64,000 bases of DNA from the NCBI GenBank assembly GCA_010909725.1, contig JAACMV010000015.1:620001-684000 (forward strand), written 5' to 3'. The translations under genes were made by a program, and so were the position numbers. The notes beneath the pieces are model-generated. The model had not been told where the DNA came from. It was given only the letters and a program-made list of their open reading frames with translations, and ran no database searches. This DNA is from Picochlorum sp. 'celeri'. Taxonomy: Eukaryota; Chlorophyta; Trebouxiophyceae. Below are positions 1 to 64,000 of this stretch, piece after piece (position 1 is the stretch's first letter; every line of letters begins with the position of its first letter).

Positions 1-424
1 TCTTGAAGGTGAACTTGGGCCTCACGCCCTCTCTCCTAAATATTTTGGCGAGGATCACTGGAATGAGGGACAATTTTACAATCTGAGGCACAGCGCTCGT
101 GCAGATGACGAGTCTCTGGCTATCAGCCATGGCCTTCTCCAAAGTAGCCTTCCCATTTTCACCGATGATATCTCCAATCACTATCTGATCATCTGTTGCA
201 CCATATTCTTTCAATTTGGCAGCGCTCGCCTCAGATCGGACGACGCCAATGGGCAAGAACTCATCCTTGCGATCCTGGAGGAGCTTCTTCATTACAAGTT
301 GCCCAGTCCTGCCACCTGCTCCGGTGACTACGACCTTCATCTTGTTGGTATCGTTCTTGGAGGCTGACATTCTTACGGATCGTCTTGCAGGAGCAGCAGA
401 TACACCAGCCTTGGACGACAACAT
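1..424 (-). CDS. NAD(P)-binding Rossmann-fold protein (atypical SDR), 3' end cut by window
   Basis: Reads from an ATG at 424 leftwards and runs off the window edge, giving about 141 residues with no intron. After a Ser/Ala/Arg-rich N-terminus of about 28 residues (plastid-transit-like) comes a Rossmann start, VVVTGAGGRTGQLVMKKL, with the GxxGxxG dinucleotide-binding turn. It is followed by VRSE, a DQIVIGDI acidic turn and VICTSAVP. This order is that of the plant NmrA-like/atypical short-chain dehydrogenase group (compare Arabidopsis At5g02240). The substrate cannot be told. The start is the first ATG in frame. A GGCCCA/TGGGCC motif pair lies 116-151 bp upstream, in the gap to the IF-2 gene. 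Confidence 0.75.
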   Translation of the reverse strand, partial: MLSSKAGVSAAPARRSVRMSASKNDTNKMKVVVTGAGGRTGQLVMKKLLQDRKDEFLPIGVVRSEASAAKLKEYGATDDQIVIGDIIGENGKATLEKAMADSQRLVICTSAVPQIVKLSLIPVILAKIFRREGVRPKFTFK

Positions 425-610
425 GCGAACAAAATTGCACAAACTCTTGCACTCTATCTGCGATTTTTACGAATTAAAAATGATTTGATTTCACAATGTC
501 CGGCATAGATGTACATACTCACGAATCAGGTCAGGAAAAGGCCCAGATAGTCGGCATCTTCCTCTCAGATGGGCCCTAAGATATCTGCTCTATCATGGAC
601 ACCGCATGCG

Positions 611-3330
611 TCACTGCACTTCAATGCATGACAATGAGTCGCCCACCATGAAGTCTCCAAACTCTTCTAGGATGACACCGCACTCGGTTCCTTTCCCCAC
701 TGTTTGGACATCCAGCTTATGTCTTCTCAAGGAATCCAAGTGACCCTCGTGGATAATCTCCCCGCTCCTGAGAACATGCACCTTTAGACCAGCTTTAATA
801 TTTCCATCCAAAACCCTGCATCCAGCAACAACTTTTGCAGGGTTTCCTTTCCTTGCAGGAACCTTGAACAGAGCCAATACCTCTGCATTGCCGATTACAA
901 CATCCTCTGGAGGTTTTGGAGTGGCTCCCTGTACTATAGATTCAACATCTTCCATCAAATCATAAATGATTCTCCTGTTCATTATCATAATGCCTCTAGA
1001 TTTTGCTAACGCCTCTGCATCTGATGCGGTTTTGACGTTGAATCCCACTACACGGCCTCCAAATGGAACAGCAAGATCAATATCAGAGCATGTGATTGGT
1101 CCAACTCCTACATGCACGACATTAATTTTGACGTGCTCATTTCCCAAAGCGAGTATTGATTCTTTCACAGCTTCTGCAGATCCGTGAACGTCAGCTTTCA
1201 CAATCACTGGAATTGAAATGGGGCCATGCTCAGTGGATTCTTCGTCACCTGATTCGACTTCACTTGTTGCTGGTTCAGTTATGTTACTTGCTTGAATAAT
1301 GGACTGCTTCACTGCTTCAGCCCGTATTGAACGCGCTTTACTCAATTTTTGAGCTCTATCGTCGCTCGTGACCACGAGAAGCTCGTCACCTGCATTTGGC
1401 ACACCTCGTAGCCCTACCACCTCTACTGGCCTGCCAGGGGAGATACCTTCTGGGCCAACTTGTTTTCCCGTGTAATCTTTTAAATTTCTTACTCTTCCCC
1501 ATTCACTTCCTACGACAATTGATTGTCCTTTTTTCAGTTGACCTCCTGTCACAATCACCATTGCCAGTGGCCCTTGGCCTTTGTCTACCCTAGCTTCCAC
1601 AACAATGCCCCTAGCAGGTACATCCACCGGCGCTTTAGGCTCCATCACTTCCGATTCTAATAGCAAGGCAGTCTCTAGTTCTTTGAGACCGATACCTTTT
1701 GGTGCTGCGAGTTCTACCACCTGAACATTTCCTCCAAAGTCCTCTATCTCTAATCCCAAGTCAGCTACATCTTGCTTTACTCTGTCTACATTCGCCCCAT
1801 CAAGGTCGCACTTGGTGATTGCAACAACTATTGGACATCCAGATGCCTTAGCATGAGCATACGCTTCCCTAGTTTGAGGCATTACGCCATCATCTGCAGC
1901 AACGACCAAAACTACAATATCTGTCAAAGCAGCTCCCCTAGCCCTCATGGCAGAAAACGCTGCGTGACCTGGTGTGTCAAGAAATGTTAATGAGCTCCCA
2001 GATTCTGGCATTGACACCTCAAAAGCCCCAATATGCTGCGTGATTCCCCCAGCCTCTCTTGCTGCAACACTCGTGCTTCTCAATGCATCCAGCAAACTAG
2101 TCTTGCCATGATCAACATGCCCCATGACTGTTATTACAGGAGGGCGGGGATGCATAACGGCATCTATTTCCGGGCTTTCGTCCCCCTTTATGACTTCAAT
2201 AGTCTTCCCCAACTCCATAGCAACCAACTCTGCCAAGTCTGGACTGAGACTCTCTTCGTCACTTTGGAGAGTTTCTCCAATATCGCCCAGCACTCTTTCG
2301 ACTTGGGAATACGAGACACCTACAAGGAAATTCAAGCATAATTATTTGATCTGCGTTTCAAGCATGCATCACATTTGTAAAAAGAAGCCGTACCAAGTAA
2401 CTTTGCAAACTTCACAACGGATACATCTGCAGGCACTTGTATTATTACAGGGGCACTGGCCTCCTTCTTTTTCACCACCCTCTTTTCAGGGCCCTTCTTC
2501 TCTAGAAAACTATGCTTGGACGATTTGATCTGAGATTCATTCTGACTGTGTCGTGAAGTCCCTTTCTGTCTCTCTTGAGTTCTTCCCTTATTTTGCTTTG
2601 ACCAATTCTTTTTACTCCGCAAAGTAGATCCCTCAGGTAACCCCAAAGATCCGTCCATATCGACATCACCTCCAGCATCGCTAATATTGTCCTGAGGTAA
2701 ATCTGCCATTGGTGTACGCCTTTGTGAAAAATCACGAGGGGCACGAGGACTCTGTCTACTCGGACCGCTTCTCTGCCACTCACCAGCCATCCCGATTTTT
2801 CTAGACCTGTGCTCGGAATCATTTTTCTGGGGTGAATTCCACTTATTTGACCATACTCTATTGCCTTCTTGATCATTTCTATCCTTCTTCTCTCCAAATG
2901 CTCTCTGACCTGCTCCTGACCCAGGACGACCTCTGCCTCGAACGTCAAAAGTACTCTCACCCTTCTTCAACTTTCTCCTGGGCCGTTTATCACTGGTATT
3001 CGATGACTCGCTCTTGAAATCTTTCCCAGCAGCAGCATCCACAAAGCTTGGCAAGGTGACATGAAAAGACCTGTCTTGCAAGTGTTGAGACGTTGTACCC
3101 CTCAAGTCCCAATGACACCCATTCACTGAAGATACAATTATACTTTTACAAGTATCAACAATATCATCCCAACCTATCCTCTTACTACAGGGAGTGAGCG
3201 CTGTCTTTCGAACCACCTGCATGACACACACCCAGCAGCCCTCTTCCCAACGATTCTCCTCGAATACTCTGCTTAAAAAATAAAAAATAATTGATGGCAA
3301 TATGAGGTATTTCCAGTCTTTGCCCATCAT
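611..3330 (-). CDS. Organellar (probably mitochondrial) translation initiation factor IF-2
   Basis: Recruits and positions initiator tRNA on the organelle ribosome, using GTP. Two exons, 2394-3330 and 611-2319, joined over a 74-nt intron (2320-2393, GTACGG...TTGTAG) encode 881 residues. The N-terminal third is charged and low-complexity, then the IF2 core follows: G1 GHVDHGKT (about residue 379), GGITQHIG, G3 DTPGH and a G4 motif TKCD where the family usually has NKCD. Domains II and III and a C-terminal beta-barrel (VPARKGNPAKVVAGCRVL) complete it. The core resembles plant mitochondrial IF-2 more than plastid IF-2 by my reading. The start is uncertain: the first Met is at 3330, but Met at 3222 opens a more typical basic presequence (845 residues). 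Confidence 0.9.
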
Positions 3331-3455
3331 CTTTCAAGATTTTTCAAGATTTTGAGATCTGAACTTGAAGAGATCCTGAGAGAAACGTGAAGCATTTGAT
3401 TCAGGCTTCATCCCATTTTTTAATTATTAGTATTGGATAAGAATCATTTTTACCT

Positions 3456-3473
3456 ACTAGTATCGGCACTAGT
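3456..3473. repeat. ACTAGT repeat pair in divergent promoter
   Basis: Two ACTAGT palindromes (3456-3461 and 3468-3473) separated by six bases lie in the 228-bp gap between the divergent IF-2 and prefoldin-5 genes, close to its middle. They could be a paired binding site; no factor is known from the sequence. Confidence 0.4.
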
Positions 3474-3558
3474 TTCGTTGAACAGAGAAAGGCGAGTTAA
3501 ATCGGCATTGTGCCTGTTTGACTTCTGACACAGACGATAGCGAGTATAGTATCTATCC

Positions 3559-4061
3559 ATGTCTAGTAAACAGCAGATTGATATTTCTCAACTTAGTGTG
3601 GGAGAGTTACAGCAACTGCAGCAACAGTTGTCCAATGAAGTGAACAACTTTGTGAACAGCCTTGTTGCATTGCAGCGGACAGCTGCACGATTCGCTGCGG
3701 CTGGGCGGAGTGTTGAGGGATTAAAAGATGCAAAAGAGGGAGATACGCTGATGCTTCCGATGACAGAGTCTTTATATGTTCCTGGTACATTGAAGAGTGT
3801 GGAAACTGTGTTGCTTGAAGTTGGCACTGGGTACTACATAGAGGTGGGTATCCCGGCATGTTCATGTGTGATGTTCATGTGATTACTGTATATGATATCT
3901 CTGTGCAGAGAGATGTGGACGCTGGCATTGACTATTGTCGAAGAAAAGTTATGCTGGTCAAAGATAGGGTGGAGCAGCTATCACAGATTATTCAGTCAAG
4001 ACGGGATGCTTTGCAGCAAATTGCCATGTATATCGAGCAAAAAGCACCCAAAGCATCATGA
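3559..4061 (+). CDS. PFD5: Prefoldin subunit 5 (alpha-type)
   Basis: Alpha-type subunit of the cytosolic prefoldin hexamer, which hands nascent actin and tubulin to the CCT chaperonin. Exons 3559-3843 and 3909-4061 flank a 65-nt intron (GTGGGT...TGTGCAG, phase 0) and give 145 residues, the usual family length. The protein shows the expected coiled coil, then the beta-hairpin signature (LMLPMTESLYVPGTL, VGTGYYIE), then a second coiled coil rich in Q, R and D. A TGTAA poly(A)-type motif at 4084-4088 lies inside the 3' end of the convergent Dbr1 gene, so the two mRNAs almost certainly overlap. A second prefoldin gene (subunit 2) is at 30526. Confidence 0.93.
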
Positions 4062-4079
4062 AAAGAATATTTATATGTA

Positions 4080-5431
4080 TTAATGTAAAATTGCCTGAAT
4101 GGCTGGATCAATGTCATCGTCATCAATGTCAATCATTTCTGGATTTGGCGGTGGGTTGTTTCGTGCTGAAGCATGTCGTGCAGGAAATTCAATCTCCAAT
4201 GTATCCATCAAAGACTTTGTCTGAGGGTTTTCTAACAGTTGCGTAGGCATGTTCCCCTTCCCCTGACTTGTCATTGTATCAAAAGGGGGGGCAGTGCATG
4301 CAAAGTTCTCAGGGACCTTCATGTCTCCTTGGAACACCTCCCGTATGTGACGCAGTTCCTCTTCCTGTATTTCTACAGGAGGAGGGGGCGTGATTGGCGA
4401 ACGATCAAATGAGAGACTTGGATGAGTCTTCTTGATAATGGCAAGCCATTGCTCATCATATGAGAATTCTTTTGGCCCACTTGCCTCTGGGAAGTCTACA
4501 ATTTGCAAAAAGTCCCTTCCAGGAAGACATTTATCTAGAGATAAAAATCGCGTGAATGACGCATCTGAATGCGGAACGAGCGCTGCAAACTTTGTATGAA
4601 GATGTGCGGAGAACCAATATGATGGCTGAATCTTTTTCAACAGAGACATCAGTGGAGGAGATCCCAGCGAATTTTGTTCTATATCCCTCGCTAAGAATCT
4701 TTTCCTTCTCACAAGATCATTCACATCTCCGTATGATGTGATTCCAGCTGGCCAATCATGAGATAAAAAGACATCAACATGTCCCGTCACGCTCATCAAC
4801 TTGCTCACCTCCATACATCGCACATGATATGCGCTTCTCATACTACTATTGTCATATGGAGGACTTTCATGGTGTCCCATCAAGTAATCATGCCCCTTAA
4901 ATATCCCAGAAATCCCAGCAATACGAATCCCCCCAAAATGGATGACCCCAGAATACCCCATAAAGTAGATATTCGGTGCTACCCACCCCCCATAGTACAG
5001 CTCCCTCAAATAATTAATTGCCTCATGATTCCCTCCAACTACATCCATAATAATGATTCATGCGTTAACATCAATGTTCCACTGGGGATTTCCCCAAGAT
5101 TATCCAGCGTACCAAACACTGTAGGATATGGAGCTTTTTTCACTCCAGAGTAATACTCGTAAAAAGACCCTAATTTCCTGTACTTGACCGGACAAGCCAT
5201 ACATTCCAAATCATCCAGATTCCTCACACTCTGAAAATCCCCGCAGCACACAACCAAGTCCACCTTTTTCCCATCCAATTCCTCCAGCTGTTTCACTGAC
5301 GAGTACACCCTGTCCAACTCTCCATGACCACATCCTTCGATAGCAATCTATATAACAGTATCATTAGTATAATATTCGAATGCGTTCATCAGGTAGACAA
5401 TTCGCCTCACCCGTAGACCTGTGCTCTCCAT
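4080..5431 (-). CDS. DBR1: RNA lariat debranching enzyme Dbr1
   Basis: Hydrolyses the 2'-5' branch of excised intron lariats in the nucleus. Three exons: 5411-5431 (only 21 nt, MESTGLR), 5113-5347 and 4080-5038. Introns are 63 and 74 nt, and the product is 404 residues. Metallophosphatase motifs are in order: IEGCGHGELD, CCGDFQSVRN, VGGNHEA (formed only by splicing), SHDWPAGI and SAHLHTKF. The Dbr1-specific YYGGWVAPNIY and GISGIFKGHDY segments and the C-terminal Dbr1 domain are also present. The tail is acidic (IDIDDDDID). The tiny first exon is set by the conserved IAIEGCGHGELD block and the nearest upstream ATG in phase. Ends 18 bp from the convergent prefoldin-5 stop. Confidence 0.95.
4084..4088 (+). 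terminator. TGTAA poly(A)-signal candidate for prefoldin 5
   Basis: TGTAA 22 nt after the stop codon. It matches the green-algal polyadenylation motif and lies within the Dbr1 coding region on the other strand. Confidence 0.45.
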
Positions 5432-5912
5432 GCAACAATTAATGTATCATCGTGATCATTCAGAATATCTTCTAATCGATGGTGAACAATTTGAATTTGA
5501 TGTATTTTCTAATAATGGATCAGCCGTTGTGTTGACCTGGGTCTTGTTTTGGTAAGATCCCTAATAGATGAAAGCTTTTTCTCTGCCTCAATTGAGGCAA
5601 TTGCAATTGAGGCAGAGCATCCTTGTCATGCATGTACGAGGAAATATGATGCACAGAAACCACACATTGAGAGAGGTGGTACATAGAATATCTGATGGTG
5701 GTATCATGTCGAGACAGATCTGGGTGATCAAGCTAGAAATATTTCTCTTTGCCACGTCATCGCATTGACGCGCGTCCTCTGAGATGCTGGAATGTCTACA
5801 ATCCAGATATGGTCAAAATGCCACAGATTACTAGATCAATCGACTGATCTATTGATCATTATCATTAGAAACGACAAAGTAAAGAGAGAACAATCTCTGA
5901 TCAACTGTCATT
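5432..5912. promoter_or_regulatory. Divergent promoter region, Dbr1 / alanine aminotransferase
   Basis: A 481-bp AT-rich gap between head-to-head genes. I find no gene in it; short open frames are not conserved-looking. Its one clear structure is the inverted repeat at 5581-5617. Confidence 0.5.
5581..5617. repeat. 14-bp inverted repeat with nested direct repeat
   Basis: Perfect 14-bp arms, CTCTGCCTCAATTG (5581-5594) and its complement (5604-5617), with a 9-nt spacer. The spacer plus right arm repeats CAATTGAGGCA (5589-5599 and 5604-5614). It could fold as a cruciform or RNA hairpin, or be a dimeric protein site, about 300 bp upstream of the aminotransferase start. Confidence 0.7.
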
Positions 5913-7691
5913 ATGTGTGTATTGTGTCACATGTCCCGCAAATCTTCCAAGAGCATTGGCTCTCTCCTCGCACGAGGATTGATGGGATCGAAATCTGCTC
6001 TGCATGAAACAAATCAGAAGCAGTTTGCTGCTACACAGCAAATGATGCCGCGGTTCTACGGAGCAATGCCTGCACAGGAGACTGACCAAAAGGAGGGTCC
6101 TCCAACAAAAGTGGATGGGTATGTGTTGCATCCAACAACGTTGAATGAGAATTTGTTGAAGGCTCAGTATGCTGTGCGTGGTGAGCTTTACAACAAGGCA
6201 CAAGAGATGGCTGCGGAAGGGAAGGATATCATTTACACGAATGGTGCGTTTTGTTGTTTGTTGGGCCGAACCACTACTACCATTACCCTAAGATCAGGGT
6301 GGTAGGGTTGTGGTTGTTGTTGTTGTTGTCCAAGGGACGCCCACCGATACTGTGCGAGGTTCTGTGTTGTGGCAGTTTTAATGATATTGAATTATATTGC
6401 AGTCGGAAATCCACAGCAGTTGGGACAAAAGCCAATCACGTACAACAGGCAAGTTCAGGCTTTGGTTTCAGCACCATTTTTGATGGATCATCCAAAAGTC
6501 ACAGAATTGTTTCCTGAAGACGTGATTGCAAGGGCCAAGGAGATGAACAAGTTGTTTGGAGGTGCACTCGGAGCATACACTGATTCCAGAGGATCAGCTG
6601 GCATCCGTAAGGAAGTGGCAGACTACATTGAACGCAGAGATGGACACCCAGCTGATCCAGAGCACATTTATTTGACAGATGGTGCTTCGGTGGCCGTACG
6701 ATATGTGCTGAATGCCGCAATTAGAAATGAGAACGACGCAATTTTGGTTCCAATCCCACAATATCCATTGTATTCAGCATCGATTCAATTGTACGGAGGT
6801 ACTTTGCTTCCTTACTACTTGAAGGAGGAGAAGGGTTGGGGTATGGACCTGGACGGAATCAAGAAATCGATCGACGAGGCTCGTGCTCAGGGTACAAATG
6901 TTCGTGCTATTGTCTTTATTAATCCAGGAAACCCAACAGGGCAGTGCATGACAGCTGATAGCTTGAAAGATATCGTCAAGTTTGCATATGATGAAGGTTT
7001 GGTTCTGTTGGCTGACGAGGTGTACCAACCAAATGTTTACCAGACAGAAAAGCCATTCATTTCCGCCAAGAAGATCTTGTCTGAAATGGGTGCTCCATAT
7101 TCCAATGGAGTCGAGTTGGCGTCATTCCATACAGTTTCAAAAGGAGTCCTGGGTGAGTGTGGATTGCGTGGAGGATATGTCGAGTTTGTGAACTTCCATC
7201 CAAAGACAATTGAAGAGATGTACAAGGCTGCCTCTATCAATTTGAGTCCTAATACAACTGGACAGCTGGCGATGAGCCTCATGGCAAATCCACCAAAGCC
7301 AGGAGATGCATCATACAATGAATACAAGAAAGAAATGGATGAGGGACTTGCAAGTCTTACGAGGAGAGCTCACGTCATGACTGATGCGTTCAATTCGCTC
7401 GAAGGAGTTTCTTGCACATTCACTGAGGGTGCGATGTATTCTTTCCCAAGGCTGCACCTGCCTCAGAAGGCGATTGATGCTGCCAAAGCAGCAGGCAAAA
7501 CACCAGATACATTCTACTGCCTCGAGCTGTTGAAAGAGACTGGTATTGTAACAGTTCCAGGAGCCGGATTTGGCCAAGAAGAAGGAACATTCCATATGAG
7601 AACAACTATTTTGCCACAAGAGGACCAGATTGCTGATTTTGTACAAAAGTTCAAGAGCTTCCATGAGAAATTCATGAACACCTATCGCTAA
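5913..7691 (+). CDS. Alanine aminotransferase
   Basis: PLP enzyme interconverting alanine + 2-oxoglutarate and pyruvate + glutamate. Exons 5913-6243 and 6403-7691 flank an unusually long 159-nt intron (GTGCGT...TTGCAG, phase 1), giving 539 residues. The junction restores the conserved GKDIIYTN-VGNPQQLGQKP block. Further signs are YTDSRGSAGIRKEVADYI, FINPGNPTGQC, LLADEVYQPNVY and the PLP-lysine segment SFHTVSKGVLGECGLRGGY. The first 40-odd residues are basic and Ser-rich with few acids (RKSSKSIGSLLARGLMGSK), suggesting mitochondrial import. The start could be Met at 5913 or 5931. Confidence 0.93.
6271..6313 (+). other. Stem-loop inside the alanine aminotransferase intron
   Basis: The 159-nt intron holds a three-part hairpin: CCAC/GTGG, CTACC/GGTAG and ACCCT/AGGGT closing on the loop AAGATC, with small internal loops. 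It is followed by a GTTGTT-rich tract. Most introns here are AT-rich and have no evident structure, so this one stands out. Its role is unknown. Confidence 0.5.
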
Positions 7692-7814
7692 GAAATGAAC
7701 TCAAGAATTAGGTTATAGAGATCAGTATGCGCATGTGTGAGTAGACAATGAGATGCTGAGCACTCGATGTATTATGGACCAAAAAAAATTCATGATTTGT
7801 AAATGCATTTTATG

Positions 7815-8861
7815 TTATGCCTTGCTGAATGCAGCCTCGGCCCCATCAACACAGTTCCTGAGAAGCATGGCAATAGTCATTGGACCAACACCCCCGGGAA
7901 CGGGAGTAATATACGAGGCCTTCTCCGACGCCTCCGCAAAGTTGACATCTCCCACAAGCCTATATCCCCTCTTTGCGGTTGGATCCTGCATTCAAAATGG
8001 CAAGCATGGAGTCATACTTCAGTTTGACCATGAAGAAAAAAAAAGAGTAAGTAACATACATCAACAGCATTGATCCCGACATCAATCACTGCAGCACCCG
8101 GCTTGATCCAAGATCCATCAACCATTTCTGCCTTCCCACATGCAGCGATAACAATGTCTGCACTAGAGCAAATCTCTGCCCCATTTGGCGTACGAGAATG
8201 AATTATTGTAACAGTTGCATTCTCCCTCTGCAACAAGAGAGCAGCAGGCATTCCAACAATATTACTTCTTCCAACGACTGCTGCTTTCTTTCCAGCCATC
8301 TCTACCCCACTTCTTTTCAAGAGCTCAATGCATCCCTTTGGTGTACATGGAACAAACTTTGGATTCCTCCCTCGCATAGCGAGACATCCAATGTTCAATG
8401 GATGGAACCCATCAACATCCTTTTCAATTGATATAGCATCCAAAATTACCTGTTCATCAATATGATCTGGAAGAGGAAGTTGCACCAGAATACCATGAAC
8501 ATTTGGATCAGCATTGTATTCCTCCACCACCTTCAGAACTTCCTCTTGGCTGGCAGTTTCAGGCAAATCCGTCCCGTATGACACAATCCCAACCTCTTCA
8601 CATGCCTTCTTCTTATTCCTCACATACGTCTGAGAGTCCTTGCGCTCCCCCACCAGCACCACCGCCAACCCAGGAGACTTGCCATACTTTTCTCTCAACG
8701 CATCCACCTCCACCTTCAACTCCTGTCGGATTGTCGCAGCAGTAGCCTTTCCGTCAATAATTTCTGCATTAAGAATTCAATGCATGCGTTAGAAATCCCG
8801 TCATCCTTGAACAGTGAAGGTCATGCATTCAAGACTGTCTGGCAGACGCACCTGCACTCAT
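7815..8861 (-). CDS. Methylenetetrahydrofolate dehydrogenase/cyclohydrolase (FolD type)
   Basis: Bifunctional one-carbon enzyme converting 5,10-methylene-THF to 10-formyl-THF. Exons 8852-8861 (10 nt, ATGAGTGCAG), 8060-8763 and 7815-7985 are separated by introns of 88 and 74 nt; the product is 294 residues, the usual length of monofunctional-size FolD. Visible are [14 protein letters not shown] [20 protein letters not shown] with the catalytic Lys region, [32 protein letters not shown] and the C-terminal [14 protein letters not shown]. The first exon is set by phase: MSA-E joins IIDGK, the normal FolD N-terminus. No transit peptide is seen, so a cytosolic isoform is likely. Confidence 0.94.
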
Positions 8862-9235
8862 CGCCTGTACCACCACACCAGCTGGATGTCTCTGTCTGAC
8901 AGTCTTCAAACGATTCTGATGAAATCGACACGCAGCCTTGTTCTGTGCCCAATTGTGCCTCAAGTGGACCTGACGTTCCAGTCTTGCACCTTCTGGAACC
9001 AATCTCGTATGATGCACCGTGCAATTCATCAATAAAGCCTTGTAAAATTCTGTAAAAACTTTGGAATAGCGAGATCAGGTCACATGGCACAGAGATCATG
9101 GTGTGGACCAAAATATTTTCAAATTCCAATCCAACCAATTTGATACGGCAAGTCGACAAGATTGTTCTCCCGGCATTCCATGCCTGCATGTGCCTTGAGA
9201 TGGATTCAAAATAATGTCAGTAGGAATATATATGC
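8862..9235. promoter_or_regulatory. Divergent promoter region, FolD / Elp3
   Basis: 374 bp between head-to-head genes. No gene is recognised. It holds a TGTAAAA direct repeat near its middle and an AAAATATTTT palindrome (9110-9119). Confidence 0.4.
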
Positions 9236-11035
9236 ATGAGTGTACAGACTGAATCGATTCGAGAGCAGGAAGGGCTCGCGGTGGGACACCGGACCACCTA
9301 TGTCCCTAAGAAGAACAAACGTGGCCATGTTGTATACAGTGAGGGCGAGGTACGACTATTGTATTAGATTAAGGATGTCTCAAGGGTTTCAGTGGAGGAT
9401 GAGGTGGTTTGTTGTGCTTTGCAGGCTCGCATGCGAGCAATTTCGGACATTGTCAATGCTCTCGTGCAGAGCATCACATCCGGCAAGGATGTGAATCTTA
9501 ACACATTAAATAAACATGTTGGTATGAAATACTCCCTCGCAAGGTTACCAAAGCTGGTAGAGATCATTGCAGCACTTCCTGAGGAACACAGGGCGACTCT
9601 GCTTCCCCAGTTGAGGGCAAAACCGATCAGGACTGCGTCGGGCATTGCGGTGGTGGCTGTCATGTCGAAACCGCATCGATGCCCTCATATTGCAACGACT
9701 GGTAACATTTGTGTGTATTGTCCGGGGGGGCCTGATTCAGACTTTGAATATTCGACACAGAGTTATACTGGATATGAACCTACATCGATGAGGGCTATTA
9801 GGGCTCGATATAACCCATATATTCAAGCCAGGGCGAGAGTAGATCAGTTGCGAAGATTGGGGCACTCTGTAGACAAGGTGGAGTTTATTCTGATGGGGGG
9901 CACATTTATGTCTCTTCCTGCAGAGTATAGGGATTATTTTATTAGGAACTTGCATGATGCCTTGTCTGGTCATTCTTCTGAAAATGTAGCAGAGGCTGTG
10001 GCATTTTCGGAACAGAGCTCTACTCGTTGCATTGGTATGACGATTGAGACAAGACCTGACTTTTGTCTCACCCCTCATTTGTCAGCCATGTTGTCGTATG
10101 GGTGTACGAGGCTGGAGATTGGCCTACAGAGCACATATGAGGATGTCGCCCGAGATACAAATAGAGGCCACACTGTAGCAGCAGTCGGCGAATGTTTTGA
10201 ACTGTCTAAAGATGCGGGATTTAAAGTTGTTGCGCATCTTATGCCAGATCTGCCCAATGTTGGATGGGAGAGGGATGTTGAATCCTTTACAGAGTTCTTT
10301 GAGAATCCAGCATTTAGGTCAGATGGTTTGAAAGTATATCCGACTCTTGTGATTCGAGGTACTGGATTGTATGAGCTTTGGAAAAAGGGCTTGTATAAGA
10401 ATTACGAGCCTCATAAATTGGTGGACCTTGTTGCGAGGTGCCTTGCATTGATCCCTCCCTGGGTTCGAATTTATAGGATCCAGAGAGATATACCAATGCC
10501 GCTAGTATCAAGCGGTGTTGAGAAAGGAAATCTGAGAGAGTTGGCACTCGCACGATGCAAAGAGCTTGGACTGCGATGCAGAGATGTCCGGACCAGGGAA
10601 GTCGGCATCAAAGATATTCACCAAAAGGTGAAGCCAGAGGAGGTTGAATTGGTGAGACGAGACTATGCAGCAAATGGAGGATGGGAAACATTTTTGGCAT
10701 ATGAAGATCCGAGGCAGGATATCTTGGTGGGCCTGTTGCGATTGAGAAAGTTGGCAGGGAAACAGAAGACTCGGCAACCTCAGCTGCATGGACGTGTTTC
10801 CATGGTACGAGAGCTCCATGTGTATGGAACTGCTGTAGGTGTCCATTTGCGAGATGCAGGGAAATGGCAGCACCAAGGATATGGAACTCTTCTGATGCAG
10901 GAGGCAGAGCGAATTGCTCGAGAAGAACATAAATCCACCAAGCTAGCCGTGATTGCAGGTGTAGGGACCAGACATTATTATAGAAAGCTGGGTTTTGAAT
11001 TGGATGGCCCATACATGTCCAAAATTCTAACTTAA
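9236..11035 (+). CDS. ELP3: Elongator complex catalytic subunit Elp3
   Basis: Radical-SAM/acetyl-CoA enzyme of Elongator that starts the carboxymethyl-type modification of wobble uridine in tRNA. Exons 9236-9349 and 9425-11035 with a 75-nt intron (GTACGA...TTGCAG, phase 0) encode 574 residues. The N-terminal part carries [20 protein letters not shown] and the Cys cluster [17 protein letters not shown] (about 121-137). Next come [23 protein letters not shown] and VRELHVYG, then the GNAT motif [17 protein letters not shown] (about 516). It is near-identical in layout to yeast and plant Elp3. Only 21 bp separate its stop from the next gene on the same strand. Confidence 0.98.
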
Positions 11036-11056
11036 ATTATTATATTATTTACATGC

Positions 11057-12118
11057 ATGTGTATAATGGCATATTGTGGTACAACGAGTGGTTTTCTTCA
11101 ACAAGGGGGTATCGTGGCATATGCCACAACCACCCGACACGCTTCCGTCACCAGAACACATCGATGGGCACCACGCCATCATTCAAAGAATCATGGAATA
11201 TTTATGAAGCGATATTTGGTCACCGACAAGCAGAAAAGCGTTGTTTGGGCTGTACCAGAACATGAAGAGTCTGTGGCTGAGGCTGAAATTGAGAATGATA
11301 TTGACACATCATACAAATTCTTTGATCTTGAGAGATACACAGTACCTTTAGAGGCACCATGGGGCCTTAAGAATTCTGTTCTTGGAATGGTTGGGTGGGG
11401 GGCGTCCTTCTTGCTGGTTGGACTGACCTTCCTGCCTATTGCCAAGCTTGTTGGGGGACCAGGGGGGTTCATGGATTTAAGCCAGCAGCAAAAGGCTGAA
11501 TTTGCTCTGATTAATCAGATTGTCGAGACTATCGTAGGTATAGGCATCATCACGACGTCAGCAGGTGCATGGTACAATGCAAAACCTTCTATGCTTCGGT
11601 TGGACATGAAAGGACCATTTAGAAAACCCGATGGGTGGCTTGTCTGGGCTCTGATAGGAATTCTTCTTGCTCCTGAGATTGTATATGTGGCGTCTAGCAT
11701 ATGGGAGGCAATAGGAGCAGAAGATTTGCAGGCCAAGGGTACAGCAGATGCCATCTCTCAAATTCTTTCTTTGGATCAGGTTACATTTGCCTGTCTGTTC
11801 GGCACAACGGCTATCTTAGCACCCTTGTTAGAAGAAACAGTGTTTAGGGGTTTTCTACTGCCCTCTCTGGCAAAATATATGCCAACTCCCTTGGCTGTTG
11901 TCTTGTCCTCTGTGGCATTCGGTTTGGTACATTTTTCCCCGAGAGACACACCTCAGTTGACAGCTCTTGGCCTGCTACTAGGATTTTCATACGTCCGTTC
12001 TGGTAATTTACTCACTCCTATGATAATCCACGGAACATGGAATGGAACAGTTTTAACAATTTTGTATATTCTGCAAGCCAATGGTATTGATATCGAAAAA
12101 CTTTTACATTCTGTTTGA
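11057..12118 (+). CDS. CPBP/CAAX-type intramembrane metalloprotease, probably plastid
   Basis: Single exon, 353 residues. An N-terminus rich in Thr, Arg and His without acidic residues (about 60) looks like a plastid presequence. Several membrane segments follow. The CPBP (Abi) motifs are present: EETVFRGFLLPSL (glutamates and Arg), FGLVHFS and the last-helix HGTWN. Plant plastid homologues share the PLEAPWG...GWGASFLLVG type of start. The exact substrate is unknown; members include prenyl-protein proteases and regulators of photosynthetic complexes. The gene starts 21 bp after the Elp3 stop, so its promoter must lie in the Elp3 3' end or the two may be co-transcribed. Ends 20 bp from the convergent Mpv17-family gene. 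Confidence 0.82.
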   Translation: MCIMAYCGTTSGFLQQGGIVAYATTTRHASVTRTHRWAPRHHSKNHGIFMKRYLVTDKQKSVVWAVPEHEESVAEAEIENDIDTSYKFFDLERYTVPLEAPWGLKNSVLGMVGWGASFLLVGLTFLPIAKLVGGPGGFMDLSQQQKAEFALINQIVETIVGIGIITTSAGAWYNAKPSMLRLDMKGPFRKPDGWLVWALIGILLAPEIVYVASSIWEAIGAEDLQAKGTADAISQILSLDQVTFACLFGTTAILAPLLEETVFRGFLLPSLAKYMPTPLAVVLSSVAFGLVHFSPRDTPQLTALGLLLGFSYVRSGNLLTPMIIHGTWNGTVLTILYILQANGIDIEKLLHSV

Positions 12119-12129
12119 AATTCACTATA

Positions 12130-12134
12130 TGTAA
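12130..12134 (+). terminator. TGTAA poly(A)-signal candidate for the CPBP gene
   Basis: TGTAA 12 nt after the stop codon, just before the 3' end of the convergent Mpv17-family gene. Confidence 0.45.
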
Positions 12135-12138
12135 TATT

Positions 12139-12907
12139 TTATTTCCCATCAACAGCCTTGCTTTGTTTAGAACTAGAATAGGACAGGAAAGCAGTCCAAA
12201 CCACACCGCAGCAGGACATGTACAACACCTGATGCTGAAGTGGCACAAGGACAAAGTTGATACTGGATGCCGGTACCCAGAATTTCCACCCAGTAAACAA
12301 TGTATTCTTAAAGTCCCTGTTGCATTTTTCTGGGAATTCGTCAAGCTTGTTTTGCAGAGCCAGGGTCCATGCAAACACAGCTGAGATTACTATGGGAGCC
12401 AGGCATGTCTGATTCATGAACACTTTAATCGCAAAATTTTTAGTGCTTCTCGCATTAAATGCTCTATCTAATGCACGGTACCAGTAGTGCTGATAGGGAC
12501 CGTACAGGAAAAGACCAAATGAGCCCATCCTGGCTGCCCTAAATATGTCATACTCTGTTGCTGTACCACCAGCCATCTTCTGCAAGAGCTGAGCCACCAG
12601 GTCACCAGCCAGCGACAAAGATCCTGATATGATGGCAGATTTGAGGAGGGGATGCATCCCACTTGAAACCTACACAATGTTACATCATTCATACAACTTT
12701 GTATACCACAGGAAGGGTGTACTCAGACTATTTCTTCAGAGGACGATCTACATCGATATGCATACATACACTTGAATTTATATTTGATGATCGGATTGAT
12801 TGGGTCTTGTGATGTCGAAATCTTCTTTGCTTTCCCCCAGCAGAGCACAAACGGTGTAGCCCATGCAGTGCCGAGACGGAGATGCTCCATGATCTTGCAC
12901 CAAACAT
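12139..12907 (-). CDS. Mpv17/PMP22-family membrane protein
   Basis: Small multi-pass protein of the family found in mitochondrial inner membrane, peroxisome or plastid. Exons 12770-12907 and 12139-12669 with a 100-nt intron (GTATGT...TGTGTAG, phase 0) encode 222 residues. Exon 1 gives a 46-residue basic Ser/Arg/His presequence; exon 2 begins VSSGMHPLLKSAIISG, then LAGDLVAQLL, the RAARMGSFGLFLYGPYQHYWY box and KFWVPASSINFVLVP, all family signatures. Transport substrate unknown for the family. The presequence suggests import into mitochondrion or plastid rather than peroxisome. A Met inside exon 2 could start a shorter form. Confidence 0.86.
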
Positions 12908-12947
12908 ATCGAACGTGGCATTAAATAGAGTATAATTATTATATAGA

Positions 12948-14539
12948 TTAAAGTTCTGAGATATCATGGACTGTTGATCCAGATTGCTTTGACAGACTCT
13001 CTCCATCATGAAGGTTCCTCTTGTGGACTCCATGATACATGCTTCCAAACGGTTCAAGAGGAATGAATCGCCCTGCACCCCTCTTGACATTTAGTTTCCC
13101 ATTGTTCCACACAATTCTACCCTGGCTGATCGTTGTCACGACCTTTCCTGTGATTGTTTTACCCTCATACACATTGGTGTCCATTCTGGAGTGATGACTG
13201 GCAGCACGAAGAGTGTGTCTCACCTTTGGATCAAATATGATAATATCTGCATCCGAGTTGCGCGCTATTGTGCCTTTCTGAGGGAAAATATTGAAAATCT
13301 TGGCCGCCTCTGTACTCGTCACTCTCACAAAATCCATGGGGGACATGGCACCAGAATTTACAAGTTCTTCCCATGCAACATGCATCCGCTCTTCTATTCC
13401 ATTCACACCGTTAGGGATCGCTCTAAAATCTTTGATACCAGCTTTCTTTTGAGTACTATTGAACACGGCGTGGTCGGTCCCCAAAAGCTGCAAGATGCCT
13501 CCTGCCAGGGCAGCCTTGACTGCAGCCCCACTCTCTGCTGATCGAATAGGTGGACTCATGACATATTTTGCAGCTTCCGTAAAATTGGAATTCCACAATA
13601 CTGATTCATTGAGACTGATTGCAGACGTCACTGTTTCTCCAATAATACGGCTACCTCGAAAGCGTGCCCTTGCAATCTCTTCGGCAGGCTGCTTCCCCAT
13701 GACATGTACAACATACAATGGAGACCCAACGAATTCTGCCAACCGTATCGCCCGAGAAGTAGCTTCAGCTTCTAATACTTCAGGTCGAGACATTGCATGC
13801 CCTTCTGGACCTGTCACCCCCAATGAATTCACCACATAATCCTGACCATGTGCCACAGCATCCCCATTCTCTGCGTGGACTTGAGGAATGGCACCTAGTT
13901 CTTTACACTGAGAAAATCCCTGCAAAAGCTCTGTATCAGTCACCATCAGGGCCCCCTTATAGGCCATGAAGAATTTGAACGAATTGATGCCATGAGATCT
14001 GACCAATGTTTCCATATCTTTCTTTACTGTATCACTCCAAGATGTCACTGCCATATGAAACCCATAGTCCATCACAGAGTCTTTAGATTTCCTCCTCCAC
14101 TCTTCGTACCCTGCCATCAGATCGTGATCGACAGGTAATGCAAAGTCAATATGAAATGTTGTTCCCCCCGCCAGTGCTGCAGCTTGTCCACTGTAAAAGT
14201 CATCGCAAGCAACCATGCCCATAAAAGGCATAGACAAGTGCGTGTGTGGATCTATACCCCCAGGCATAACATACCTTCCCGAGGCATCCACTATCTCATC
14301 GACCCCATTGACCGGTATGCCCTGTCTAACCTCCTCCACAACACCGTCCCTCACAAGAACGTCAGCCTCCTCCATAGAGTCAGCCGACACCACAGTACCT
14401 CCCTGAACCGATTCGCAATAAACCCAATCAAATTATGAGAAGCGTTCGATATGAAATAGAATGCCATACCTGGATGAGGATCGAATGCCCGTGACATGGG
14501 TACCCACGTAGGACAAGGCAAATGGCGATAAGGATGCAT
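12948..14539 (-). CDS. Dihydropyrimidinase-like cyclic amidohydrolase
   Basis: Opens dihydropyrimidine/hydantoin rings in pyrimidine catabolism. The main exon 12948-14398 shows the amidohydrolase set: PGGIDPHTHLSMPF (metal His pair), FFMAYKGA (Lys normally carboxylated), QVHAENGD, YVVHVMG and LLGTDHAVFN (catalytic Asp), plus SPPIR and the C-terminal EGKTITGKVVTTI. The 5' end is less certain. My best model adds exon 14470-14539 over a 71-nt intron (GTATGG...GGGAG, phase 1), giving 506 residues and the join PGTVVSADS. A different acceptor (14403) or a further upstream exon is possible, because the usual first beta-strand before GGTVV is not obvious. Confidence 0.88.
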
Positions 14540-14923
14540 ATAAACCTATACATTGTTGTTCATAGCATTATTTATTCCTAAATCGTATCCTTATTTCTCA
14601 TTAGAATGCCCCAAGTTGAAGGAACAAATTCAAACATGAGTCAGGTTTGAACCCATTGCCACCCAAATCAAAAGAGTGATTACGAGTCTTCAAATATGAC
14701 ATGAGCAATAACAGTACTCGCGATGGGGTGTTCTCATATATTTCATTGGATGTGTGCCACGTATTAGATACAGTGATGTACTATCCTGGCATCTGGGTGC
14801 TTTGTCAAGGGGACTAGACTGTGCGAGACGCTATGACACCACAAGGGTATTCATCCCTGATTGAGACGGATAACGCCACAATTGCGCATAAAAGTATCGA
14901 ATTGCATCAATTATAGAATTAAA
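14540..14923. promoter_or_regulatory. Divergent promoter region, dihydropyrimidinase / amino acid transporter
   Basis: 384 bp between head-to-head genes; no gene or strong repeat seen. Confidence 0.35.
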
Positions 14924-16234
14924 ATGCCTTCAGAATTAGATGGCAGGGATGCGACCTCGTCAACCCTAGAGGAGGCGCTTCTGGAGCCTGAGAACATAGA
15001 AAGGCAAGCTGAGAACACTTCGGTTTTCCACACAATGTACATTATAGTATCCATCTATGCTGGGCTGGGTATCTTGGCACTCCCGTATGCTGTGGCAAAG
15101 GGGGGTTGGTTTGCCGAAACGCTGCTCATTGGCATGTGCTTGCTATTTTATTGCAGCTCTGTGCTTATGATTAGATCGTTTCGGCTATTGGAAACTAGAA
15201 GAGAGGGTCTCACCCCGTTGTATGAACTTGGCGAGATTTTGGGTATTGGTAGAATTTTGTATACGATGATGCAATTAGAGCTTGGCGGAAATATGATCTT
15301 GTGCTCTATTGTCTGTCTCCAGCAGTTGGAATTTCTGATGTCAACCGTCATCAGTCATCACGAGTTCCATGTAGCACTTGCCTTGTTCTGTATTATCACA
15401 GGATTGCTCTTGTTGCTTCCAGATCTACGATCTCTTAGACATATTTCTTTTGTAGCTGTCTTGGCAACGTTGTGTCTGGTCCTCTCGGTTGCAGCACTTG
15501 CTGTTGGAGATCCAAAGAAAAAGTATATACCATCTGGATATGGGGATGTTTCTTACGATATCTTCAATTGGATTGGAGTTTTTAGGTCGGTTTCAATATT
15601 TTCTACTTCACTGAGTGGTCATACAGCGCTTGCTTCAGTGAGAAAGGACATGTCATCATCTCTGGTACATTTTTCAAAGTCTGTGATGTTGTCGTTTGCT
15701 ACCATGGGAGTTCTATATATGGCGATTTCGTCATGTGGCTATTACTATTGGGGCGATCAAGTATCTCCCATTGTTCTCTCAGATATTGTGTATCATTCTG
15801 CTTTCTCAGCAGACTCTCAGAGCCCGTGGCAGTGGCACATTGTCCAGGTTCATGTGCTGCTTTCAGCACTTGTGCTTGTATCATCCATTGCAAAGTTGCC
15901 TGCATTGGTCATGGTCATGCTGGATACTATGTCGTCGGTGAAGAATAATGGGCATCATCGACATATGTCGTACAAACTGATTATTACTTGTGTCGCATTG
16001 TCTATTGCTGTTGTATTACGAGAAAAGGTTGGTTCGGTGATTGGCCTTGTCGGCGGATTCTGTAGCATTTTCGTCAGCCTTCTCCTACCCACTATGGCGT
16101 ATTTGAAACTTTCTTGGAGTACATCTACGGTTATTCAAAAGTTTTGTCTTATCTCTATGTGTTTTTGTGGGTGGATCATCCTGATCGTTGCCACAAGCTT
16201 GAACATTCATGATTTGACCTTTGGCCTGGTTTAA
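14924..16234 (+). CDS. AAAP-family amino acid transporter (AVT-like)
   Basis: Single exon of 436 residues from the ATG at 14924. A hydrophilic N-terminus of about 45 residues precedes about 11 hydrophobic segments. The first carries the family signature around SIYAGLGILALPYAVAKGGW, which matches plant and yeast vacuolar AVT1-type and VIAAT carriers. Such proteins move neutral amino acids across vacuolar or plasma membranes using the proton gradient; the substrate here cannot be told. The stop lies only 11 bp from the convergent ZNHIT2 stop. Confidence 0.85.
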   Translation: MPSELDGRDATSSTLEEALLEPENIERQAENTSVFHTMYIIVSIYAGLGILALPYAVAKGGWFAETLLIGMCLLFYCSSVLMIRSFRLLETRREGLTPLYELGEILGIGRILYTMMQLELGGNMILCSIVCLQQLEFLMSTVISHHEFHVALALFCIITGLLLLLPDLRSLRHISFVAVLATLCLVLSVAALAVGDPKKKYIPSGYGDVSYDIFNWIGVFRSVSIFSTSLSGHTALASVRKDMSSSLVHFSKSVMLSFATMGVLYMAISSCGYYYWGDQVSPIVLSDIVYHSAFSADSQSPWQWHIVQVHVLLSALVLVSSIAKLPALVMVMLDTMSSVKNNGHHRHMSYKLIITCVALSIAVVLREKVGSVIGLVGGFCSIFVSLLLPTMAYLKLSWSTSTVIQKFCLISMCFCGWIILIVATSLNIHDLTFGLV

Positions 16235-16245
16235 TACGTGTACAA

Positions 16246-17472
16246 TCATTTATTTGTCAATATTATATCATCAGATTTATTCTCATCATCTAAAGATGAC
16301 ATGTGCTGTCTGTAAATTGAGTCAAGTCCAGTGCATACTATAAGTTTTGAATCCTCATCGATGCTTTCATTGGCCCATGCAAGCATGAATATCAGCTTTC
16401 TCTCAAATTTTGCAAGCGTTTGCTTTCCGGAAGATGTCTTTTCATTCACACCATTGTTTAAATCAACTTCACCTCGCAAAATTGTCCGCAGAAGATCTGA
16501 AAGGGCCAAAATGACTCCAGTGCGACCTAATGAAACTATGCCCACCACATCCCTGACTGCTCCGATTGCCATTCCCCTAGGTATGCTTCCAAAGTATGGT
16601 TTAACACCTGTGCAAGCCGTCTGGAGGATATCGATGATGACATTTTCAAGTCCAATGTCCTCGGTTATCTGCTTTCCTGGAGTCAAGGCTTTGGAACAAG
16701 ACAAGAGGAGGCATACCACATCAGTTTCAGCAGATTCAAAATCACCATTCAGGAGCCTTAGCGCCAGAGCATACCAGAAAATCAAGTCAATGAGATGGTA
16801 CATCAATAGCGGTGACGGATTTTTTGATGTTAGACTAGATAAAGCAGGCAATGGACTTTCGGGTGCCTTTGGAAGGGAGCACACGACCTTGCTTGTTGTT
16901 CCAGTGGGCTCAAGATCTTGGACAACAGGCATCCCTTGATCTGTCAGAGTCATGTCCTTTGCCTCCTGACTCTCCCACCATGGTGACCAAGCTTTAACCA
17001 TGCAATCATTACCAGCGAGGGATGAATAGACAGCTGTGTGCAAGGACTCTCTTTCACTTTCTGTCAAATCCTCCAGTTTGAGATTCCCCTCAGCAAATGC
17101 CATTGCCCTGATGTACGGTATTCCGCCGACAAGCTCATCCTCTTCATCGACAGAGATAGACTCATCTTCTAGGTGCTGCCTGTGCAATCGCACGAGGACA
17201 TCCTTCATGTGAATTTGGTCATCAAGAGTAGACACCACGCTACTCAGGTTTTCCCGGACTTGTTCACTGCAGACATCGAGTGGATCGTTATGTAAGACCC
17301 GCTAGCGAGGTATTCTATTTTCTTATCATGAGATGAAAACTTACTTTTCGAAAGTAGACGTGCAGGAAGCAGAATGCTGTCTGTAACAGGCAAGCGAGCA
17401 ATATGGTACGTTACATTTTGGACAGACGTACGCTGAGTCGTCCTTGCCGCAAACTTTGCAAGCTCTTTTCAT
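16246..17472 (-). CDS. ZNHIT2: Zinc finger HIT-domain protein 2 (ZNHIT2-like)
   Basis: Cofactor of the R2TP/HSP90 machinery that helps assemble the U5 snRNP in animals. Exons 17345-17472 and 16246-17266 over a 78-nt intron (GTAAGT...CTGCAG, phase 2) encode 382 residues. Exon 1 gives the complete HIT zinc finger: CKVCGKDDSAYVCPKCNVPY, then CSLACYRQH and SC, eight zinc ligands. The remainder, with DPW-like SPWWES and a helical C-terminal half, follows the ZNHIT2 family pattern by my reading. This is one of several splicing or snRNA-linked genes in the window (also Dbr1, GPKOW, SNAPC1). Confidence 0.82.
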
Positions 17473-17509
17473 GTGAAAAATAACATTTCAGATATTACAA
17501 TTTGTCAGA

Positions 17510-20500
17510 TTATTTTGCATCGTACCAAGTATCTGCATATTTGCTATCAACGCTTAATTCGACACGTAAAGGCATTGGCCCACAGTCGTCTCCAAAGGGA
17601 GATTTCATACATTCAATCACAATATCTTGAGCTACCTCTGCGCTTTCCTTTGGACCCTCTAGAATCACTTCATCGTGAACTTGTAGCAAGAGTCTCCAGC
17701 CTAGTTGCCGCAAAGTTGGGTTGTTGTTGATGCGAAGCATGGCAGCTGTTGCAACATCGGCTGCAGATCCCTGAATTGGCGTGTTTATAGCTGCTCTCAA
17801 AGAGTGGGCTCTGAGAGCCTTATTTTTACTCCTTGCATCAGGTAATTGCCTTCTTCGGCCTAAAATAGTACACACATAGCCCTCAGAGAGAGCCAGAGCA
17901 TGTTGCTCGTGTTGCCAAGTTCTTACCTCTGCTCGTTCGGCATACCATCTTTCCACCGTCTCCTCAGCTTCTTTCAGAGTTACGCCCCAATCTTTGCTCA
18001 GCCCATGAGCGGTTTTGCCATACGCAATGGAAAAGTTTAAAACTTTCGCCCGTCTTCTCTCAGCGCTGAACATATCTTTGAGTAGAGGGACTGGAGGTTC
18101 TCCTTTGCCTTCATTTTCATCCCATTCAAGCAGACAGTCTCCTTGGTCGACAGCTTTCTTGATATGATCATACATACCGAGAGCTGTTCTAGAGTGAAAG
18201 TCTCCTCCTAATTCGAATGCATCAATCATCGACGAGCAGTTAGCCATGTGTGCTAGGATTCTAAGTTCCAATTGCCCATAATCTGCCACAATGAGAGTAT
18301 TCCCTTTGTTCCTATCTGCAGTGAATGCTTGGCGAACTTTATACCTATCCTTCTCGAGAGCTGGCTGATTTTGTAAATTTGGTCGTCTGGCTGACAGCCT
18401 ACCTGTCTCGGTGTTGATATTTAGCGAACAATGAACCCGCTGGATTCCTGATGAATCAGATTTCAAAATGGCATCTGACTGTAGTGGCACTATGAAGTTG
18501 GAGAGAAGAGTATCTATGGCAGATGCATCAATTAAAGAATCTACCGCAGCACATGCTTTGAGACCTTCTTCTCGGTTTCCGAAAAGAGAGAAAAGTCTTC
18601 CAAAGCCCTGTTGCTTTGCAATCTCGTCCAAAACTTCTATTGGCTCTTCCTTTTTGGCCAAGTTCATTCCTTCTTGCAATTTTGAAATCTCTGCATCGTC
18701 AGTTGACCATACATCATCAAAATCACTTCTGACTGATTCGATGCCCTCTTCACCAGTTTTTCTGTCTTTTGTAAGTTGCGCAAGAGCTTTTCTTGCCCGC
18801 CCTGGCTTTCCAGCCATTGTCTTGAGGACTTGAGTGCTGCATCCTGGGAGACCAGCTGGAGTGTAAATCTCAGGAACCAGCTTAGTAGGCACATCCTTGC
18901 TCCATACATTGTGTATGGTGATATCCATATTCTTTTTGGGTTTTTTACCATCTTCAGGTGGCAACATGTTTGGGACCTTGAACGTCCTTGAGAGTGGCAC
19001 CCCCGGCTTGTCCTTATTCCTGTTCTTGGCACCTCCAAACAATAGCTGAACCACCTGGCTGCTACTTCCAACATTCATATAGGCTGCGTCAGGAACTTTA
19101 GAAGCAGCCCATTCGCGGAAAATTGCTTTGGACTTTGCTTCTTCCTCTGTCGCCTGTTTCTCAGCCTGTGAGAGATGGTCGACATCGACAGCTACTCCAT
19201 ATGCCTCAAGATCTGTTAATAAATCACCAAAAGGTCTCCAAACATGGCAATAAATGTCCCATAGGCTCTTGATTTCAATCCCAGACTGCTGATAAGCACG
19301 ATTCACGTATGCATCTGGTGCTGTGTAGATACCCATCAATTTTAAAACCAAGGCCTCATGCAATTCCCAGGTGGCTTTGGCATCATATGCTGAATAATTA
19401 ATCCAATCCCAGCGGGTCTCTTCGGATGACTGGAGCTCTTCTATGGGTGGGAGAATTATGAGCTTGCCTTCTGTACCGTCTTTCTTTATGTTTGGCCTGC
19501 CAAAAATTTTCTTCATTGATATCTTGCCTCTGGCATCTGTCATATCCAAAGGTCCCATGAGATCTTCTTCAGCTGCAACAATCATTTAATACCTGTCATT
19601 ATGCCTTTCATTATGCACAAAGCAATCTAAAATATACGTACTTGTTAGGGCTTCGAGAGAGTAGCCTCCTCTTCCTGTTCTGGAGGAATCCCACAGCCTT
19701 GCCATATGCATTGTATCCCCGTAAAAACCATTGCATTTCACTCCCATTCTTTCCATCACATGCCTATCGAATGAATAATTGTGCCAAACCTTTTTATGGC
19801 TATTAGACTCGAAAAAAGGCTTGAAAGTATTCATGATATCCATAGCCTCTTCTGCTCTGGCATCCTCGCCATTCAGCCATGTATCAACCCACAGCATTGT
19901 CTTCTTCTCACCTGTCACACTACCTTGACTGAAATCAACGTCCGATCCACAATAAATAGAGAAGCATGTCACCACTCCATGACAGCATGGGGATTCCCTA
20001 GTAACATCAATACCCATCACCTCAGTATCACATGCAAATGTCCTCCCTTGCATTTCCTCTTCCATCAAAATCGCAGCAACGCGCTTGGCTTCTGCCAGAT
20101 TATCCACCACGTGCACGTCCTTTGGAGGTTCATTGTGATAAAATTTCTTGATCGCATCATCGTCAATTATATCATCAAAAGCACCTCCAGACTCATCGTC
20201 GGATAGGGATGTAACAGCCATCGCTTCTCTTTTGACTCGAGGTGTCAGTGTTGTCCTGCTATCACGGGATCGTTTTGGCTTGTCACCATGGCTTTCCTTC
20301 TCTGTCTCCTTTACTTTCTTTGTGGATGGCACAAAAACTCCCGCTGATCCACCAAATGAATCCTGCTCGCCCCCAGTCTCTTTTTTCTCCGTGAGAATAC
20401 TATCATGTTTCTGCAGAGTTGCATTGCCTGACACAGGCATGTCATCATGCAGAGGACGCCCGGCTGCTGTTCTTCGAATCTTTTGTTCGTAACGCAATTT

Positions 20501-21088
20501 GGCTCTACTCCTTGACATAGTATTGTGCCTTTTCAGCTCTTCGGCATTCTTTTCCTGAATGCCCTGGATCATATCCCTGTGATCCCTAATAGATGGCCTC
20601 AGTTTGCTTGTGTGGTCCCCATACTTTCTTTGTCGTGACATACCATCTCCTTGCAATGATCCAGCAGCCCCCTTGCTATACACATTTCTAATCGATTCAC
20701 TCTGATCCCATCTTCCCATAGCGTGTATTCGACTGGAATATCTCCTCTCTTGCCAAAATGATGACTGGCATGCACCAGGTAGACCTTGAGCCACATTTTC
20801 TATGGTAGAACGTAGTTGTCTCGTTTTCTTCGCCAAAGATCGCATATCAACCATCGATCTCGCGTTTACTACCCCTTGATTTTCAAAGTGACGGACACCA
20901 CGGCCCTTTAGAGAACGAAATCTCCTCGCTCTGAGAAAGGGAGCAGAGCCTCTTCGCCAACTGTCCTCAGCACGTCTTCGCAGAAACCCACAAACTTTCT
21001 TTCGATATACAGTACCTTTGTCACGAGAAAAATTACAGTTCGAGTCAACAGATGAGATCATACACGTTGCTCTATGGTCTACCAGCAT
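17510..21088 (-). CDS. Family A DNA polymerase, plant/protist organellar type (POP)
   Basis: Replicates plastid and/or mitochondrial DNA. Exons 19642-21088 and 17510-19572 over a 69-nt intron (GTACGT...TTGCAG, phase 1) encode 1169 residues. The N-terminal 330 residues are basic, Arg/Ser-rich and poorly structured, suiting an organelle presequence and linker. The 3'-5' exonuclease follows (FACDTEVMGIDV about 349, HNYSFDRHVM, YSAYDAKATWELH). The polymerase has DYGQLELRILAHM (motif A, about 913), RRRAKVLNFSIAYGKTAHGL (motif B) and LQVHDEVILEGPK (motif C). The conserved catalytic Asp and Glu residues are present, so both activities should be intact. Confidence 0.94.
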
Positions 21089-21496
21089 GGCGCACTACTA
21101 CTCTAAAGAACGTATATTCTTGCTTGAGTGTCGAGGAAGGCATATACTCTACGCATGTGATATAAATAAGCGTTAATATCTTATAATTCAATTGTTCTGC
21201 GTATCACAGAGGGTGCTCGTACGACCGGCCCCCACCTCTGAACGCACCCATATGCCTACGATGAATCAAATCCACTCACAGAGAACCATTCAACAATGAT
21301 TTTGAAATTTATTCAATTTTTTGAATCAATTTGTGCCAGTTGAGATTGCTGAACCCATGCTCTTTCATCTTGATGACTTTCATGATGAAACTTTCATCTT
21401 GAGATTGATATAGATGCGCATGTCTCTACAGCAGTCATAAATCATAAATTATTATGTATTTGCATCATCTTTTTTAGGAGTCCAACTGTGGAGGAT
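21089..21496. promoter_or_regulatory. Divergent promoter region, organellar DNA polymerase / QSOX
   Basis: 408 bp with no gene. It holds nested CAGAGG/CCTCTG and GGGTGC/GCACCC complementary pairs (21207-21249), an ATTCAA-TTTT-TTGAAT inverted repeat (21311-21326) and the repeat cluster at 21362-21402. Confidence 0.45.
21362..21402. repeat. CTTTCATCTTGA direct repeat with central palindrome
   Basis: CTTTCATCTTGA occurs at 21362-21373 and 21391-21402; between them sits TTTCA-TGA-TGAAA. The array is about 95-135 bp upstream of the QSOX start codon and looks like a multi-copy protein-binding site. Confidence 0.5.
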
Positions 21497-23029
21497 ATGA
21501 TGGCACGGGGAAGGCAGTCATGTCAGATCGTTGCCATTCTTGTAATTCTATCGTTGCAGGCTTGCTTTGCTGCGAAGAAGAAAGAAGATGCGACACTGGG
21601 CCTTGTCGAGTTGGATGAGACGAACTTTCTGGGGACGGTGACGGAGTTGGCCCTGGAGTACGACTGGGTTTTGATTGAATTTTATTCTCACTGGTGCCCT
21701 GCTTGTAAAGCTTTCCAACCGGATTATAAAAAGATTGCAACCCACATTTTCAATGTTATGGGTGAGGAAGAGAAGGCGTGGAAGGGAAAGCTGGATGGGA
21801 AACCTGCCACTTTGGCTGTAGGCCGGGTTGATTGTCCAGAGAACTCACGGCTATGTGATGATTTTGGGATTACTAGCTATCCTACGATGTTTCTCGATAG
21901 CCCAGTGCATTTTTCTACTAAAACGAAGGATAATATACGTGAAGTGAAGCCAAGGAGAAGAAATTTCAATGGAGTTATCTCTGCACTGGAGAAGCTACTT
22001 GATAGGGACTTGAAGGGATCTGTTTTGCCAGAGCCCAAGGACGACCAGGGGGAAGTGTCTGTTGACGGCGAGCATGTGCATCAGGAGAGTGATATCATTC
22101 TTCCAAAGACAGAGGATGATACAAAGGTTACGGTGTATCCCAAACATGCTGATAGGGGGGATATTATTGGAGCAACTGTCCTGTCTTTTGAGTATCTTGG
22201 ATCCAGTGCCCTTTTGAAAGGACCTGATGCAAGGAAGGCTCTGAGCCGATGGCTGCATTTATTAGCTAGCTCTCATCCTGTTAAAGAATGTGCTATGGGA
22301 GCAGACGCAGCCCTGGTCTCTCCGAATAAAGTGTGGGATAAATCTTCTCCGGAAATCCAAGACCTGGACATGTTTAAAAGGCTCAAAATATGTGGAGGAC
22401 TGACACGTGAGCCTTGGAATCAATGTGCTGGATCTACTTCTGAGTCGAGAGGATATACTTGTGGTCTCTGGATGCTTTTCCATTCTTTATCTGTTAGAAT
22501 GCCAGAGAAGAATGGTAGTCGATCAGGGCAGGAATGGCTGGATGTTATTAGGGGTTTTGTACAACATTTTTTTCAGTGTGGTGATTGTGCCAAACACTTT
22601 TTAGAATATGCTGGTAAATCAGATGCCAGGGATGTCTATTCTAAAAGAGATGGTGTTCTGTGGCTGTGGAGGACGCATAACCTTGTCAATGATAGGTTGT
22701 CAAGAGAGCAAGATTCTGTGGGCAAGGGAGACCCCCTCTTTCCTCACCAACAGTGGCCTTCTAAGGAGCACTGTCGCAACTGCATTGTAGACACAGACTA
22801 TTTTGAAGACAATGTCTATAAATTTCTGTTCAAATACTACAATGGGACAACTGTCACTATGGTAGATTCTACACTGTCTGCAGTTTACAAGAAGAAGGGT
22901 GCATCGACTGAAGCTGGGACCTCTTGGTCATTTGCATTCATTATCGTAGCCCTCGTGACAGCGATTGTGTACATTATGCTAGGTAGATCTTCCCAGTATT
23001 CTGTTCTCAGAAAGAAAGGTCGAAAATAA
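21497..23029 (+). CDS. Quiescin sulfhydryl oxidase (thioredoxin + Erv/ALR fusion)
   Basis: Makes disulfides in secretory-pathway proteins and passes electrons to oxygen through FAD. Single exon, 510 residues from the ATG at 21497. Order: signal peptide (IVAILVILSLQACFA), thioredoxin domain with HWCPACKAF (CxxC about 67), a helical linker, then the Erv domain with GLWMLFHSLS, FFQCGDCAKHF (redox CxxC about 360), LWLWRTHNLVNDRL and CRNC (about 425). A single membrane helix near residue 480-500 and a short basic tail finish it. This is the one-thioredoxin layout of plants and protists. Intronless, unlike many neighbours. Confidence 0.94.
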   Translation: MMARGRQSCQIVAILVILSLQACFAAKKKEDATLGLVELDETNFLGTVTELALEYDWVLIEFYSHWCPACKAFQPDYKKIATHIFNVMGEEEKAWKGKLDGKPATLAVGRVDCPENSRLCDDFGITSYPTMFLDSPVHFSTKTKDNIREVKPRRRNFNGVISALEKLLDRDLKGSVLPEPKDDQGEVSVDGEHVHQESDIILPKTEDDTKVTVYPKHADRGDIIGATVLSFEYLGSSALLKGPDARKALSRWLHLLASSHPVKECAMGADAALVSPNKVWDKSSPEIQDLDMFKRLKICGGLTREPWNQCAGSTSESRGYTCGLWMLFHSLSVRMPEKNGSRSGQEWLDVIRGFVQHFFQCGDCAKHFLEYAGKSDARDVYSKRDGVLWLWRTHNLVNDRLSREQDSVGKGDPLFPHQQWPSKEHCRNCIVDTDYFEDNVYKFLFKYYNGTTVTMVDSTLSAVYKKKGASTEAGTSWSFAFIIVALVTAIVYIMLGRSSQYSVLRKKGRK

Positions 23030-23069
23030 ATAGACATGTTCAATATTCTTTTAATAAAGGTTTTCATTC

Positions 23070-23801
23070 TCATTCTCGTCTCATGAACCAAACATGTTGC
23101 TCTCTTGTGCATGCCGCCGATGCAATATTTTTCCTTTCTACTGTTTCAAATCCAAATCTTTTGTATAAACCCTCGTTAGAAGCAGACTGGGTTTCAAGAA
23201 ACATAGAATGTCCATGGTCATCTGCAACTTTGGAAACACACCCCAGAAATGTAGCACATAAACCCTTCCCTCTGTACTCTGGAAGAATACCAAAGGCCTC
23301 AATGTACCAATATTGTTTCTCTTCCTTTCTATTTAGATTCCTGGACGTTTCTTTCATGGTATCTAAAGACTGAAATCGTTTTATGGATTGAAAGCCCCAT
23401 GAAAATACATGTGGAAAAGGGGGAGGCAACCCATGTGTTAAAAGTTTTCTAATAGCTTCTTTCCTTGTCAGTGTGGGATCACCAGGAACACTACAGCATA
23501 TGACACCAACAAGTCTACCCTCTTCATCTCTGGAGCCTAAGACCACCCCATGTTTCAAACACGTTCCACAAATGCCATTCATAATGTATTTGAGTGTCTT
23601 TCTCATTCGCTTTTCAAGGGCCTGCTCTGAAAGATTGCCAGTGCTTTCGCAAATCCAGGTAGCAATTGGATCATGAGGAGTCATAAAGGACTCTACGAGC
23701 ACGCTGACACAATCATCCTTGTCAGACCTTTGCAAAACTTCAAGTTTCTTCTTGCTTGCTTCACTTTCCAAGTCCCTCTTGTGCTGTATCAATTTCATCA
23801 T
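23070..23801 (-). CDS. GNAT-family N-acetyltransferase
   Basis: Single exon, 243 residues. The acetyl-CoA-binding signature is YIEAFGILPEYRGKGLCATFL (R/Q-x-x-G-x-G/A), followed by GHSMFLETQSASNEGLYKRFGFE, the usual motif-B region. An N-terminal helical region contains VLVESFMTPHDPIATWI. The acceptor cannot be deduced; similar proteins in algae and fungi are mostly uncharacterised. Two tandem ATGs at the start. No targeting peptide is evident. Confidence 0.8.
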   Translation of the reverse strand: MMKLIQHKRDLESEASKKKLEVLQRSDKDDCVSVLVESFMTPHDPIATWICESTGNLSEQALEKRMRKTLKYIMNGICGTCLKHGVVLGSRDEEGRLVGVICCSVPGDPTLTRKEAIRKLLTHGLPPPFPHVFSWGFQSIKRFQSLDTMKETSRNLNRKEEKQYWYIEAFGILPEYRGKGLCATFLGCVSKVADDHGHSMFLETQSASNEGLYKRFGFETVERKNIASAACTREQHVWFMRRE

Positions 23802-23902
23802 GGGAGTATCATTGAATGAACCAACACCATACCATAATATACACCATATCCATTATACTCGGGAACAATGTGCAAAGATACATGTATGTAATTGAATAGA
23901 TC

Positions 23903-23921
23903 GGCCCATCCCACATGGGCC
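23903..23921. promoter_or_regulatory. GGCCCAT...ATGGGCC palindrome midway between divergent genes
   Basis: Perfect 7-bp arms (23903-23909, 23915-23921) with a 5-nt spacer. Its centre (23912) is within a few bases of the midpoint of the 212-bp gap between the acetyltransferase and phosphoacetylglucosamine mutase starts. Each arm holds TGGGCC, the plant 'site II' motif of housekeeping promoters. Confidence 0.55.
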
Positions 23922-24013
23922 CTGCTGGATCTCCTGACCACGGGCACCTTGATTCCATCCACAGAATGCGATTCACTCGGGATATGGATCAGAAATAAAA
24001 GTTTCAAAACAGT

Positions 24014-25591
24014 ATGGATGCAAAAATCTTAGAGGCCGCGTCTAAAAGACCCAAGCCAGAATCTTTTTTCCCTAGTTATGGGACAGCTGGTTTCAGAGCA
24101 AAGGCAGACCTTTTGTCTTCAACTGTCTTCCGATGTGGCATTCTCATGGCATTGAGAGCCTTGAAAACAAACAAGACAACCGGAATATGTATTACTGCGT
24201 CGCACAATCCCGCTCCAGACAATGGTGTCAAGTTAGTTGAGCCGACCGGGGAAATGTTACTTCAGGAATATGAGAGTCTTGCGGATGAGATGGCAAGGGC
24301 AGAATCGTCTGAGAAACTATTAAAGATTGTGAAAGGAGCTATTGAATCTGAGAATATCTCTTGCGATCAAGGAAACTGTGAAGTTTTGATTGCTTTTGAC
24401 ACACGACCAAGTGGGGAGTCTCTTGCTACGGATGCTGCGTCTGGAGTCGAATGCCTTGGAATTTCATACAAATTGCTTGGCAGACTGACAACTCCTCAGT
24501 TACACTGGGCTGTAATGCGCACAAATCGGGGCATGGATCCATCAGAAGAGGCATATTATGCCTTGTTGTCCAACTCCTTTGGAGCTCTTGTTGGGAAAGG
24601 GTTTGAAAAGCAACTTCACATAGATTGCGCCAATGGTGTGGGTGCATTAAAATTAGAGAAAATGGCAGTTTTCTTGGAGAAAGTTGGGCTTCGAGTTATT
24701 TTGCATAATACTGGGGATGGTGTTTTGAATCATGAATGTGGATCAGATTACATACAGAAAGAGAAGATGCTTCCTTCTAGCATGATGGGTATGCAAATCA
24801 ACGATTTTGGCTGTGCTGTAGATGGAGATGCAGATAGGCTAGTTTACTTTTACCGGAAATCCATCGAATCAAACGACATTGTTCTCTTGGATGGGGATAA
24901 AATTGCCGCTTTGGTCGCAGGCCTGTTCAAGGATTTGGTGGGTTGTCTTCCTGAGCCTCTTTGCACATCTTCCATTGGAGTTGTACAAACAGCGTATGCT
25001 AATGGAAGTAGTACAAAGTATTTGGAAGAAAATGTCGGATGCCAAGTCACGATAACTCCTACAGGAGTGAAGCATCTGCACAAGGCGGCACACAATTTTG
25101 ATATTGGGATTTATTTTGAAGCAAACGGCCATGGCACTGTTCTTTTCAAGAATACTTTTCTGTCAGCATTACAGCAGGAAAAGGGCGAAGCTGCAAAAGA
25201 GCTTCTTGCTGTATCTAGTGTCATAAATGAGGCAGTTGGGGATGCTATCAGTGATATTTTGTTGGTGGAGGCTGCCTTGAATAAAAGAAGAATCAGGAGT
25301 CTCTCTGAATGGGCGGCTTTATACCACGACCTGCCATCTAAACAGCTTAAAGTTCAGATAAAGGATAGAAGCGTAATTAAAACGGAGGATGCAGAGCGAA
25401 GAGTGGCACACCCAAAAGAACTCCAACAAGCAATTGACGATGCAGTTGCCAAATATCCAGGAGCAAGAACGTTTGTGCGACCATCAGGGACTGAGGATGT
25501 TGTTCGGATATATACTGAAGCTCGGAACCCTTCAGATGTGGATGAATTGGCGAACATGGTCAAGAACATAGTGATACAAACTTTAAGCTAG
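24014..25591 (+). CDS. PGM3: Phosphoacetylglucosamine mutase
   Basis: Interconverts GlcNAc-6-P and GlcNAc-1-P on the way to UDP-GlcNAc. Single exon, 525 residues, the family's usual size. Catalytic phosphoserine loop CITASHNPAPDNGVK (about 60), sugar-binding and metal loop AVDGDADRLVYFY, ITPTGVKHLHKAA, the substrate loop FEANGHGT and the C-terminal phosphate-binding RPSGTEDVVRIYTEA are all present. This combination separates it from phosphoglucomutases. A TGTAA motif follows the stop at 25598. Confidence 0.95.
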   Translation: MDAKILEAASKRPKPESFFPSYGTAGFRAKADLLSSTVFRCGILMALRALKTNKTTGICITASHNPAPDNGVKLVEPTGEMLLQEYESLADEMARAESSEKLLKIVKGAIESENISCDQGNCEVLIAFDTRPSGESLATDAASGVECLGISYKLLGRLTTPQLHWAVMRTNRGMDPSEEAYYALLSNSFGALVGKGFEKQLHIDCANGVGALKLEKMAVFLEKVGLRVILHNTGDGVLNHECGSDYIQKEKMLPSSMMGMQINDFGCAVDGDADRLVYFYRKSIESNDIVLLDGDKIAALVAGLFKDLVGCLPEPLCTSSIGVVQTAYANGSSTKYLEENVGCQVTITPTGVKHLHKAAHNFDIGIYFEANGHGTVLFKNTFLSALQQEKGEAAKELLAVSSVINEAVGDAISDILLVEAALNKRRIRSLSEWAALYHDLPSKQLKVQIKDRSVIKTEDAERRVAHPKELQQAIDDAVAKYPGARTFVRPSGTEDVVRIYTEARNPSDVDELANMVKNIVIQTLS

Positions 25592-25597
25592 TAAATG

Positions 25598-25602
25598 TGT
25601 AA
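25598..25602 (+). terminator. TGTAA poly(A)-signal candidate for phosphoacetylglucosamine mutase
   Basis: TGTAA 7 nt after the stop codon, in the 75-bp convergent gap before the transketolase stop. Confidence 0.45.
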
Positions 25603-25666
25603 ATATGAATAAACTTCTGAGAGAATGCTTCTTTTACAAAATTAAGACAACCTAAATCATAGAGGC

Positions 25667-28173
25667 TTAGCAAAGCGATTTTGCAGCATCAACGACGGCA
25701 TCAACAGTGATTCCGTACTTCTCATACAAGATTGGAGCTGGGGCAGATGCACCGAAGTCATCAACTCCAATGGCAATGCCCTTCTCTCCAACATACTTCT
25801 GCCAACCGAAGGTAGATCCTGCCTCTACGGAGACCTTTGCAACTCCTGGGGTAAGGACAGAGTCCTTGTATGACTGTGGCTGCTCCTCGAAGAGCTCCCA
25901 GCATGGCATGGACACAACACGGACCTTCTTGCCCTCAGCCTCAAGCTTCTTTCCAGCCTCAACAGCCATGGAAAGCTCTGAGCCAGTTCCGATAAGAATG
26001 ATGTCTGGGTTGGCACACTCAACAACTGGGTAAGCTCCCTTCATGGTTCCATCAATGGAGGTGGTGTCCATGTTTGGCATACCCTGTCTGGAGAACACAA
26101 GAGTAGATGGTCTCTTGATTCCCTTTGGATTCTGGGCATTAGCATTCAATACAGCTGCCTTGTAAGCTCCAGCAGTCTCGTTACCATCTCCTGGGCGGAT
26201 GGTCAACATGTTTGGCATGGCACGGAAGGAAGCCAAGTGCTCAATTGGCTGATGGGTTGGTCCATCCTCTCCCAATCCAATAGAGTCGTGTGTCATGACA
26301 TAGATAACTCCAGCCTCAGACAAAGCGGACATACGCATAGCATTACGCATATAGTCACTGAAAATGAAGAAAGTGGCACAGTATGGAACAAGTCCTGGAG
26401 CATACAAGGCAAGGCCATTGCAAATAGCTCCCATGGCATGCTCACGCACTCCAAATCTGACATTGCGCTCCTCTGGAGAGTCCTTCTGGAAATCTCCGAA
26501 CATCTTCATCAAGGTCATGTTTGATGGAGCCAAATCAGCAGATCCTCCCAAGAATCCTGGGATTGCTGGGGCAAGGGCATTGAGCATGGTCTGAGAGTGA
26601 AGACGGGTAGCAAGTCCCTTGTCCTCAGAGGTGAAAGATGGAAGAGAGTCTTCCCAGTTAGCTGGGAGCTTTCCTGTGGAAATGCTCTGAACCTCTGCCC
26701 ACTCTTCTGGGTACTTCTGAGCATACTCAGCAGCCATCTTGTCCCAAGCAGCATGGGCTTCCTGTCCACGCTTGGCAAAAGCAGAGAACTCATCATATGC
26801 CTCCTGTGGAACCTCGAATTCACCATATGGCCAGTTCAAGTACTCACGAGTGGCTGCGGTCTCATCTGGTCCAAGAGGAGCTCCATGGACATCATGGGAA
26901 TCAGCCTTGTTTGGTGATCCATAACCAATCAATGTTGACACCTTGATCAAAGATGGCTTGTCAGTCACGCTCTTGGCATTCTCGATGGCAGCTCTGAGAC
27001 CATCGATATCATGGTTTCCATCAGCCACATGCTGAACGTGCCATCCCATGGCTTCATAACGGGCAGCAACATCCTCGGTGAAAGAGATGTCGGTATGACC
27101 ATCAATGGAAATGCGGTTGTCGTCGTACAAAGCAATCAACTTTCCAAGTCCCCAATGTCCGGCAAGGGAAGCAGCCTCGGAAGAAATACCTTCCATGTTG
27201 CAACCATCTCCCATGATGACATATGTGTAGTTATCAATCAAGTCCATTCCAGGCTTGTTGTAGCGAGCTGCCAAGTGCTTCTCAGCAACTGCAAGTCCAA
27301 CTGCGTTGGCAATTCCCTGTCCCAATGGCCCAGTTGTGACTTCGATTCCCTTGGTCAGGAAATTCTCTGGATGTCCTGGGGTCTTGGATCCCCACTGACG
27401 GAACTGCTTCAAGTCCTCAATTCCCATGTCGTATCCCATCAAGTGAAGGAGAGAGTAGTGAAGCATAGATCCGTGTCCAGCAGACAACACAAAACGATCA
27501 CGGCTCAACCAGGCTGTGTCCTTTGGATCGGCTGTCATGAAATCCTTGAAGAGGACATAGGACATTGGAGCACATCCCATAGGAAGTCCAGGATGTCCAG
27601 AGTTAGCCTTGTTCACACCATCAATAGAAAGGAAACGAATGGCTGCAATCAAATTCGACACTCTTAGAATGACGTTCCACAGAAATAGGAACAAAAGCGG
27701 GAGGGAAACGTGGGCCCTGTCGTCTGTCTTGGTTTTGCCTTCCTATCCCGCATCCTCCCTGATAGGGGGCGACATCAGGGTATCGCGGCAACCTCCAACA
27801 CGCACAGACGCAGTCGCCCACAAATAGTCGCTGACACACATTCCCTCATTCAAGTATGGGAAAGGATCCAGTCTTGAACAAAATCAGTGCTGACGGCATT
27901 TTCCAACGCCGTCTGTCGCTTCTCCGCCCGAGACAATAGGATAACCTTATCATGTGCGTCAGCCCTTCCGATGCCACGCATAAGCACACACGTACCATTG
28001 ATTGCCAACTCAGCGTTCTTGTCCTTGATTTCTCCAGATGCTGGAGGAGCAGCAGCAGCAGAGGCCTGCATTCGCACAGCAAATGTGCGGCGAGAGCTGC
28101 TTGCACGGCATGGCTTTGCAGAGAGCCTGTTGAATCTGAGGCTGACAGACTGTGTTGCGATTGCGAAAGACAT
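25667..28173 (-). CDS. Transketolase, plastid
   Basis: Thiamine-diphosphate enzyme of the Calvin cycle and pentose phosphate pathway. Exons 27996-28173 and 25667-27642 encode 717 residues. Exon 1 is a plastid transit peptide (Ser/Arg-rich, then [15 protein letters not shown]). Exon 2 has [20 protein letters not shown], the ThDP motif [37 protein letters not shown] and the C-terminal [11 protein letters not shown]. The join restores [13 protein letters not shown]. The intron (27643-27995, GTACGT...TTGCAG, phase 1) is 353 nt, by far the longest in the window, and is rich in hairpins. Codon use in this gene is notably more restricted (CCA, GGA, GCT, TCC dominate) than in its neighbours, as expected for a highly expressed gene. 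Confidence 0.96.
27757..27913 (-). other. Structured segment within the transketolase intron
   Basis: Inside the 353-nt intron are two strong stem-loops: CCCTGAT/ATCAGGG (27757-27763 with 27774-27780, 10-nt loop) and GACGGC/GCCGTC (27892-27897 with 27908-27913, 10-nt loop). A GGCGAC...GTTGCC pairing lies between them. The segment is more GC-rich than other introns here. It could be an intron-hosted small RNA or a splicing control element; no known RNA family was recognised. Confidence 0.4.
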
Positions 28174-28416
28174 TGTTAAGATCGTTTTGTAAATTAATTG
28201 CTTAGTGTTGCTTGCTTTAATTTATCTTCACAATCTCGAAAGGGAGATGCACGTGGCGACGATTCCCCTAGAAGGGAATCCAAGCCGGCCAATCGTGAGG
28301 AACAGGTAAGCGATAGCCCATCAAGCTCGACTATTGACCGGTCTGTAATCCGTTAGCTGACGAATACAGACTTCAGACGACATACATGGCTTAAAAAAGA
28401 AAAATATTACGGACAT
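28174..28416. other. Gap between tandem minus-strand genes (transketolase promoter, prolyl-tRNA synthetase 3' side)
   Basis: 243 bp without a gene. It holds a GATTCCC-N6-GGGAATC inverted repeat (28261-28280), about 90-105 bp upstream of the transketolase start. Confidence 0.4.
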
Positions 28417-30177
28417 TCAGTATGCCTTGGCAAAAATTGCAACTTCTGTGGCTTCTTGTCCAGTCAAGAAGCAAACTCCATTTCCCCCTGGTTGATCAAA
28501 AGGAAAGCATCGAAGAGAGGCACTCGTCTCTTCTTTTACTCTGAGTTCATCATCATCTGTTCCTGCCCAATACCCTCTAGCCCACCTGCCAGACTCGATC
28601 ACAGATTTCAATTCATCATAAGATGAGACATCGACGATGTTTTCATCACGGAATTGCAAAGCAGAAGCTAATAGAGACTCCTGTATTTCATCCAAAACCT
28701 TGGAAACATGTCCGACAAGGGCATCAGGCTCTGTTGAAACACCAAAAGTTTTCCCCTCTTTCCCCACAATATCTCTACGAGCTACAACGCAGGATCCAGA
28801 TTCTACATCGCGAGGTCCAATCTCAATGCGGATTGGTACCCCTTTAAGTTCATAATTGTTGAACTTCCATCCAGGAGTGCGGTCAAGTGCGTCATCTAAC
28901 ACTGTGCGGAACCCTGCTTTGGTAAGAGTAGAATACACGTTTCTCGTTGTTTCTAAAACAGAATCAATATCCATTCCTTTCTTTGCGATTGGTATGACGA
29001 CAATCTGGGTCGGCGCCATCTTGGGAGGAAGCCGCAATCCTTGATCATCCCCGTGAGTCATGATGATGCCTCCAACAAGCCTTGTGCTCACTCCCCAACT
29101 GCTTTGATGGACGTGCTTTCTCTCTCCATTTTCATCCAAATATTGTGTCTTGAAAGCTCGCGCGAAATTGTCACCGAGGTTGTGAGACGTGCCAGCTTGA
29201 AGGGCCCTCTTGTCCTGCATCATTGCTTCAATAGTATATGTACAGTTTGCCCCAGCAAACGACTCCCTTTTCGATTTCCTACCCGCAACCACTGGCATAG
29301 CAGCAATATCTCTTGCAAATGACTCATACACTCGGAGCATCTTGACTGTTTGTTCCTCTGCCTCTTCAGGTGTTGCATGAGCAGTGTGTCCCTCTTGCCA
29401 CAAAAATTCTAAATTTCTGATGAATGGTCGTGTGCGCATTTCCCACCTATGCACATTGGCCCACTGGTTGATCAAGAGAGGAAGATCCCTGTATGACTGA
29501 ACCCATTGACTGAACATGTGATTCACAATTGTTTCAGAAGTTGGCCTGACAGCCAATGGCTCTTCCAATTCCTTTCCACCTCCCTGAGTCACAAGAGCCA
29601 GCTCAGGAGCAAATCCCTCTACATGCTCGGCCTCTTTCTGCAAAAATGAAATAGGAATAAGCTGGGGGAAATATGCATTTTGGACTCCGATGGCCTTGAA
29701 TTCTGCATCAAGATGGGACTGAATGCTCTCCCACAATGCAAATCCTGATGGTCGAATCACCATGGTACCTCGAACTGGACCATAATCAGCCAACTGAGCC
29801 TCTCTCACAACATCTAGATACCAGCGAGAAAAGTCCTCTTCCCTCGAGGTAATCCCTCCAGAACTACCATCCTTCTTTTTACCTTGCTGCTGCTTGCTAC
29901 CTTTTTTCCCCTGTGCTTCGGCCTGAGCATGAGCTACTGTAGAACTATATTTTCTCGAAGAATCGCTCAATCTTCTATGGAATGTGCTACTATTGTCATA
30001 GTGTGCTGAGACAGCCAAAGAGAACCTGAGCCTCATACCAATTCTATGAAGCACTGATGATGTCATGTTTTTCTTCCCTGTTTGGTAAAATATATTTCTC
30101 GATTTTAATCCAAGTGATTGCTGATTTGGCACTCTCACCACATCACCAGGTACCCTGTGGCGCTGGCACTGCACCAT
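28417..30177 (-). CDS. Prolyl-tRNA synthetase, organellar
   Basis: Charges tRNA-Pro. Single exon, 586 residues from Met at 30177; Met at 30066 is an alternative start. The first 100 residues are basic, Ser-rich and low in acids, with a KKGSKQQQGKKK linker: a mitochondrial/plastid presequence. The class II core follows plant organellar ProRS closely: YGPVRGTMVIRPSGFALWE, HVEGFAPELALVTQGGGKEL, VRPTSETIVNHMF, INQWANVHRWEMRTRPF, LWQEGHTAHAT, QAGTSHNLGDNFARAF, GGIIMTHGDDQGL (motif 3 region) and RIEIGPRDVESG in the anticodon domain, ending EVAIFAKAY. It belongs to the archaeal/eukaryotic-like ProRS type. Confidence 0.95.
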   Translation of the reverse strand: MVQCQRHRVPGDVVRVPNQQSLGLKSRNIFYQTGKKNMTSSVLHRIGMRLRFSLAVSAHYDNSSTFHRRLSDSSRKYSSTVAHAQAEAQGKKGSKQQQGKKKDGSSGGITSREEDFSRWYLDVVREAQLADYGPVRGTMVIRPSGFALWESIQSHLDAEFKAIGVQNAYFPQLIPISFLQKEAEHVEGFAPELALVTQGGGKELEEPLAVRPTSETIVNHMFSQWVQSYRDLPLLINQWANVHRWEMRTRPFIRNLEFLWQEGHTAHATPEEAEEQTVKMLRVYESFARDIAAMPVVAGRKSKRESFAGANCTYTIEAMMQDKRALQAGTSHNLGDNFARAFKTQYLDENGERKHVHQSSWGVSTRLVGGIIMTHGDDQGLRLPPKMAPTQIVVIPIAKKGMDIDSVLETTRNVYSTLTKAGFRTVLDDALDRTPGWKFNNYELKGVPIRIEIGPRDVESGSCVVARRDIVGKEGKTFGVSTEPDALVGHVSKVLDEIQESLLASALQFRDENIVDVSSYDELKSVIESGRWARGYWAGTDDDELRVKEETSASLRCFPFDQPGGNGVCFLTGQEATEVAIFAKAY

Positions 30178-30525
30178 TTGTTTCTACAGGTCAATACCTG
30201 AATAACTCGATAAGATCCTGTATCCGATTTAGCCAAATGATCATTTACAATTGGAAATAAATAGAGATTGGTGATGCATTGTGTCGAGATTGCTTTGGAT
30301 GGGATTGGGCCTCGCCCATTCAATGCGGCACCCTCCAGAGTGCCGGCATGGCCCACTGGGCTCAAAATGACGGTTCATGACGGAGCCCGAAATATTCCAA
30401 AGAATAAAATCTACGATATTTTTGTTTATATTTCACACGCAAAGCGTTGATCTGGGGCATCACTTAACATTATACGAACAGTCTGATTCAAGTCAGTTTT
30501 GACCAAGTAGGGGACGCTTCAGAGG
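30178..30525. promoter_or_regulatory. Divergent promoter region, prolyl-tRNA synthetase / prefoldin 2
   Basis: 348 bp, no gene. Contains TGGGCC (30306-30311), GGCCCA (30350-30355), TGGGCT (30357-30362) and an imperfect GGCAC...GTGCC palindrome (30327-30344) between them, all in a 57-bp cluster. Confidence 0.5.
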
Positions 30526-30924
30526 ATGTTGGAGACAGAGCAACAGATAATAGAAGTATATAGAAGGCTTTTAGATGAGCGGGAGGCGATCGCGGGGATG
30601 ATTCTGGAGAGGCAAGGGGACCTAGATGAGCATGTTTTGGTTTTGAAGACCCTGCGTGGCTGCGACCGGGACAAGAAAGCGTGGCGTTTAGTAGGAGACG
30701 TTCTTGTTGAAAGAGATGTGAAATCAGTCATACCAGAGATTGAGAAGAATAGAGATAGTTTGAAGGGGGTCGTGGAGAATGCGAAGCAGCAGTTGGAAGC
30801 GAAAGCAAAGGAGATGAGAGAGTTTGAGAAGAAGTATAATATTAGAATTAAAGAGAAAGGGGAAACTCAGGGATCGGAGAAGAAGGAAGACTCGAAAGGA
30901 CAGCAGGGTGTTCTTGTGAAATAG
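30526..30924 (+). CDS. PFD2: Prefoldin subunit 2 (beta-type)
   Basis: Beta-type subunit of the prefoldin chaperone. Single exon, 132 residues. It shows the family pattern of two coiled coils around a short hairpin: ILERQGDLDEHVLVLKTLRG, then KKAWRLVGDVLVERDVKSVIP, then a long C-terminal helix ending KYNIRIKEKGE. This is typical of PFD2. The last 25 residues are a charged Gln/Lys/Glu tail. Together with subunit 5 at 3559 this makes two prefoldin subunits in one window, about 27 kb apart, which is probably chance. Confidence 0.93.
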   Translation: MLETEQQIIEVYRRLLDEREAIAGMILERQGDLDEHVLVLKTLRGCDRDKKAWRLVGDVLVERDVKSVIPEIEKNRDSLKGVVENAKQQLEAKAKEMREFEKKYNIRIKEKGETQGSEKKEDSKGQQGVLVK

Positions 30925-31026
30925 AAAACAACTGCTGCTGGTTCTTCTTCAAATCTTGTGATCTTTGTAAAGATTTATATGTATAAGCACTAATTTCGAG
31001 AAAATAATGCATCCTGTAAAGCAAAT

Positions 31027-32442
31027 CTAAATCTCAGCATCAAACACGATGGAATCCCTGGAAGGTGGTCTACAGACAAAAAGAACTTTCCCAAGGATGG
31101 AGGAATGGTCTGGGATATCCTTAAGCTCCAGTACATCAAACGAGGTACTATTTGCTCCAATACCTATGTAGTATGACGTCGGATCATCAGTGGTTTCTGG
31201 ATGAATGTCTATAACGATGATACCTTCACCTTGCAGTTTGAGTGCATCCTTCTGTGTCTGAATCCCTGTCACCCGGCGTAACACCTGGACATCCATACAG
31301 TTGGGTACCTCAATAGCGACTGGGTGCGTTGCCAACGACAAAGATGACCAAGCAGGAAGTGGCAGCCAATCTGAGCTAACACCCTCTTGTGGTATGGAAA
31401 ATTTGCCAAAGACTCCTGATGACGTAACTTTTGGGGCATTTTTCACAGACTCGACGACCAAATTTTGCAATGTTCCAACAAGAGGAATTGGACGGTACCC
31501 TACTTCTTCTTTCATCAACCTAACGACGTCCAATTTAGCAGATTCTGCAGATGACAGGCTTTCCTCACTGTTGTTGGACTCCAACCGTCGCAGAGCCTCC
31601 TTTGCTGTTTCACTTTCTGCCACTTCCAGGCCTTTGGCAACATAATTCTGAGCATCTTCTTCTTTGCTGTTCTCCAAAGCATCTCTGTAGTATTTGAATG
31701 CAAGACAATCTGCAGGAGAATCGGAGAATCCTTCTCGTTCACCCTTCCTTCTCTCTTGCTCCTTCACAGCTCTTGCCAGGATCACACTCTCCTTGTCATC
31801 CAGCTGATTCTCTGCAATGTACTTTGCTGTGGAAACTCTTTGACTTGCTGATAAAAACCTGAGCTCGTGCAGAAGATTTTCCCCTCCAGGTTGGTCAAAA
31901 TACTTCAAATCTGAAAATTCTCCACTTCTTCTCAATGATCCGTAGACCATGCTGCTATTGACCCACGTATTCTGCGTTCTTCTATCGATGCCAGTCATCT
32001 CTTCGATTATACTACCGTCGATTCCTTCTCGCTGCAATTTTGGCAAATATGCTGCAAGTTGGTGCCAGAGGCCTGCCTGAGACTGCAAATTCCTCAACAT
32101 TTCGTCCACGGACAGGTTCTGTTCGACTGGAGCGTCATCATCTGCTGCGTCCATGAATCCTGGTGGTGGCCGGAAGTTCTGGTTGATGGCAACTCCAGGC
32201 GCTTCCGGACTTTTTGGTCCGTCACTACTACCGCCAGGAAGAATCAAAGACCCTCCTCCTGGGCGCTTTGCCGGCCCATCTTCGCCTGGAATCACTAGTT
32301 TTGGGCTTTTATTGTTGTCGAAATTACTTCCACCGAAATTTGGCGAGTAAGCAGCGCTTGGGCGCAATCCTTTCAAGCTGCGTTTGAGAGGAAAAGGATT
32401 GCAAGCACGATTTGCCTTCTGACTAGCACTGAGAGAGTACAT
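31027..32442 (-). CDS. RAF1: RuBisCO accumulation factor 1 (RAF1), plastid
   Basis: Assembly chaperone that clamps Rubisco large-subunit dimers in the plastid stroma. Single exon, 471 residues from the ATG at 32442. A transit peptide (MYSLSASQKANRACNPFPLK, then Ser/Arg-rich) and a Gly/Pro-rich linker of about 85 residues come first. The N-terminal helical domain follows (QAGLWHQLAAYLPKLQREG, IIEEMTGIDRRTQNTWVNSS), then the RLxELRFLSASQR stretch, an acidic linker and the C-terminal beta domain (GYRPIPLVGTLQNLV, LPLPAWSSLSLATHPVAIEV). RAF1 occurs in cyanobacteria and green-type (form IB) plastids, so it is a lineage marker. Confidence 0.9.
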   Translation of the reverse strand: MYSLSASQKANRACNPFPLKRSLKGLRPSAAYSPNFGGSNFDNNKSPKLVIPGEDGPAKRPGGGSLILPGGSSDGPKSPEAPGVAINQNFRPPPGFMDAADDDAPVEQNLSVDEMLRNLQSQAGLWHQLAAYLPKLQREGIDGSIIEEMTGIDRRTQNTWVNSSMVYGSLRRSGEFSDLKYFDQPGGENLLHELRFLSASQRVSTAKYIAENQLDDKESVILARAVKEQERRKGEREGFSDSPADCLAFKYYRDALENSKEEDAQNYVAKGLEVAESETAKEALRRLESNNSEESLSSAESAKLDVVRLMKEEVGYRPIPLVGTLQNLVVESVKNAPKVTSSGVFGKFSIPQEGVSSDWLPLPAWSSLSLATHPVAIEVPNCMDVQVLRRVTGIQTQKDALKLQGEGIIVIDIHPETTDDPTSYYIGIGANSTSFDVLELKDIPDHSSILGKVLFVCRPPSRDSIVFDAEI

Positions 32443-32673
32443 TGTGAATTTTATGTTCAATGTTTCTGACAGCACGTGTCACTTCGCGACAAAACGACCA
32501 CGGGTACGCGAGGATTGCAAGAGCATGTTGCCAAAAACGCTTTACCATCAACCACCACCTCTGACCGATAGCCTTAGAAAATGACTTGTGAAAGCCAAGA
32601 GAGCGGCACTTCAATCGAGTCTAAGGAAGTTTTCGTCATTTAAAGTTGATTAAATATATGTATATACATTCAT

Positions 32674-34179
32674 ATGAAATGTAAAAGGCTTCTGGGCAAA
32701 GAATACACGTCCTTTGCAATGGCTCTTTCTTCAATGCAAACCAGTATCGGCGTGAAGACTCGTTGCGTTGATTTTGCGAGGCGTCGGATAGATTTTTCTC
32801 ACCCTAGACAGAGTTATTGCGTATTTAATCGTTCTGAGAGATGTTTGAATGCAACACGAGCATCTTCTGCAGAGGGCCGAGAGACAGGCAGAAATTCTCA
32901 GGACCACATGGGTTCAGAGAGTGATATCGATGATGATGTCGCTCCCAAACTGATGGAGACTAACATGCTTGTATGGGAAGAATTACTCTCTTCCCCTGAG
33001 CCAGAAATATTTGGTCCCCGAGCGAGAAGTGCTTCGGATGCTGGTGTCCTTCGTAGAAAGGGGCACCTGAAGGAGCAAGATAAATTCATCCAATTTTTAT
33101 TGGATATGCATGAGACCCATACTAGTTTGGAAGTTATGGAAAAGTTGGATAAATGGATATCTGAACATAGAAGAGAGCCGAGGGCTTCAAAGCTCCGGCG
33201 AATGGTCCCAACAGTGGAGGTCTTCTATACTCCATTGCGTATGGTTGAAGCTTTCCTTGAGTATGACGAGTTTTTCGCTCTGTCTAGGCGCCAATATGTT
33301 CCACCCAATTTCGCTGAAATCAGACACATTTTGAATATTGCTCAAGTTCATTCATCAGCTGATACCTTGAAGCTTTTGACATTCGATGCAGATGGAACTT
33401 TGTATGCTGATGGAGCTCATATGCAGCACGACAATGATATGATTCATTTAATCATATCCCTGATGAAGAGAGGCGTACATGTAGCTATCGTGACAGCGGC
33501 AGGCTATCCGAATGATGCAGATAAATTTGAGCAACGTGTAGAAGGATTGTTGGCTGCCTTCTCCAGATTAGACTTGCCCAAGTCGGTGACTGACAGATTC
33601 CACATCATGGGAGGCGAATGTAACTACCTTTTACGAGTGGCAACGTGTGACAAGACATATCGAAGAAGGTTGGAGTTTGTTCCAGAGGAAGAGTGGAAAT
33701 CCAGTTATATGATGTCGTGGAAGCAGGAAGATATCAACAATCTGCTGACCAAGGCAGAGTCGATGTTATTGGATGGCGCAGCACGACTGCGACTTCCTGT
33801 GGATGTTCTTCGGAAAGAGAGAGCTGTGGGCGTGATTCCGAAAGGCCCGACAATCTATGAAGTTTTAGAAGATTTAGCTATTGTAGTTCAGACTCGACTC
33901 GAGAGTGATCTCCCATTTTGTGCTTTTAATGGAGGTAATGATGTTTTTGTGGACGTTGGAAACAAACTACTGGGCTTACAAGCCCTGATGAACTATCTGA
34001 ATTTTTCACCTGAGCAAGTACTGCACGTTGGAGATCGTTTTACTGATTCTGGGAATGATTCAGCTACGAGGGACTGCTGTCCAATTCTATGGGTAGCCAA
34101 TCCAGAGGAAACATACTTTTTTATTCACCTGATGCTCCAGGACATCAAGAGACTTCAGGATTATGCTTATATAGAATAA
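32674..34179 (+). CDS. ISN1: IMP-specific 5'-nucleotidase (ISN1 family)
   Basis: HAD-fold phosphatase hydrolysing IMP to inosine. Single exon, 501 residues. The core follows yeast Isn1: RRQYVPPNFAEIRHILNIAQ, the HAD nucleophile loop LLTFDADGTLYADG (about 235), GVHVAIVTAAGYP, IMGGECNYLLR, EEWKSSYMMSW, FNGGNDVFVDVGNKLLGLQ and HVGDRFTDSGND near the end. The first 70 residues are an added basic, Ser-rich, Met-rich extension (ALSSMQTSIGVKTRCVDFAR) suggesting organelle import, which yeast Isn1 lacks. A TGTAA poly(A)-type motif lies at 34200. Confidence 0.93.
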   Translation: MKCKRLLGKEYTSFAMALSSMQTSIGVKTRCVDFARRRIDFSHPRQSYCVFNRSERCLNATRASSAEGRETGRNSQDHMGSESDIDDDVAPKLMETNMLVWEELLSSPEPEIFGPRARSASDAGVLRRKGHLKEQDKFIQFLLDMHETHTSLEVMEKLDKWISEHRREPRASKLRRMVPTVEVFYTPLRMVEAFLEYDEFFALSRRQYVPPNFAEIRHILNIAQVHSSADTLKLLTFDADGTLYADGAHMQHDNDMIHLIISLMKRGVHVAIVTAAGYPNDADKFEQRVEGLLAAFSRLDLPKSVTDRFHIMGGECNYLLRVATCDKTYRRRLEFVPEEEWKSSYMMSWKQEDINNLLTKAESMLLDGAARLRLPVDVLRKERAVGVIPKGPTIYEVLEDLAIVVQTRLESDLPFCAFNGGNDVFVDVGNKLLGLQALMNYLNFSPEQVLHVGDRFTDSGNDSATRDCCPILWVANPEETYFFIHLMLQDIKRLQDYAYIE

Positions 34180-34199
34180 GTTAATAAATTACCTTTACG

Positions 34200-34204
34200 T
34201 GTAA
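34200..34204 (+). terminator. TGTAA poly(A)-signal candidate for ISN1
   Basis: TGTAA 21 nt after the stop codon, in the 147-bp convergent gap before the sterol reductase stop. Confidence 0.45.
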
Positions 34205-34326
34205 CAGATCAGAGCCTCTTCTGAAGATTCTGCTCTCCTTTCTCCACTGCAAAATATTTGAACGGGTACTGGCCAGGGCAAAAATCATCATCATTTGTCA
34301 CAGCTAAACCTTTACATCGCTGCTTA

Positions 34327-35610
34327 TCAATATAAAAATGGAACAATTCTATATGGTACGATTTTGCAGTACTTATCGTAGTCAGCCTTGTATTTCTTTC
34401 TACATGCCTCTTCGTCTCTCAACTCTCGATGAACCAATAAAATTGCAAAATAAATGGCATAAAAGTATGGAACGATGCCAGATTCCGTCCCAGCTGGAAG
34501 GCACCATGCAACACCCATCAGCCAGTCTCCAAAATAATTTATATGCCTCGAGACTCCCCACCAACCTGAGATTATCAGTTTTGTACCCCTTTCTGTTGGC
34601 AGAGTCCTCAAGTGTGCTACAGCAGGATCATTTGGATTTCGACGAAACAAGTCCTTCTGCGAATTAGATCCTCGGAATGTTAAGTAGCCTAGTATTTTCA
34701 AGCAGATAATACCAACCAGAGCTATCCAAGGCAGGGAAGGAGAGCGTGTCACCAATATCCTTGTCTGCAGAGAGTACGTGAACGGCACCCACGCTAAATC
34801 TCCAAAGGCCAACATAAAGCCAAATCCATCTGTGGTGATATCCATTGTCGTCAAAATGGCTCTCTCAAATACTAGAGAGTCTAACACATATATGGCTTGG
34901 AAAATGTTCACCAGAACCATCGGGGCAGAGATTGTCCCTGTCATTGAAAGCTGCTTGTGCGCCATGCCCAGGTTGAGGATTACCCAACCAATCAGCCCGG
35001 GATAGAGTTCACAGAATTCTTTTAAATCCAAGGATCCAACACGAGGATTTAGTTCACGCCCAAGAAAGAATTCATAAATTACATTCCCCGTACAGCTTCC
35101 TTCAGAAGCAAGGAGCCTGCCAGGCACAAATGATCTGGCATACAAGTAGGCAGAGAACACCAGAGAGAAACCTATCGCAGATGTCATTAACGGAACATAG
35201 TTGTCATACAGCCACGACAAATTCAAATCATTCCTGACAAATCCAAAATATAGTGCTAAACTGACCGTTATAACAAAGTTCTTTAGGCCTGTCAGCTTGT
35301 ATGTCAGCCTTGAGCCATCTGCCAATTTTGTTCCTTCGATTTTTTCTCCTGGTAGAATTAAATGCAAAGCCACTTGGAACAATAGCCACCCCAGGAAAAC
35401 AAGGGTAGCGTCCCATGTGAATATTCTGAAATCCCAGGACAAAGACCTCAGCGGCGAGCCAAGACTGAAACAAGTCTCAGCGTGGCACAGGAAAACAAGG
35501 GCATAACACACAGCGGGCAATCCTAAGATGATTCCTAAAGGCCCGACCACTGGTCCAAAGAACTCATAATGATGGCTATCGACCGAGGTATCAATATTTC
35601 TGGTGGCCAT
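34327..35610 (-). CDS. Delta(14)-sterol reductase (ERG24/FACKEL family)
   Basis: NADPH-dependent membrane enzyme reducing the C14-C15 double bond in sterol synthesis, normally in the ER. Single exon, 427 residues from the ATG at 35610, with about eight to ten hydrophobic segments. Diagnostic blocks: FFLGRELNPRVG, ELYPGLIGWVILNLG, GFMLAFGDLAWVPFTYSLQ, SGWWGVSRHINYFGDWLMG and the C-terminal YKADYDKYCKIVPYRIVPFLY. The end and the GWWG block favour C-14 reductase over 7-dehydrocholesterol reductase. The open frame continues upstream through a tRNA gene (giving EWLRRQ), but that part is not coding. The gene's promoter region thus contains the permuted tRNA-Ser. Confidence 0.93.
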   Translation of the reverse strand: MATRNIDTSVDSHHYEFFGPVVGPLGIILGLPAVCYALVFLCHAETCFSLGSPLRSLSWDFRIFTWDATLVFLGWLLFQVALHLILPGEKIEGTKLADGSRLTYKLTGLKNFVITVSLALYFGFVRNDLNLSWLYDNYVPLMTSAIGFSLVFSAYLYARSFVPGRLLASEGSCTGNVIYEFFLGRELNPRVGSLDLKEFCELYPGLIGWVILNLGMAHKQLSMTGTISAPMVLVNIFQAIYVLDSLVFERAILTTMDITTDGFGFMLAFGDLAWVPFTYSLQTRILVTRSPSLPWIALVGIICLKILGYLTFRGSNSQKDLFRRNPNDPAVAHLRTLPTERGTKLIISGWWGVSRHINYFGDWLMGVAWCLPAGTESGIVPYFYAIYFAILLVHRELRDEEACRKKYKADYDKYCKIVPYRIVPFLY

Positions 35611-35758
35611 TGCGTCGAGTGAGGCTAATGCGCCAGGACGCCTCGTGGGACTGTGTTGCGGGAAGCAAGCGAGCAACAACTTACAATTGACCGAAACTTC
35701 ACTGCAAAATCTAAAAAAAATACATGCGCAGACAAACAAAAAGTACTGGGCAAGGTAC

Positions 35759-35763
35759 AAAAA
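35759..35763 (-). terminator. Pol III T-run terminator for the permuted tRNA-Ser
   Basis: Five Ts on the minus strand, right after a TCATTC-TTTT-GAATGA hairpin that directly follows the 5'-half of the tRNA. Confidence 0.6.
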
Positions 35764-35780
35764 GTCATTCAAAAGAATGA

Positions 35781-35899
35781 TAGCAGGCTGGCGCCTTAAC
35801 CACTCGGCCAAAGCAGCGGTCCAATCGGACGAAATCACTTTTGCAACTATTACGTCGCTGCCTGCAGGATTCGAACCTACGCGACTTTCGTCACCAGCT
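35781..35899 (-). tRNA. Circularly permuted tRNA-Ser(GCU) gene
   Basis: On the minus strand the 3' half comes first (35899 down to 35856) and the 5' half second (35817 down to 35781), with a 38-nt spacer (35818-35855). Rejoined in the right order they form a complete tRNA-Ser. Acceptor GCTGCTT (35811-35817) pairs with AGGCAGC (35857-35863), one G-U. The D-arm begins GCCGAGTGGTTAAGGC; anticodon stem CCAGC pairs with GCTGG (35894-35898). The loop carries anticodon GCT (35882-35884 mirrored as 35784-35782), a variable arm GAC-GAAA-GTC follows, and the T-arm is GTAGG-TTCGAAT-CCTGC. The discriminator is G and no CCA is encoded. The break is between positions 37 and 38, the canonical intron site. 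Leader GGCAG can pair with CTGCT of the 5' half to make a bulge-helix-bulge for the splicing endonuclease. Confidence 0.9.
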
Positions 35900-36203
35900 A
35901 CACTGCCTTTGAAAGAATCAAAGAGGTGTCAATCGTGAATTTCCTGCAGTATTTGACCATATGGAATACCCCATTCTCGCCGTACCGTCCCACAGCGCCA
36001 GCGATATGAGTGGATTATGGAACAAAAAGCATGTTGGCATACATAATACTCCATGTCAGCTGCCACAGCACCAGAAGGCAAGCCACCATTCCGTGATGGT
36101 TGTCCCTCGCACTTGTCTCATGACACCTGGGATCATTCATGATTATGTTTCACGACTATTGTTCTGCAAAATTTCAATATAATATCCATATAGTTATATA
36201 GTT
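35900..36203. other. Gap upstream of Dcp2
   Basis: 304 bp holding the tRNA leader and the Dcp2 promoter. A 73-codon open frame here (35961-36182) has no protein-like features. Confidence 0.35.
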
Positions 36204-37100
36204 ATGGCAGATCCTTCTCCGGATCTTCTGGATGATCTTTGTGTTCGTTTTATTTTGTCACTTCCAGCAACAGAGTTAGAGTGCGTGTGCCGTTTTGATT
36301 CGTGATCCCCATACGGCAGTTCATTTCACATTCGTTTTGATATTGGATATCACAGGTCCTTTGAGCGACTTCTATTCTCAGTGGAACAGGCATGGTGGCA
36401 CTATGAAGACCACGTTCGTCACAAGTATGGTCTTCGGTCTCTTGGGTTGAAACAATTTACTGGTCTCATTTTCGAAAAATGCCCTGGTTTAGAACCCTTT
36501 CGTGGGTCTTTAGAGCAGATATATACAGCTTTCAATGAGTACAAGAGAACAGTTCCTGTGCGTGGTGCAATCCTCTTGGATCCGAAAATGAAAAAATGCC
36601 TCCTGGTTCGAGGTTTCAAGGAAGGGTCTGGCTGGGGATTTCCCAAGGGCAAGCTGTCTCTTAATGAGACTGACGAAGAATGTGCAATCAGAGAAGTTTT
36701 GGAGGAGACTGGATTCGATATCACAGATAAATTGGTGAAAAAACACTACATTCAGTTGACACTTGGAGACCAAGCAACTAAATTATTTATAGTCCAAGGT
36801 GTCCAAGAAGATACGTTGTTCGCTCCACATGTTAGAGGAGAAATCGGAGCGTTTGGTTGGCATCTGATAGACGATCTGCCTTCTTCCAAGGCAGAGAGCA
36901 AGCGCCTCTTTGTGAATGAACTTGGTGGCCGGCACAAATTCTTCAATGTCTGGCCATATATGAAAAAATTAAAATCTTGGATTGCAAATCATGCAAAGAA
37001 CGCATCCGAGAGTTCTCAAAAAGGCAGTGCCTTGAAAAACTTTTCTTTTGATGCGCAAGATATAGCAAATAGTATCGATACAGCTCTTCAATGTGCTTGA
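36204..37100 (+). CDS. DCP2: mRNA-decapping enzyme Dcp2
   Basis: Nudix hydrolase that removes the m7G cap and commits mRNA to 5'-3' decay. Exons 36204-36286 and 36356-37100 over a 69-nt intron encode 275 residues. The splice (phase 2) joins ELECV to SFERLLFSVEQAWWHYED, completing the N-terminal regulatory domain (box A). The Nudix box reads GWGFPKGKLSLNETDEECAIREVLEETGFD with all catalytic glutamates, and Dcp2 box B follows (WPYMKKLKSWI). The protein ends about 45 residues after box B, so the long unstructured tail of yeast Dcp2 is absent. The donor GTGCCG is weak; a neighbouring GT could be used instead. Confidence 0.95.
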
Positions 37101-37166
37101 GTTGGTGTCCTCATTCAAACGTCCTTTTGTATTCTTGGGCAGTGTCTTTGCAAATTGCTTGAAACA

Positions 37167-37171
37167 TGTAA
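37167..37171 (+). terminator. TGTAA poly(A)-signal candidate for Dcp2
   Basis: TGTAA 67 nt after the stop codon, before the APC1 start at 37366 on the same strand. Confidence 0.4.
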
Positions 37172-37365
37172 TCTCACAAATTTATCGGTTCGTCTAGGCC
37201 AATCATTTACGTGATTCTTCTTTTGACATTGCACAATATATAATGGATCCTAGGATAGTTGTATGAGATTGAAAATCGCATGGATCCATCTTTTCCATGT
37301 AGAGAGAAATCGTACATGAACGGTACGCACCTACAGTGGCCTGACGCCAGAATAAATCAATCAAA

Positions 37366-40300
37366 ATGATTCCAGGAAAACCGACCAAGGTTTACCTTCC
37401 TGACGATGTTCGTCGCGCTTCTTTATCAGCATCAAACGAAGCCCCAATACCGATAGAGGACGACGAATGGATTGAATCGCAAGTCGTTCATCCTTTGTAT
37501 CGAGAGCTTCATTCTGACGGGTACGCTTTGTTTTCGATATTAAGTATTGTAATTCGTATGTTTGACGTATTTGAATGCGTTTCAATTCGTATGGAGTCCC
37601 ACCCAACCGGAATTTCTGTCGAGCAGGTGTTCAACTGCCAGGGAGCTAGAGTTACAGCGACTGATCGAGAAGGAGGATTACCTGTGGTACAGCAATAAGA
37701 CTTCATCGAATAGATGGCTGCTACAAAAGATCAAAGTCCGAGAAGTGGGAGATACCTCCTCCAGGATCTCCCCAACCAAGATAGCCTGGGTATTTTTGGA
37801 GAGCTGTAGTACATCCAGGCCTGTACCATGTCTTCTGAAAGGGCGTTTGCTGTACATCTATGACCTCAGCTCCTCCAACAAGATAATTCCTCTCCTGGAG
37901 CACTATGATAGTATCTTTCCCACGTATCGAGGTGTGCTGCTCGTAAATCATTCTGCGAACAAGATTTCCTTTTTGAAGCATCATGAAGAGCCTATGATTG
38001 ATGTTCGCATCCCTGACGGGGAAAGAATAGGAAAAGTTGTCTGGTCTTCATCTCGGCTTCCTATAGTAGCAACTTATGTATCTATTGGACAATGCATGTC
38101 CATTCGACTGTGGAGGGTTGTCGTTCGCCAGGGTGGGGAGATTCATTTGGAAGGGCTGAAGGAGAAAAAAATCCGTGGGCAAGTACACATTGAGATGCTC
38201 GAGGAAAGCCAGACTGGAAATCATATTCTCGTATTGAATGATGCTGGACAGGATTCGAGATCTAGTGAAGGATCATCCGTGATCCTGTGGTACTTGAAAG
38301 ACTTTGTTGTTACTGGTGAGAAGGTTATGGATGCTTCAATAATGAAAATTCTCCCTCTTCATGTGGACGTTTCTAGTCGATTCCTGTTGGCTCTGTTGAG
38401 AGATGGATCTTTATGCCTTTGGAGTTCAGACGGAGAGAGAAGACTCTTCGACTTGGTCTTACAAACAGAACAGGAACATGCATTGATTTGCCTCGCACCA
38501 GGACACTGTGTGCCATTCCCAACAGCAACGGCATTTGGAGACATATCCGATGTTTCGGGCTGTAACGCTACTATCAAATCTCTTGATGGTGAGGAATCAA
38601 GGGTTCGTCTTTCTATTTTGCCAATCTCATCATGGATGAGGGAGAATTTAGATTGTGTGCATTTCCCTCTAGCCGGGCGAGCGAATGAGCATCTTCTCGA
38701 TTGGAGAAATCTTCTCACACCCGATGAAGAAGTTCAACATATGCTAGAAAATCCATATGACATTTTACAGGAGTCTGACGAGCACTCTAGTATTCTTCAT
38801 AATGTGTTCAGGGAAAGCCACGAGCCAAACAAAATTTCAGAGAACCATTTCTTATCTGAATTATGTCTCAATGCTCTTGATATGCATCTCGTGCACGAAG
38901 GAATGGGCAAGTATAGCAATCCTTTGCCAAATTATAATTTACTTTGTGGGAATGAAACCGGCAAGCGCACGAAAGATGCTATTGAGATTTGCAGCCATGT
39001 GAAGGATCTGTGCCGTCTGTTCAATGATGAGGAGCATCCAGAGATCTTAAGGAATGGATCTCTGTCCATTGCAAGAGCTATGACTGATTACTTAGTCATA
39101 AACAAGTGGACGTTAGAAGACGTCCAGAAACTTCCTTTCAACCTTGCAATACCGGTATTTCTCCTCCTGAAAATTGCCGCAACTGATCCCAATCAACTGC
39201 AGACTGCATCTGGTTTTGTTCTTCTGGATCGACCAGACTTTGCGGCGCAGTCAAAAATTTGGAGCTTACAAGATCCAGCTTATAATATGTTCCATGAGGA
39301 TGTGATTATTCCAAGGATGGATGAGGACGTCAATAGTATATTGGAAAGCATCGATGGCTATGTTGATAACCTCACTCCAGAAATGATGGAGCACAGGTTT
39401 GGTAGAGATACTCGTGTATTCGAAGCTAGAAAAATTCTGTCTTCTTCTGACCCAGTTCCACTTTTCCTCAATGATTCTGCACATGCAGGAGAAGCGGACA
39501 TGCAACAGCAGCAGCTGAAACTCCTTAGCAACAGAACTCTTGCAGTTTGTGTTGGTAGGGGTGCGATGGCGCTCTGCACCCATCAATCTCTCCCAACAGA
39601 GCCACTTAACATCTGCAGAGTAAATCTATCAGGACGTGTTGTTGATAGGAACGATGCTATCGTCAATCTTGATTTGACGCAGGAGTTGCCAGCTCCAGGA
39701 GGGGGTGCTGTTTGCAAATTGACAGCATGGCCAGAGTTTCACAATGGAGTTGCTTCTGCTCTCCGGATAGCACCCGGTGGAACGCTCAGTAGAACATGGA
39801 TTGTTTATAACAAATCAGATGAACCATCATATGAGCATGCAGGTATCCTGCTGGGGCTAGGTCTGACAGGGCAACTATCCTGCTTGACAATGACAGATTT
39901 GTACAGCTATTTAAGCCATGAACATGATCCCACATTAGTTGGCGTCTTGTTAGGAACGAGTTCTTCAAAAAGATGCTCAATGGATTCTACCCTCACAAAG
40001 ATGTTATTTTTGCATTTGCCAGCAAGACATCCAATAGGGTATCCAGACTTGGAGATTTCACCAGTAGTCCAATGTGCATCCCTAATTGGGCTGGGGCAAT
40101 TGTATTTGGGCTCAGCGCAAAGGTAAATTTATTCTAATATTTTATATACACGCGCTGTTTGGTTTATTCGCTGTTTGAGTTTTGCAGGTCGATAGTAGAA
40201 ACATTGTTACAGGAAATTGAGAGAAGTCCAAGACAGGACGGCGAGGACAAGAAACAAGTAAATGTATGTAACTGCCTTTCGGTGAACAGCGATAATATAT

Positions 40301-42604
40301 ATCTACTTGTCCTATCAAACACAACTTAAATACTTTTTGTTTCTCACAGGATTTCACGAAAAGCTTTAAAAGCTATTCTCTCTGTGCCGGCTTCGCTCTG
40401 GGGTTGGTGTGCTTAGGAAAAGGGGCAGACCCTGGCATGGAAGCAAAATTACAGTATGTCACCATGATTCTCGCGCAATCTTCCTGGTTTAATGATAACA
40501 AATTTTGATGGTATGCAGATATCTGATGGTTGGTGGGACCAGATTTGGTAACGTGGCAAGAAAATCAACCCTTGCAAAAGTGTGTGACGTGAATGGTGAC
40601 TATTGCCAAGGTATGCTTCACAAAAGAAATGGATTGGAGTTCTTTTTCATCATATATATAGTTCATCATATATATATAGTAAGAGACTCAGAACCACTCA
40701 AATATAAATTTATTGTGCAGAGGACTTCATCAATGAATTGATATCTTCAAGCGTCCAAAATCCAGGGAAAGATTCGAATAGGTCTTCAGGAGTGGCAGAG
40801 GAGCTTGCTGCAGCTCAGGCGGATGCAAGGACAATTATGGAGGGAGATCTCATTAACCTCAATACAACCTCACCTGCAGCTACTGTGGCCCTGGGATTCA
40901 TGTATCTCAAGAGTGGGAAAAGACGTATTGCAGAAATATTTCACATACCTGGTACGTACACTGGTCAGGGACTCGTCCTGTATGTCACATTGCTCCTTGA
41001 CACTACTATTTGTTCTTTCAGATTCAATCTTCGAATTACGCCTTTGCAACCCCCAACACCTTTGCCTTCGGGTTTTGATGAAAAATCTAATTCTTTGGGA
41101 TGACCTCGATGCCTCTGCTGATTGGATCGATGCCCAGATTCCTGGATTCCTGCATGAGGTAGGTTCGCCAATTCTTCCTTTCACTTCTGTGATTTCGCCA
41201 AATATTCGCCATTCCTTTCTTTGCAGACAACTGATTTGTCGAAGTATTCAGAACCAGATATCTATCTGCTTTCCCAGGTACGAAGATCATTTTTGCACAT
41301 TTCGGCGATCGTATTTCCGCTACATCTGATATCCATTTTCGCATTCTTTAGGCACGATTCTTCTTGTTATCAGGATGTTGCTTGGCTCTCGGAATACGCT
41401 TTGCTGGCTCAGAGAATAGCACCGTGAAGGGTTTGATTGAAAAGCATCTGAATTACTTTTTGAGAAGGAAATCAGAGTGTCAGGGAAACAGAGAACGGAA
41501 AGAAAATTTAGAAATTCTAGAAAGCTGCATCGTCGACTGTGCGCTGTCTTTAGCGGTCTTGATGGCAGGCTCAGGCGATTTATCCACATTCTCAATTTGC
41601 AGAGGTACGTTGCACCGTTTTGTCTCACAGTCGACGCTACCGCCGATAACATTTTCATCTCAATCTGTACAGCATTGCTCAATAGGGTGCCAACAGCATC
41701 AAATAGTCAGAATGCGATCACGTACGGATCATACGTAGGTTTATCGATGGCTACGGGCTTTCTCTTCTTGTCGGGTGGCATGCGAACTTTTGGGACATCA
41801 ACAGAAGACGGTACGAACACAGATTTCCAGCGTGACCATCGAAATCTTTGCTCACATGCTTCTTTCCTGCAGTTGCTTATCTCGTAATGTCGATCTTTCC
41901 GGCATTATCTGTTTCATCCTCGGATAATAGAGCCCATCTGCAAGCTCTCCGTCATTTTTACGTGTTGGCAACACATCAAAGGATTGTCGATCAGATAGAT
42001 GTACGGTCCAATAGGTATCTGGAATCTCCCATCAGACTTGGAGACAACGAACCCGACAGACAAATTTTATATAATGATACCAGTGAAAATTTCGTGTTTG
42101 ATCGATACTTGCAGCGATCTTTTGAAGGTATGTCATATGTGAAAGGTATCCCAGTCATGAAGATCGCAACTGATAGATATCTTGTTGCAGGTGTTCCAGG
42201 CGTAGAGATCGACAATGCTTTCCGCAACAGGGGGGTTTCTCCCAGCGTACTAGGCTACTTTCACGTGCGTGGTTGATGAGCAATAAACTCTCTATTCCAA
42301 CTTTACGTAACACAGATGTTTGCATTTGATTATGTAGGAATCAGGCTCTGTGGAAGGTCAGAGAGATACTGATTTTACTTGTGGAAACTTTGCCGTGCGA
42401 TCCATCACGGCAACTTTCCCGCGACTATTAGCATCGATTTTACAAGTGTTGAGTTCAGATAGTGTAGAGCAAGAACAAAAGATTCTAGATCTATGGAGTA
42501 CACTTGCTGCAATTTCTGAGAAGATCGATTTGTGTGGTTTCCCCGCCCTCCATCAGAACGGCTTGCAAATGCTGTGTGCGCAGTCTCTAAGTAGGAACAT
42601 CTGA
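37366..42604 (+). CDS. APC1: Anaphase-promoting complex subunit 1 (APC1)
   Basis: Largest scaffold of the APC/C ubiquitin ligase. Thirteen exons give 1452 residues in one continuous frame. Introns: 37521-37596, 40123-40187, 40264-40349, 40454-40518, 40611-40720, 40952-41021, 41159-41226, 41278-41351, 41605-41672, 41811-41872, 42128-42190 and 42265-42337 (62-110 nt). The N-terminal WD40-like region is in one 2.5-kb exon. The proteasome/cyclosome repeats begin near residue 770: GILLGLGLTGQL, TDLYSYLSHEHDPTLVGVLLG, HPIGYPDLEISPVVQCASLIG. Later come GDLINLNTTSPAATVALGFMY and RAHLQALRHFYVLAT. Eleven of twelve introns fall in the last third. Ends 36 bp from the convergent Sec6 stop. Confidence 0.92.
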
Positions 42605-42640
42605 TTGGAGACACCAATCTGTAACAATTACGATGAGTTT

Positions 42641-45053
42641 CTAGTGACGCTGCCTTATCGCATTTAAAGCAGATATAAACGCTGGATTTTTTATAGATGG
42701 GTTTACGCTTTGGCGCGTCGAAAACTTCGCCACTGAAGATCGATCACCGAAAGTTTCTCGGCAGGATGCGAGAACCTGCGCGATGTTTTGAGGTGTGTCA
42801 TTCTCGTTATTGACAGCATGTAAAGCAACAACAACATACCTCTCTTGCATCAGCTTTGGTCATATCATGCTGGGATGCAACCCTAGCATTTAGTATCCCC
42901 ACGAGTAGCATAGGAGAAAGTGGAGCTTGTTCCAATAACGCACTGTATGATAGAACAAATGCCTCGACTGAGTCAGACGCGAGAAAATCGCCCACATCCG
43001 CTAAAATTTGACACTCGTTCTCGACGACATCGGACGGAAGATATCGATTGAAATATTCTCGTATGGCATCTGTGTCGCGTTTGAGAAATGACAACGTCTC
43101 GGTATTTACGTGACGGGTCTGCGAAAGCAGCGCAGCCATGTAATACGATACACACTCGATCAACATCGATGTTGCGAGGACATTCAGCAGAAAGTCATCA
43201 AGCCAAATCTTGAAGTCTGACAGAAAATCATCCAAGGTTGCAAGCATGCTTCCAGTTGTGATTCCGCGCTTCCAGTCATCACTATGACATAAAAGGGAAA
43301 ACAATTCTCCAAATCCAGGGTCCATGAAGACAACCTGGCCACACATTTCCGAGGATTGCTTTGCAATGAGCTTGAAGTGAGATTGCAGACTTTTTGTGAA
43401 GCCCTCAGTCTCCCTGCTTTTGAGTACAGTATTTATCATTTCGTTTAGATCAGAGATGAGATTGCAGATGCGCAGGCAATTGTTGCCAACTGCGCACAAG
43501 ACCTCGAGGGCATTTGAGTCAGAAGCAATTCTAGACTCATACTGAGAGGCATAATCCTGAACGATCCCTTCCATCACAGACACCACCTTTTCCAGTAGAA
43601 CAGGACCCCCCGTTTCTGCTGCTGACAGCTGCTCCTCAATTAATCGAAACATGTCTTGTGGGCCTGGTGTGTATAAGCGTCCATCTCCATCATGTGACGG
43701 CTCACCTTTAAAATCCGCATTCATAATATTCTTGAGCCAGTTTCGCAGTGCTTCGTCCATTCTATGGACATATGTTTCTAAGAGAGCGTCTACACCTCTC
43801 ATTTGCTCAATACCAGACCCATCTTGGAGCAAATACTGGTCGTGTCTCTGAATCCAGTCCAGTGTAAATAGAATATCGTTGTTTGACAGCTGAGTTGAGA
43901 TCGCACCAATTATCTCTAAAATATTATCAGTTTGTCCTCTATATTCATGCCACAAAAAGTCCTCTACATGGTAAACTGGAGGAAAGCACGGAATCAACCT
44001 GTTTGTTGATGCATGAACCTGAACCAACTTTTCATGAGCATCACTCAAGATAGACCTCAGCAATCTTCCAGAATTTGATTCTGATGAAAGCAGCTTAGAA
44101 CATCTTTGTAATATATCAGAGAAAGACTCTGCAATAGATGCTGACATATTCTGGATACAACGCCTTCGCCATCCCTTTCTCAGTGGACTGTCACCCATGC
44201 CATCTGCTAACAATTTTGCATCAACAACCTCTTGAGTCTCAATAACTCTCAACGCCGAGACAAGAATTTCTGGCCTCGAATTCCCCAACGAGATGAAAGA
44301 TCTGACGATACTCCAGAGGCGATACTCTATCTTCGCCATCGCATTATTCACCTGGACAAAATATGTCTCCAGGCTCGGAAGTTGATAGCTTTGCCTGTCT
44401 TGCAGCAGCTCCAGTGTACTTTTAACTCTGTGCACAGTTCCTTCGACTTGTGACAAATATGCATGCGATTCAATCAAACCTACCGCTGTATCACTATCTT
44501 GCAGCATGTTCTCTGCCTTCAATGCTGCCTCTGGTAGCCCAGCTACAGTTTCTGTGCTCTGCAATGTCTCTGAGATATTCGAGTGCATCGTCGCCAGCCG
44601 CCGTAACGTGTCATCTGTCTCGATTGCTTCTATAGACTTGGAGCAAATAGTACTCATCTGAGAAAAAACTGCATCGAATTTTACCAGAGCAGCATGTGCT
44701 CTTTTCAAACTCTCCAGACCAGATAGAATATGCTCTGTATTAGCACCAAACACTGCTCGCAGCTGCCTTTGGGCACTCTGCACCGATAAAACGCCACTAT
44801 AGAGGCCAGAATTCATATAGATCAAGTAACCGACAAACCAACGCACCGTCTTCTCCACTTCGTTGTCCTCCTTCAAGGAAGGCAACCTTGCCAAGTCGTC
44901 AGACGTTGCCAGCAGACCCTTGAGCCTCTGCGCAGCCTTTTCTCTGGCTTCTATTGCCTGTAATAAATATGAACAAGAGAAATAAAGACCATATTGAATG
45001 ATAGAAGTCACGTATTCATCTGTGAAACACACCTGGGTCGTTATAGAAGACAT
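42641..45053 (-). CDS. SEC6: Exocyst complex subunit Sec6 (EXOC3)
   Basis: Subunit of the exocyst, which tethers secretory vesicles to the plasma membrane. Exons 45033-45053 (21 nt, MSSITTQ), 42840-44957 and 42641-42775, with introns of 75 and 64 nt, encode 757 residues. It is helical throughout. Sec6 hallmarks: the start AIEAREKAAQRLKGLL, RLWSIVRSFISLGNSRPEILVSALRVIETQE, RLIPCFPPVYHVEDFLWHEYR and the late NARVASQHDMTKADAREVL. The tiny first exon is set by the first ATG in phase. Shares a 287-bp divergent promoter with symplekin that has a 22-bp perfect palindrome at its centre. Confidence 0.88.
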
Positions 45054-45181
45054 CTCTATGGCATAAACTCTTCACAACCCTATACCCGTCGTCTACCTTC
45101 AGAGGGAAACATACTCAATATTGAAATGGATCGTTGAATAATAGGACCATTTGGATACCTACAGATGGGTACAATCTTGAT

Positions 45182-45203
45182 TGCCATTTGAGCTCAAATG
45201 GCA
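45182..45203. promoter_or_regulatory. 22-bp perfect palindrome at the centre of the Sec6/symplekin promoter
   Basis: Each 11-bp arm reads TGCCATTTGAG 5'->3' with no spacer. It lies in the 287-bp gap between the starts at 45053 and 45341; its centre (45192/45193) is about 5 bp from the exact midpoint. About ten CCAT/ATGG motifs cluster in the surrounding 140 bp, including two CCATGG. Confidence 0.8.
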
Positions 45204-45340
45204 GTGTCCATGGCCATTGCATCTGTATACAAGGAGTCCATGGGGTACCAATCCATCCAAATAAATTAAATATCACCTTATTGAATAACATGAGATCTAT
45301 TTGTATGTCGATATCACAGTAGGATTGGATTCTGAGGACA

Positions 45341-48300
45341 ATGTCGACGAGTTTGGCTGAGGAGGAAGCTGTTGAGTTATTTAACACGATTCAGCTGGAG
45401 CATGGGGCTGCTGAAAAGGTAGATTTCTTTGATTTCGTAATAACTACTGTATAGATACTGTGTGAACCCCTGGGGTTGCGTTATCGCGTGCAGACCAAAC
45501 TACTCAAGAGTCTTACGGAAATCGTTGTGCGGAGGGAGCCACGGGTGATCGATATTTTTGTGGGTAAGGTTTTGGAGCTGCAAATCGACAAATCGCCGGC
45601 TGTTCGGAAGGCTGTTCTCGACTTTTACGATGCATCTTTGTCTGCTGCTGTGACGGCAGACACACTCTTACTGGGAGCCGAGTGTGTTGTGTTTTTGCTT
45701 AGAGATGATAACGTAGGGACGTTGAAACGCTGCATACGTTCCCTGATATCGATATATCAGCTGACGCTAGCTTTGAGTGCGTCTATTGGTAATCAGGAGA
45801 GTGGAGAGGGAGGGACACTATGGAATAAGGTGGAGGAAGCGGTAAACATGGTTGAAAGCATGGTTGTAGATGAAAACTCCAGCACGGGTTTCAAGCTAAG
45901 TGCGGCAAAGTTTCTGGAGCAGGGTTTGATTTTCGCTTCTGGTGATAAGGTTCCGGCATGTTTACCAGTCTTGGATACACCCACTTCATTGCCATTGAAA
46001 GGGTCAATTGTATCAAAGCAGGATGCTGTGAAATCAAGCAATGGGATTTTGACATGTTTGATTAAGTTATTGAAATTTGTGAAAGGGTCTGGGAGTAGTG
46101 GACCGTTGACGGTGAGCTGTATTCGTGTGGTTTCTACTATTTTAAAGGCTAGGCCACAGTTTGCAGGGAGAATTCTCCCTGTGCTGCTGTCATTTACGAA
46201 GGAGGAGGCATTCCAGGTGCGTATTTAGTGTTTCTAATGCGTATTGTGTTTATACAGTTATATTTAATGCGTATTTTTGCTGCAGAAGGGAGGAGAAGGG
46301 AAAGCAATAGAAGCATTAGAAGAATGCCTGAGGGCATTTGGGGAATCAGATATTTCTCTGGCAACACCGTGGCAAAAGAAAATCAGCGACGCTCTCGTTA
46401 CTATGAGCCTAGATCCACTGCAGAAGATAGTGAAGAGGTGAGACAAAATGTGCATGTAATCTTTTTGAGGCGAGACTGATCCATCAATTCACGTGCTGTG
46501 CAGGAATGAACTGAAAAGGGCCCGAGAGGGAGAACCAGACAGTGCACCCTCAGTTCGGCAGCGATCGGGCCAGGTAAGTAGAAATGATAAAATTATAGGT
46601 GAGAAAATCGAGATTCAGAATTACTTGCTTAATTATGATGCTGATGGATTGTTCCAGCACATTCATACAATATCATCAGGTGTCATAGCTGATCTTGTTC
46701 TCGATGTTCTATCTACTCTGCAACCTCCTAAGTCGTCTCATCATGCTGATCTTATATCAGATAGAGTATGTAATCTAATGATTGGCGCACTAAAGAGTGT
46801 TGGCGGTCAGGTAGATACAAAAGAGGAGGAGAATGTCCTTCCCATGAGAGTCTTCAAGGATCCTCTAACACCAATTGACATGAATGACGATATCGCATCT
46901 GAACAACGCCTGAAAGTTCTCAATCGCTTGATATCTACTACTTCTTCGTCAAACATTGAGTTGAGAAAAAGGATAATCGCTAGACTGCTGACGCTTTTTC
47001 CTGACATGGACAACTGTTGTGAGGTAACTGTCGGTGGCCTTCTCAATGACTATGTTGGCAGGCATGGCCATGAGATCCTTTGCCTGTGGCTGACCATGCT
47101 TTTTGTCGAGTTGCTAGAAAACGGAGAGGACGATGTAGAAATATCAGATCTGATATCAGGTTCACAGTATGAGCAAGTACTGCAGAGCATCATTGAGGAA
47201 ATGCGTCAGAAATTGCCTCCTACTGATAAGTCTTTGCCAAACTTGCTTCAAGAAGCTCCTGTCCTGCCTTTGAAATTGATCGAATGTCTTGTACAGTCTT
47301 GTCTCCAGGACTTGAATGGATGGGAAAGCACTGGCCTCATTGTTGCTAGAGACGTCATTTTATCCAGAGCACAAATCAGAGACAGAATACTGGAGTTGGC
47401 ACTTGAAGCATGTACGTCCACAGAGACAGAACTGCGTACAAAAGCAATTAGAATGTGCACTAATCAATTATTTGGACATGGGTCATTAGATGATAAGATT
47501 GAATCAGCTGCGCTGAATTTTCTGAAGATGCTGCCAACTGACGAATCTGATTCTGAGCAGGCAAAGGCTGACGCTGACAGGCTTTCAAGCCTTTACAGTG
47601 CACTTTGCACAAAAAAATCTAGCTTGATAACAGAATTGTTCGCCACCTTTTGTGCATCACAGCCAGCAGTGAAGGAGGTGCTGAGTGAAAAATGTGCAAA
47701 TATAGTTCATGTACTGGGTCCAAATGATGATACTCTGCTGGGCATTATTCAGGCATCTCCGGAGGAATACAAAGATGTAGTTATCATCGTCATCAATGCA
47801 TTATCCGAGAGTATGCCGCCAAGGGCTCTAGTGGAGAAAGTTCTGAAGTTTTTTGATACATGTCATGATCCTTTGTTGATCCTTCCAATCCTACCTAGTC
47901 TGAAGAAGCAAGAGGCAATTAAATTGATCCCATATTTAATCCTTCTACCTGTGAGCTCATTTACGGATGCCGTGAAACGACTCTGTACAACAGTGTATGA
48001 GGGGCAAAATGATCCAGTTATCACACCAGCAGAAATTCTAACAATATTGCATATGGTGGATGATAAAAAGTCTTCAACTCTCCGGCATACCATAGCAGCT
48101 ATTAATGTGTGCCTTGAAATGAGAGAATATTTCACTGCTGAAGTCCTGGCGGCATCGCTTAGCCAGCTGATCACAAGAATCCCACTGCCCCAGCTTTTCA
48201 TGAGAACTGTCTTGCAGAGTATTTCGCTGGCTCCCAAACTGAAGAGTTTCATTGTTGGGCTTCTTGGAGATCTCGTCTCAAAACAAATTTGGACGAACGG

Positions 48301-48511
48301 TACTCAATTCAAAGGGTGGATTCTGGCAGCGCAGCAGACTGCCCCAGATTCATTCCCAGTGATAGTACGATTGCCAGCAAATATTCTGCCTCAGGCAATC
48401 ACAGGTCTGCAAAGTGACACCCAGTCGAGCCTAGCAGAATTTGCTCTTTCGGAGAAGTCTTTAGACCTATCGGATAATGCGAAAAAGATATTGTCAAGAT
48501 ATAGAAGATGA
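45341..48511 (+). CDS. Symplekin (Pta1), mRNA 3'-end processing scaffold
   Basis: Scaffold of cleavage/polyadenylation machinery. Exons 45341-45418, 45455-46216, 46286-46437 and 46504-48511 give 999 residues. Introns are 36, 69 and 66 nt. The N-terminal HEAT region is clear (ILCEPLGLRYRVQTKLLKSL, FLLRDDNVGTLKRCIRSLI), as is the C-terminal symplekin domain (ITPAEILTILHMVDDKK, ALVEKVLKFFDTCHDPLLILPILPSL). The 36-nt first intron is required because the unspliced frame ends in TAG at its 3' end. A further 84-nt in-frame stretch (46574-46657) has GTAAGT and TTCCAG borders, is AT-rich and stop-free, and may be a fourth intron (971 residues if removed). Intron 2 holds two copies of TAATGCGTATT. Confidence 0.9.
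46574..46657 (+). other. Candidate stop-free intron (3n) in symplekin
   Basis: 84 nt bounded by GTAAGT and TTCCAG, in frame with no stop, and much richer in A/T than the flanking exon. Removing it joins RQRSGQ to HIHTISSGVIADLV, which looks like a normal family spacing. Confidence 0.6.
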
Positions 48512-48550
48512 ATTTACATGTTCATGGCAAAAGAATTAATTCTACTGTAT

Positions 48551-49521
48551 TCATGAAGCAGTTTCCTTCTCTTTCAAAACTTCACTGTTCACTGCATCTA
48601 GAATAGGCCGGAGATCCGAGTCTTCATATATTTTGAAATTCACAACATCGTTTTGCATGGTTAGCGTGGAAATTTCAACCTTTTCTGGAGAGAGCGTTGT
48701 GCTATCCATTGTCTTACTAAGGACTTTGATGACTAGCTTCATTGCCTGGTCCAAGCTCATATCCTCCTCATAGTCACTTTGCAAAATTCCAGTCGCGGAG
48801 GAATGATTCGCTCCAATTGAAGTTGCCTTCCAGCCACCATAGTTTCCACTGGGATCACTTTGGTACAGTTGGAAACCCTGAAGCCTATCCCAACCAGCAT
48901 ACAACAAAGAGACACCAAATGGGCGCATGCCTCCAAACTGCGTGTACCCTTGCTTTGAGTCACAGATCCCACGAACCAATTGATCTACTGGAATAGGCTC
49001 CTGATATGTCAGTAGATATCGTTGCGACTGTAGGCGACACGTGTTGATCAAAATATTAGCGTCAGACGTAATGCCAGCAACAGCACATGCAACATGATCA
49101 TCAATCTTGTACATCTTCTCTCTACGAACTCCCACCGCTTTTGTATCCAACAGCTGCACACATTGAGAGTGGTTTCAAGTACCGGTACTCAAGTAGTATC
49201 TCATCGATAACATTCATACTTACCTTTGAAGTAATTCTCTTCTCAGCTCCTAGCACAATACCCTCCTTCGTCAGAATACCAACGCAGGATCCCGCATTTG
49301 AAATAGCCTCCATAGCATATCTGCAAGAAGTACATCGCGTGAAAGGGTCCTTGAACTCGATAGGCAGAAGTTTGATCAAACACGCACTCTACTTGATGTA
49401 AACGCCCTTCAGGCGAGAACTGCAAAGAAAAAGGGAAACATGAGCTTGTTTTAAATAACACAATTTACATAAATACGTATTCACGTACGATGGTGGTTCT
49501 AGAATCGTATCTTCGAGACAT
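48551..49521 (-). CDS. PSMA4: 20S proteasome subunit alpha type-4 (alpha3)
   Basis: Outer-ring alpha subunit of the 20S core. Four exons (49489-49521, 49388-49419, 49224-49320, 48551-49153) over introns of 69, 67 and 70 nt encode 254 residues, the usual length. Splicing rebuilds the alpha-type start [20 protein letters not shown] followed by [74 protein letters not shown] and the [22 protein letters not shown] block identify alpha3/PSMA4. The C-terminal extension ends LKEKETAS. Intron-rich for its size, with one of the few GTAAGT donors in the window. Confidence 0.96.
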
Positions 49522-49670
49522 TTTCTTCTTCCTTGCGAAGTGGACAAGTGTCTCTTTCTCTCTCTTCTACAGTCCAAGAGATAACTTGGTTGTAGTTTTC
49601 AATGTTATTTTCGTTATTACATGCTTCAAATATTTCAGCGCTATCAGTCGTGAATCTTGTAATGCGACGA

Positions 49671-50540
49671 TCACAACTTTTCAGCCATGGCCTCTACCAA
49701 TCCATCAAAGGTTGACGAGTCTTTGGAAATGCAGTCTATGCCTGAAATATGCAGGGTTTTCTCAACACCCCTAGCTGTGGTGGGCCCATGAGCGGCAATG
49801 AGAATATCGTGTTCCTGTATGCATTGTAGGAGTGTGTCTCTACCTACAATCTGAGATAGTCCCTGAGACTCCGCAGTCGATGTGAATGCAATGGCTTTGA
49901 TTTGGCCAGAGGTGAGCATATCAATCTCAGCGGACGAATACTTCGAGTCAGGCCCTATTCGTGTCTCATATGCAGGTACCCTGATTGGGTCCAAGCCGAT
50001 GCTTTCTAAATTTGCTAGGAAGGTTGGGACAACATCAGGCTCGACCAGAGGTGCTACGACATGGGGCACAATGCATAGAGCCTTGCCCGCATTGGATTCT
50101 TTTTTAATCCTCTTAATTGATTCCACTATGCCCTGTGTGCTGGATACGTTTGGTTTCATTACACTATGGACTCCTAGTTCTCTCAAGAAATCAGCATCTG
50201 CGCCCATAGCCCATACCTCAGCATCAATGCTGTTTAGCCTGTCTATGGCCACCTGCTTGTTCCCATTTGACCAGTGATGGAACAGACTCAGAATAGCATT
50301 CTTGGATGGCAAGATCAAATAGTCACAATGGGAGAGATCCTCCATCATGAGTTTCATGTTATCAAGTGTGTCATCACAAGTCAGGTGCGTTATCTCAATT
50401 CCAGGGAGCCACACAGGACGGCCGCCAAGTCTTTGAATACTCGCCGACACTCTGTCTGCGTACTGTAGAGGAGATGTGAACAGAATTCTCTCAAATTTTA
50501 GGGGAGCATTCTTGCAACTGCAGAGACTAGTGCCATTCAC
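49671..50540 (-). CDS. Uroporphyrinogen-III synthase (HEM4 family), 5' end unresolved
   Basis: Cyclises hydroxymethylbilane to uroporphyrinogen III in haem and chlorophyll synthesis, in the plastid. The open frame gives about 290 residues with HEM4 features: FERILFTSPLQYADRVSASIQRLGG, LILPSKNAILSLFHH, PHVVAPLVEPDVV, AYETRI, then the second-lobe AIAFTSTAESQGLSQI and AHGPTTARGVEKTLH. There is no ATG in frame before the conserved start (coordinates begin at a GTG). The best candidate is ATG at 50604 joined over a 31-nt intron (50557-50587), giving MPRFFIGSLRVVNG; that ATG overlaps the SNAPC1 stop. Identity rests on overall pattern, since this family is poorly conserved. Confidence 0.75.
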   Translation of the reverse strand: MNGTSLCSCKNAPLKFERILFTSPLQYADRVSASIQRLGGRPVWLPGIEITHLTCDDTLDNMKLMMEDLSHCDYLILPSKNAILSLFHHWSNGNKQVAIDRLNSIDAEVWAMGADADFLRELGVHSVMKPNVSSTQGIVESIKRIKKESNAGKALCIVPHVVAPLVEPDVVPTFLANLESIGLDPIRVPAYETRIGPDSKYSSAEIDMLTSGQIKAIAFTSTAESQGLSQIVGRDTLLQCIQEHDILIAAHGPTTARGVEKTLHISGIDCISKDSSTFDGLVEAMAEKL

Positions 50541-50603
50541 AACTCGAAGACTTCCTCTGCATGCATAAAACAGTCAACTTAAGCTACATGAAAAATCTTG
50601 GCA

Positions 50604-51948
50604 TCAATCGCTGCTCGAAGGCATGTCGACATGCTGCAAGTAGTCCAGTGACCCTCTGAGTGACAAGTCAGGCATATCTTCATCACTCGAAGACTGCATC
50701 TCCTGTAATTCTGTTTCTTTCTCTTTCTCAAGAAGACCCAATTGTTGTTCTAATCTTCTCTTTTTAACCTTGATATCCCGCATTCGAGCAGCTTCTCGTT
50801 CGAGAACAGCAGTTGCACCAGATATCTTTGTGGGCAATTTTGATTTTGCAATCTGCTGGGCCCCGGCCTTCTTGCGCCTCTTTCCTCCATCTCGACCTTT
50901 GTTCTGCAGCATATATTGAATTTTATTACCCGCGAGAGTAACAAATCGATGGATCTCTTGCCCGAAACTGAGATCTGCAATCCCGTTGAGGTTGTATGAT
51001 TCCGGAGTCTCATCTAAATCTCTATCAATCATAACATTTGAAAGAGTACTGCGGTACTTATGGCACATAGATTTAACATATTCCGTCCCCAGTCCACGCA
51101 GAGTGGAATCCAAGTGGTACCGGCATTCCCTGAGAGCTGCAGCATCTTGTATATCCAGTCCAGGAGTCATGGTAAATGACCCAGACCCATGAGCCTCTCG
51201 CCCATTCCCCACATCGACTCGTTTAAACATACAGGAAGATCCAAATGAAAACGAATTACACGTCCACATCTTGATAAACACTTGCCTAGCCTCTCCTGGA
51301 CCAGTGTCAATGAAATTGGCCATATCTGCAGATATCAACCGTATGCTAGTACTTTTATCTTCACATACTATTTCAATCTACCATCACATACCTTTTATGA
51401 CATCAAAGTAGTCCTCGGAAACACGGATTCGTATTCCGGGGTCATGCGGCTGGGCTTCAAAGAGGCAAAATAGGCCAAATAGAGCACATGTTGTAGCCAG
51501 CTCACGCCAAGCACGTTCCAACACTCCAATATCGCAGTCACCGTGGACGTGATTCCCCTCTCTTAGTTCATTCACAATGAGTGTAATGTCTTGAGTCTGA
51601 AGATCTAAAGATGCAATCTCGAAACACGAGTCGAACAAACTCTGAAGAAAACGTTCAAAGGTCACAGTCCTGGGTTTCGCCTACGACGCAGATAAAGCAT
51701 CAAACGTAGGTCAAATATTGTTGATAAAAAACGCGAACACATATGTATCGTACCGTGTATACGTATGAAAATTTTAAATCCTTCCAAGCTTGTTTGAATG
51801 TCTCAAGTGTTGCGCCCTCTCTCTGTTCTACCCCTCGAATCAAGAATAAAACAGAGAGTATGCAAATATCATGCGTGTGATCTTGTCTCAGGAGCACATT
51901 CGTGTATTTCTGAACATCTGTCGTGGTTATTCCTGTTTGGGAGCCCAT
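50604..51948 (-). CDS. SNAPC1: snRNA-activating protein complex subunit 1 (SNAPC1/SNAP43)
   Basis: Subunit of the factor that binds the proximal sequence element of snRNA promoters. Exons 51754-51948, 51392-51680 and 50604-51325 over introns of 73 and 66 nt encode 401 residues. The SNAPC1 signature is REGATLETFKQAWKDLKFSYVY, then TFERFLQSLFDSCFE, then the domain core CALFGLFCLFEAQPHDPGIRIRVSEDYFDVIK and ADMANFIDTGPGEARQVFIKMW. The C-terminal part is basic then acidic with a coiled coil, usual for the family. The match is moderate. Its stop (TGA) overlaps a possible start codon of the downstream HEM4 gene. Confidence 0.78.
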
Positions 51949-52296
51949 GCCGACAACGTTCCCATCGAACAAACCCTGGGGATTATAAGAAGCACATTAC
52001 CTGAAGCAGACCATAATATAGGTTGAATATCAAGGCAGTATTGACCACCTATCTTTAAAGTTAGAATTCGACATTCCGGTCCGACCAGGTGTTTTGAATG
52101 AAAGTTTCAAAATCCCACGTTCGGAATCCGAATTCGGATATATGGGTGCAATGGTCTCAACTAGAGATGGAAACATTTAATGTATTTTCATATGAGAATA
52201 TAGTATGCGAATTGGTACTCCAGATAGCGGCAATTTGAGTATATTTTTTGTTGTTCTTGTCCTTGTAGTCGTTGAGGGCGAAAGCGAGATAGAAAC
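51949..52296. promoter_or_regulatory. Divergent promoter region, SNAPC1 / DIS3L2
   Basis: 348 bp, no gene. The only clear structure is the TTCGGA half-site cluster at 52120-52138. Confidence 0.4.
52120..52138. promoter_or_regulatory. TTCGGA-A-TCCGAA palindrome plus third half-site
   Basis: Perfect 13-bp palindrome (52120-52132) followed directly by another TTCGGA (52133-52138). Its centre is about 4 bp from the midpoint of the gap between the SNAPC1 and DIS3L2 starts. Confidence 0.5.
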
Positions 52297-54999
52297 ATGC
52301 CAAAGGCAGAAAAAAGGTCTCAGAATGGGGACAAAGCGCATAATAATGTGGAATTTGCGCGACCTAGTTCGACGCAAAGGAAAAGGTTCAAACAGCACTT
52401 GTCAAAGAAAAAGGTTGCTGAAGGGCTCAAGGATGGAACTCTTTTCGAGGCCACTATTCGATATAATGCATCCGACACGACGCAGGCGTTTTGTACTGTC
52501 GATGGATTATCCAAGGATGTTTTTATTAATGGAGTAGAGATGCAAAATCGGTCGGTTCATGGAGATATTGTGGTCATTCGGATTCTCCCTGAGGACCAGT
52601 GGTATGAGTCTAGTTCTGGCACTCGCGTGACTAGTAGGAAAAATTCATCCCAGGTAGAGGTGGCTTCAGACTCGGATGCTGATACTCTGAGCATGATGTC
52701 TGCAGTAAGAGGGATGTTGGAGGAAGTGAGTCTATCAGGCCCTGAGAAGATTCATGCATCAGGCATTGAGAGAATCCGTCACACATTAGAGAATGAGAGA
52801 TGTGGTTGGAGAGCGACAGGCGAAGTTGTCTACATAAAAAAGCCTTCGGAGAGAAGGGCATCCATGGTTGGATTTGTGAGGCAAGAGAGGGGGTTGGTAT
52901 TTGTTCCATCAGATTCTCGCCTGCCCAAAGGCTACATTGAAAACACAGATTTCAAATGTGACAGTAGCTCTCGTGGTATAGTAAAGAATATGGAGAACTA
53001 TTACGAGGCAAGTATTATTTCCTGGAATGAGAAGGATGGGTTTCCAAGAATAAAGGTCAAATCTATGTTGGGAAAGCCTGGGACATTGGAGACAGACATC
53101 CAAGCATTGCTGAAAGCTGAAAAGATAGACGATGGAGATTTATTTGATGAAGAAGTTTTGAAGTGTTTACCAGAGACACCTTGGAGAATCCCCCAAAATG
53201 AGTATTCTCAGAGAAGAGACTTGCGAACACATAGAATATTTAGTATAGATCCAGAAACAGCAAAAGATTTAGACGATGCCTTGTCCATTGAACCTCTTGA
53301 ACATGGCAAGTATCGCATCGGTGTGCATATAGCAGATGTATCTTACTTTGTCAAGTATGTGTCTTTATTTTGCCATTATGCTGGTGTGACTGCTACCGCC
53401 CCTAATCTATTTTGCTCTGCCTTCTCTCTGCAGGACTGGTTCAAAGTTGGATGAAATTGCACAGCAGAGGTCTACTTCGGTTTATTTGGTCGATAGAGTG
53501 ATTCCCATGTTACCACGCATGCTTTGTGAGGAGTTATGCTCCCTAAATCCTGGTACTGAGAGGCTGGCTATGTCAATTATCTGGGATATGGACAAGTCTG
53601 GTGAAATAATGTATGTGTGTTTGGTAATTGAGCCCGCAATACCAGTAACTAGTTATATTCTTAAAATTGTTTGTAGGGATGTTTGGATTGGACGTACTGT
53701 TATAAAATCGTGTATTAAGTTGTCATACCAGCAGGCTCAAGAAGTGATTGATGAGTTTGAGTCCACTGGCAGAATTCCAAGTACATCCAAGGCAACAGAG
53801 TTACGTATTCATGGCGGGCACTCAGAGAGCGACATTTGCCATGACATCATTAACTTGCATAAAATAGCCAAGGAGATGAGAAAAGCAAGAGTCGCAAATG
53901 GTGCATTAAGACTTGATAATGCCAAGGTTGCAATCAAATTGAAAGAGGGTGAGCCAGAGGACTTTTTCTTGTATCAAGTTGGCTCTGCGAATCACTTGGT
54001 GGAGGAATTTATGCTTGCTGCGAACATATCAGCCGCTACTTTTATCTCAAGTAGGTTTCCTGATCGGTCCTTGCTTCGGCGACACCCCGAACCAAACATG
54101 GAAAAATTGCAAACGACAGCATCCCTCATCTCTTCATGGGCTCAGGATTCCCCGAGTATTGACACAGACTCTGCTGGGAGCATACAAGCATCTCTGCGCG
54201 ATCTTGCTCAATTCTACAAGGATGCACCTGAAGTTTTAGAAACAATCACATTCATGTGCACCAAGCCAATGCAGATGGCTCAATATTTCAACACTGGAGA
54301 TGTAGAGATCAGAGAGCAATGGAAGCATTATGCTCTATCTGTTCCACTTTATACACATTTTACTTCTCCAATTCGGAGATATCCAGATATCATAGTACAC
54401 AGGCTTATTCTTGCAGCTTTGAGAAAGAAATCCAAACCCAAACTTGGCGTGGCGAGTGTCTCTGAGGTTGCAGAGCATGCCAATGAACGAAAGCTTGCTG
54501 CCAAAGTTATTCAAGAGCGTGTCACGAATCTTTATCTGGTCAAACACTTAAGAGATTATCCACGGGTGTTCATTGCAACAGTTTGTGGTTTGGGAGGACC
54601 CAGATTTTTTGACATTTATGTCCCAGACCTGGGGGTAGACATTCGAATACATGCACAAGAAATATTTTTGCCAGGCGGAAGAGGACTTCGAACAAAGTGG
54701 ATCTCAGAAAAGAGGTATGTGTACAATAAGCAGTCTTAAATTGTGTATTTGAAAAATTACACCTCATCAAATTGCATTCATGCAGAACATTGCAATTTTC
54801 CCCCACAGACAATGGCTTGACCATCAATCGAAAGGCAAAGAGGCTTGAGCAGACAATATCAAACGCACATGCGATTGATCCTGAGAAGCTTCCTTTCGAG
54901 ATGACTCCTTTCAGCCGAGTTGCAGTGGTTGTATATGGAAAATATGGAGAATTTGGCAATCTGGACACCTTGGCTGCGACAATATGGCTTGGTCTTTAA
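52297..54999 (+). CDS. DIS3L2: DIS3-like 3'-5' exoribonuclease (DIS3L2/SOV type)
   Basis: RNase II/RNB exonuclease that acts outside the exosome, typically on uridylated cytoplasmic RNA. Exons 52297-53354, 53434-53610, 53677-54714 and 54786-54999 encode 828 residues over introns of 79, 66 and 71 nt. Order: basic N-terminus, cold-shock domains ([37 protein letters not shown]), then the RNB domain with catalytic acids in [17 protein letters not shown] (about 315), [37 protein letters not shown], and a C-terminal S1-like barrel. No PIN domain, which excludes Rrp44/DIS3. The 66-nt second intron is a multiple of three without a stop. The stop codon overlaps that of MsrA on the opposite strand. Confidence 0.93.
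53611..53676 (+). other. Stop-free 3n intron in DIS3L2
   Basis: 66 nt (GTATGT...TTGTAG) whose retention would insert 22 hydrophobic residues between GEIM and DVWIGRT. Homologous proteins are continuous here, so it is an intron, but retention would keep the frame. Confidence 0.8.
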
Positions 55000-55918
55000 C
55001 CATAGCACCTAATCTTATCCTTGCAGCCCTTCTCAGCTAATTGAGGCGAGCCAAATCTACCGCCTTTTGACAGGTATTGCTGATGGTACTGCTCAGCCAT
55101 CCAATATTCTGCAGCTGGCTTGATCTCCATCATAAATTCCTTTCCAGCAGTCTTCCTTGGATATGTTCCAGATTCCAGTTGCTTCTGAACCTCTGCTCGG
55201 ATCTCTTCAGCTATTTTCTTTTGCTCATCATTGTGATAATAAATACCTGATCGATACTGTGTACCTCTGTCATTTCCCTGACGGTTCAACGTCGTAGGAT
55301 CTGTTCTCTCTAACAAAACATCAACCAGCTCCCTATAGGTCACCTGTTCAGGGATATAGTACATTTGGACAGCCTCAGTGTGACCTGTGCTCCCAGAACA
55401 AACTTCCTCGTAGGATGGGCTTGCCTTTGTCCCCTGAGTGTATCCGACAGACGTTTTTGTCACACCTGGAACCCTCTGAAAAGCCAGCTCGATTCCCCAG
55501 AAACACCCCTGCACGATCCATATTCACATATTTCATTGACAATCCATCAAAAATATCATCCAAGTACACGTACACCTGCAAATGTGGCAATTTCTTGTCC
55601 TGGTGGTGCTTGAGCCGGTGCCAACTCTGTTCCTGGCCTCGCATTCCTAGCCCACGCAAGAATATCGTCATTCTTCCCCTGCATCGTTAATGCACTGGAT
55701 GTAGTGATTTATATATACGGCCTTGTGGACAAATTTACTCGTACCTTGTCTCCTTCAGACTTGTTACCACCAAATATTTTCCCGAAAAAACTCATTGGGG
55801 TTGCTTGCCTTGCTTGCCTTGCTCTTCGAGACACGCGAATTCCTCTCTGATGCGCGTATAAGACACGAGTACTGGTTTTGTGTGTAAAATTGAGTGCTTG
55901 ATATCTCATTTTAAGCAT
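54996..55918 (-). CDS. msrA: Peptide methionine sulfoxide reductase MsrA, organelle-targeted
   Basis: Reduces methionine-S-sulfoxide in oxidised proteins. Exons 55745-55918, 55574-55678 and 54996-55508 with introns of 66 and 65 nt encode 263 residues. The first 41 residues are a strongly basic presequence ([17 protein letters not shown]), then a linker. The catalytic motif is formed by splicing, [16 protein letters not shown], followed by [51 protein letters not shown] and [13 protein letters not shown]. The resolving Cys is probably in [12 protein letters not shown] at the end. Met at the MSFFGK position could give an untargeted form. The stop overlaps the DIS3L2 stop. Confidence 0.94.
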
Positions 55919-56129
55919 TTAAAGTGTAGGCTAGAGATAGGAATGACAGTAATTTGAAGGGATCCGGAACACATGATGAACCAGAACCTTCCAGACATGG
56001 CCTGTATGCCATACACATCCATGTGTTGTTGAGTGGTTTAGAGCTATCACGCATCCACCAGATCTCATTTACATATATTCCTAGTACGTTCGGAGTCATA
56101 TATATGCCAGTGGGTACAGTATTTTTGAC

Positions 56130-58951
56130 TCATTCTGCGATTTCCACATAGTCTGGGTTTTCCTTCACAATAACTGTTCCTTCCAATACCGACGACATTG
56201 GTTTATATTTTTCCGTGCCCAATTCTGCTCTCTCACCCTCTGCAAGCAACACTGGAGTTGTGTGGGTTTGGAAGCCGGTGATTGCTTTGGGTTTTCCAGC
56301 CTGTGCCACCACATCCACTGCCTGACCAACCCTGACAGGAACTGGCACTGCTGCTCCATTCTCGTCTACAGTCATGAGCATCCTTGGACGCAAAGCTGGG
56401 ACCAAACCATAGAGAAGATAGTGCATCTTGCCTCCAATTGAAGATGGCATATCAAGAGAAGCCAAGAGAATCGTCAAAAGGCCAGCCATGGCAGGCCTGT
56501 GCATTGACTTGGTTGATGTCGAGTATGGGTTTAATGTGAGCAAGCCCTTTCCAGAATGAACCAATCCTTGGGAAATTCTAACCAAAAATAACATGCTGAC
56601 GTCCTTCGAATAGTAAAGCGACAAATTTCGGAGCAGTCCCGCCAGTCGAGCATTATTTGTACCTGCCCCCACAATGCCCAGTGAAATCAAGGCACTCATA
56701 ACCACTTGTTCATCAGTATCATGGCTCAACCTTCCAAGGGTATCTATCACTGCAACATCTGGATTGGACACATTTAATATCGCTAATGCCAAAGGAACGC
56801 CCTTTTTAGCAGCCTGTCCTCCGTACTGAAGGATGTGCTCTAATGCTCTATGGGCCATCTGTGATCCCAATTCTTCTCCACCTGCAATGGCGCCAATGGC
56901 CAGGGCTGCAACGCTCTGATGGGCCGTTTGCCATGGCTCCACTTCTTCATCTTCATACTCTTCTCCACAGGTTGCCAGGAATTGCTGAATCTTGAGCACA
57001 TCACCAGTTCCAGCATACGCAAACATGTCAAGAACATTGCAGGTATATTTGCAAGTTTTCTCTGGCAGTGTCTTTGCCACTTCAATAGTTGCTTCCACAG
57101 CATCCTGTTTTCCAAGGAACAACATACCAAGAGCGTGAGCCATGTTTCTACCATGAACTGAATCCAGCTCCAACTCTCCTCGAAGCATCAAGCTTTCCAA
57201 GATGGTCTCAACAATGTCACCATCTGCCGTGCCGGTGTAAGAAAGGCCGGTTGAGAGTGCAGCGAGCGAAGCCAACTCCATCGACATATCTGAATTACCA
57301 GCAACAGGCAAGAGGGCGTCTTTGACATCCTCCTTGGCTCTGCCAGCATAGGCAATGCCGAGACCCCAAATGGCTCCAATCTTCACATTGTCATCCTCGT
57401 TTTCAACATACTCTGAGAGGACTGCAAAAGCTGGATCGACTTCATCAGTCACCCCTGATGCAATAATACCGAATGCAAGCAGGGCACCACTAACTACCAT
57501 GTGATCAGATGCATACAGAAATCTATCAACCTTTGGGAGCCCTCCTTCCACATCCCACAGAAGCACCATCCCAAGAGATGCTGCCGCTGCCAACTTACCC
57601 AATGACTTATTTCTGAAAATCCAATGCACTGATTTACTACTTGATTCGTCATTGTCGTCCATCTCAACTGTAACCAGCTTATCCTGACCAAATCCTGCAT
57701 TGATAAAGGCATTCACATACGATGCTGCAATGTTTCCACTTGCTGATTCAACGGGATGCGATGATCGACTCTCAATCAGATTAGATTTGTACACATCTTC
57801 TGGTACTTTTGCCTCCATGACATCCAGGTCGCGAGCGAGAGCCAGATACCTCTCACTGAGACGTGTATTGCCCATGATGGCTTGCAATTCTTCTTGCAAA
57901 GACTCATCCTCCTCAGCCAAATCTATCCATACTCTTGCCTCTCCAAGAATATATGCAATTTGTTTCTTCTCCAGTGGATCCTCCACCGACGACATGACCT
58001 GTCCCATCAGCCCAACATCCCCCATCTTCAATGCAACACGGAGTGCATGAGTACTGAAGCGTACCTTCATGTAACTGTTATATGCACACATATACACATT
58101 CCTATCCTCTGGCTCTGGTAAATACGAGGCACATGAAAGAAGATATAAACATGCTCGCCCACAATTATTCTCGTCCACAGCACCTTCAATCAGATCAAGC
58201 CTTCCAACCTCCAGACACAAATCAACAGCCTCGGGCTCTGCATTATGCGCCATATTCCAAGGAACAATCTCCTCCACCAAACTCATCAAATCAGACATAT
58301 CAGCCTTCGAATCCTTCTCCATCCGTGTGGCATACTCGTCTCCAATCTCCCCAGCCAAATGCCTGCTGTACTCATGACCCCAGCATGACACCTCCTTGAC
58401 CCCAGATTGAAGCTTGAACCGAAGCGTCTCCATCGACCCAGCCTCAGCCGATGTCATCGCCAACACAGACAAGATATCCGCCAATAGCGCCGCTACCCCA
58501 CTCCCCTTTGGAAGAGTGTCAACATGCTCCTTCAACCCAGCATAGTGCTCCTTTAGGAATTTCAAAGGCTTTGGCACAGACGTCATACTACTCGTCGCCG
58601 TCCTACAACACACAGAACGCCCATATACTCACACAATTCAACCACACACAGAATCTCACTCAAACCCACCGTATCTCTGTCCTAATAGACTCGAGTGCCG
58701 TTGTCGCCAACCCCTCATCCACATCCTTTGCTCTCGTCACCAATAACTCCAAGTTCTCCTTCAACGCCTTATCCTCCTCAGAAAGCTCTTCCTCTACATT
58801 CACCTCATTCTTCGCATTCCCATTCTGCTGCAGAACCAACACTCGAGTGATTGATCGCTCACAAGATGGTTACAGTCGTCCCTCGCTTTGTAAATAACAG
58901 TCGTACCGTGTCTCCATCCCGCTTCTTATTATCATCAGAAGCAGATACCAT
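56130..58951 (-). CDS. RPN1: 26S proteasome regulatory subunit Rpn1 (PSMD2)
   Basis: Scaffold of the 19S base that holds ubiquitin receptors and Ubp6. Exons 58907-58951, 58670-58827 and 56130-58602 over introns of 79 and 67 nt encode 891 residues. Order: charged N-terminus (NEVNVEEELSEEDKALKENLELLV), TATSSMTSVPKPLKFLKEHY, a helical region with WNMAHNAEPEAVDLCLEV, then the proteasome/cyclosome repeats (ASLGMVLLWDVEGGLPKVDRFLY, GAIWGLGIAYAG, GVPLALAILNVSNPDVAVIDTLGRLSHD), ending VLEGTVIVKENPDYVEIAE. Nearly full family length. The start is the ATG at 58951 (MVSASDDNKKRDGDT), set by phase. Confidence 0.96.
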
Positions 58952-59355
58952 TCTATTCGTCTGTTCTTCTGTTGGATGTATTCCACAACAGTTTCTATTC
59001 GATGAGTGAAACAATCAGTGACTGGATGACCCTTGATTCCTCGCAGATCCTGCTCACACGAGTGCTCCTACTATGGTATTAGTATTTTTATTATTGCTAT
59101 TGTCCAGCTTGGACTGGAGATTGCCAATGTCCTTTGAATCACGCAGGAAGATCTCTCTCTGGATCTCTCTCATGTTCGAACCACCCTTGTCCCGGATGTC
59201 TTGTTTGGAAGACATTGGCCCAGATATTATTCAATTCAATAGGTAAAATATAGACTACCTACATCAACAGGAGGAAATCTTTACTACTAATACTACTCCT
59301 ATCACATCGTATGGTATAGAAAGGCTGAAGGCGTGAATTCATTGTCGAACAAACC
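58952..59355. promoter_or_regulatory. Divergent promoter region, Rpn1 / EH-domain protein
   Basis: 404 bp, no gene. Contains TCCAG...CTGGA inverted arms (59103-59118), a repeated GATCTCTCTC (59150 and 59162) and one GGCCCA (59217-59222). A TTCGAAC near 59175 resembles a tRNA T-loop but has no pairing stem. Confidence 0.4.
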
Positions 59356-61615
59356 ATGAGTGAAGGCAGAGGGGAAATAGAGTGCGTGTGGATTGTTGAT
59401 TGACCTTTTAATCTGGATAGTACTACTGGTGTTACCATGACTATTGTGTAGATTGTACAATCAATGGTTTCAGGTTGCTGATCTCGACAAGGATGGCGTG
59501 TTGAGTGGTGGAGAGGCTGTGCAGTTCTTTCAAAAGTCTGGATTACCTCGAAGTCCAACATTGTTCAAGATATGGCAGTATGTAGCTGGGGATCGGCCTT
59601 CTCTGACACGGCAGGAGTTTTATACTGCTATGAAGCTTGTGTCTGCAGCACAGCGGCAGCAAGGGGTGTTGGACGATTCGACGGCGTCTTTGATTGTGAA
59701 TGGGCTTGCTGGGGCTGTGCCTCCTCCTCAGATGCAGGGTTTGGAGGTGCCCTTGTCTCTTGTGCCTGGTGGTGGGGATGCGGGTCCTGAAGGTCGGCAG
59801 CGTCATGTCGATGCTGCTCGGGGTGGGTATCCTGTGCTGGGTAACGAGAAGGCGATTTCGTACCAGACTGCGTTTGATCAGTTGGATCTCGATGGTGATG
59901 GTTTGGTGAAGGGTGGTGAATGCTTTGGGGCATTCATGCAGAGTGGGCTTTCCAAGGGGCAGTTGAAGTTGATTTGGGATGTCGTTGCGGGGAATGAAGG
60001 GTCACTGAATAGGCACCAATTTATTCAGTGCTTGTATTTGATCGATTGCGCAAAGATGAATATCGCTATTCCGACGGTGTTGCCTGAGGGGCAGTTTCCT
60101 CCAATGGAGCAGGTTGCTGGTTTGCAGAGTATGATGGTGAGTTGGTATTATTATTTGTACATGCTTGGATTGACGCGTGAATTGTCTCACTATATCTTTG
60201 ATTTTGTTGCAGGAAAAGCCACAAATGGACGTCTATTCTGGACTGCAGGTTGGCCCCATGCCCCCAAAGGCCGAGTATGTAGCTCCGCAGAGCACAGGTG
60301 TGCAATTCACATCTATATTGGCTCCAAAGCCTTCTGATTCAGCACTGAATATGCTGAGCGAGGCAGAAAAGACTCAGATCGAAATGGAAAGGAAGATGGC
60401 AGAGCAAAAGGAAAGGGATTTGCAGAGATTGGAAGAGGAGAGAGCGGCTGTGGCAGCAAGGCAAGAGTTTTACACCAATGCGCTTGCTGATATTCGAATG
60501 TCCCAATCCAAAATAGCAAGAAATATGGTTGAAGCTGAACAGAGGCTGGAGATGGAAAAGAAGGAATGTTCTGACATGGAGGTTCAGTATGATGCGGCAT
60601 ATGCCGAGTTCAACTCTCAGCATGCTCGCGTAGGGCCCATGTTGAAGGCTTTGGAGGCTGTGGAAGCGGAAAAAGCAGCCCTGTCTTCTAAAAGGGCTGC
60701 ATTAGAATCGGCAATACAAAAATTGGAGGACTACGACCCCGATTGGGAATCAAAAGAGAAGGGAGAGTGCGAAGCATTGCGGTTGGAGATATCTGAACTG
60801 GTTGCAAAGCATAGTGCTGTTGAGAAAATTACAGAGGCTATGAAGAACCGCAGAGATACAATGATTTCCATTATTAGTGGTTTGAAAGGTGCCATAGAAT
60901 CGTTACAAGGAGAGGTTGGGGTATTGGAGAAGGAAACAAGTGAACTTGATGCTGAGGTGGGTCACCATTTTTTTTTGTGTACATGTACTCGCGTGGCATC
61001 AGTAATTGATCAACTGGAAATTTTGTCTTCCTTATGTAGGTAATGAAGGAAGGAGATACGATCGTGACTTTATTGAAACGAGTAGCACCCGTGTACACAA
61101 CATTGTATAATGCTGCCCGTGACTCTCTCATCCCCTTGCCAAGTGATGCACTCGTAAGTACAACATCAAAGGCCACTGCATCCCCATTCAAGTATGATCC
61201 GTGCAAATTTGGCGCGTATAAAGGAGACTGGCACGTGTTTGATGAAGAAGAATTTTCAATCACAACAGTGATTCCAATGGATGACCGTCTCAATACATTC
61301 ATCTCACCCTCTGTGAGAAAAATTGAAGGCGAAGAGAAAGAGATGGAAGAAGATGCCGCTGAAGAAAGTACAGAAGTTGTTATGGAGGAACAGACTGAAG
61401 GTCAGGAGGATATTGCCTCACCAGAAGCTCATGGAGGGGTAGATGATGCGCCAGAAGAGGCTTCTATGGAAGAAGAAAAGGAAGAGGAGAAGGAAGAAGA
61501 CAAGGAAGAAGAGATTGACGACTCTTCAGAGAAAGCAGCGCGCGATGAAAGGTCTATAGATAACCCCGTTTTTGAAGAAATCAACGAAACATCAGAGATT
61601 CGCACTGACTCGTAG
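59356..61615 (+). CDS. EH-domain endocytic protein (Pan1/AtEH-like)
   Basis: Clathrin-mediated endocytosis adaptor; plant AtEH1/Pan1 proteins are part of the TPLATE complex. Exons 59356-59381, 59452-60136, 60213-60956 and 61040-61615 over introns of 70, 76 and 83 nt give 676 residues. Two EH domains: residues about 9-75 (LYNQWFQVADLDKDGVLSGGE, then VQFFQKSGLP) and about 140-230 (AFDQLDLDGDGLVKGGECFG, then WDVVAGNEGSLNRHQF), each with an EF-hand-like loop. A long coiled coil (about 290-480) follows, then a Glu-rich tail. A 39-nt stop-free GTAAGT...TTCAAG stretch (61154-61192) could be another intron, but I keep it as coding. Confidence 0.88.
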
Positions 61616-61795
61616 TGCTGCATCATGTGTTTCATTCCAAACGTCATCTGGGATGGATGATTTTGACAATGAAGGGTTTAGCCTTCATATCTGCCAGTTC
61701 ACGCATGCTTCATATGTAGTTGTTATCGTATTTAATAATTAATGAATACCAAGAGTGAGATCACGACCACATGATTGTAGCGAGGAGGTTGTAGC

Positions 61796-63291
61796 ATGGC
61801 AGCCAAGGTCACGTTGGACGCATGTTCTCACGCCAATCCGATTTTTCATCCAATGTACGTTGATATTATTGTATTGATAAATATGTTACATCATTATGGG
61901 AAGTAACAAGGCATTTGCATCACCAGGAAATCGTCCTTTTCTCGATTGTCAGATGTCGTTCCGACACGGTGGACTGCAAGGAGGGATGTTGTTGGATATA
62001 GAGCGCATGATGGACCTCGTTGGCGAATTTATTCTTTTCCAAAAGAATTGGAATCACTAGATGATGTCATAGAGGACACAAGATCTGCCAGGCGGACTGG
62101 GTGCGATTTCTGTCAACATCCTTGTCATGGCATTTCACATACTGCCAACCCATGTGAGGTATCACTGTATTTGGAGACATGGCAGAAGGATATGGGTAAG
62201 CCAGAGAATTTCGATGCATTTCACGTTGAGAGTCATGGAAGCGGGATAGGTACGGCATGCTGTTTTCTTTGTCCTATCTCTTTGTGAACACCTTGTTGCT
62301 ATCTGGTTTTGCTGATTCTGCAGAGGCTGCAGTAGTTTCTCTTGGAGGTCGACATGGAAGTGGGTGGAAGAGAGAGAATCAAGACGATTTCTTTGTTCTA
62401 CCAATCGCAACCGAAGGAGATGTGCCTCATTACGCTGTTGGAGTGTTTGATGGACATGGTGAGTTTGGTCACGTTGCATCATCGTTGGCAAGAATGGCAT
62501 TCATGGAGAAATTTGAGTCTTTTGCCAAATCTGGTGGTGGTAAATTGTTAAATCATCATTCTTTGGGTGAGAGTCTTGTGAAGCAATTATTTGAACATAC
62601 GAGTCGAGTGATTGACTCGTATGCGTGTGATCTCTCGAAGTCTGGGTCTACTGCTGTTGTGTGCCTCGTAAGCCCAGAGAGAGTCATTGGAGGATGGATC
62701 GGAGATTCGAGGGCTATTGTGGGCATCACAGAACCTCTTATCTTGGATGATGAAGCGGCTACCCAATCGGAGGAGACATTGCTGATGATAAATAGAGTGA
62801 TGGTTCCGTTGACACGTGATCACAAACCTGATCCTCTGAGATGTCCATCAGAGGCTAATAGAGTCACTCGAGCAGGAGGTAGAATTGATAGATTGGCAAC
62901 TGATGCACGGGGTCGACCAACTGGACCATTTAGGTTATTTTTGAAGGACCGCTGGACGCCAGGTCTAGCAGTGTCAAGGTCTTTTGGGGATCATATTGCA
63001 CAGGAAGCTGGATTGGTCTCCATGCCTGAGATACAAACGTTGCCTTTGTTGTCGAGGAATTCAATCCAAATTCGATCTACTGACATGAATCAAATTATTA
63101 TCATGGGAACAGATGGGCTGTGGGAATGGGTCAGCAGCCAGGAGGCAATGGACATTGCTTGGGGAGCGAATTCTGCCAAGGAGGCAGCCGAAGCTCTGGC
63201 AGAACTTGCACAAAAAAATTGGGCTCTTAATCTCCAAGGGCGAGCGTGTGATGATATAACTGTGGCAGTTGTCTTTTTGCCATTGAACTGA
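61796..63291 (+). CDS. PP2C-family Ser/Thr phosphatase
   Basis: Metal-dependent phosphatase. Exons 61796-61854, 61927-62249 and 62324-63291 over introns of 72 and 74 nt encode 449 residues. The N-terminal 135 residues are an unrecognised region with a CxxC...H set (TGCDFCQHPCHGISHTANPC) that could bind zinc. The PP2C domain has GWKRENQDDFFVL, YAVGVFDGHGEFGHV, GWIGDSRAIVG, LTRDHKPD, LAVSRSFGDH, MGTDGLWEWVSSQEA and DDITVAVVFL, including the metal-binding aspartates. Substrate unknown. Ends 30 bp from the convergent GPKOW gene. Confidence 0.9.
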
Positions 63292-63305
63292 AATAATGTG
63301 TTATT

Positions 63306-63310
63306 TGTAA
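63306..63310 (+). terminator. TGTAA poly(A)-signal candidate for the PP2C gene
   Basis: TGTAA 15 nt after the stop codon, within the 30-bp gap to the convergent GPKOW stop. Confidence 0.45.
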
Positions 63311-63321
63311 TGTGATGAAAA

Positions 63322-64000
63322 CTATTCATGGCCTCGATATTCTGCTACATCATCTAGATGCAGCTTCTGCACGTCATTCTCATCATGTACTTGAACAGCT
63401 ACATATTCAGAATGTTTTGAACGATGCAACAATTGGCCTAAACGCTGTTTGTATTTTCCCGCAACAACCATGACTGTTGCACCTTTTTGCCTAGGAACAG
63501 ATGTTTCTAATTGCTCCTGAGAAACATGCTGAAAAACTTCCTTGAAGTCGTCGATATATATGTCACAAACTGTGGGAGATATGACATCAATGACTGTACC
63601 CTTTTTTAAGTACACTCTCCCCTTGAATGCCTTCTTATCAACAACTTTCACACGGATACCAGGAAGCAACCAAGGTTTTGTTTCCCTCCGGGGTAGGGAC
63701 TCATCATGTTTTGTTTTCGCTCTCTTTACTTCTCTATACTTGTCATCATCTTCTTTTCTATGCTTCTTAGTACTGTCCTCGCTCGCCTTCTTCTGACCAA
63801 TCTCAACCAAATCTTTACAGCGAACATTGACAGTCTCCATACTAGGTAGTAACCTCACCACCGCTTTCTCTGAGCCGTCTTCTCGAGCATCACCCACTGA
63901 TTTAACTTCACACTCAAATCCACTATGCCTTCCCTTCTGCACGTACATTTTCTTGCCAACGGCAACTCCTAAGGTACGCCTATCTGTCAATGATGCATGA
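63322..64000 (-). CDS. GPKOW/MOS2-type spliceosomal protein, N-terminus beyond window
   Basis: Homologue of human GPKOW, plant MOS2 and yeast Spp2, which activate the DEAH helicase Prp2/DHX16 in the spliceosome. The visible 225 residues cover the two KOW regions: LGVAVGKKMYVQKGRHSGFE, and WLLPGIRVKVVDKKAFKGR then YLKKGTVIDVISPTVCDIYID. A lysine-rich linker separates them, and the typical end is GATVMVVAGKYKQRLGQLL...LDDVAEYRGHE. The G-patch that should come first lies past 64000. The frame is open to the window edge and no ATG is found, so the gene is partial. Confidence 0.85.
   Translation of the reverse strand, partial: HASLTDRRTLGVAVGKKMYVQKGRHSGFECEVKSVGDAREDGSEKAVVRLLPSMETVNVRCKDLVEIGQKKASEDSTKKHRKEDDDKYREVKRAKTKHDESLPRRETKPWLLPGIRVKVVDKKAFKGRVYLKKGTVIDVISPTVCDIYIDDFKEVFQHVSQEQLETSVPRQKGATVMVVAGKYKQRLGQLLHRSKHSEYVAVQVHDENDVQKLHLDDVAEYRGHE

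Follow-up and report, generated by a model that had tools for sequence, protein, structure and literature searches.

A circularly permuted tRNA-Ser(GCU) gene in Picochlorum sp. 'celeri', one of at least ten permuted tRNA genes in the genome

Can a stretch of DNA in which the 3' half of a tRNA-Ser stands ahead of its 5' half be a working tRNA gene, and if so, does it stand alone in its genome? The question is raised by a locus in the window, the 64,000-nt stretch of DNA analyzed here (44.8% G+C). The locus is flanked by two divergently oriented protein genes: an ORF on the minus strand, whose ATG is likely at 35610, and an ORF on the plus strand that starts at 36204. From 35899 to 35781 the minus strand reads 3' half, spacer, 5' half of a tRNA-Ser(GCU). 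An earlier note on this DNA had placed the 3' half before the 5' half on the transcribed strand with a 38-nt spacer between them, and its coordinates are correct to the base. In the direction of transcription, the features are:

35937..35944, minus strand: upstream element GGAAATTC, common to other permuted and normal-order tRNA genes of the genome
35903..35907, minus strand: leader GGCAG, partner of positions 32-36 (CTGCT, 35786-35782); half of a presumed splicing-endonuclease (hBH-like) site with a 4-nt bulge
35856..35899, minus strand: 3' half of tRNA-Ser(GCU), positions 38-73, 44 nt, transcribed first; includes the B box (35867-35877)
35818..35855, minus strand: intervening spacer, 38 nt, without any run of four T; links discriminator G73 to position 1
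35781..35817, minus strand: 5' half of tRNA-Ser(GCU), positions 1-37, 37 nt, transcribed second; includes the A box (35800-35810)
35782..35784, minus strand: anticodon GCU, positions 34-36 (gct according to ARAGORN on the rejoined sequence)
35765..35780, minus strand: trailer hairpin TCATTC-TTTT-GAATGA, 6 bp, immediately 3' of the 5' half
35759..35763, minus strand: T5, presumed RNA polymerase III terminator, at +17 after the 5' half

The 3' half carries position 38, the 3' strand of the anticodon stem, a 13-nt variable arm, the T arm, the 3' strand of the acceptor stem and G73; CCA is not encoded. The 5' half carries the 5' strand of the acceptor stem, the D arm, the 5' strand of the anticodon stem and C32 U33 GCU A37. 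When the halves are rejoined, all helices of a tRNA-Ser form, as had been claimed: an acceptor stem of seven pairs (one G-U), a T stem of five (one G-U), an anticodon stem of five, a D stem of three pairs plus a mismatch, and a variable-arm helix GAC/GTC. The other structural claims of the earlier note also stood: (i) the break falls at 37/38, with A37 ending the 5' half and position 38 opening the 3' half, (ii) the B box precedes the A box, (iii) the leader GGCAG pairs with CTGCT of the anticodon loop in five contiguous pairs, one of them G-U, and (iv) a hairpin and then a T-run follow the 5' half. The loop of that hairpin already contains TTTT, ahead of T5. To judge from the tRNA form, the exact cut would be made at the 37/38 junction. 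A B box before an A box is described as an order unsuitable for TFIIIC binding (PMC3978253). The reading of the locus as a type II (37/38) circularly permuted tRNA-Ser(GCU) gene is supported.

Searches in standard order had been expected to miss such a gene, and they did: in the 64 kb window ARAGORN reported no tRNA in genomic order and Rfam gave no match at the gathering score, the outcome expected because the gene is permuted. ARAGORN calls a tRNA-Ser(gct) only after the halves are rejoined. A stem-pairing scanner found a single match in the real window, with a score of 20.4. The motif is short, which leaves room for chance or for an artefact of assembly. Yet 400 Markov resamplings of the window (25.6 Mb, both strands) produced one permuted match, with a score of 18 to 18.6, and none at or above 18.6, let alone at 20.4; moreover, the locus is the same on two contigs, and the genome holds ten genes, in 20 copies, of this one design (see below). 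We therefore give chance or artefact almost no credence. Plain folding is neutral to slightly against the permuted-gene reading. At minimum energy (-33.4 kcal/mol, z -1.54, with 14/200 shuffles as good), the rejoined RNA takes a fold other than the cloverleaf, so folding energy provides no independent support for the Ser gene.

The genome assembly comprises 27,412,692 bases in 30 contigs, and matches in it are mostly paired on two contigs, as in a phased diploid. The P. celeri assembly is described as 27.43 Mbp in two sets of 15 scaffolds with 46% G+C and a SNP heterozygosity of 0.8% (PMC7225527). The second copy of the Ser(GCU) gene lies on contig C27 and is 100% identical over 259 of 260 nt, and the surroundings of the two copies differ by 8 mismatches in 3,259 aligned bases.

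A permuted locus need not be a live gene. It could be a dead remnant, a tRNA-Ser pseudogene that tandem duplication followed by loss had rearranged, while another locus holds the real tRNA-Ser(GCU); for permuted genes, a proposed origin is indeed a tandem duplication whose outer halves are lost (PMC3978253). The genome was checked for a normal-order tRNA-Ser(GCU), as the earlier note had advised, and within the limits of the tools none was found. With the rejoined mature sequence as a DNA query, only the focal locus and its C27 copy matched, at both loci as two separate halves in permuted order. A Ser/Leu A-box pattern with up to two mismatches matched the genome at 25 places (the reversed pattern at none), and the only GCU anticodons among them belong to the focal gene and its C27 copy. 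Twelve of the 25 places are tRNA genes in pairs, namely the permuted Ser(GCU), Leu(AAG) and Leu(CAG) and the intron-bearing normal-order Leu(CAA), Ser(UGA) and Ser(CGA). Finally, RF00005 at E <=0.001 gave 34 matches over the genome, which were read as 18 different normal-order genes, some identified by eye, with no Ser(GCU) among them; at E <=10 it added two matches (E 3.4 and 3.9), both to a permuted Thr gene. Each search scored only its best candidates, so the absence of a normal-order Ser(GCU) is strong, not exhaustive, and a survey of that scope leaves the remnant some room. Against the remnant stand this lack of any other GCU gene in the genome searches, the intact stems, the presence of both T5 and the upstream element, and halves that are identical in the two copies. 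The serine codons AGU and AGC, which account for 168 of 8,184 codons when 13 stop-to-stop ORFs from the window are counted, would then depend on the permuted gene.

The other 13 of the 25 A-box places (L041, L043-L047, L050-L053, L055-L057) carry one recurring tRNA-like 5'-half fragment (CTGAGTGTGGCCGAGCGG...), each within 11 kb of a contig end; the stem-pairing scanner found no 3' half there in either order.

Beyond what the earlier note had described, the Ser gene is one of at least ten permuted genes in the genome. Nine further genes are permuted at 37/38: Leu(AAG), Leu(CAG), Arg(CCU), Tyr(GUA), Val(AAC), Thr(UGU), Ala(CGC), Ala(UGC) and Ala(AGC). Every one of the ten is present in two copies on two contigs, their spacers measure 18-58 nt, and ARAGORN recognized 0/20 copies in genomic order and 20/20 once rejoined. 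Apart from the two Leu genes, the additional genes came from further A-box patterns, a DNA search, weak RF00005 matches and short sequence fetches. Eight A-box patterns were used; the reversed control matched nowhere for two, more often than the pattern itself for five, and 14 versus 23 times for one. Because the reversed controls often matched as much, candidates had to be fetched and tested. At 18 candidate places (L062, L069-L073, L075-L080, L090-L095) the scanner found no tRNA of either order.

Some assignments were made by hand. The scanner missed L068 (Gly), Ser(UGA), Ser(CGA) and the Ala(AGC) copy on C30 (L084), which were assigned by eye or, for L084, placed by hand; L083 and L084 lie in opposite orientation, and that this Ala(AGC) pair are alleles is less certain. 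With introns allowed, ARAGORN called Leu(CAA) as Arg/Gly and Arg(CCG) as Trp, and both were reassigned by eye.

The set was also scored with a permuted covariance model, R1, trained on the focal Ser gene and 14 computer-permuted normal tRNAs and on none of the other nine permuted genes. Run on 57 sources (the window, 47 of 88 loci, then nine more), it gave 49.4-70.7 bits at 20/20 permuted places and at most 28.2 bits elsewhere. Most of the lower matches fall on halves of normal genes from the training set, and some reach E-values down to 3.7e-8; thus, the gap in bits, not the E-value, is the evidence. In the genome searches we found no normal-order Ala, Tyr or Thr gene. Cys, His and Gln tRNA genes were found in neither order by the same searches, and ten permuted genes is therefore a lower bound.

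How would such genes be transcribed and processed? At the Ser locus the sequence signals are those of a single transcript, with GGAAATTC upstream, T5 after the 5' half and none between the halves. Across the set, T5 lies within 45 nt 3' of the 5' half in 10/10 permuted genes, compared with 4.9% of 45-nt tiles of the whole window, coding DNA included, and TTTT is absent from the spacer and both halves in 10/10.

The hexamer AAATTC occurs within 80 nt upstream of 6/10 permuted genes and 8/17 normal-order genes (two further normal-order genes with too little upstream sequence were left out), compared with 3.6% of window tiles, a contrast inflated by a background taken from the whole window and not from intergenic DNA alone. 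Its presence upstream of 14/27 tRNA genes corresponds to a binomial p of 8e-14, or about 3e-10 after correction for 4,096 hexamers. It is the most enriched hexamer in the permuted and combined sets, while GAAATT comes first in the normal set alone, and it is absent upstream of Leu(AAG), Leu(CAG), Ala(AGC) and Thr. AAATTC is thus likely to be an upstream element that the alga's polymerase III genes share, and it may drive them. TATA was rejected as a common upstream signal: it lies within 80 nt of 8/10 permuted genes but of only 3/17 normal ones.

Two unrelated normal-order genes, tRNA-Asn (L007/L008) and tRNA-Phe (L023/L026), have the same T-arm-like GGTCCCGGGTTCAAA in the 15 nt before position 1 in both copies. 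This stretch may be what remains of a tandem tRNA on the way to permutation, or else a B box lying outside the gene.

Pairing between leader and anticodon loop also recurs. Leader positions -3 and -4 pair with loop positions 32 and 33 in 9/10 permuted genes, compared with 39/82 cross-isotype combinations of leader and loop, and pairing from -3 covers 32-34 (34 with -5 included) in 7/10, compared with 14/82. The focal Ser gene is the exception, since its five contiguous pairs start at -4 instead of -3 and leave a 4-nt bulge. Among 11 intron sequences of normal-order genes, with ends set by eye, 7/11 fit the -3 register and 7/11 the -2 register; introns therefore single out neither.

Leader pairing of this kind would serve trans-splicing too, and the halves could in principle be transcribed separately and joined in trans as a split tRNA, being neighbors by accident or descent. 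We consider this very unlikely. In 10/10 genes the halves stand in a fixed order on one strand with 18-58 nt between them, and the terminator evidence from the sequence, spacers without T4 and T5 after the 5' half, points the same way in all ten.

Two comparisons of copies indicate that the halves work together. Among the six non-Ala permuted genes that were found first, halves differ between copies at 0/459 positions, compared with 19/934 in spacers plus 60-nt flanks (Fisher p 0.0008). Thr(UGU), outside that count, likewise shows no difference between its copies in either half. The Ala genes were excluded from the count since their halves are not the same: the three genes, copy against copy, show 27 mismatch or gap columns in the 5' halves and 8 in the 3' halves. 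These pairs (L074/L082, L063/L081 and L083/L084) show far larger differences between copies than other permuted genes do, with the D arm rewritten and the stems mostly kept, and this in an assembly with a reported SNP heterozygosity of 0.8%.

The six Ala copies nevertheless keep their stems while diverging strongly, with 97.6% of cells paired (123/126) and the three unpaired cells all in the D stem. Eight of 21 pairs are changed on both sides (three in the D stem, four in the anticodon stem, one in the T stem). None of 500 shuffles of the alignment scored as high on paired cells, double-changed pairs or covariation score, a test that related sequences can pass without structure, and slid controls gave 0-2 double-changed pairs. 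The 11 further pair types do not exceed the shuffles (211/500 as high). Because each half contributes one strand of the anticodon stem, the four pairs changed on both sides there link the 5' half to the 3' half upstream of it. Halves unchanged in six genes and in Thr, and stems kept even in diverging Ala copies, speak against dead remnants, and we regard the remnant explanation as highly improbable.

The reading that we hold with high confidence is that the permuted tRNA-Ser(GCU) gene is functional, occupies a single locus as far as the searches show, and would be matured via a circle. In this scheme, RNA polymerase III would transcribe the 3' half, the spacer and the 5' half up to T5, probably aided by GGAAATTC. 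Folding of the RNA would bring leader and trailer together at the anticodon loop, where the tRNA-splicing endonuclease would cut at 37/38 and a ligase would circularize the RNA by joining the two halves. The spacer would next be trimmed from the acceptor stem by RNase P and RNase Z, followed by CCA addition. The circle, the enzymes and the charging for Ser(GCU) are carried over from known permuted tRNAs and are to be taken as predictions by analogy. With at least nine other tRNA genes of the same design, the cell probably makes these tRNAs, too, via circular RNA.

The set appears to have grown in part by copying. The seven Ala loci compared by blastn have flanks and stretches of spacer in common, and between Leu(AAG) and Leu(CAG) the 3' halves are identical and the spacers similar. 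Therefore, permuted genes probably multiplied as units after permutation. L085 (G000:C10:938900-939200) carries the Ala downstream flank about 3.6 kb from Ala(CGC), with no tRNA detected by the scanner, which suggests segmental copying of that flank.

A broader and tentative proposal, which we think may well prove wrong, is that tRNA transcription in Picochlorum has been freed from the internal order of A box and B box. Upstream signals (AAATTC, at about half of the genes in both orders) would drive transcription, so that permutation would be costless. Permuted genes would have spread by DNA duplication as whole units (the Ala family with shared spacer and flanks, the Leu pair with shared halves and part of the spacer), and whole isotypes would have been taken over (Ala and Tyr as far as found, and the AGY part of serine). 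If this is true, the divergent, stem-preserving Ala copies are a natural mutagenesis experiment on a permuted tRNA.

The kind of gene is already known. Permuted tRNA genes are listed for Cyanidioschyzon (11), four prasinophytes (19), the Bigelowiella nucleomorph (2) and Thermofilum (2) (PMC3978253), and they also occur in the Amorphochlora nucleomorph (PMC4494063). Beyond the groups named in the earlier note, they have been reported in another trebouxiophyte, Auxenochlorella (PMC12636532, PMC12633428). The Picochlorum genes resemble those of the prasinophytes Ostreococcus and Micromonas in the 37/38 junction with the 3' half first (Maruyama et al. 2010, via PMC3978253). Prasinophyte type II spacers measure 11-64 nt and Ser is frequent among these genes (PMC3978253), Micromonas pusilla having a permuted Ser(GCT) with a 15-nt spacer (PMC3978253, Table 1); Picochlorum is likewise type II with Ser. 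Unlike the prasinophytes, Picochlorum belongs to another green algal class and has at least ten permuted genes, compared with at most six for any green alga in Table 1 of PMC3978253, a table that lists no permuted Tyr, Val, Thr or Ala for a green alga, all of which (Ala three times) are permuted here.

With Cyanidioschyzon merolae (Soma et al. 2007, via PMC3978253) the Picochlorum genes share an upstream element, a T-run and a B box before the A box, and Thr and Ala are among the permuted genes of both (PMC3978253). In C. merolae, charging of permuted tRNAs and the circular intermediate were tested (PMC3978253). However, its junctions are of types I-IV with a TATA-like upstream sequence, whereas all ten Picochlorum genes are type II and the enriched upstream element is AAATTC (PMC3978253 for C. 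merolae). Auxenochlorella UTEX 250-A belongs to the same class as Picochlorum and has a diploid, streamlined genome for which the tRNAscan-SE set is incomplete (PMC12636532, PMC12633428). For Picochlorum itself, tRNAscan-SE was used in the SENEW3 paper, the accessible portion of which names only tRNA-Sec, and no earlier report of permuted tRNAs in the genus was found in the literature searched, a body that holds few subscription papers. What is new is thus the membership of Picochlorum and an unusually large, partly amplified set.

Because standard annotation misses permuted tRNA genes, the tRNA complements of streamlined algae appear incomplete. Both CRISPR-Cas9 editing and the non-targeted insertion of transgenes are reported to be feasible in Picochlorum (PMC12633428), and such tools open to experiment the question of how genes that lack an ordered A and B box are transcribed. 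With at least ten permuted genes, among them every Ala gene found and the one Tyr gene found, this alga would depend on tRNA precursors that are circular.
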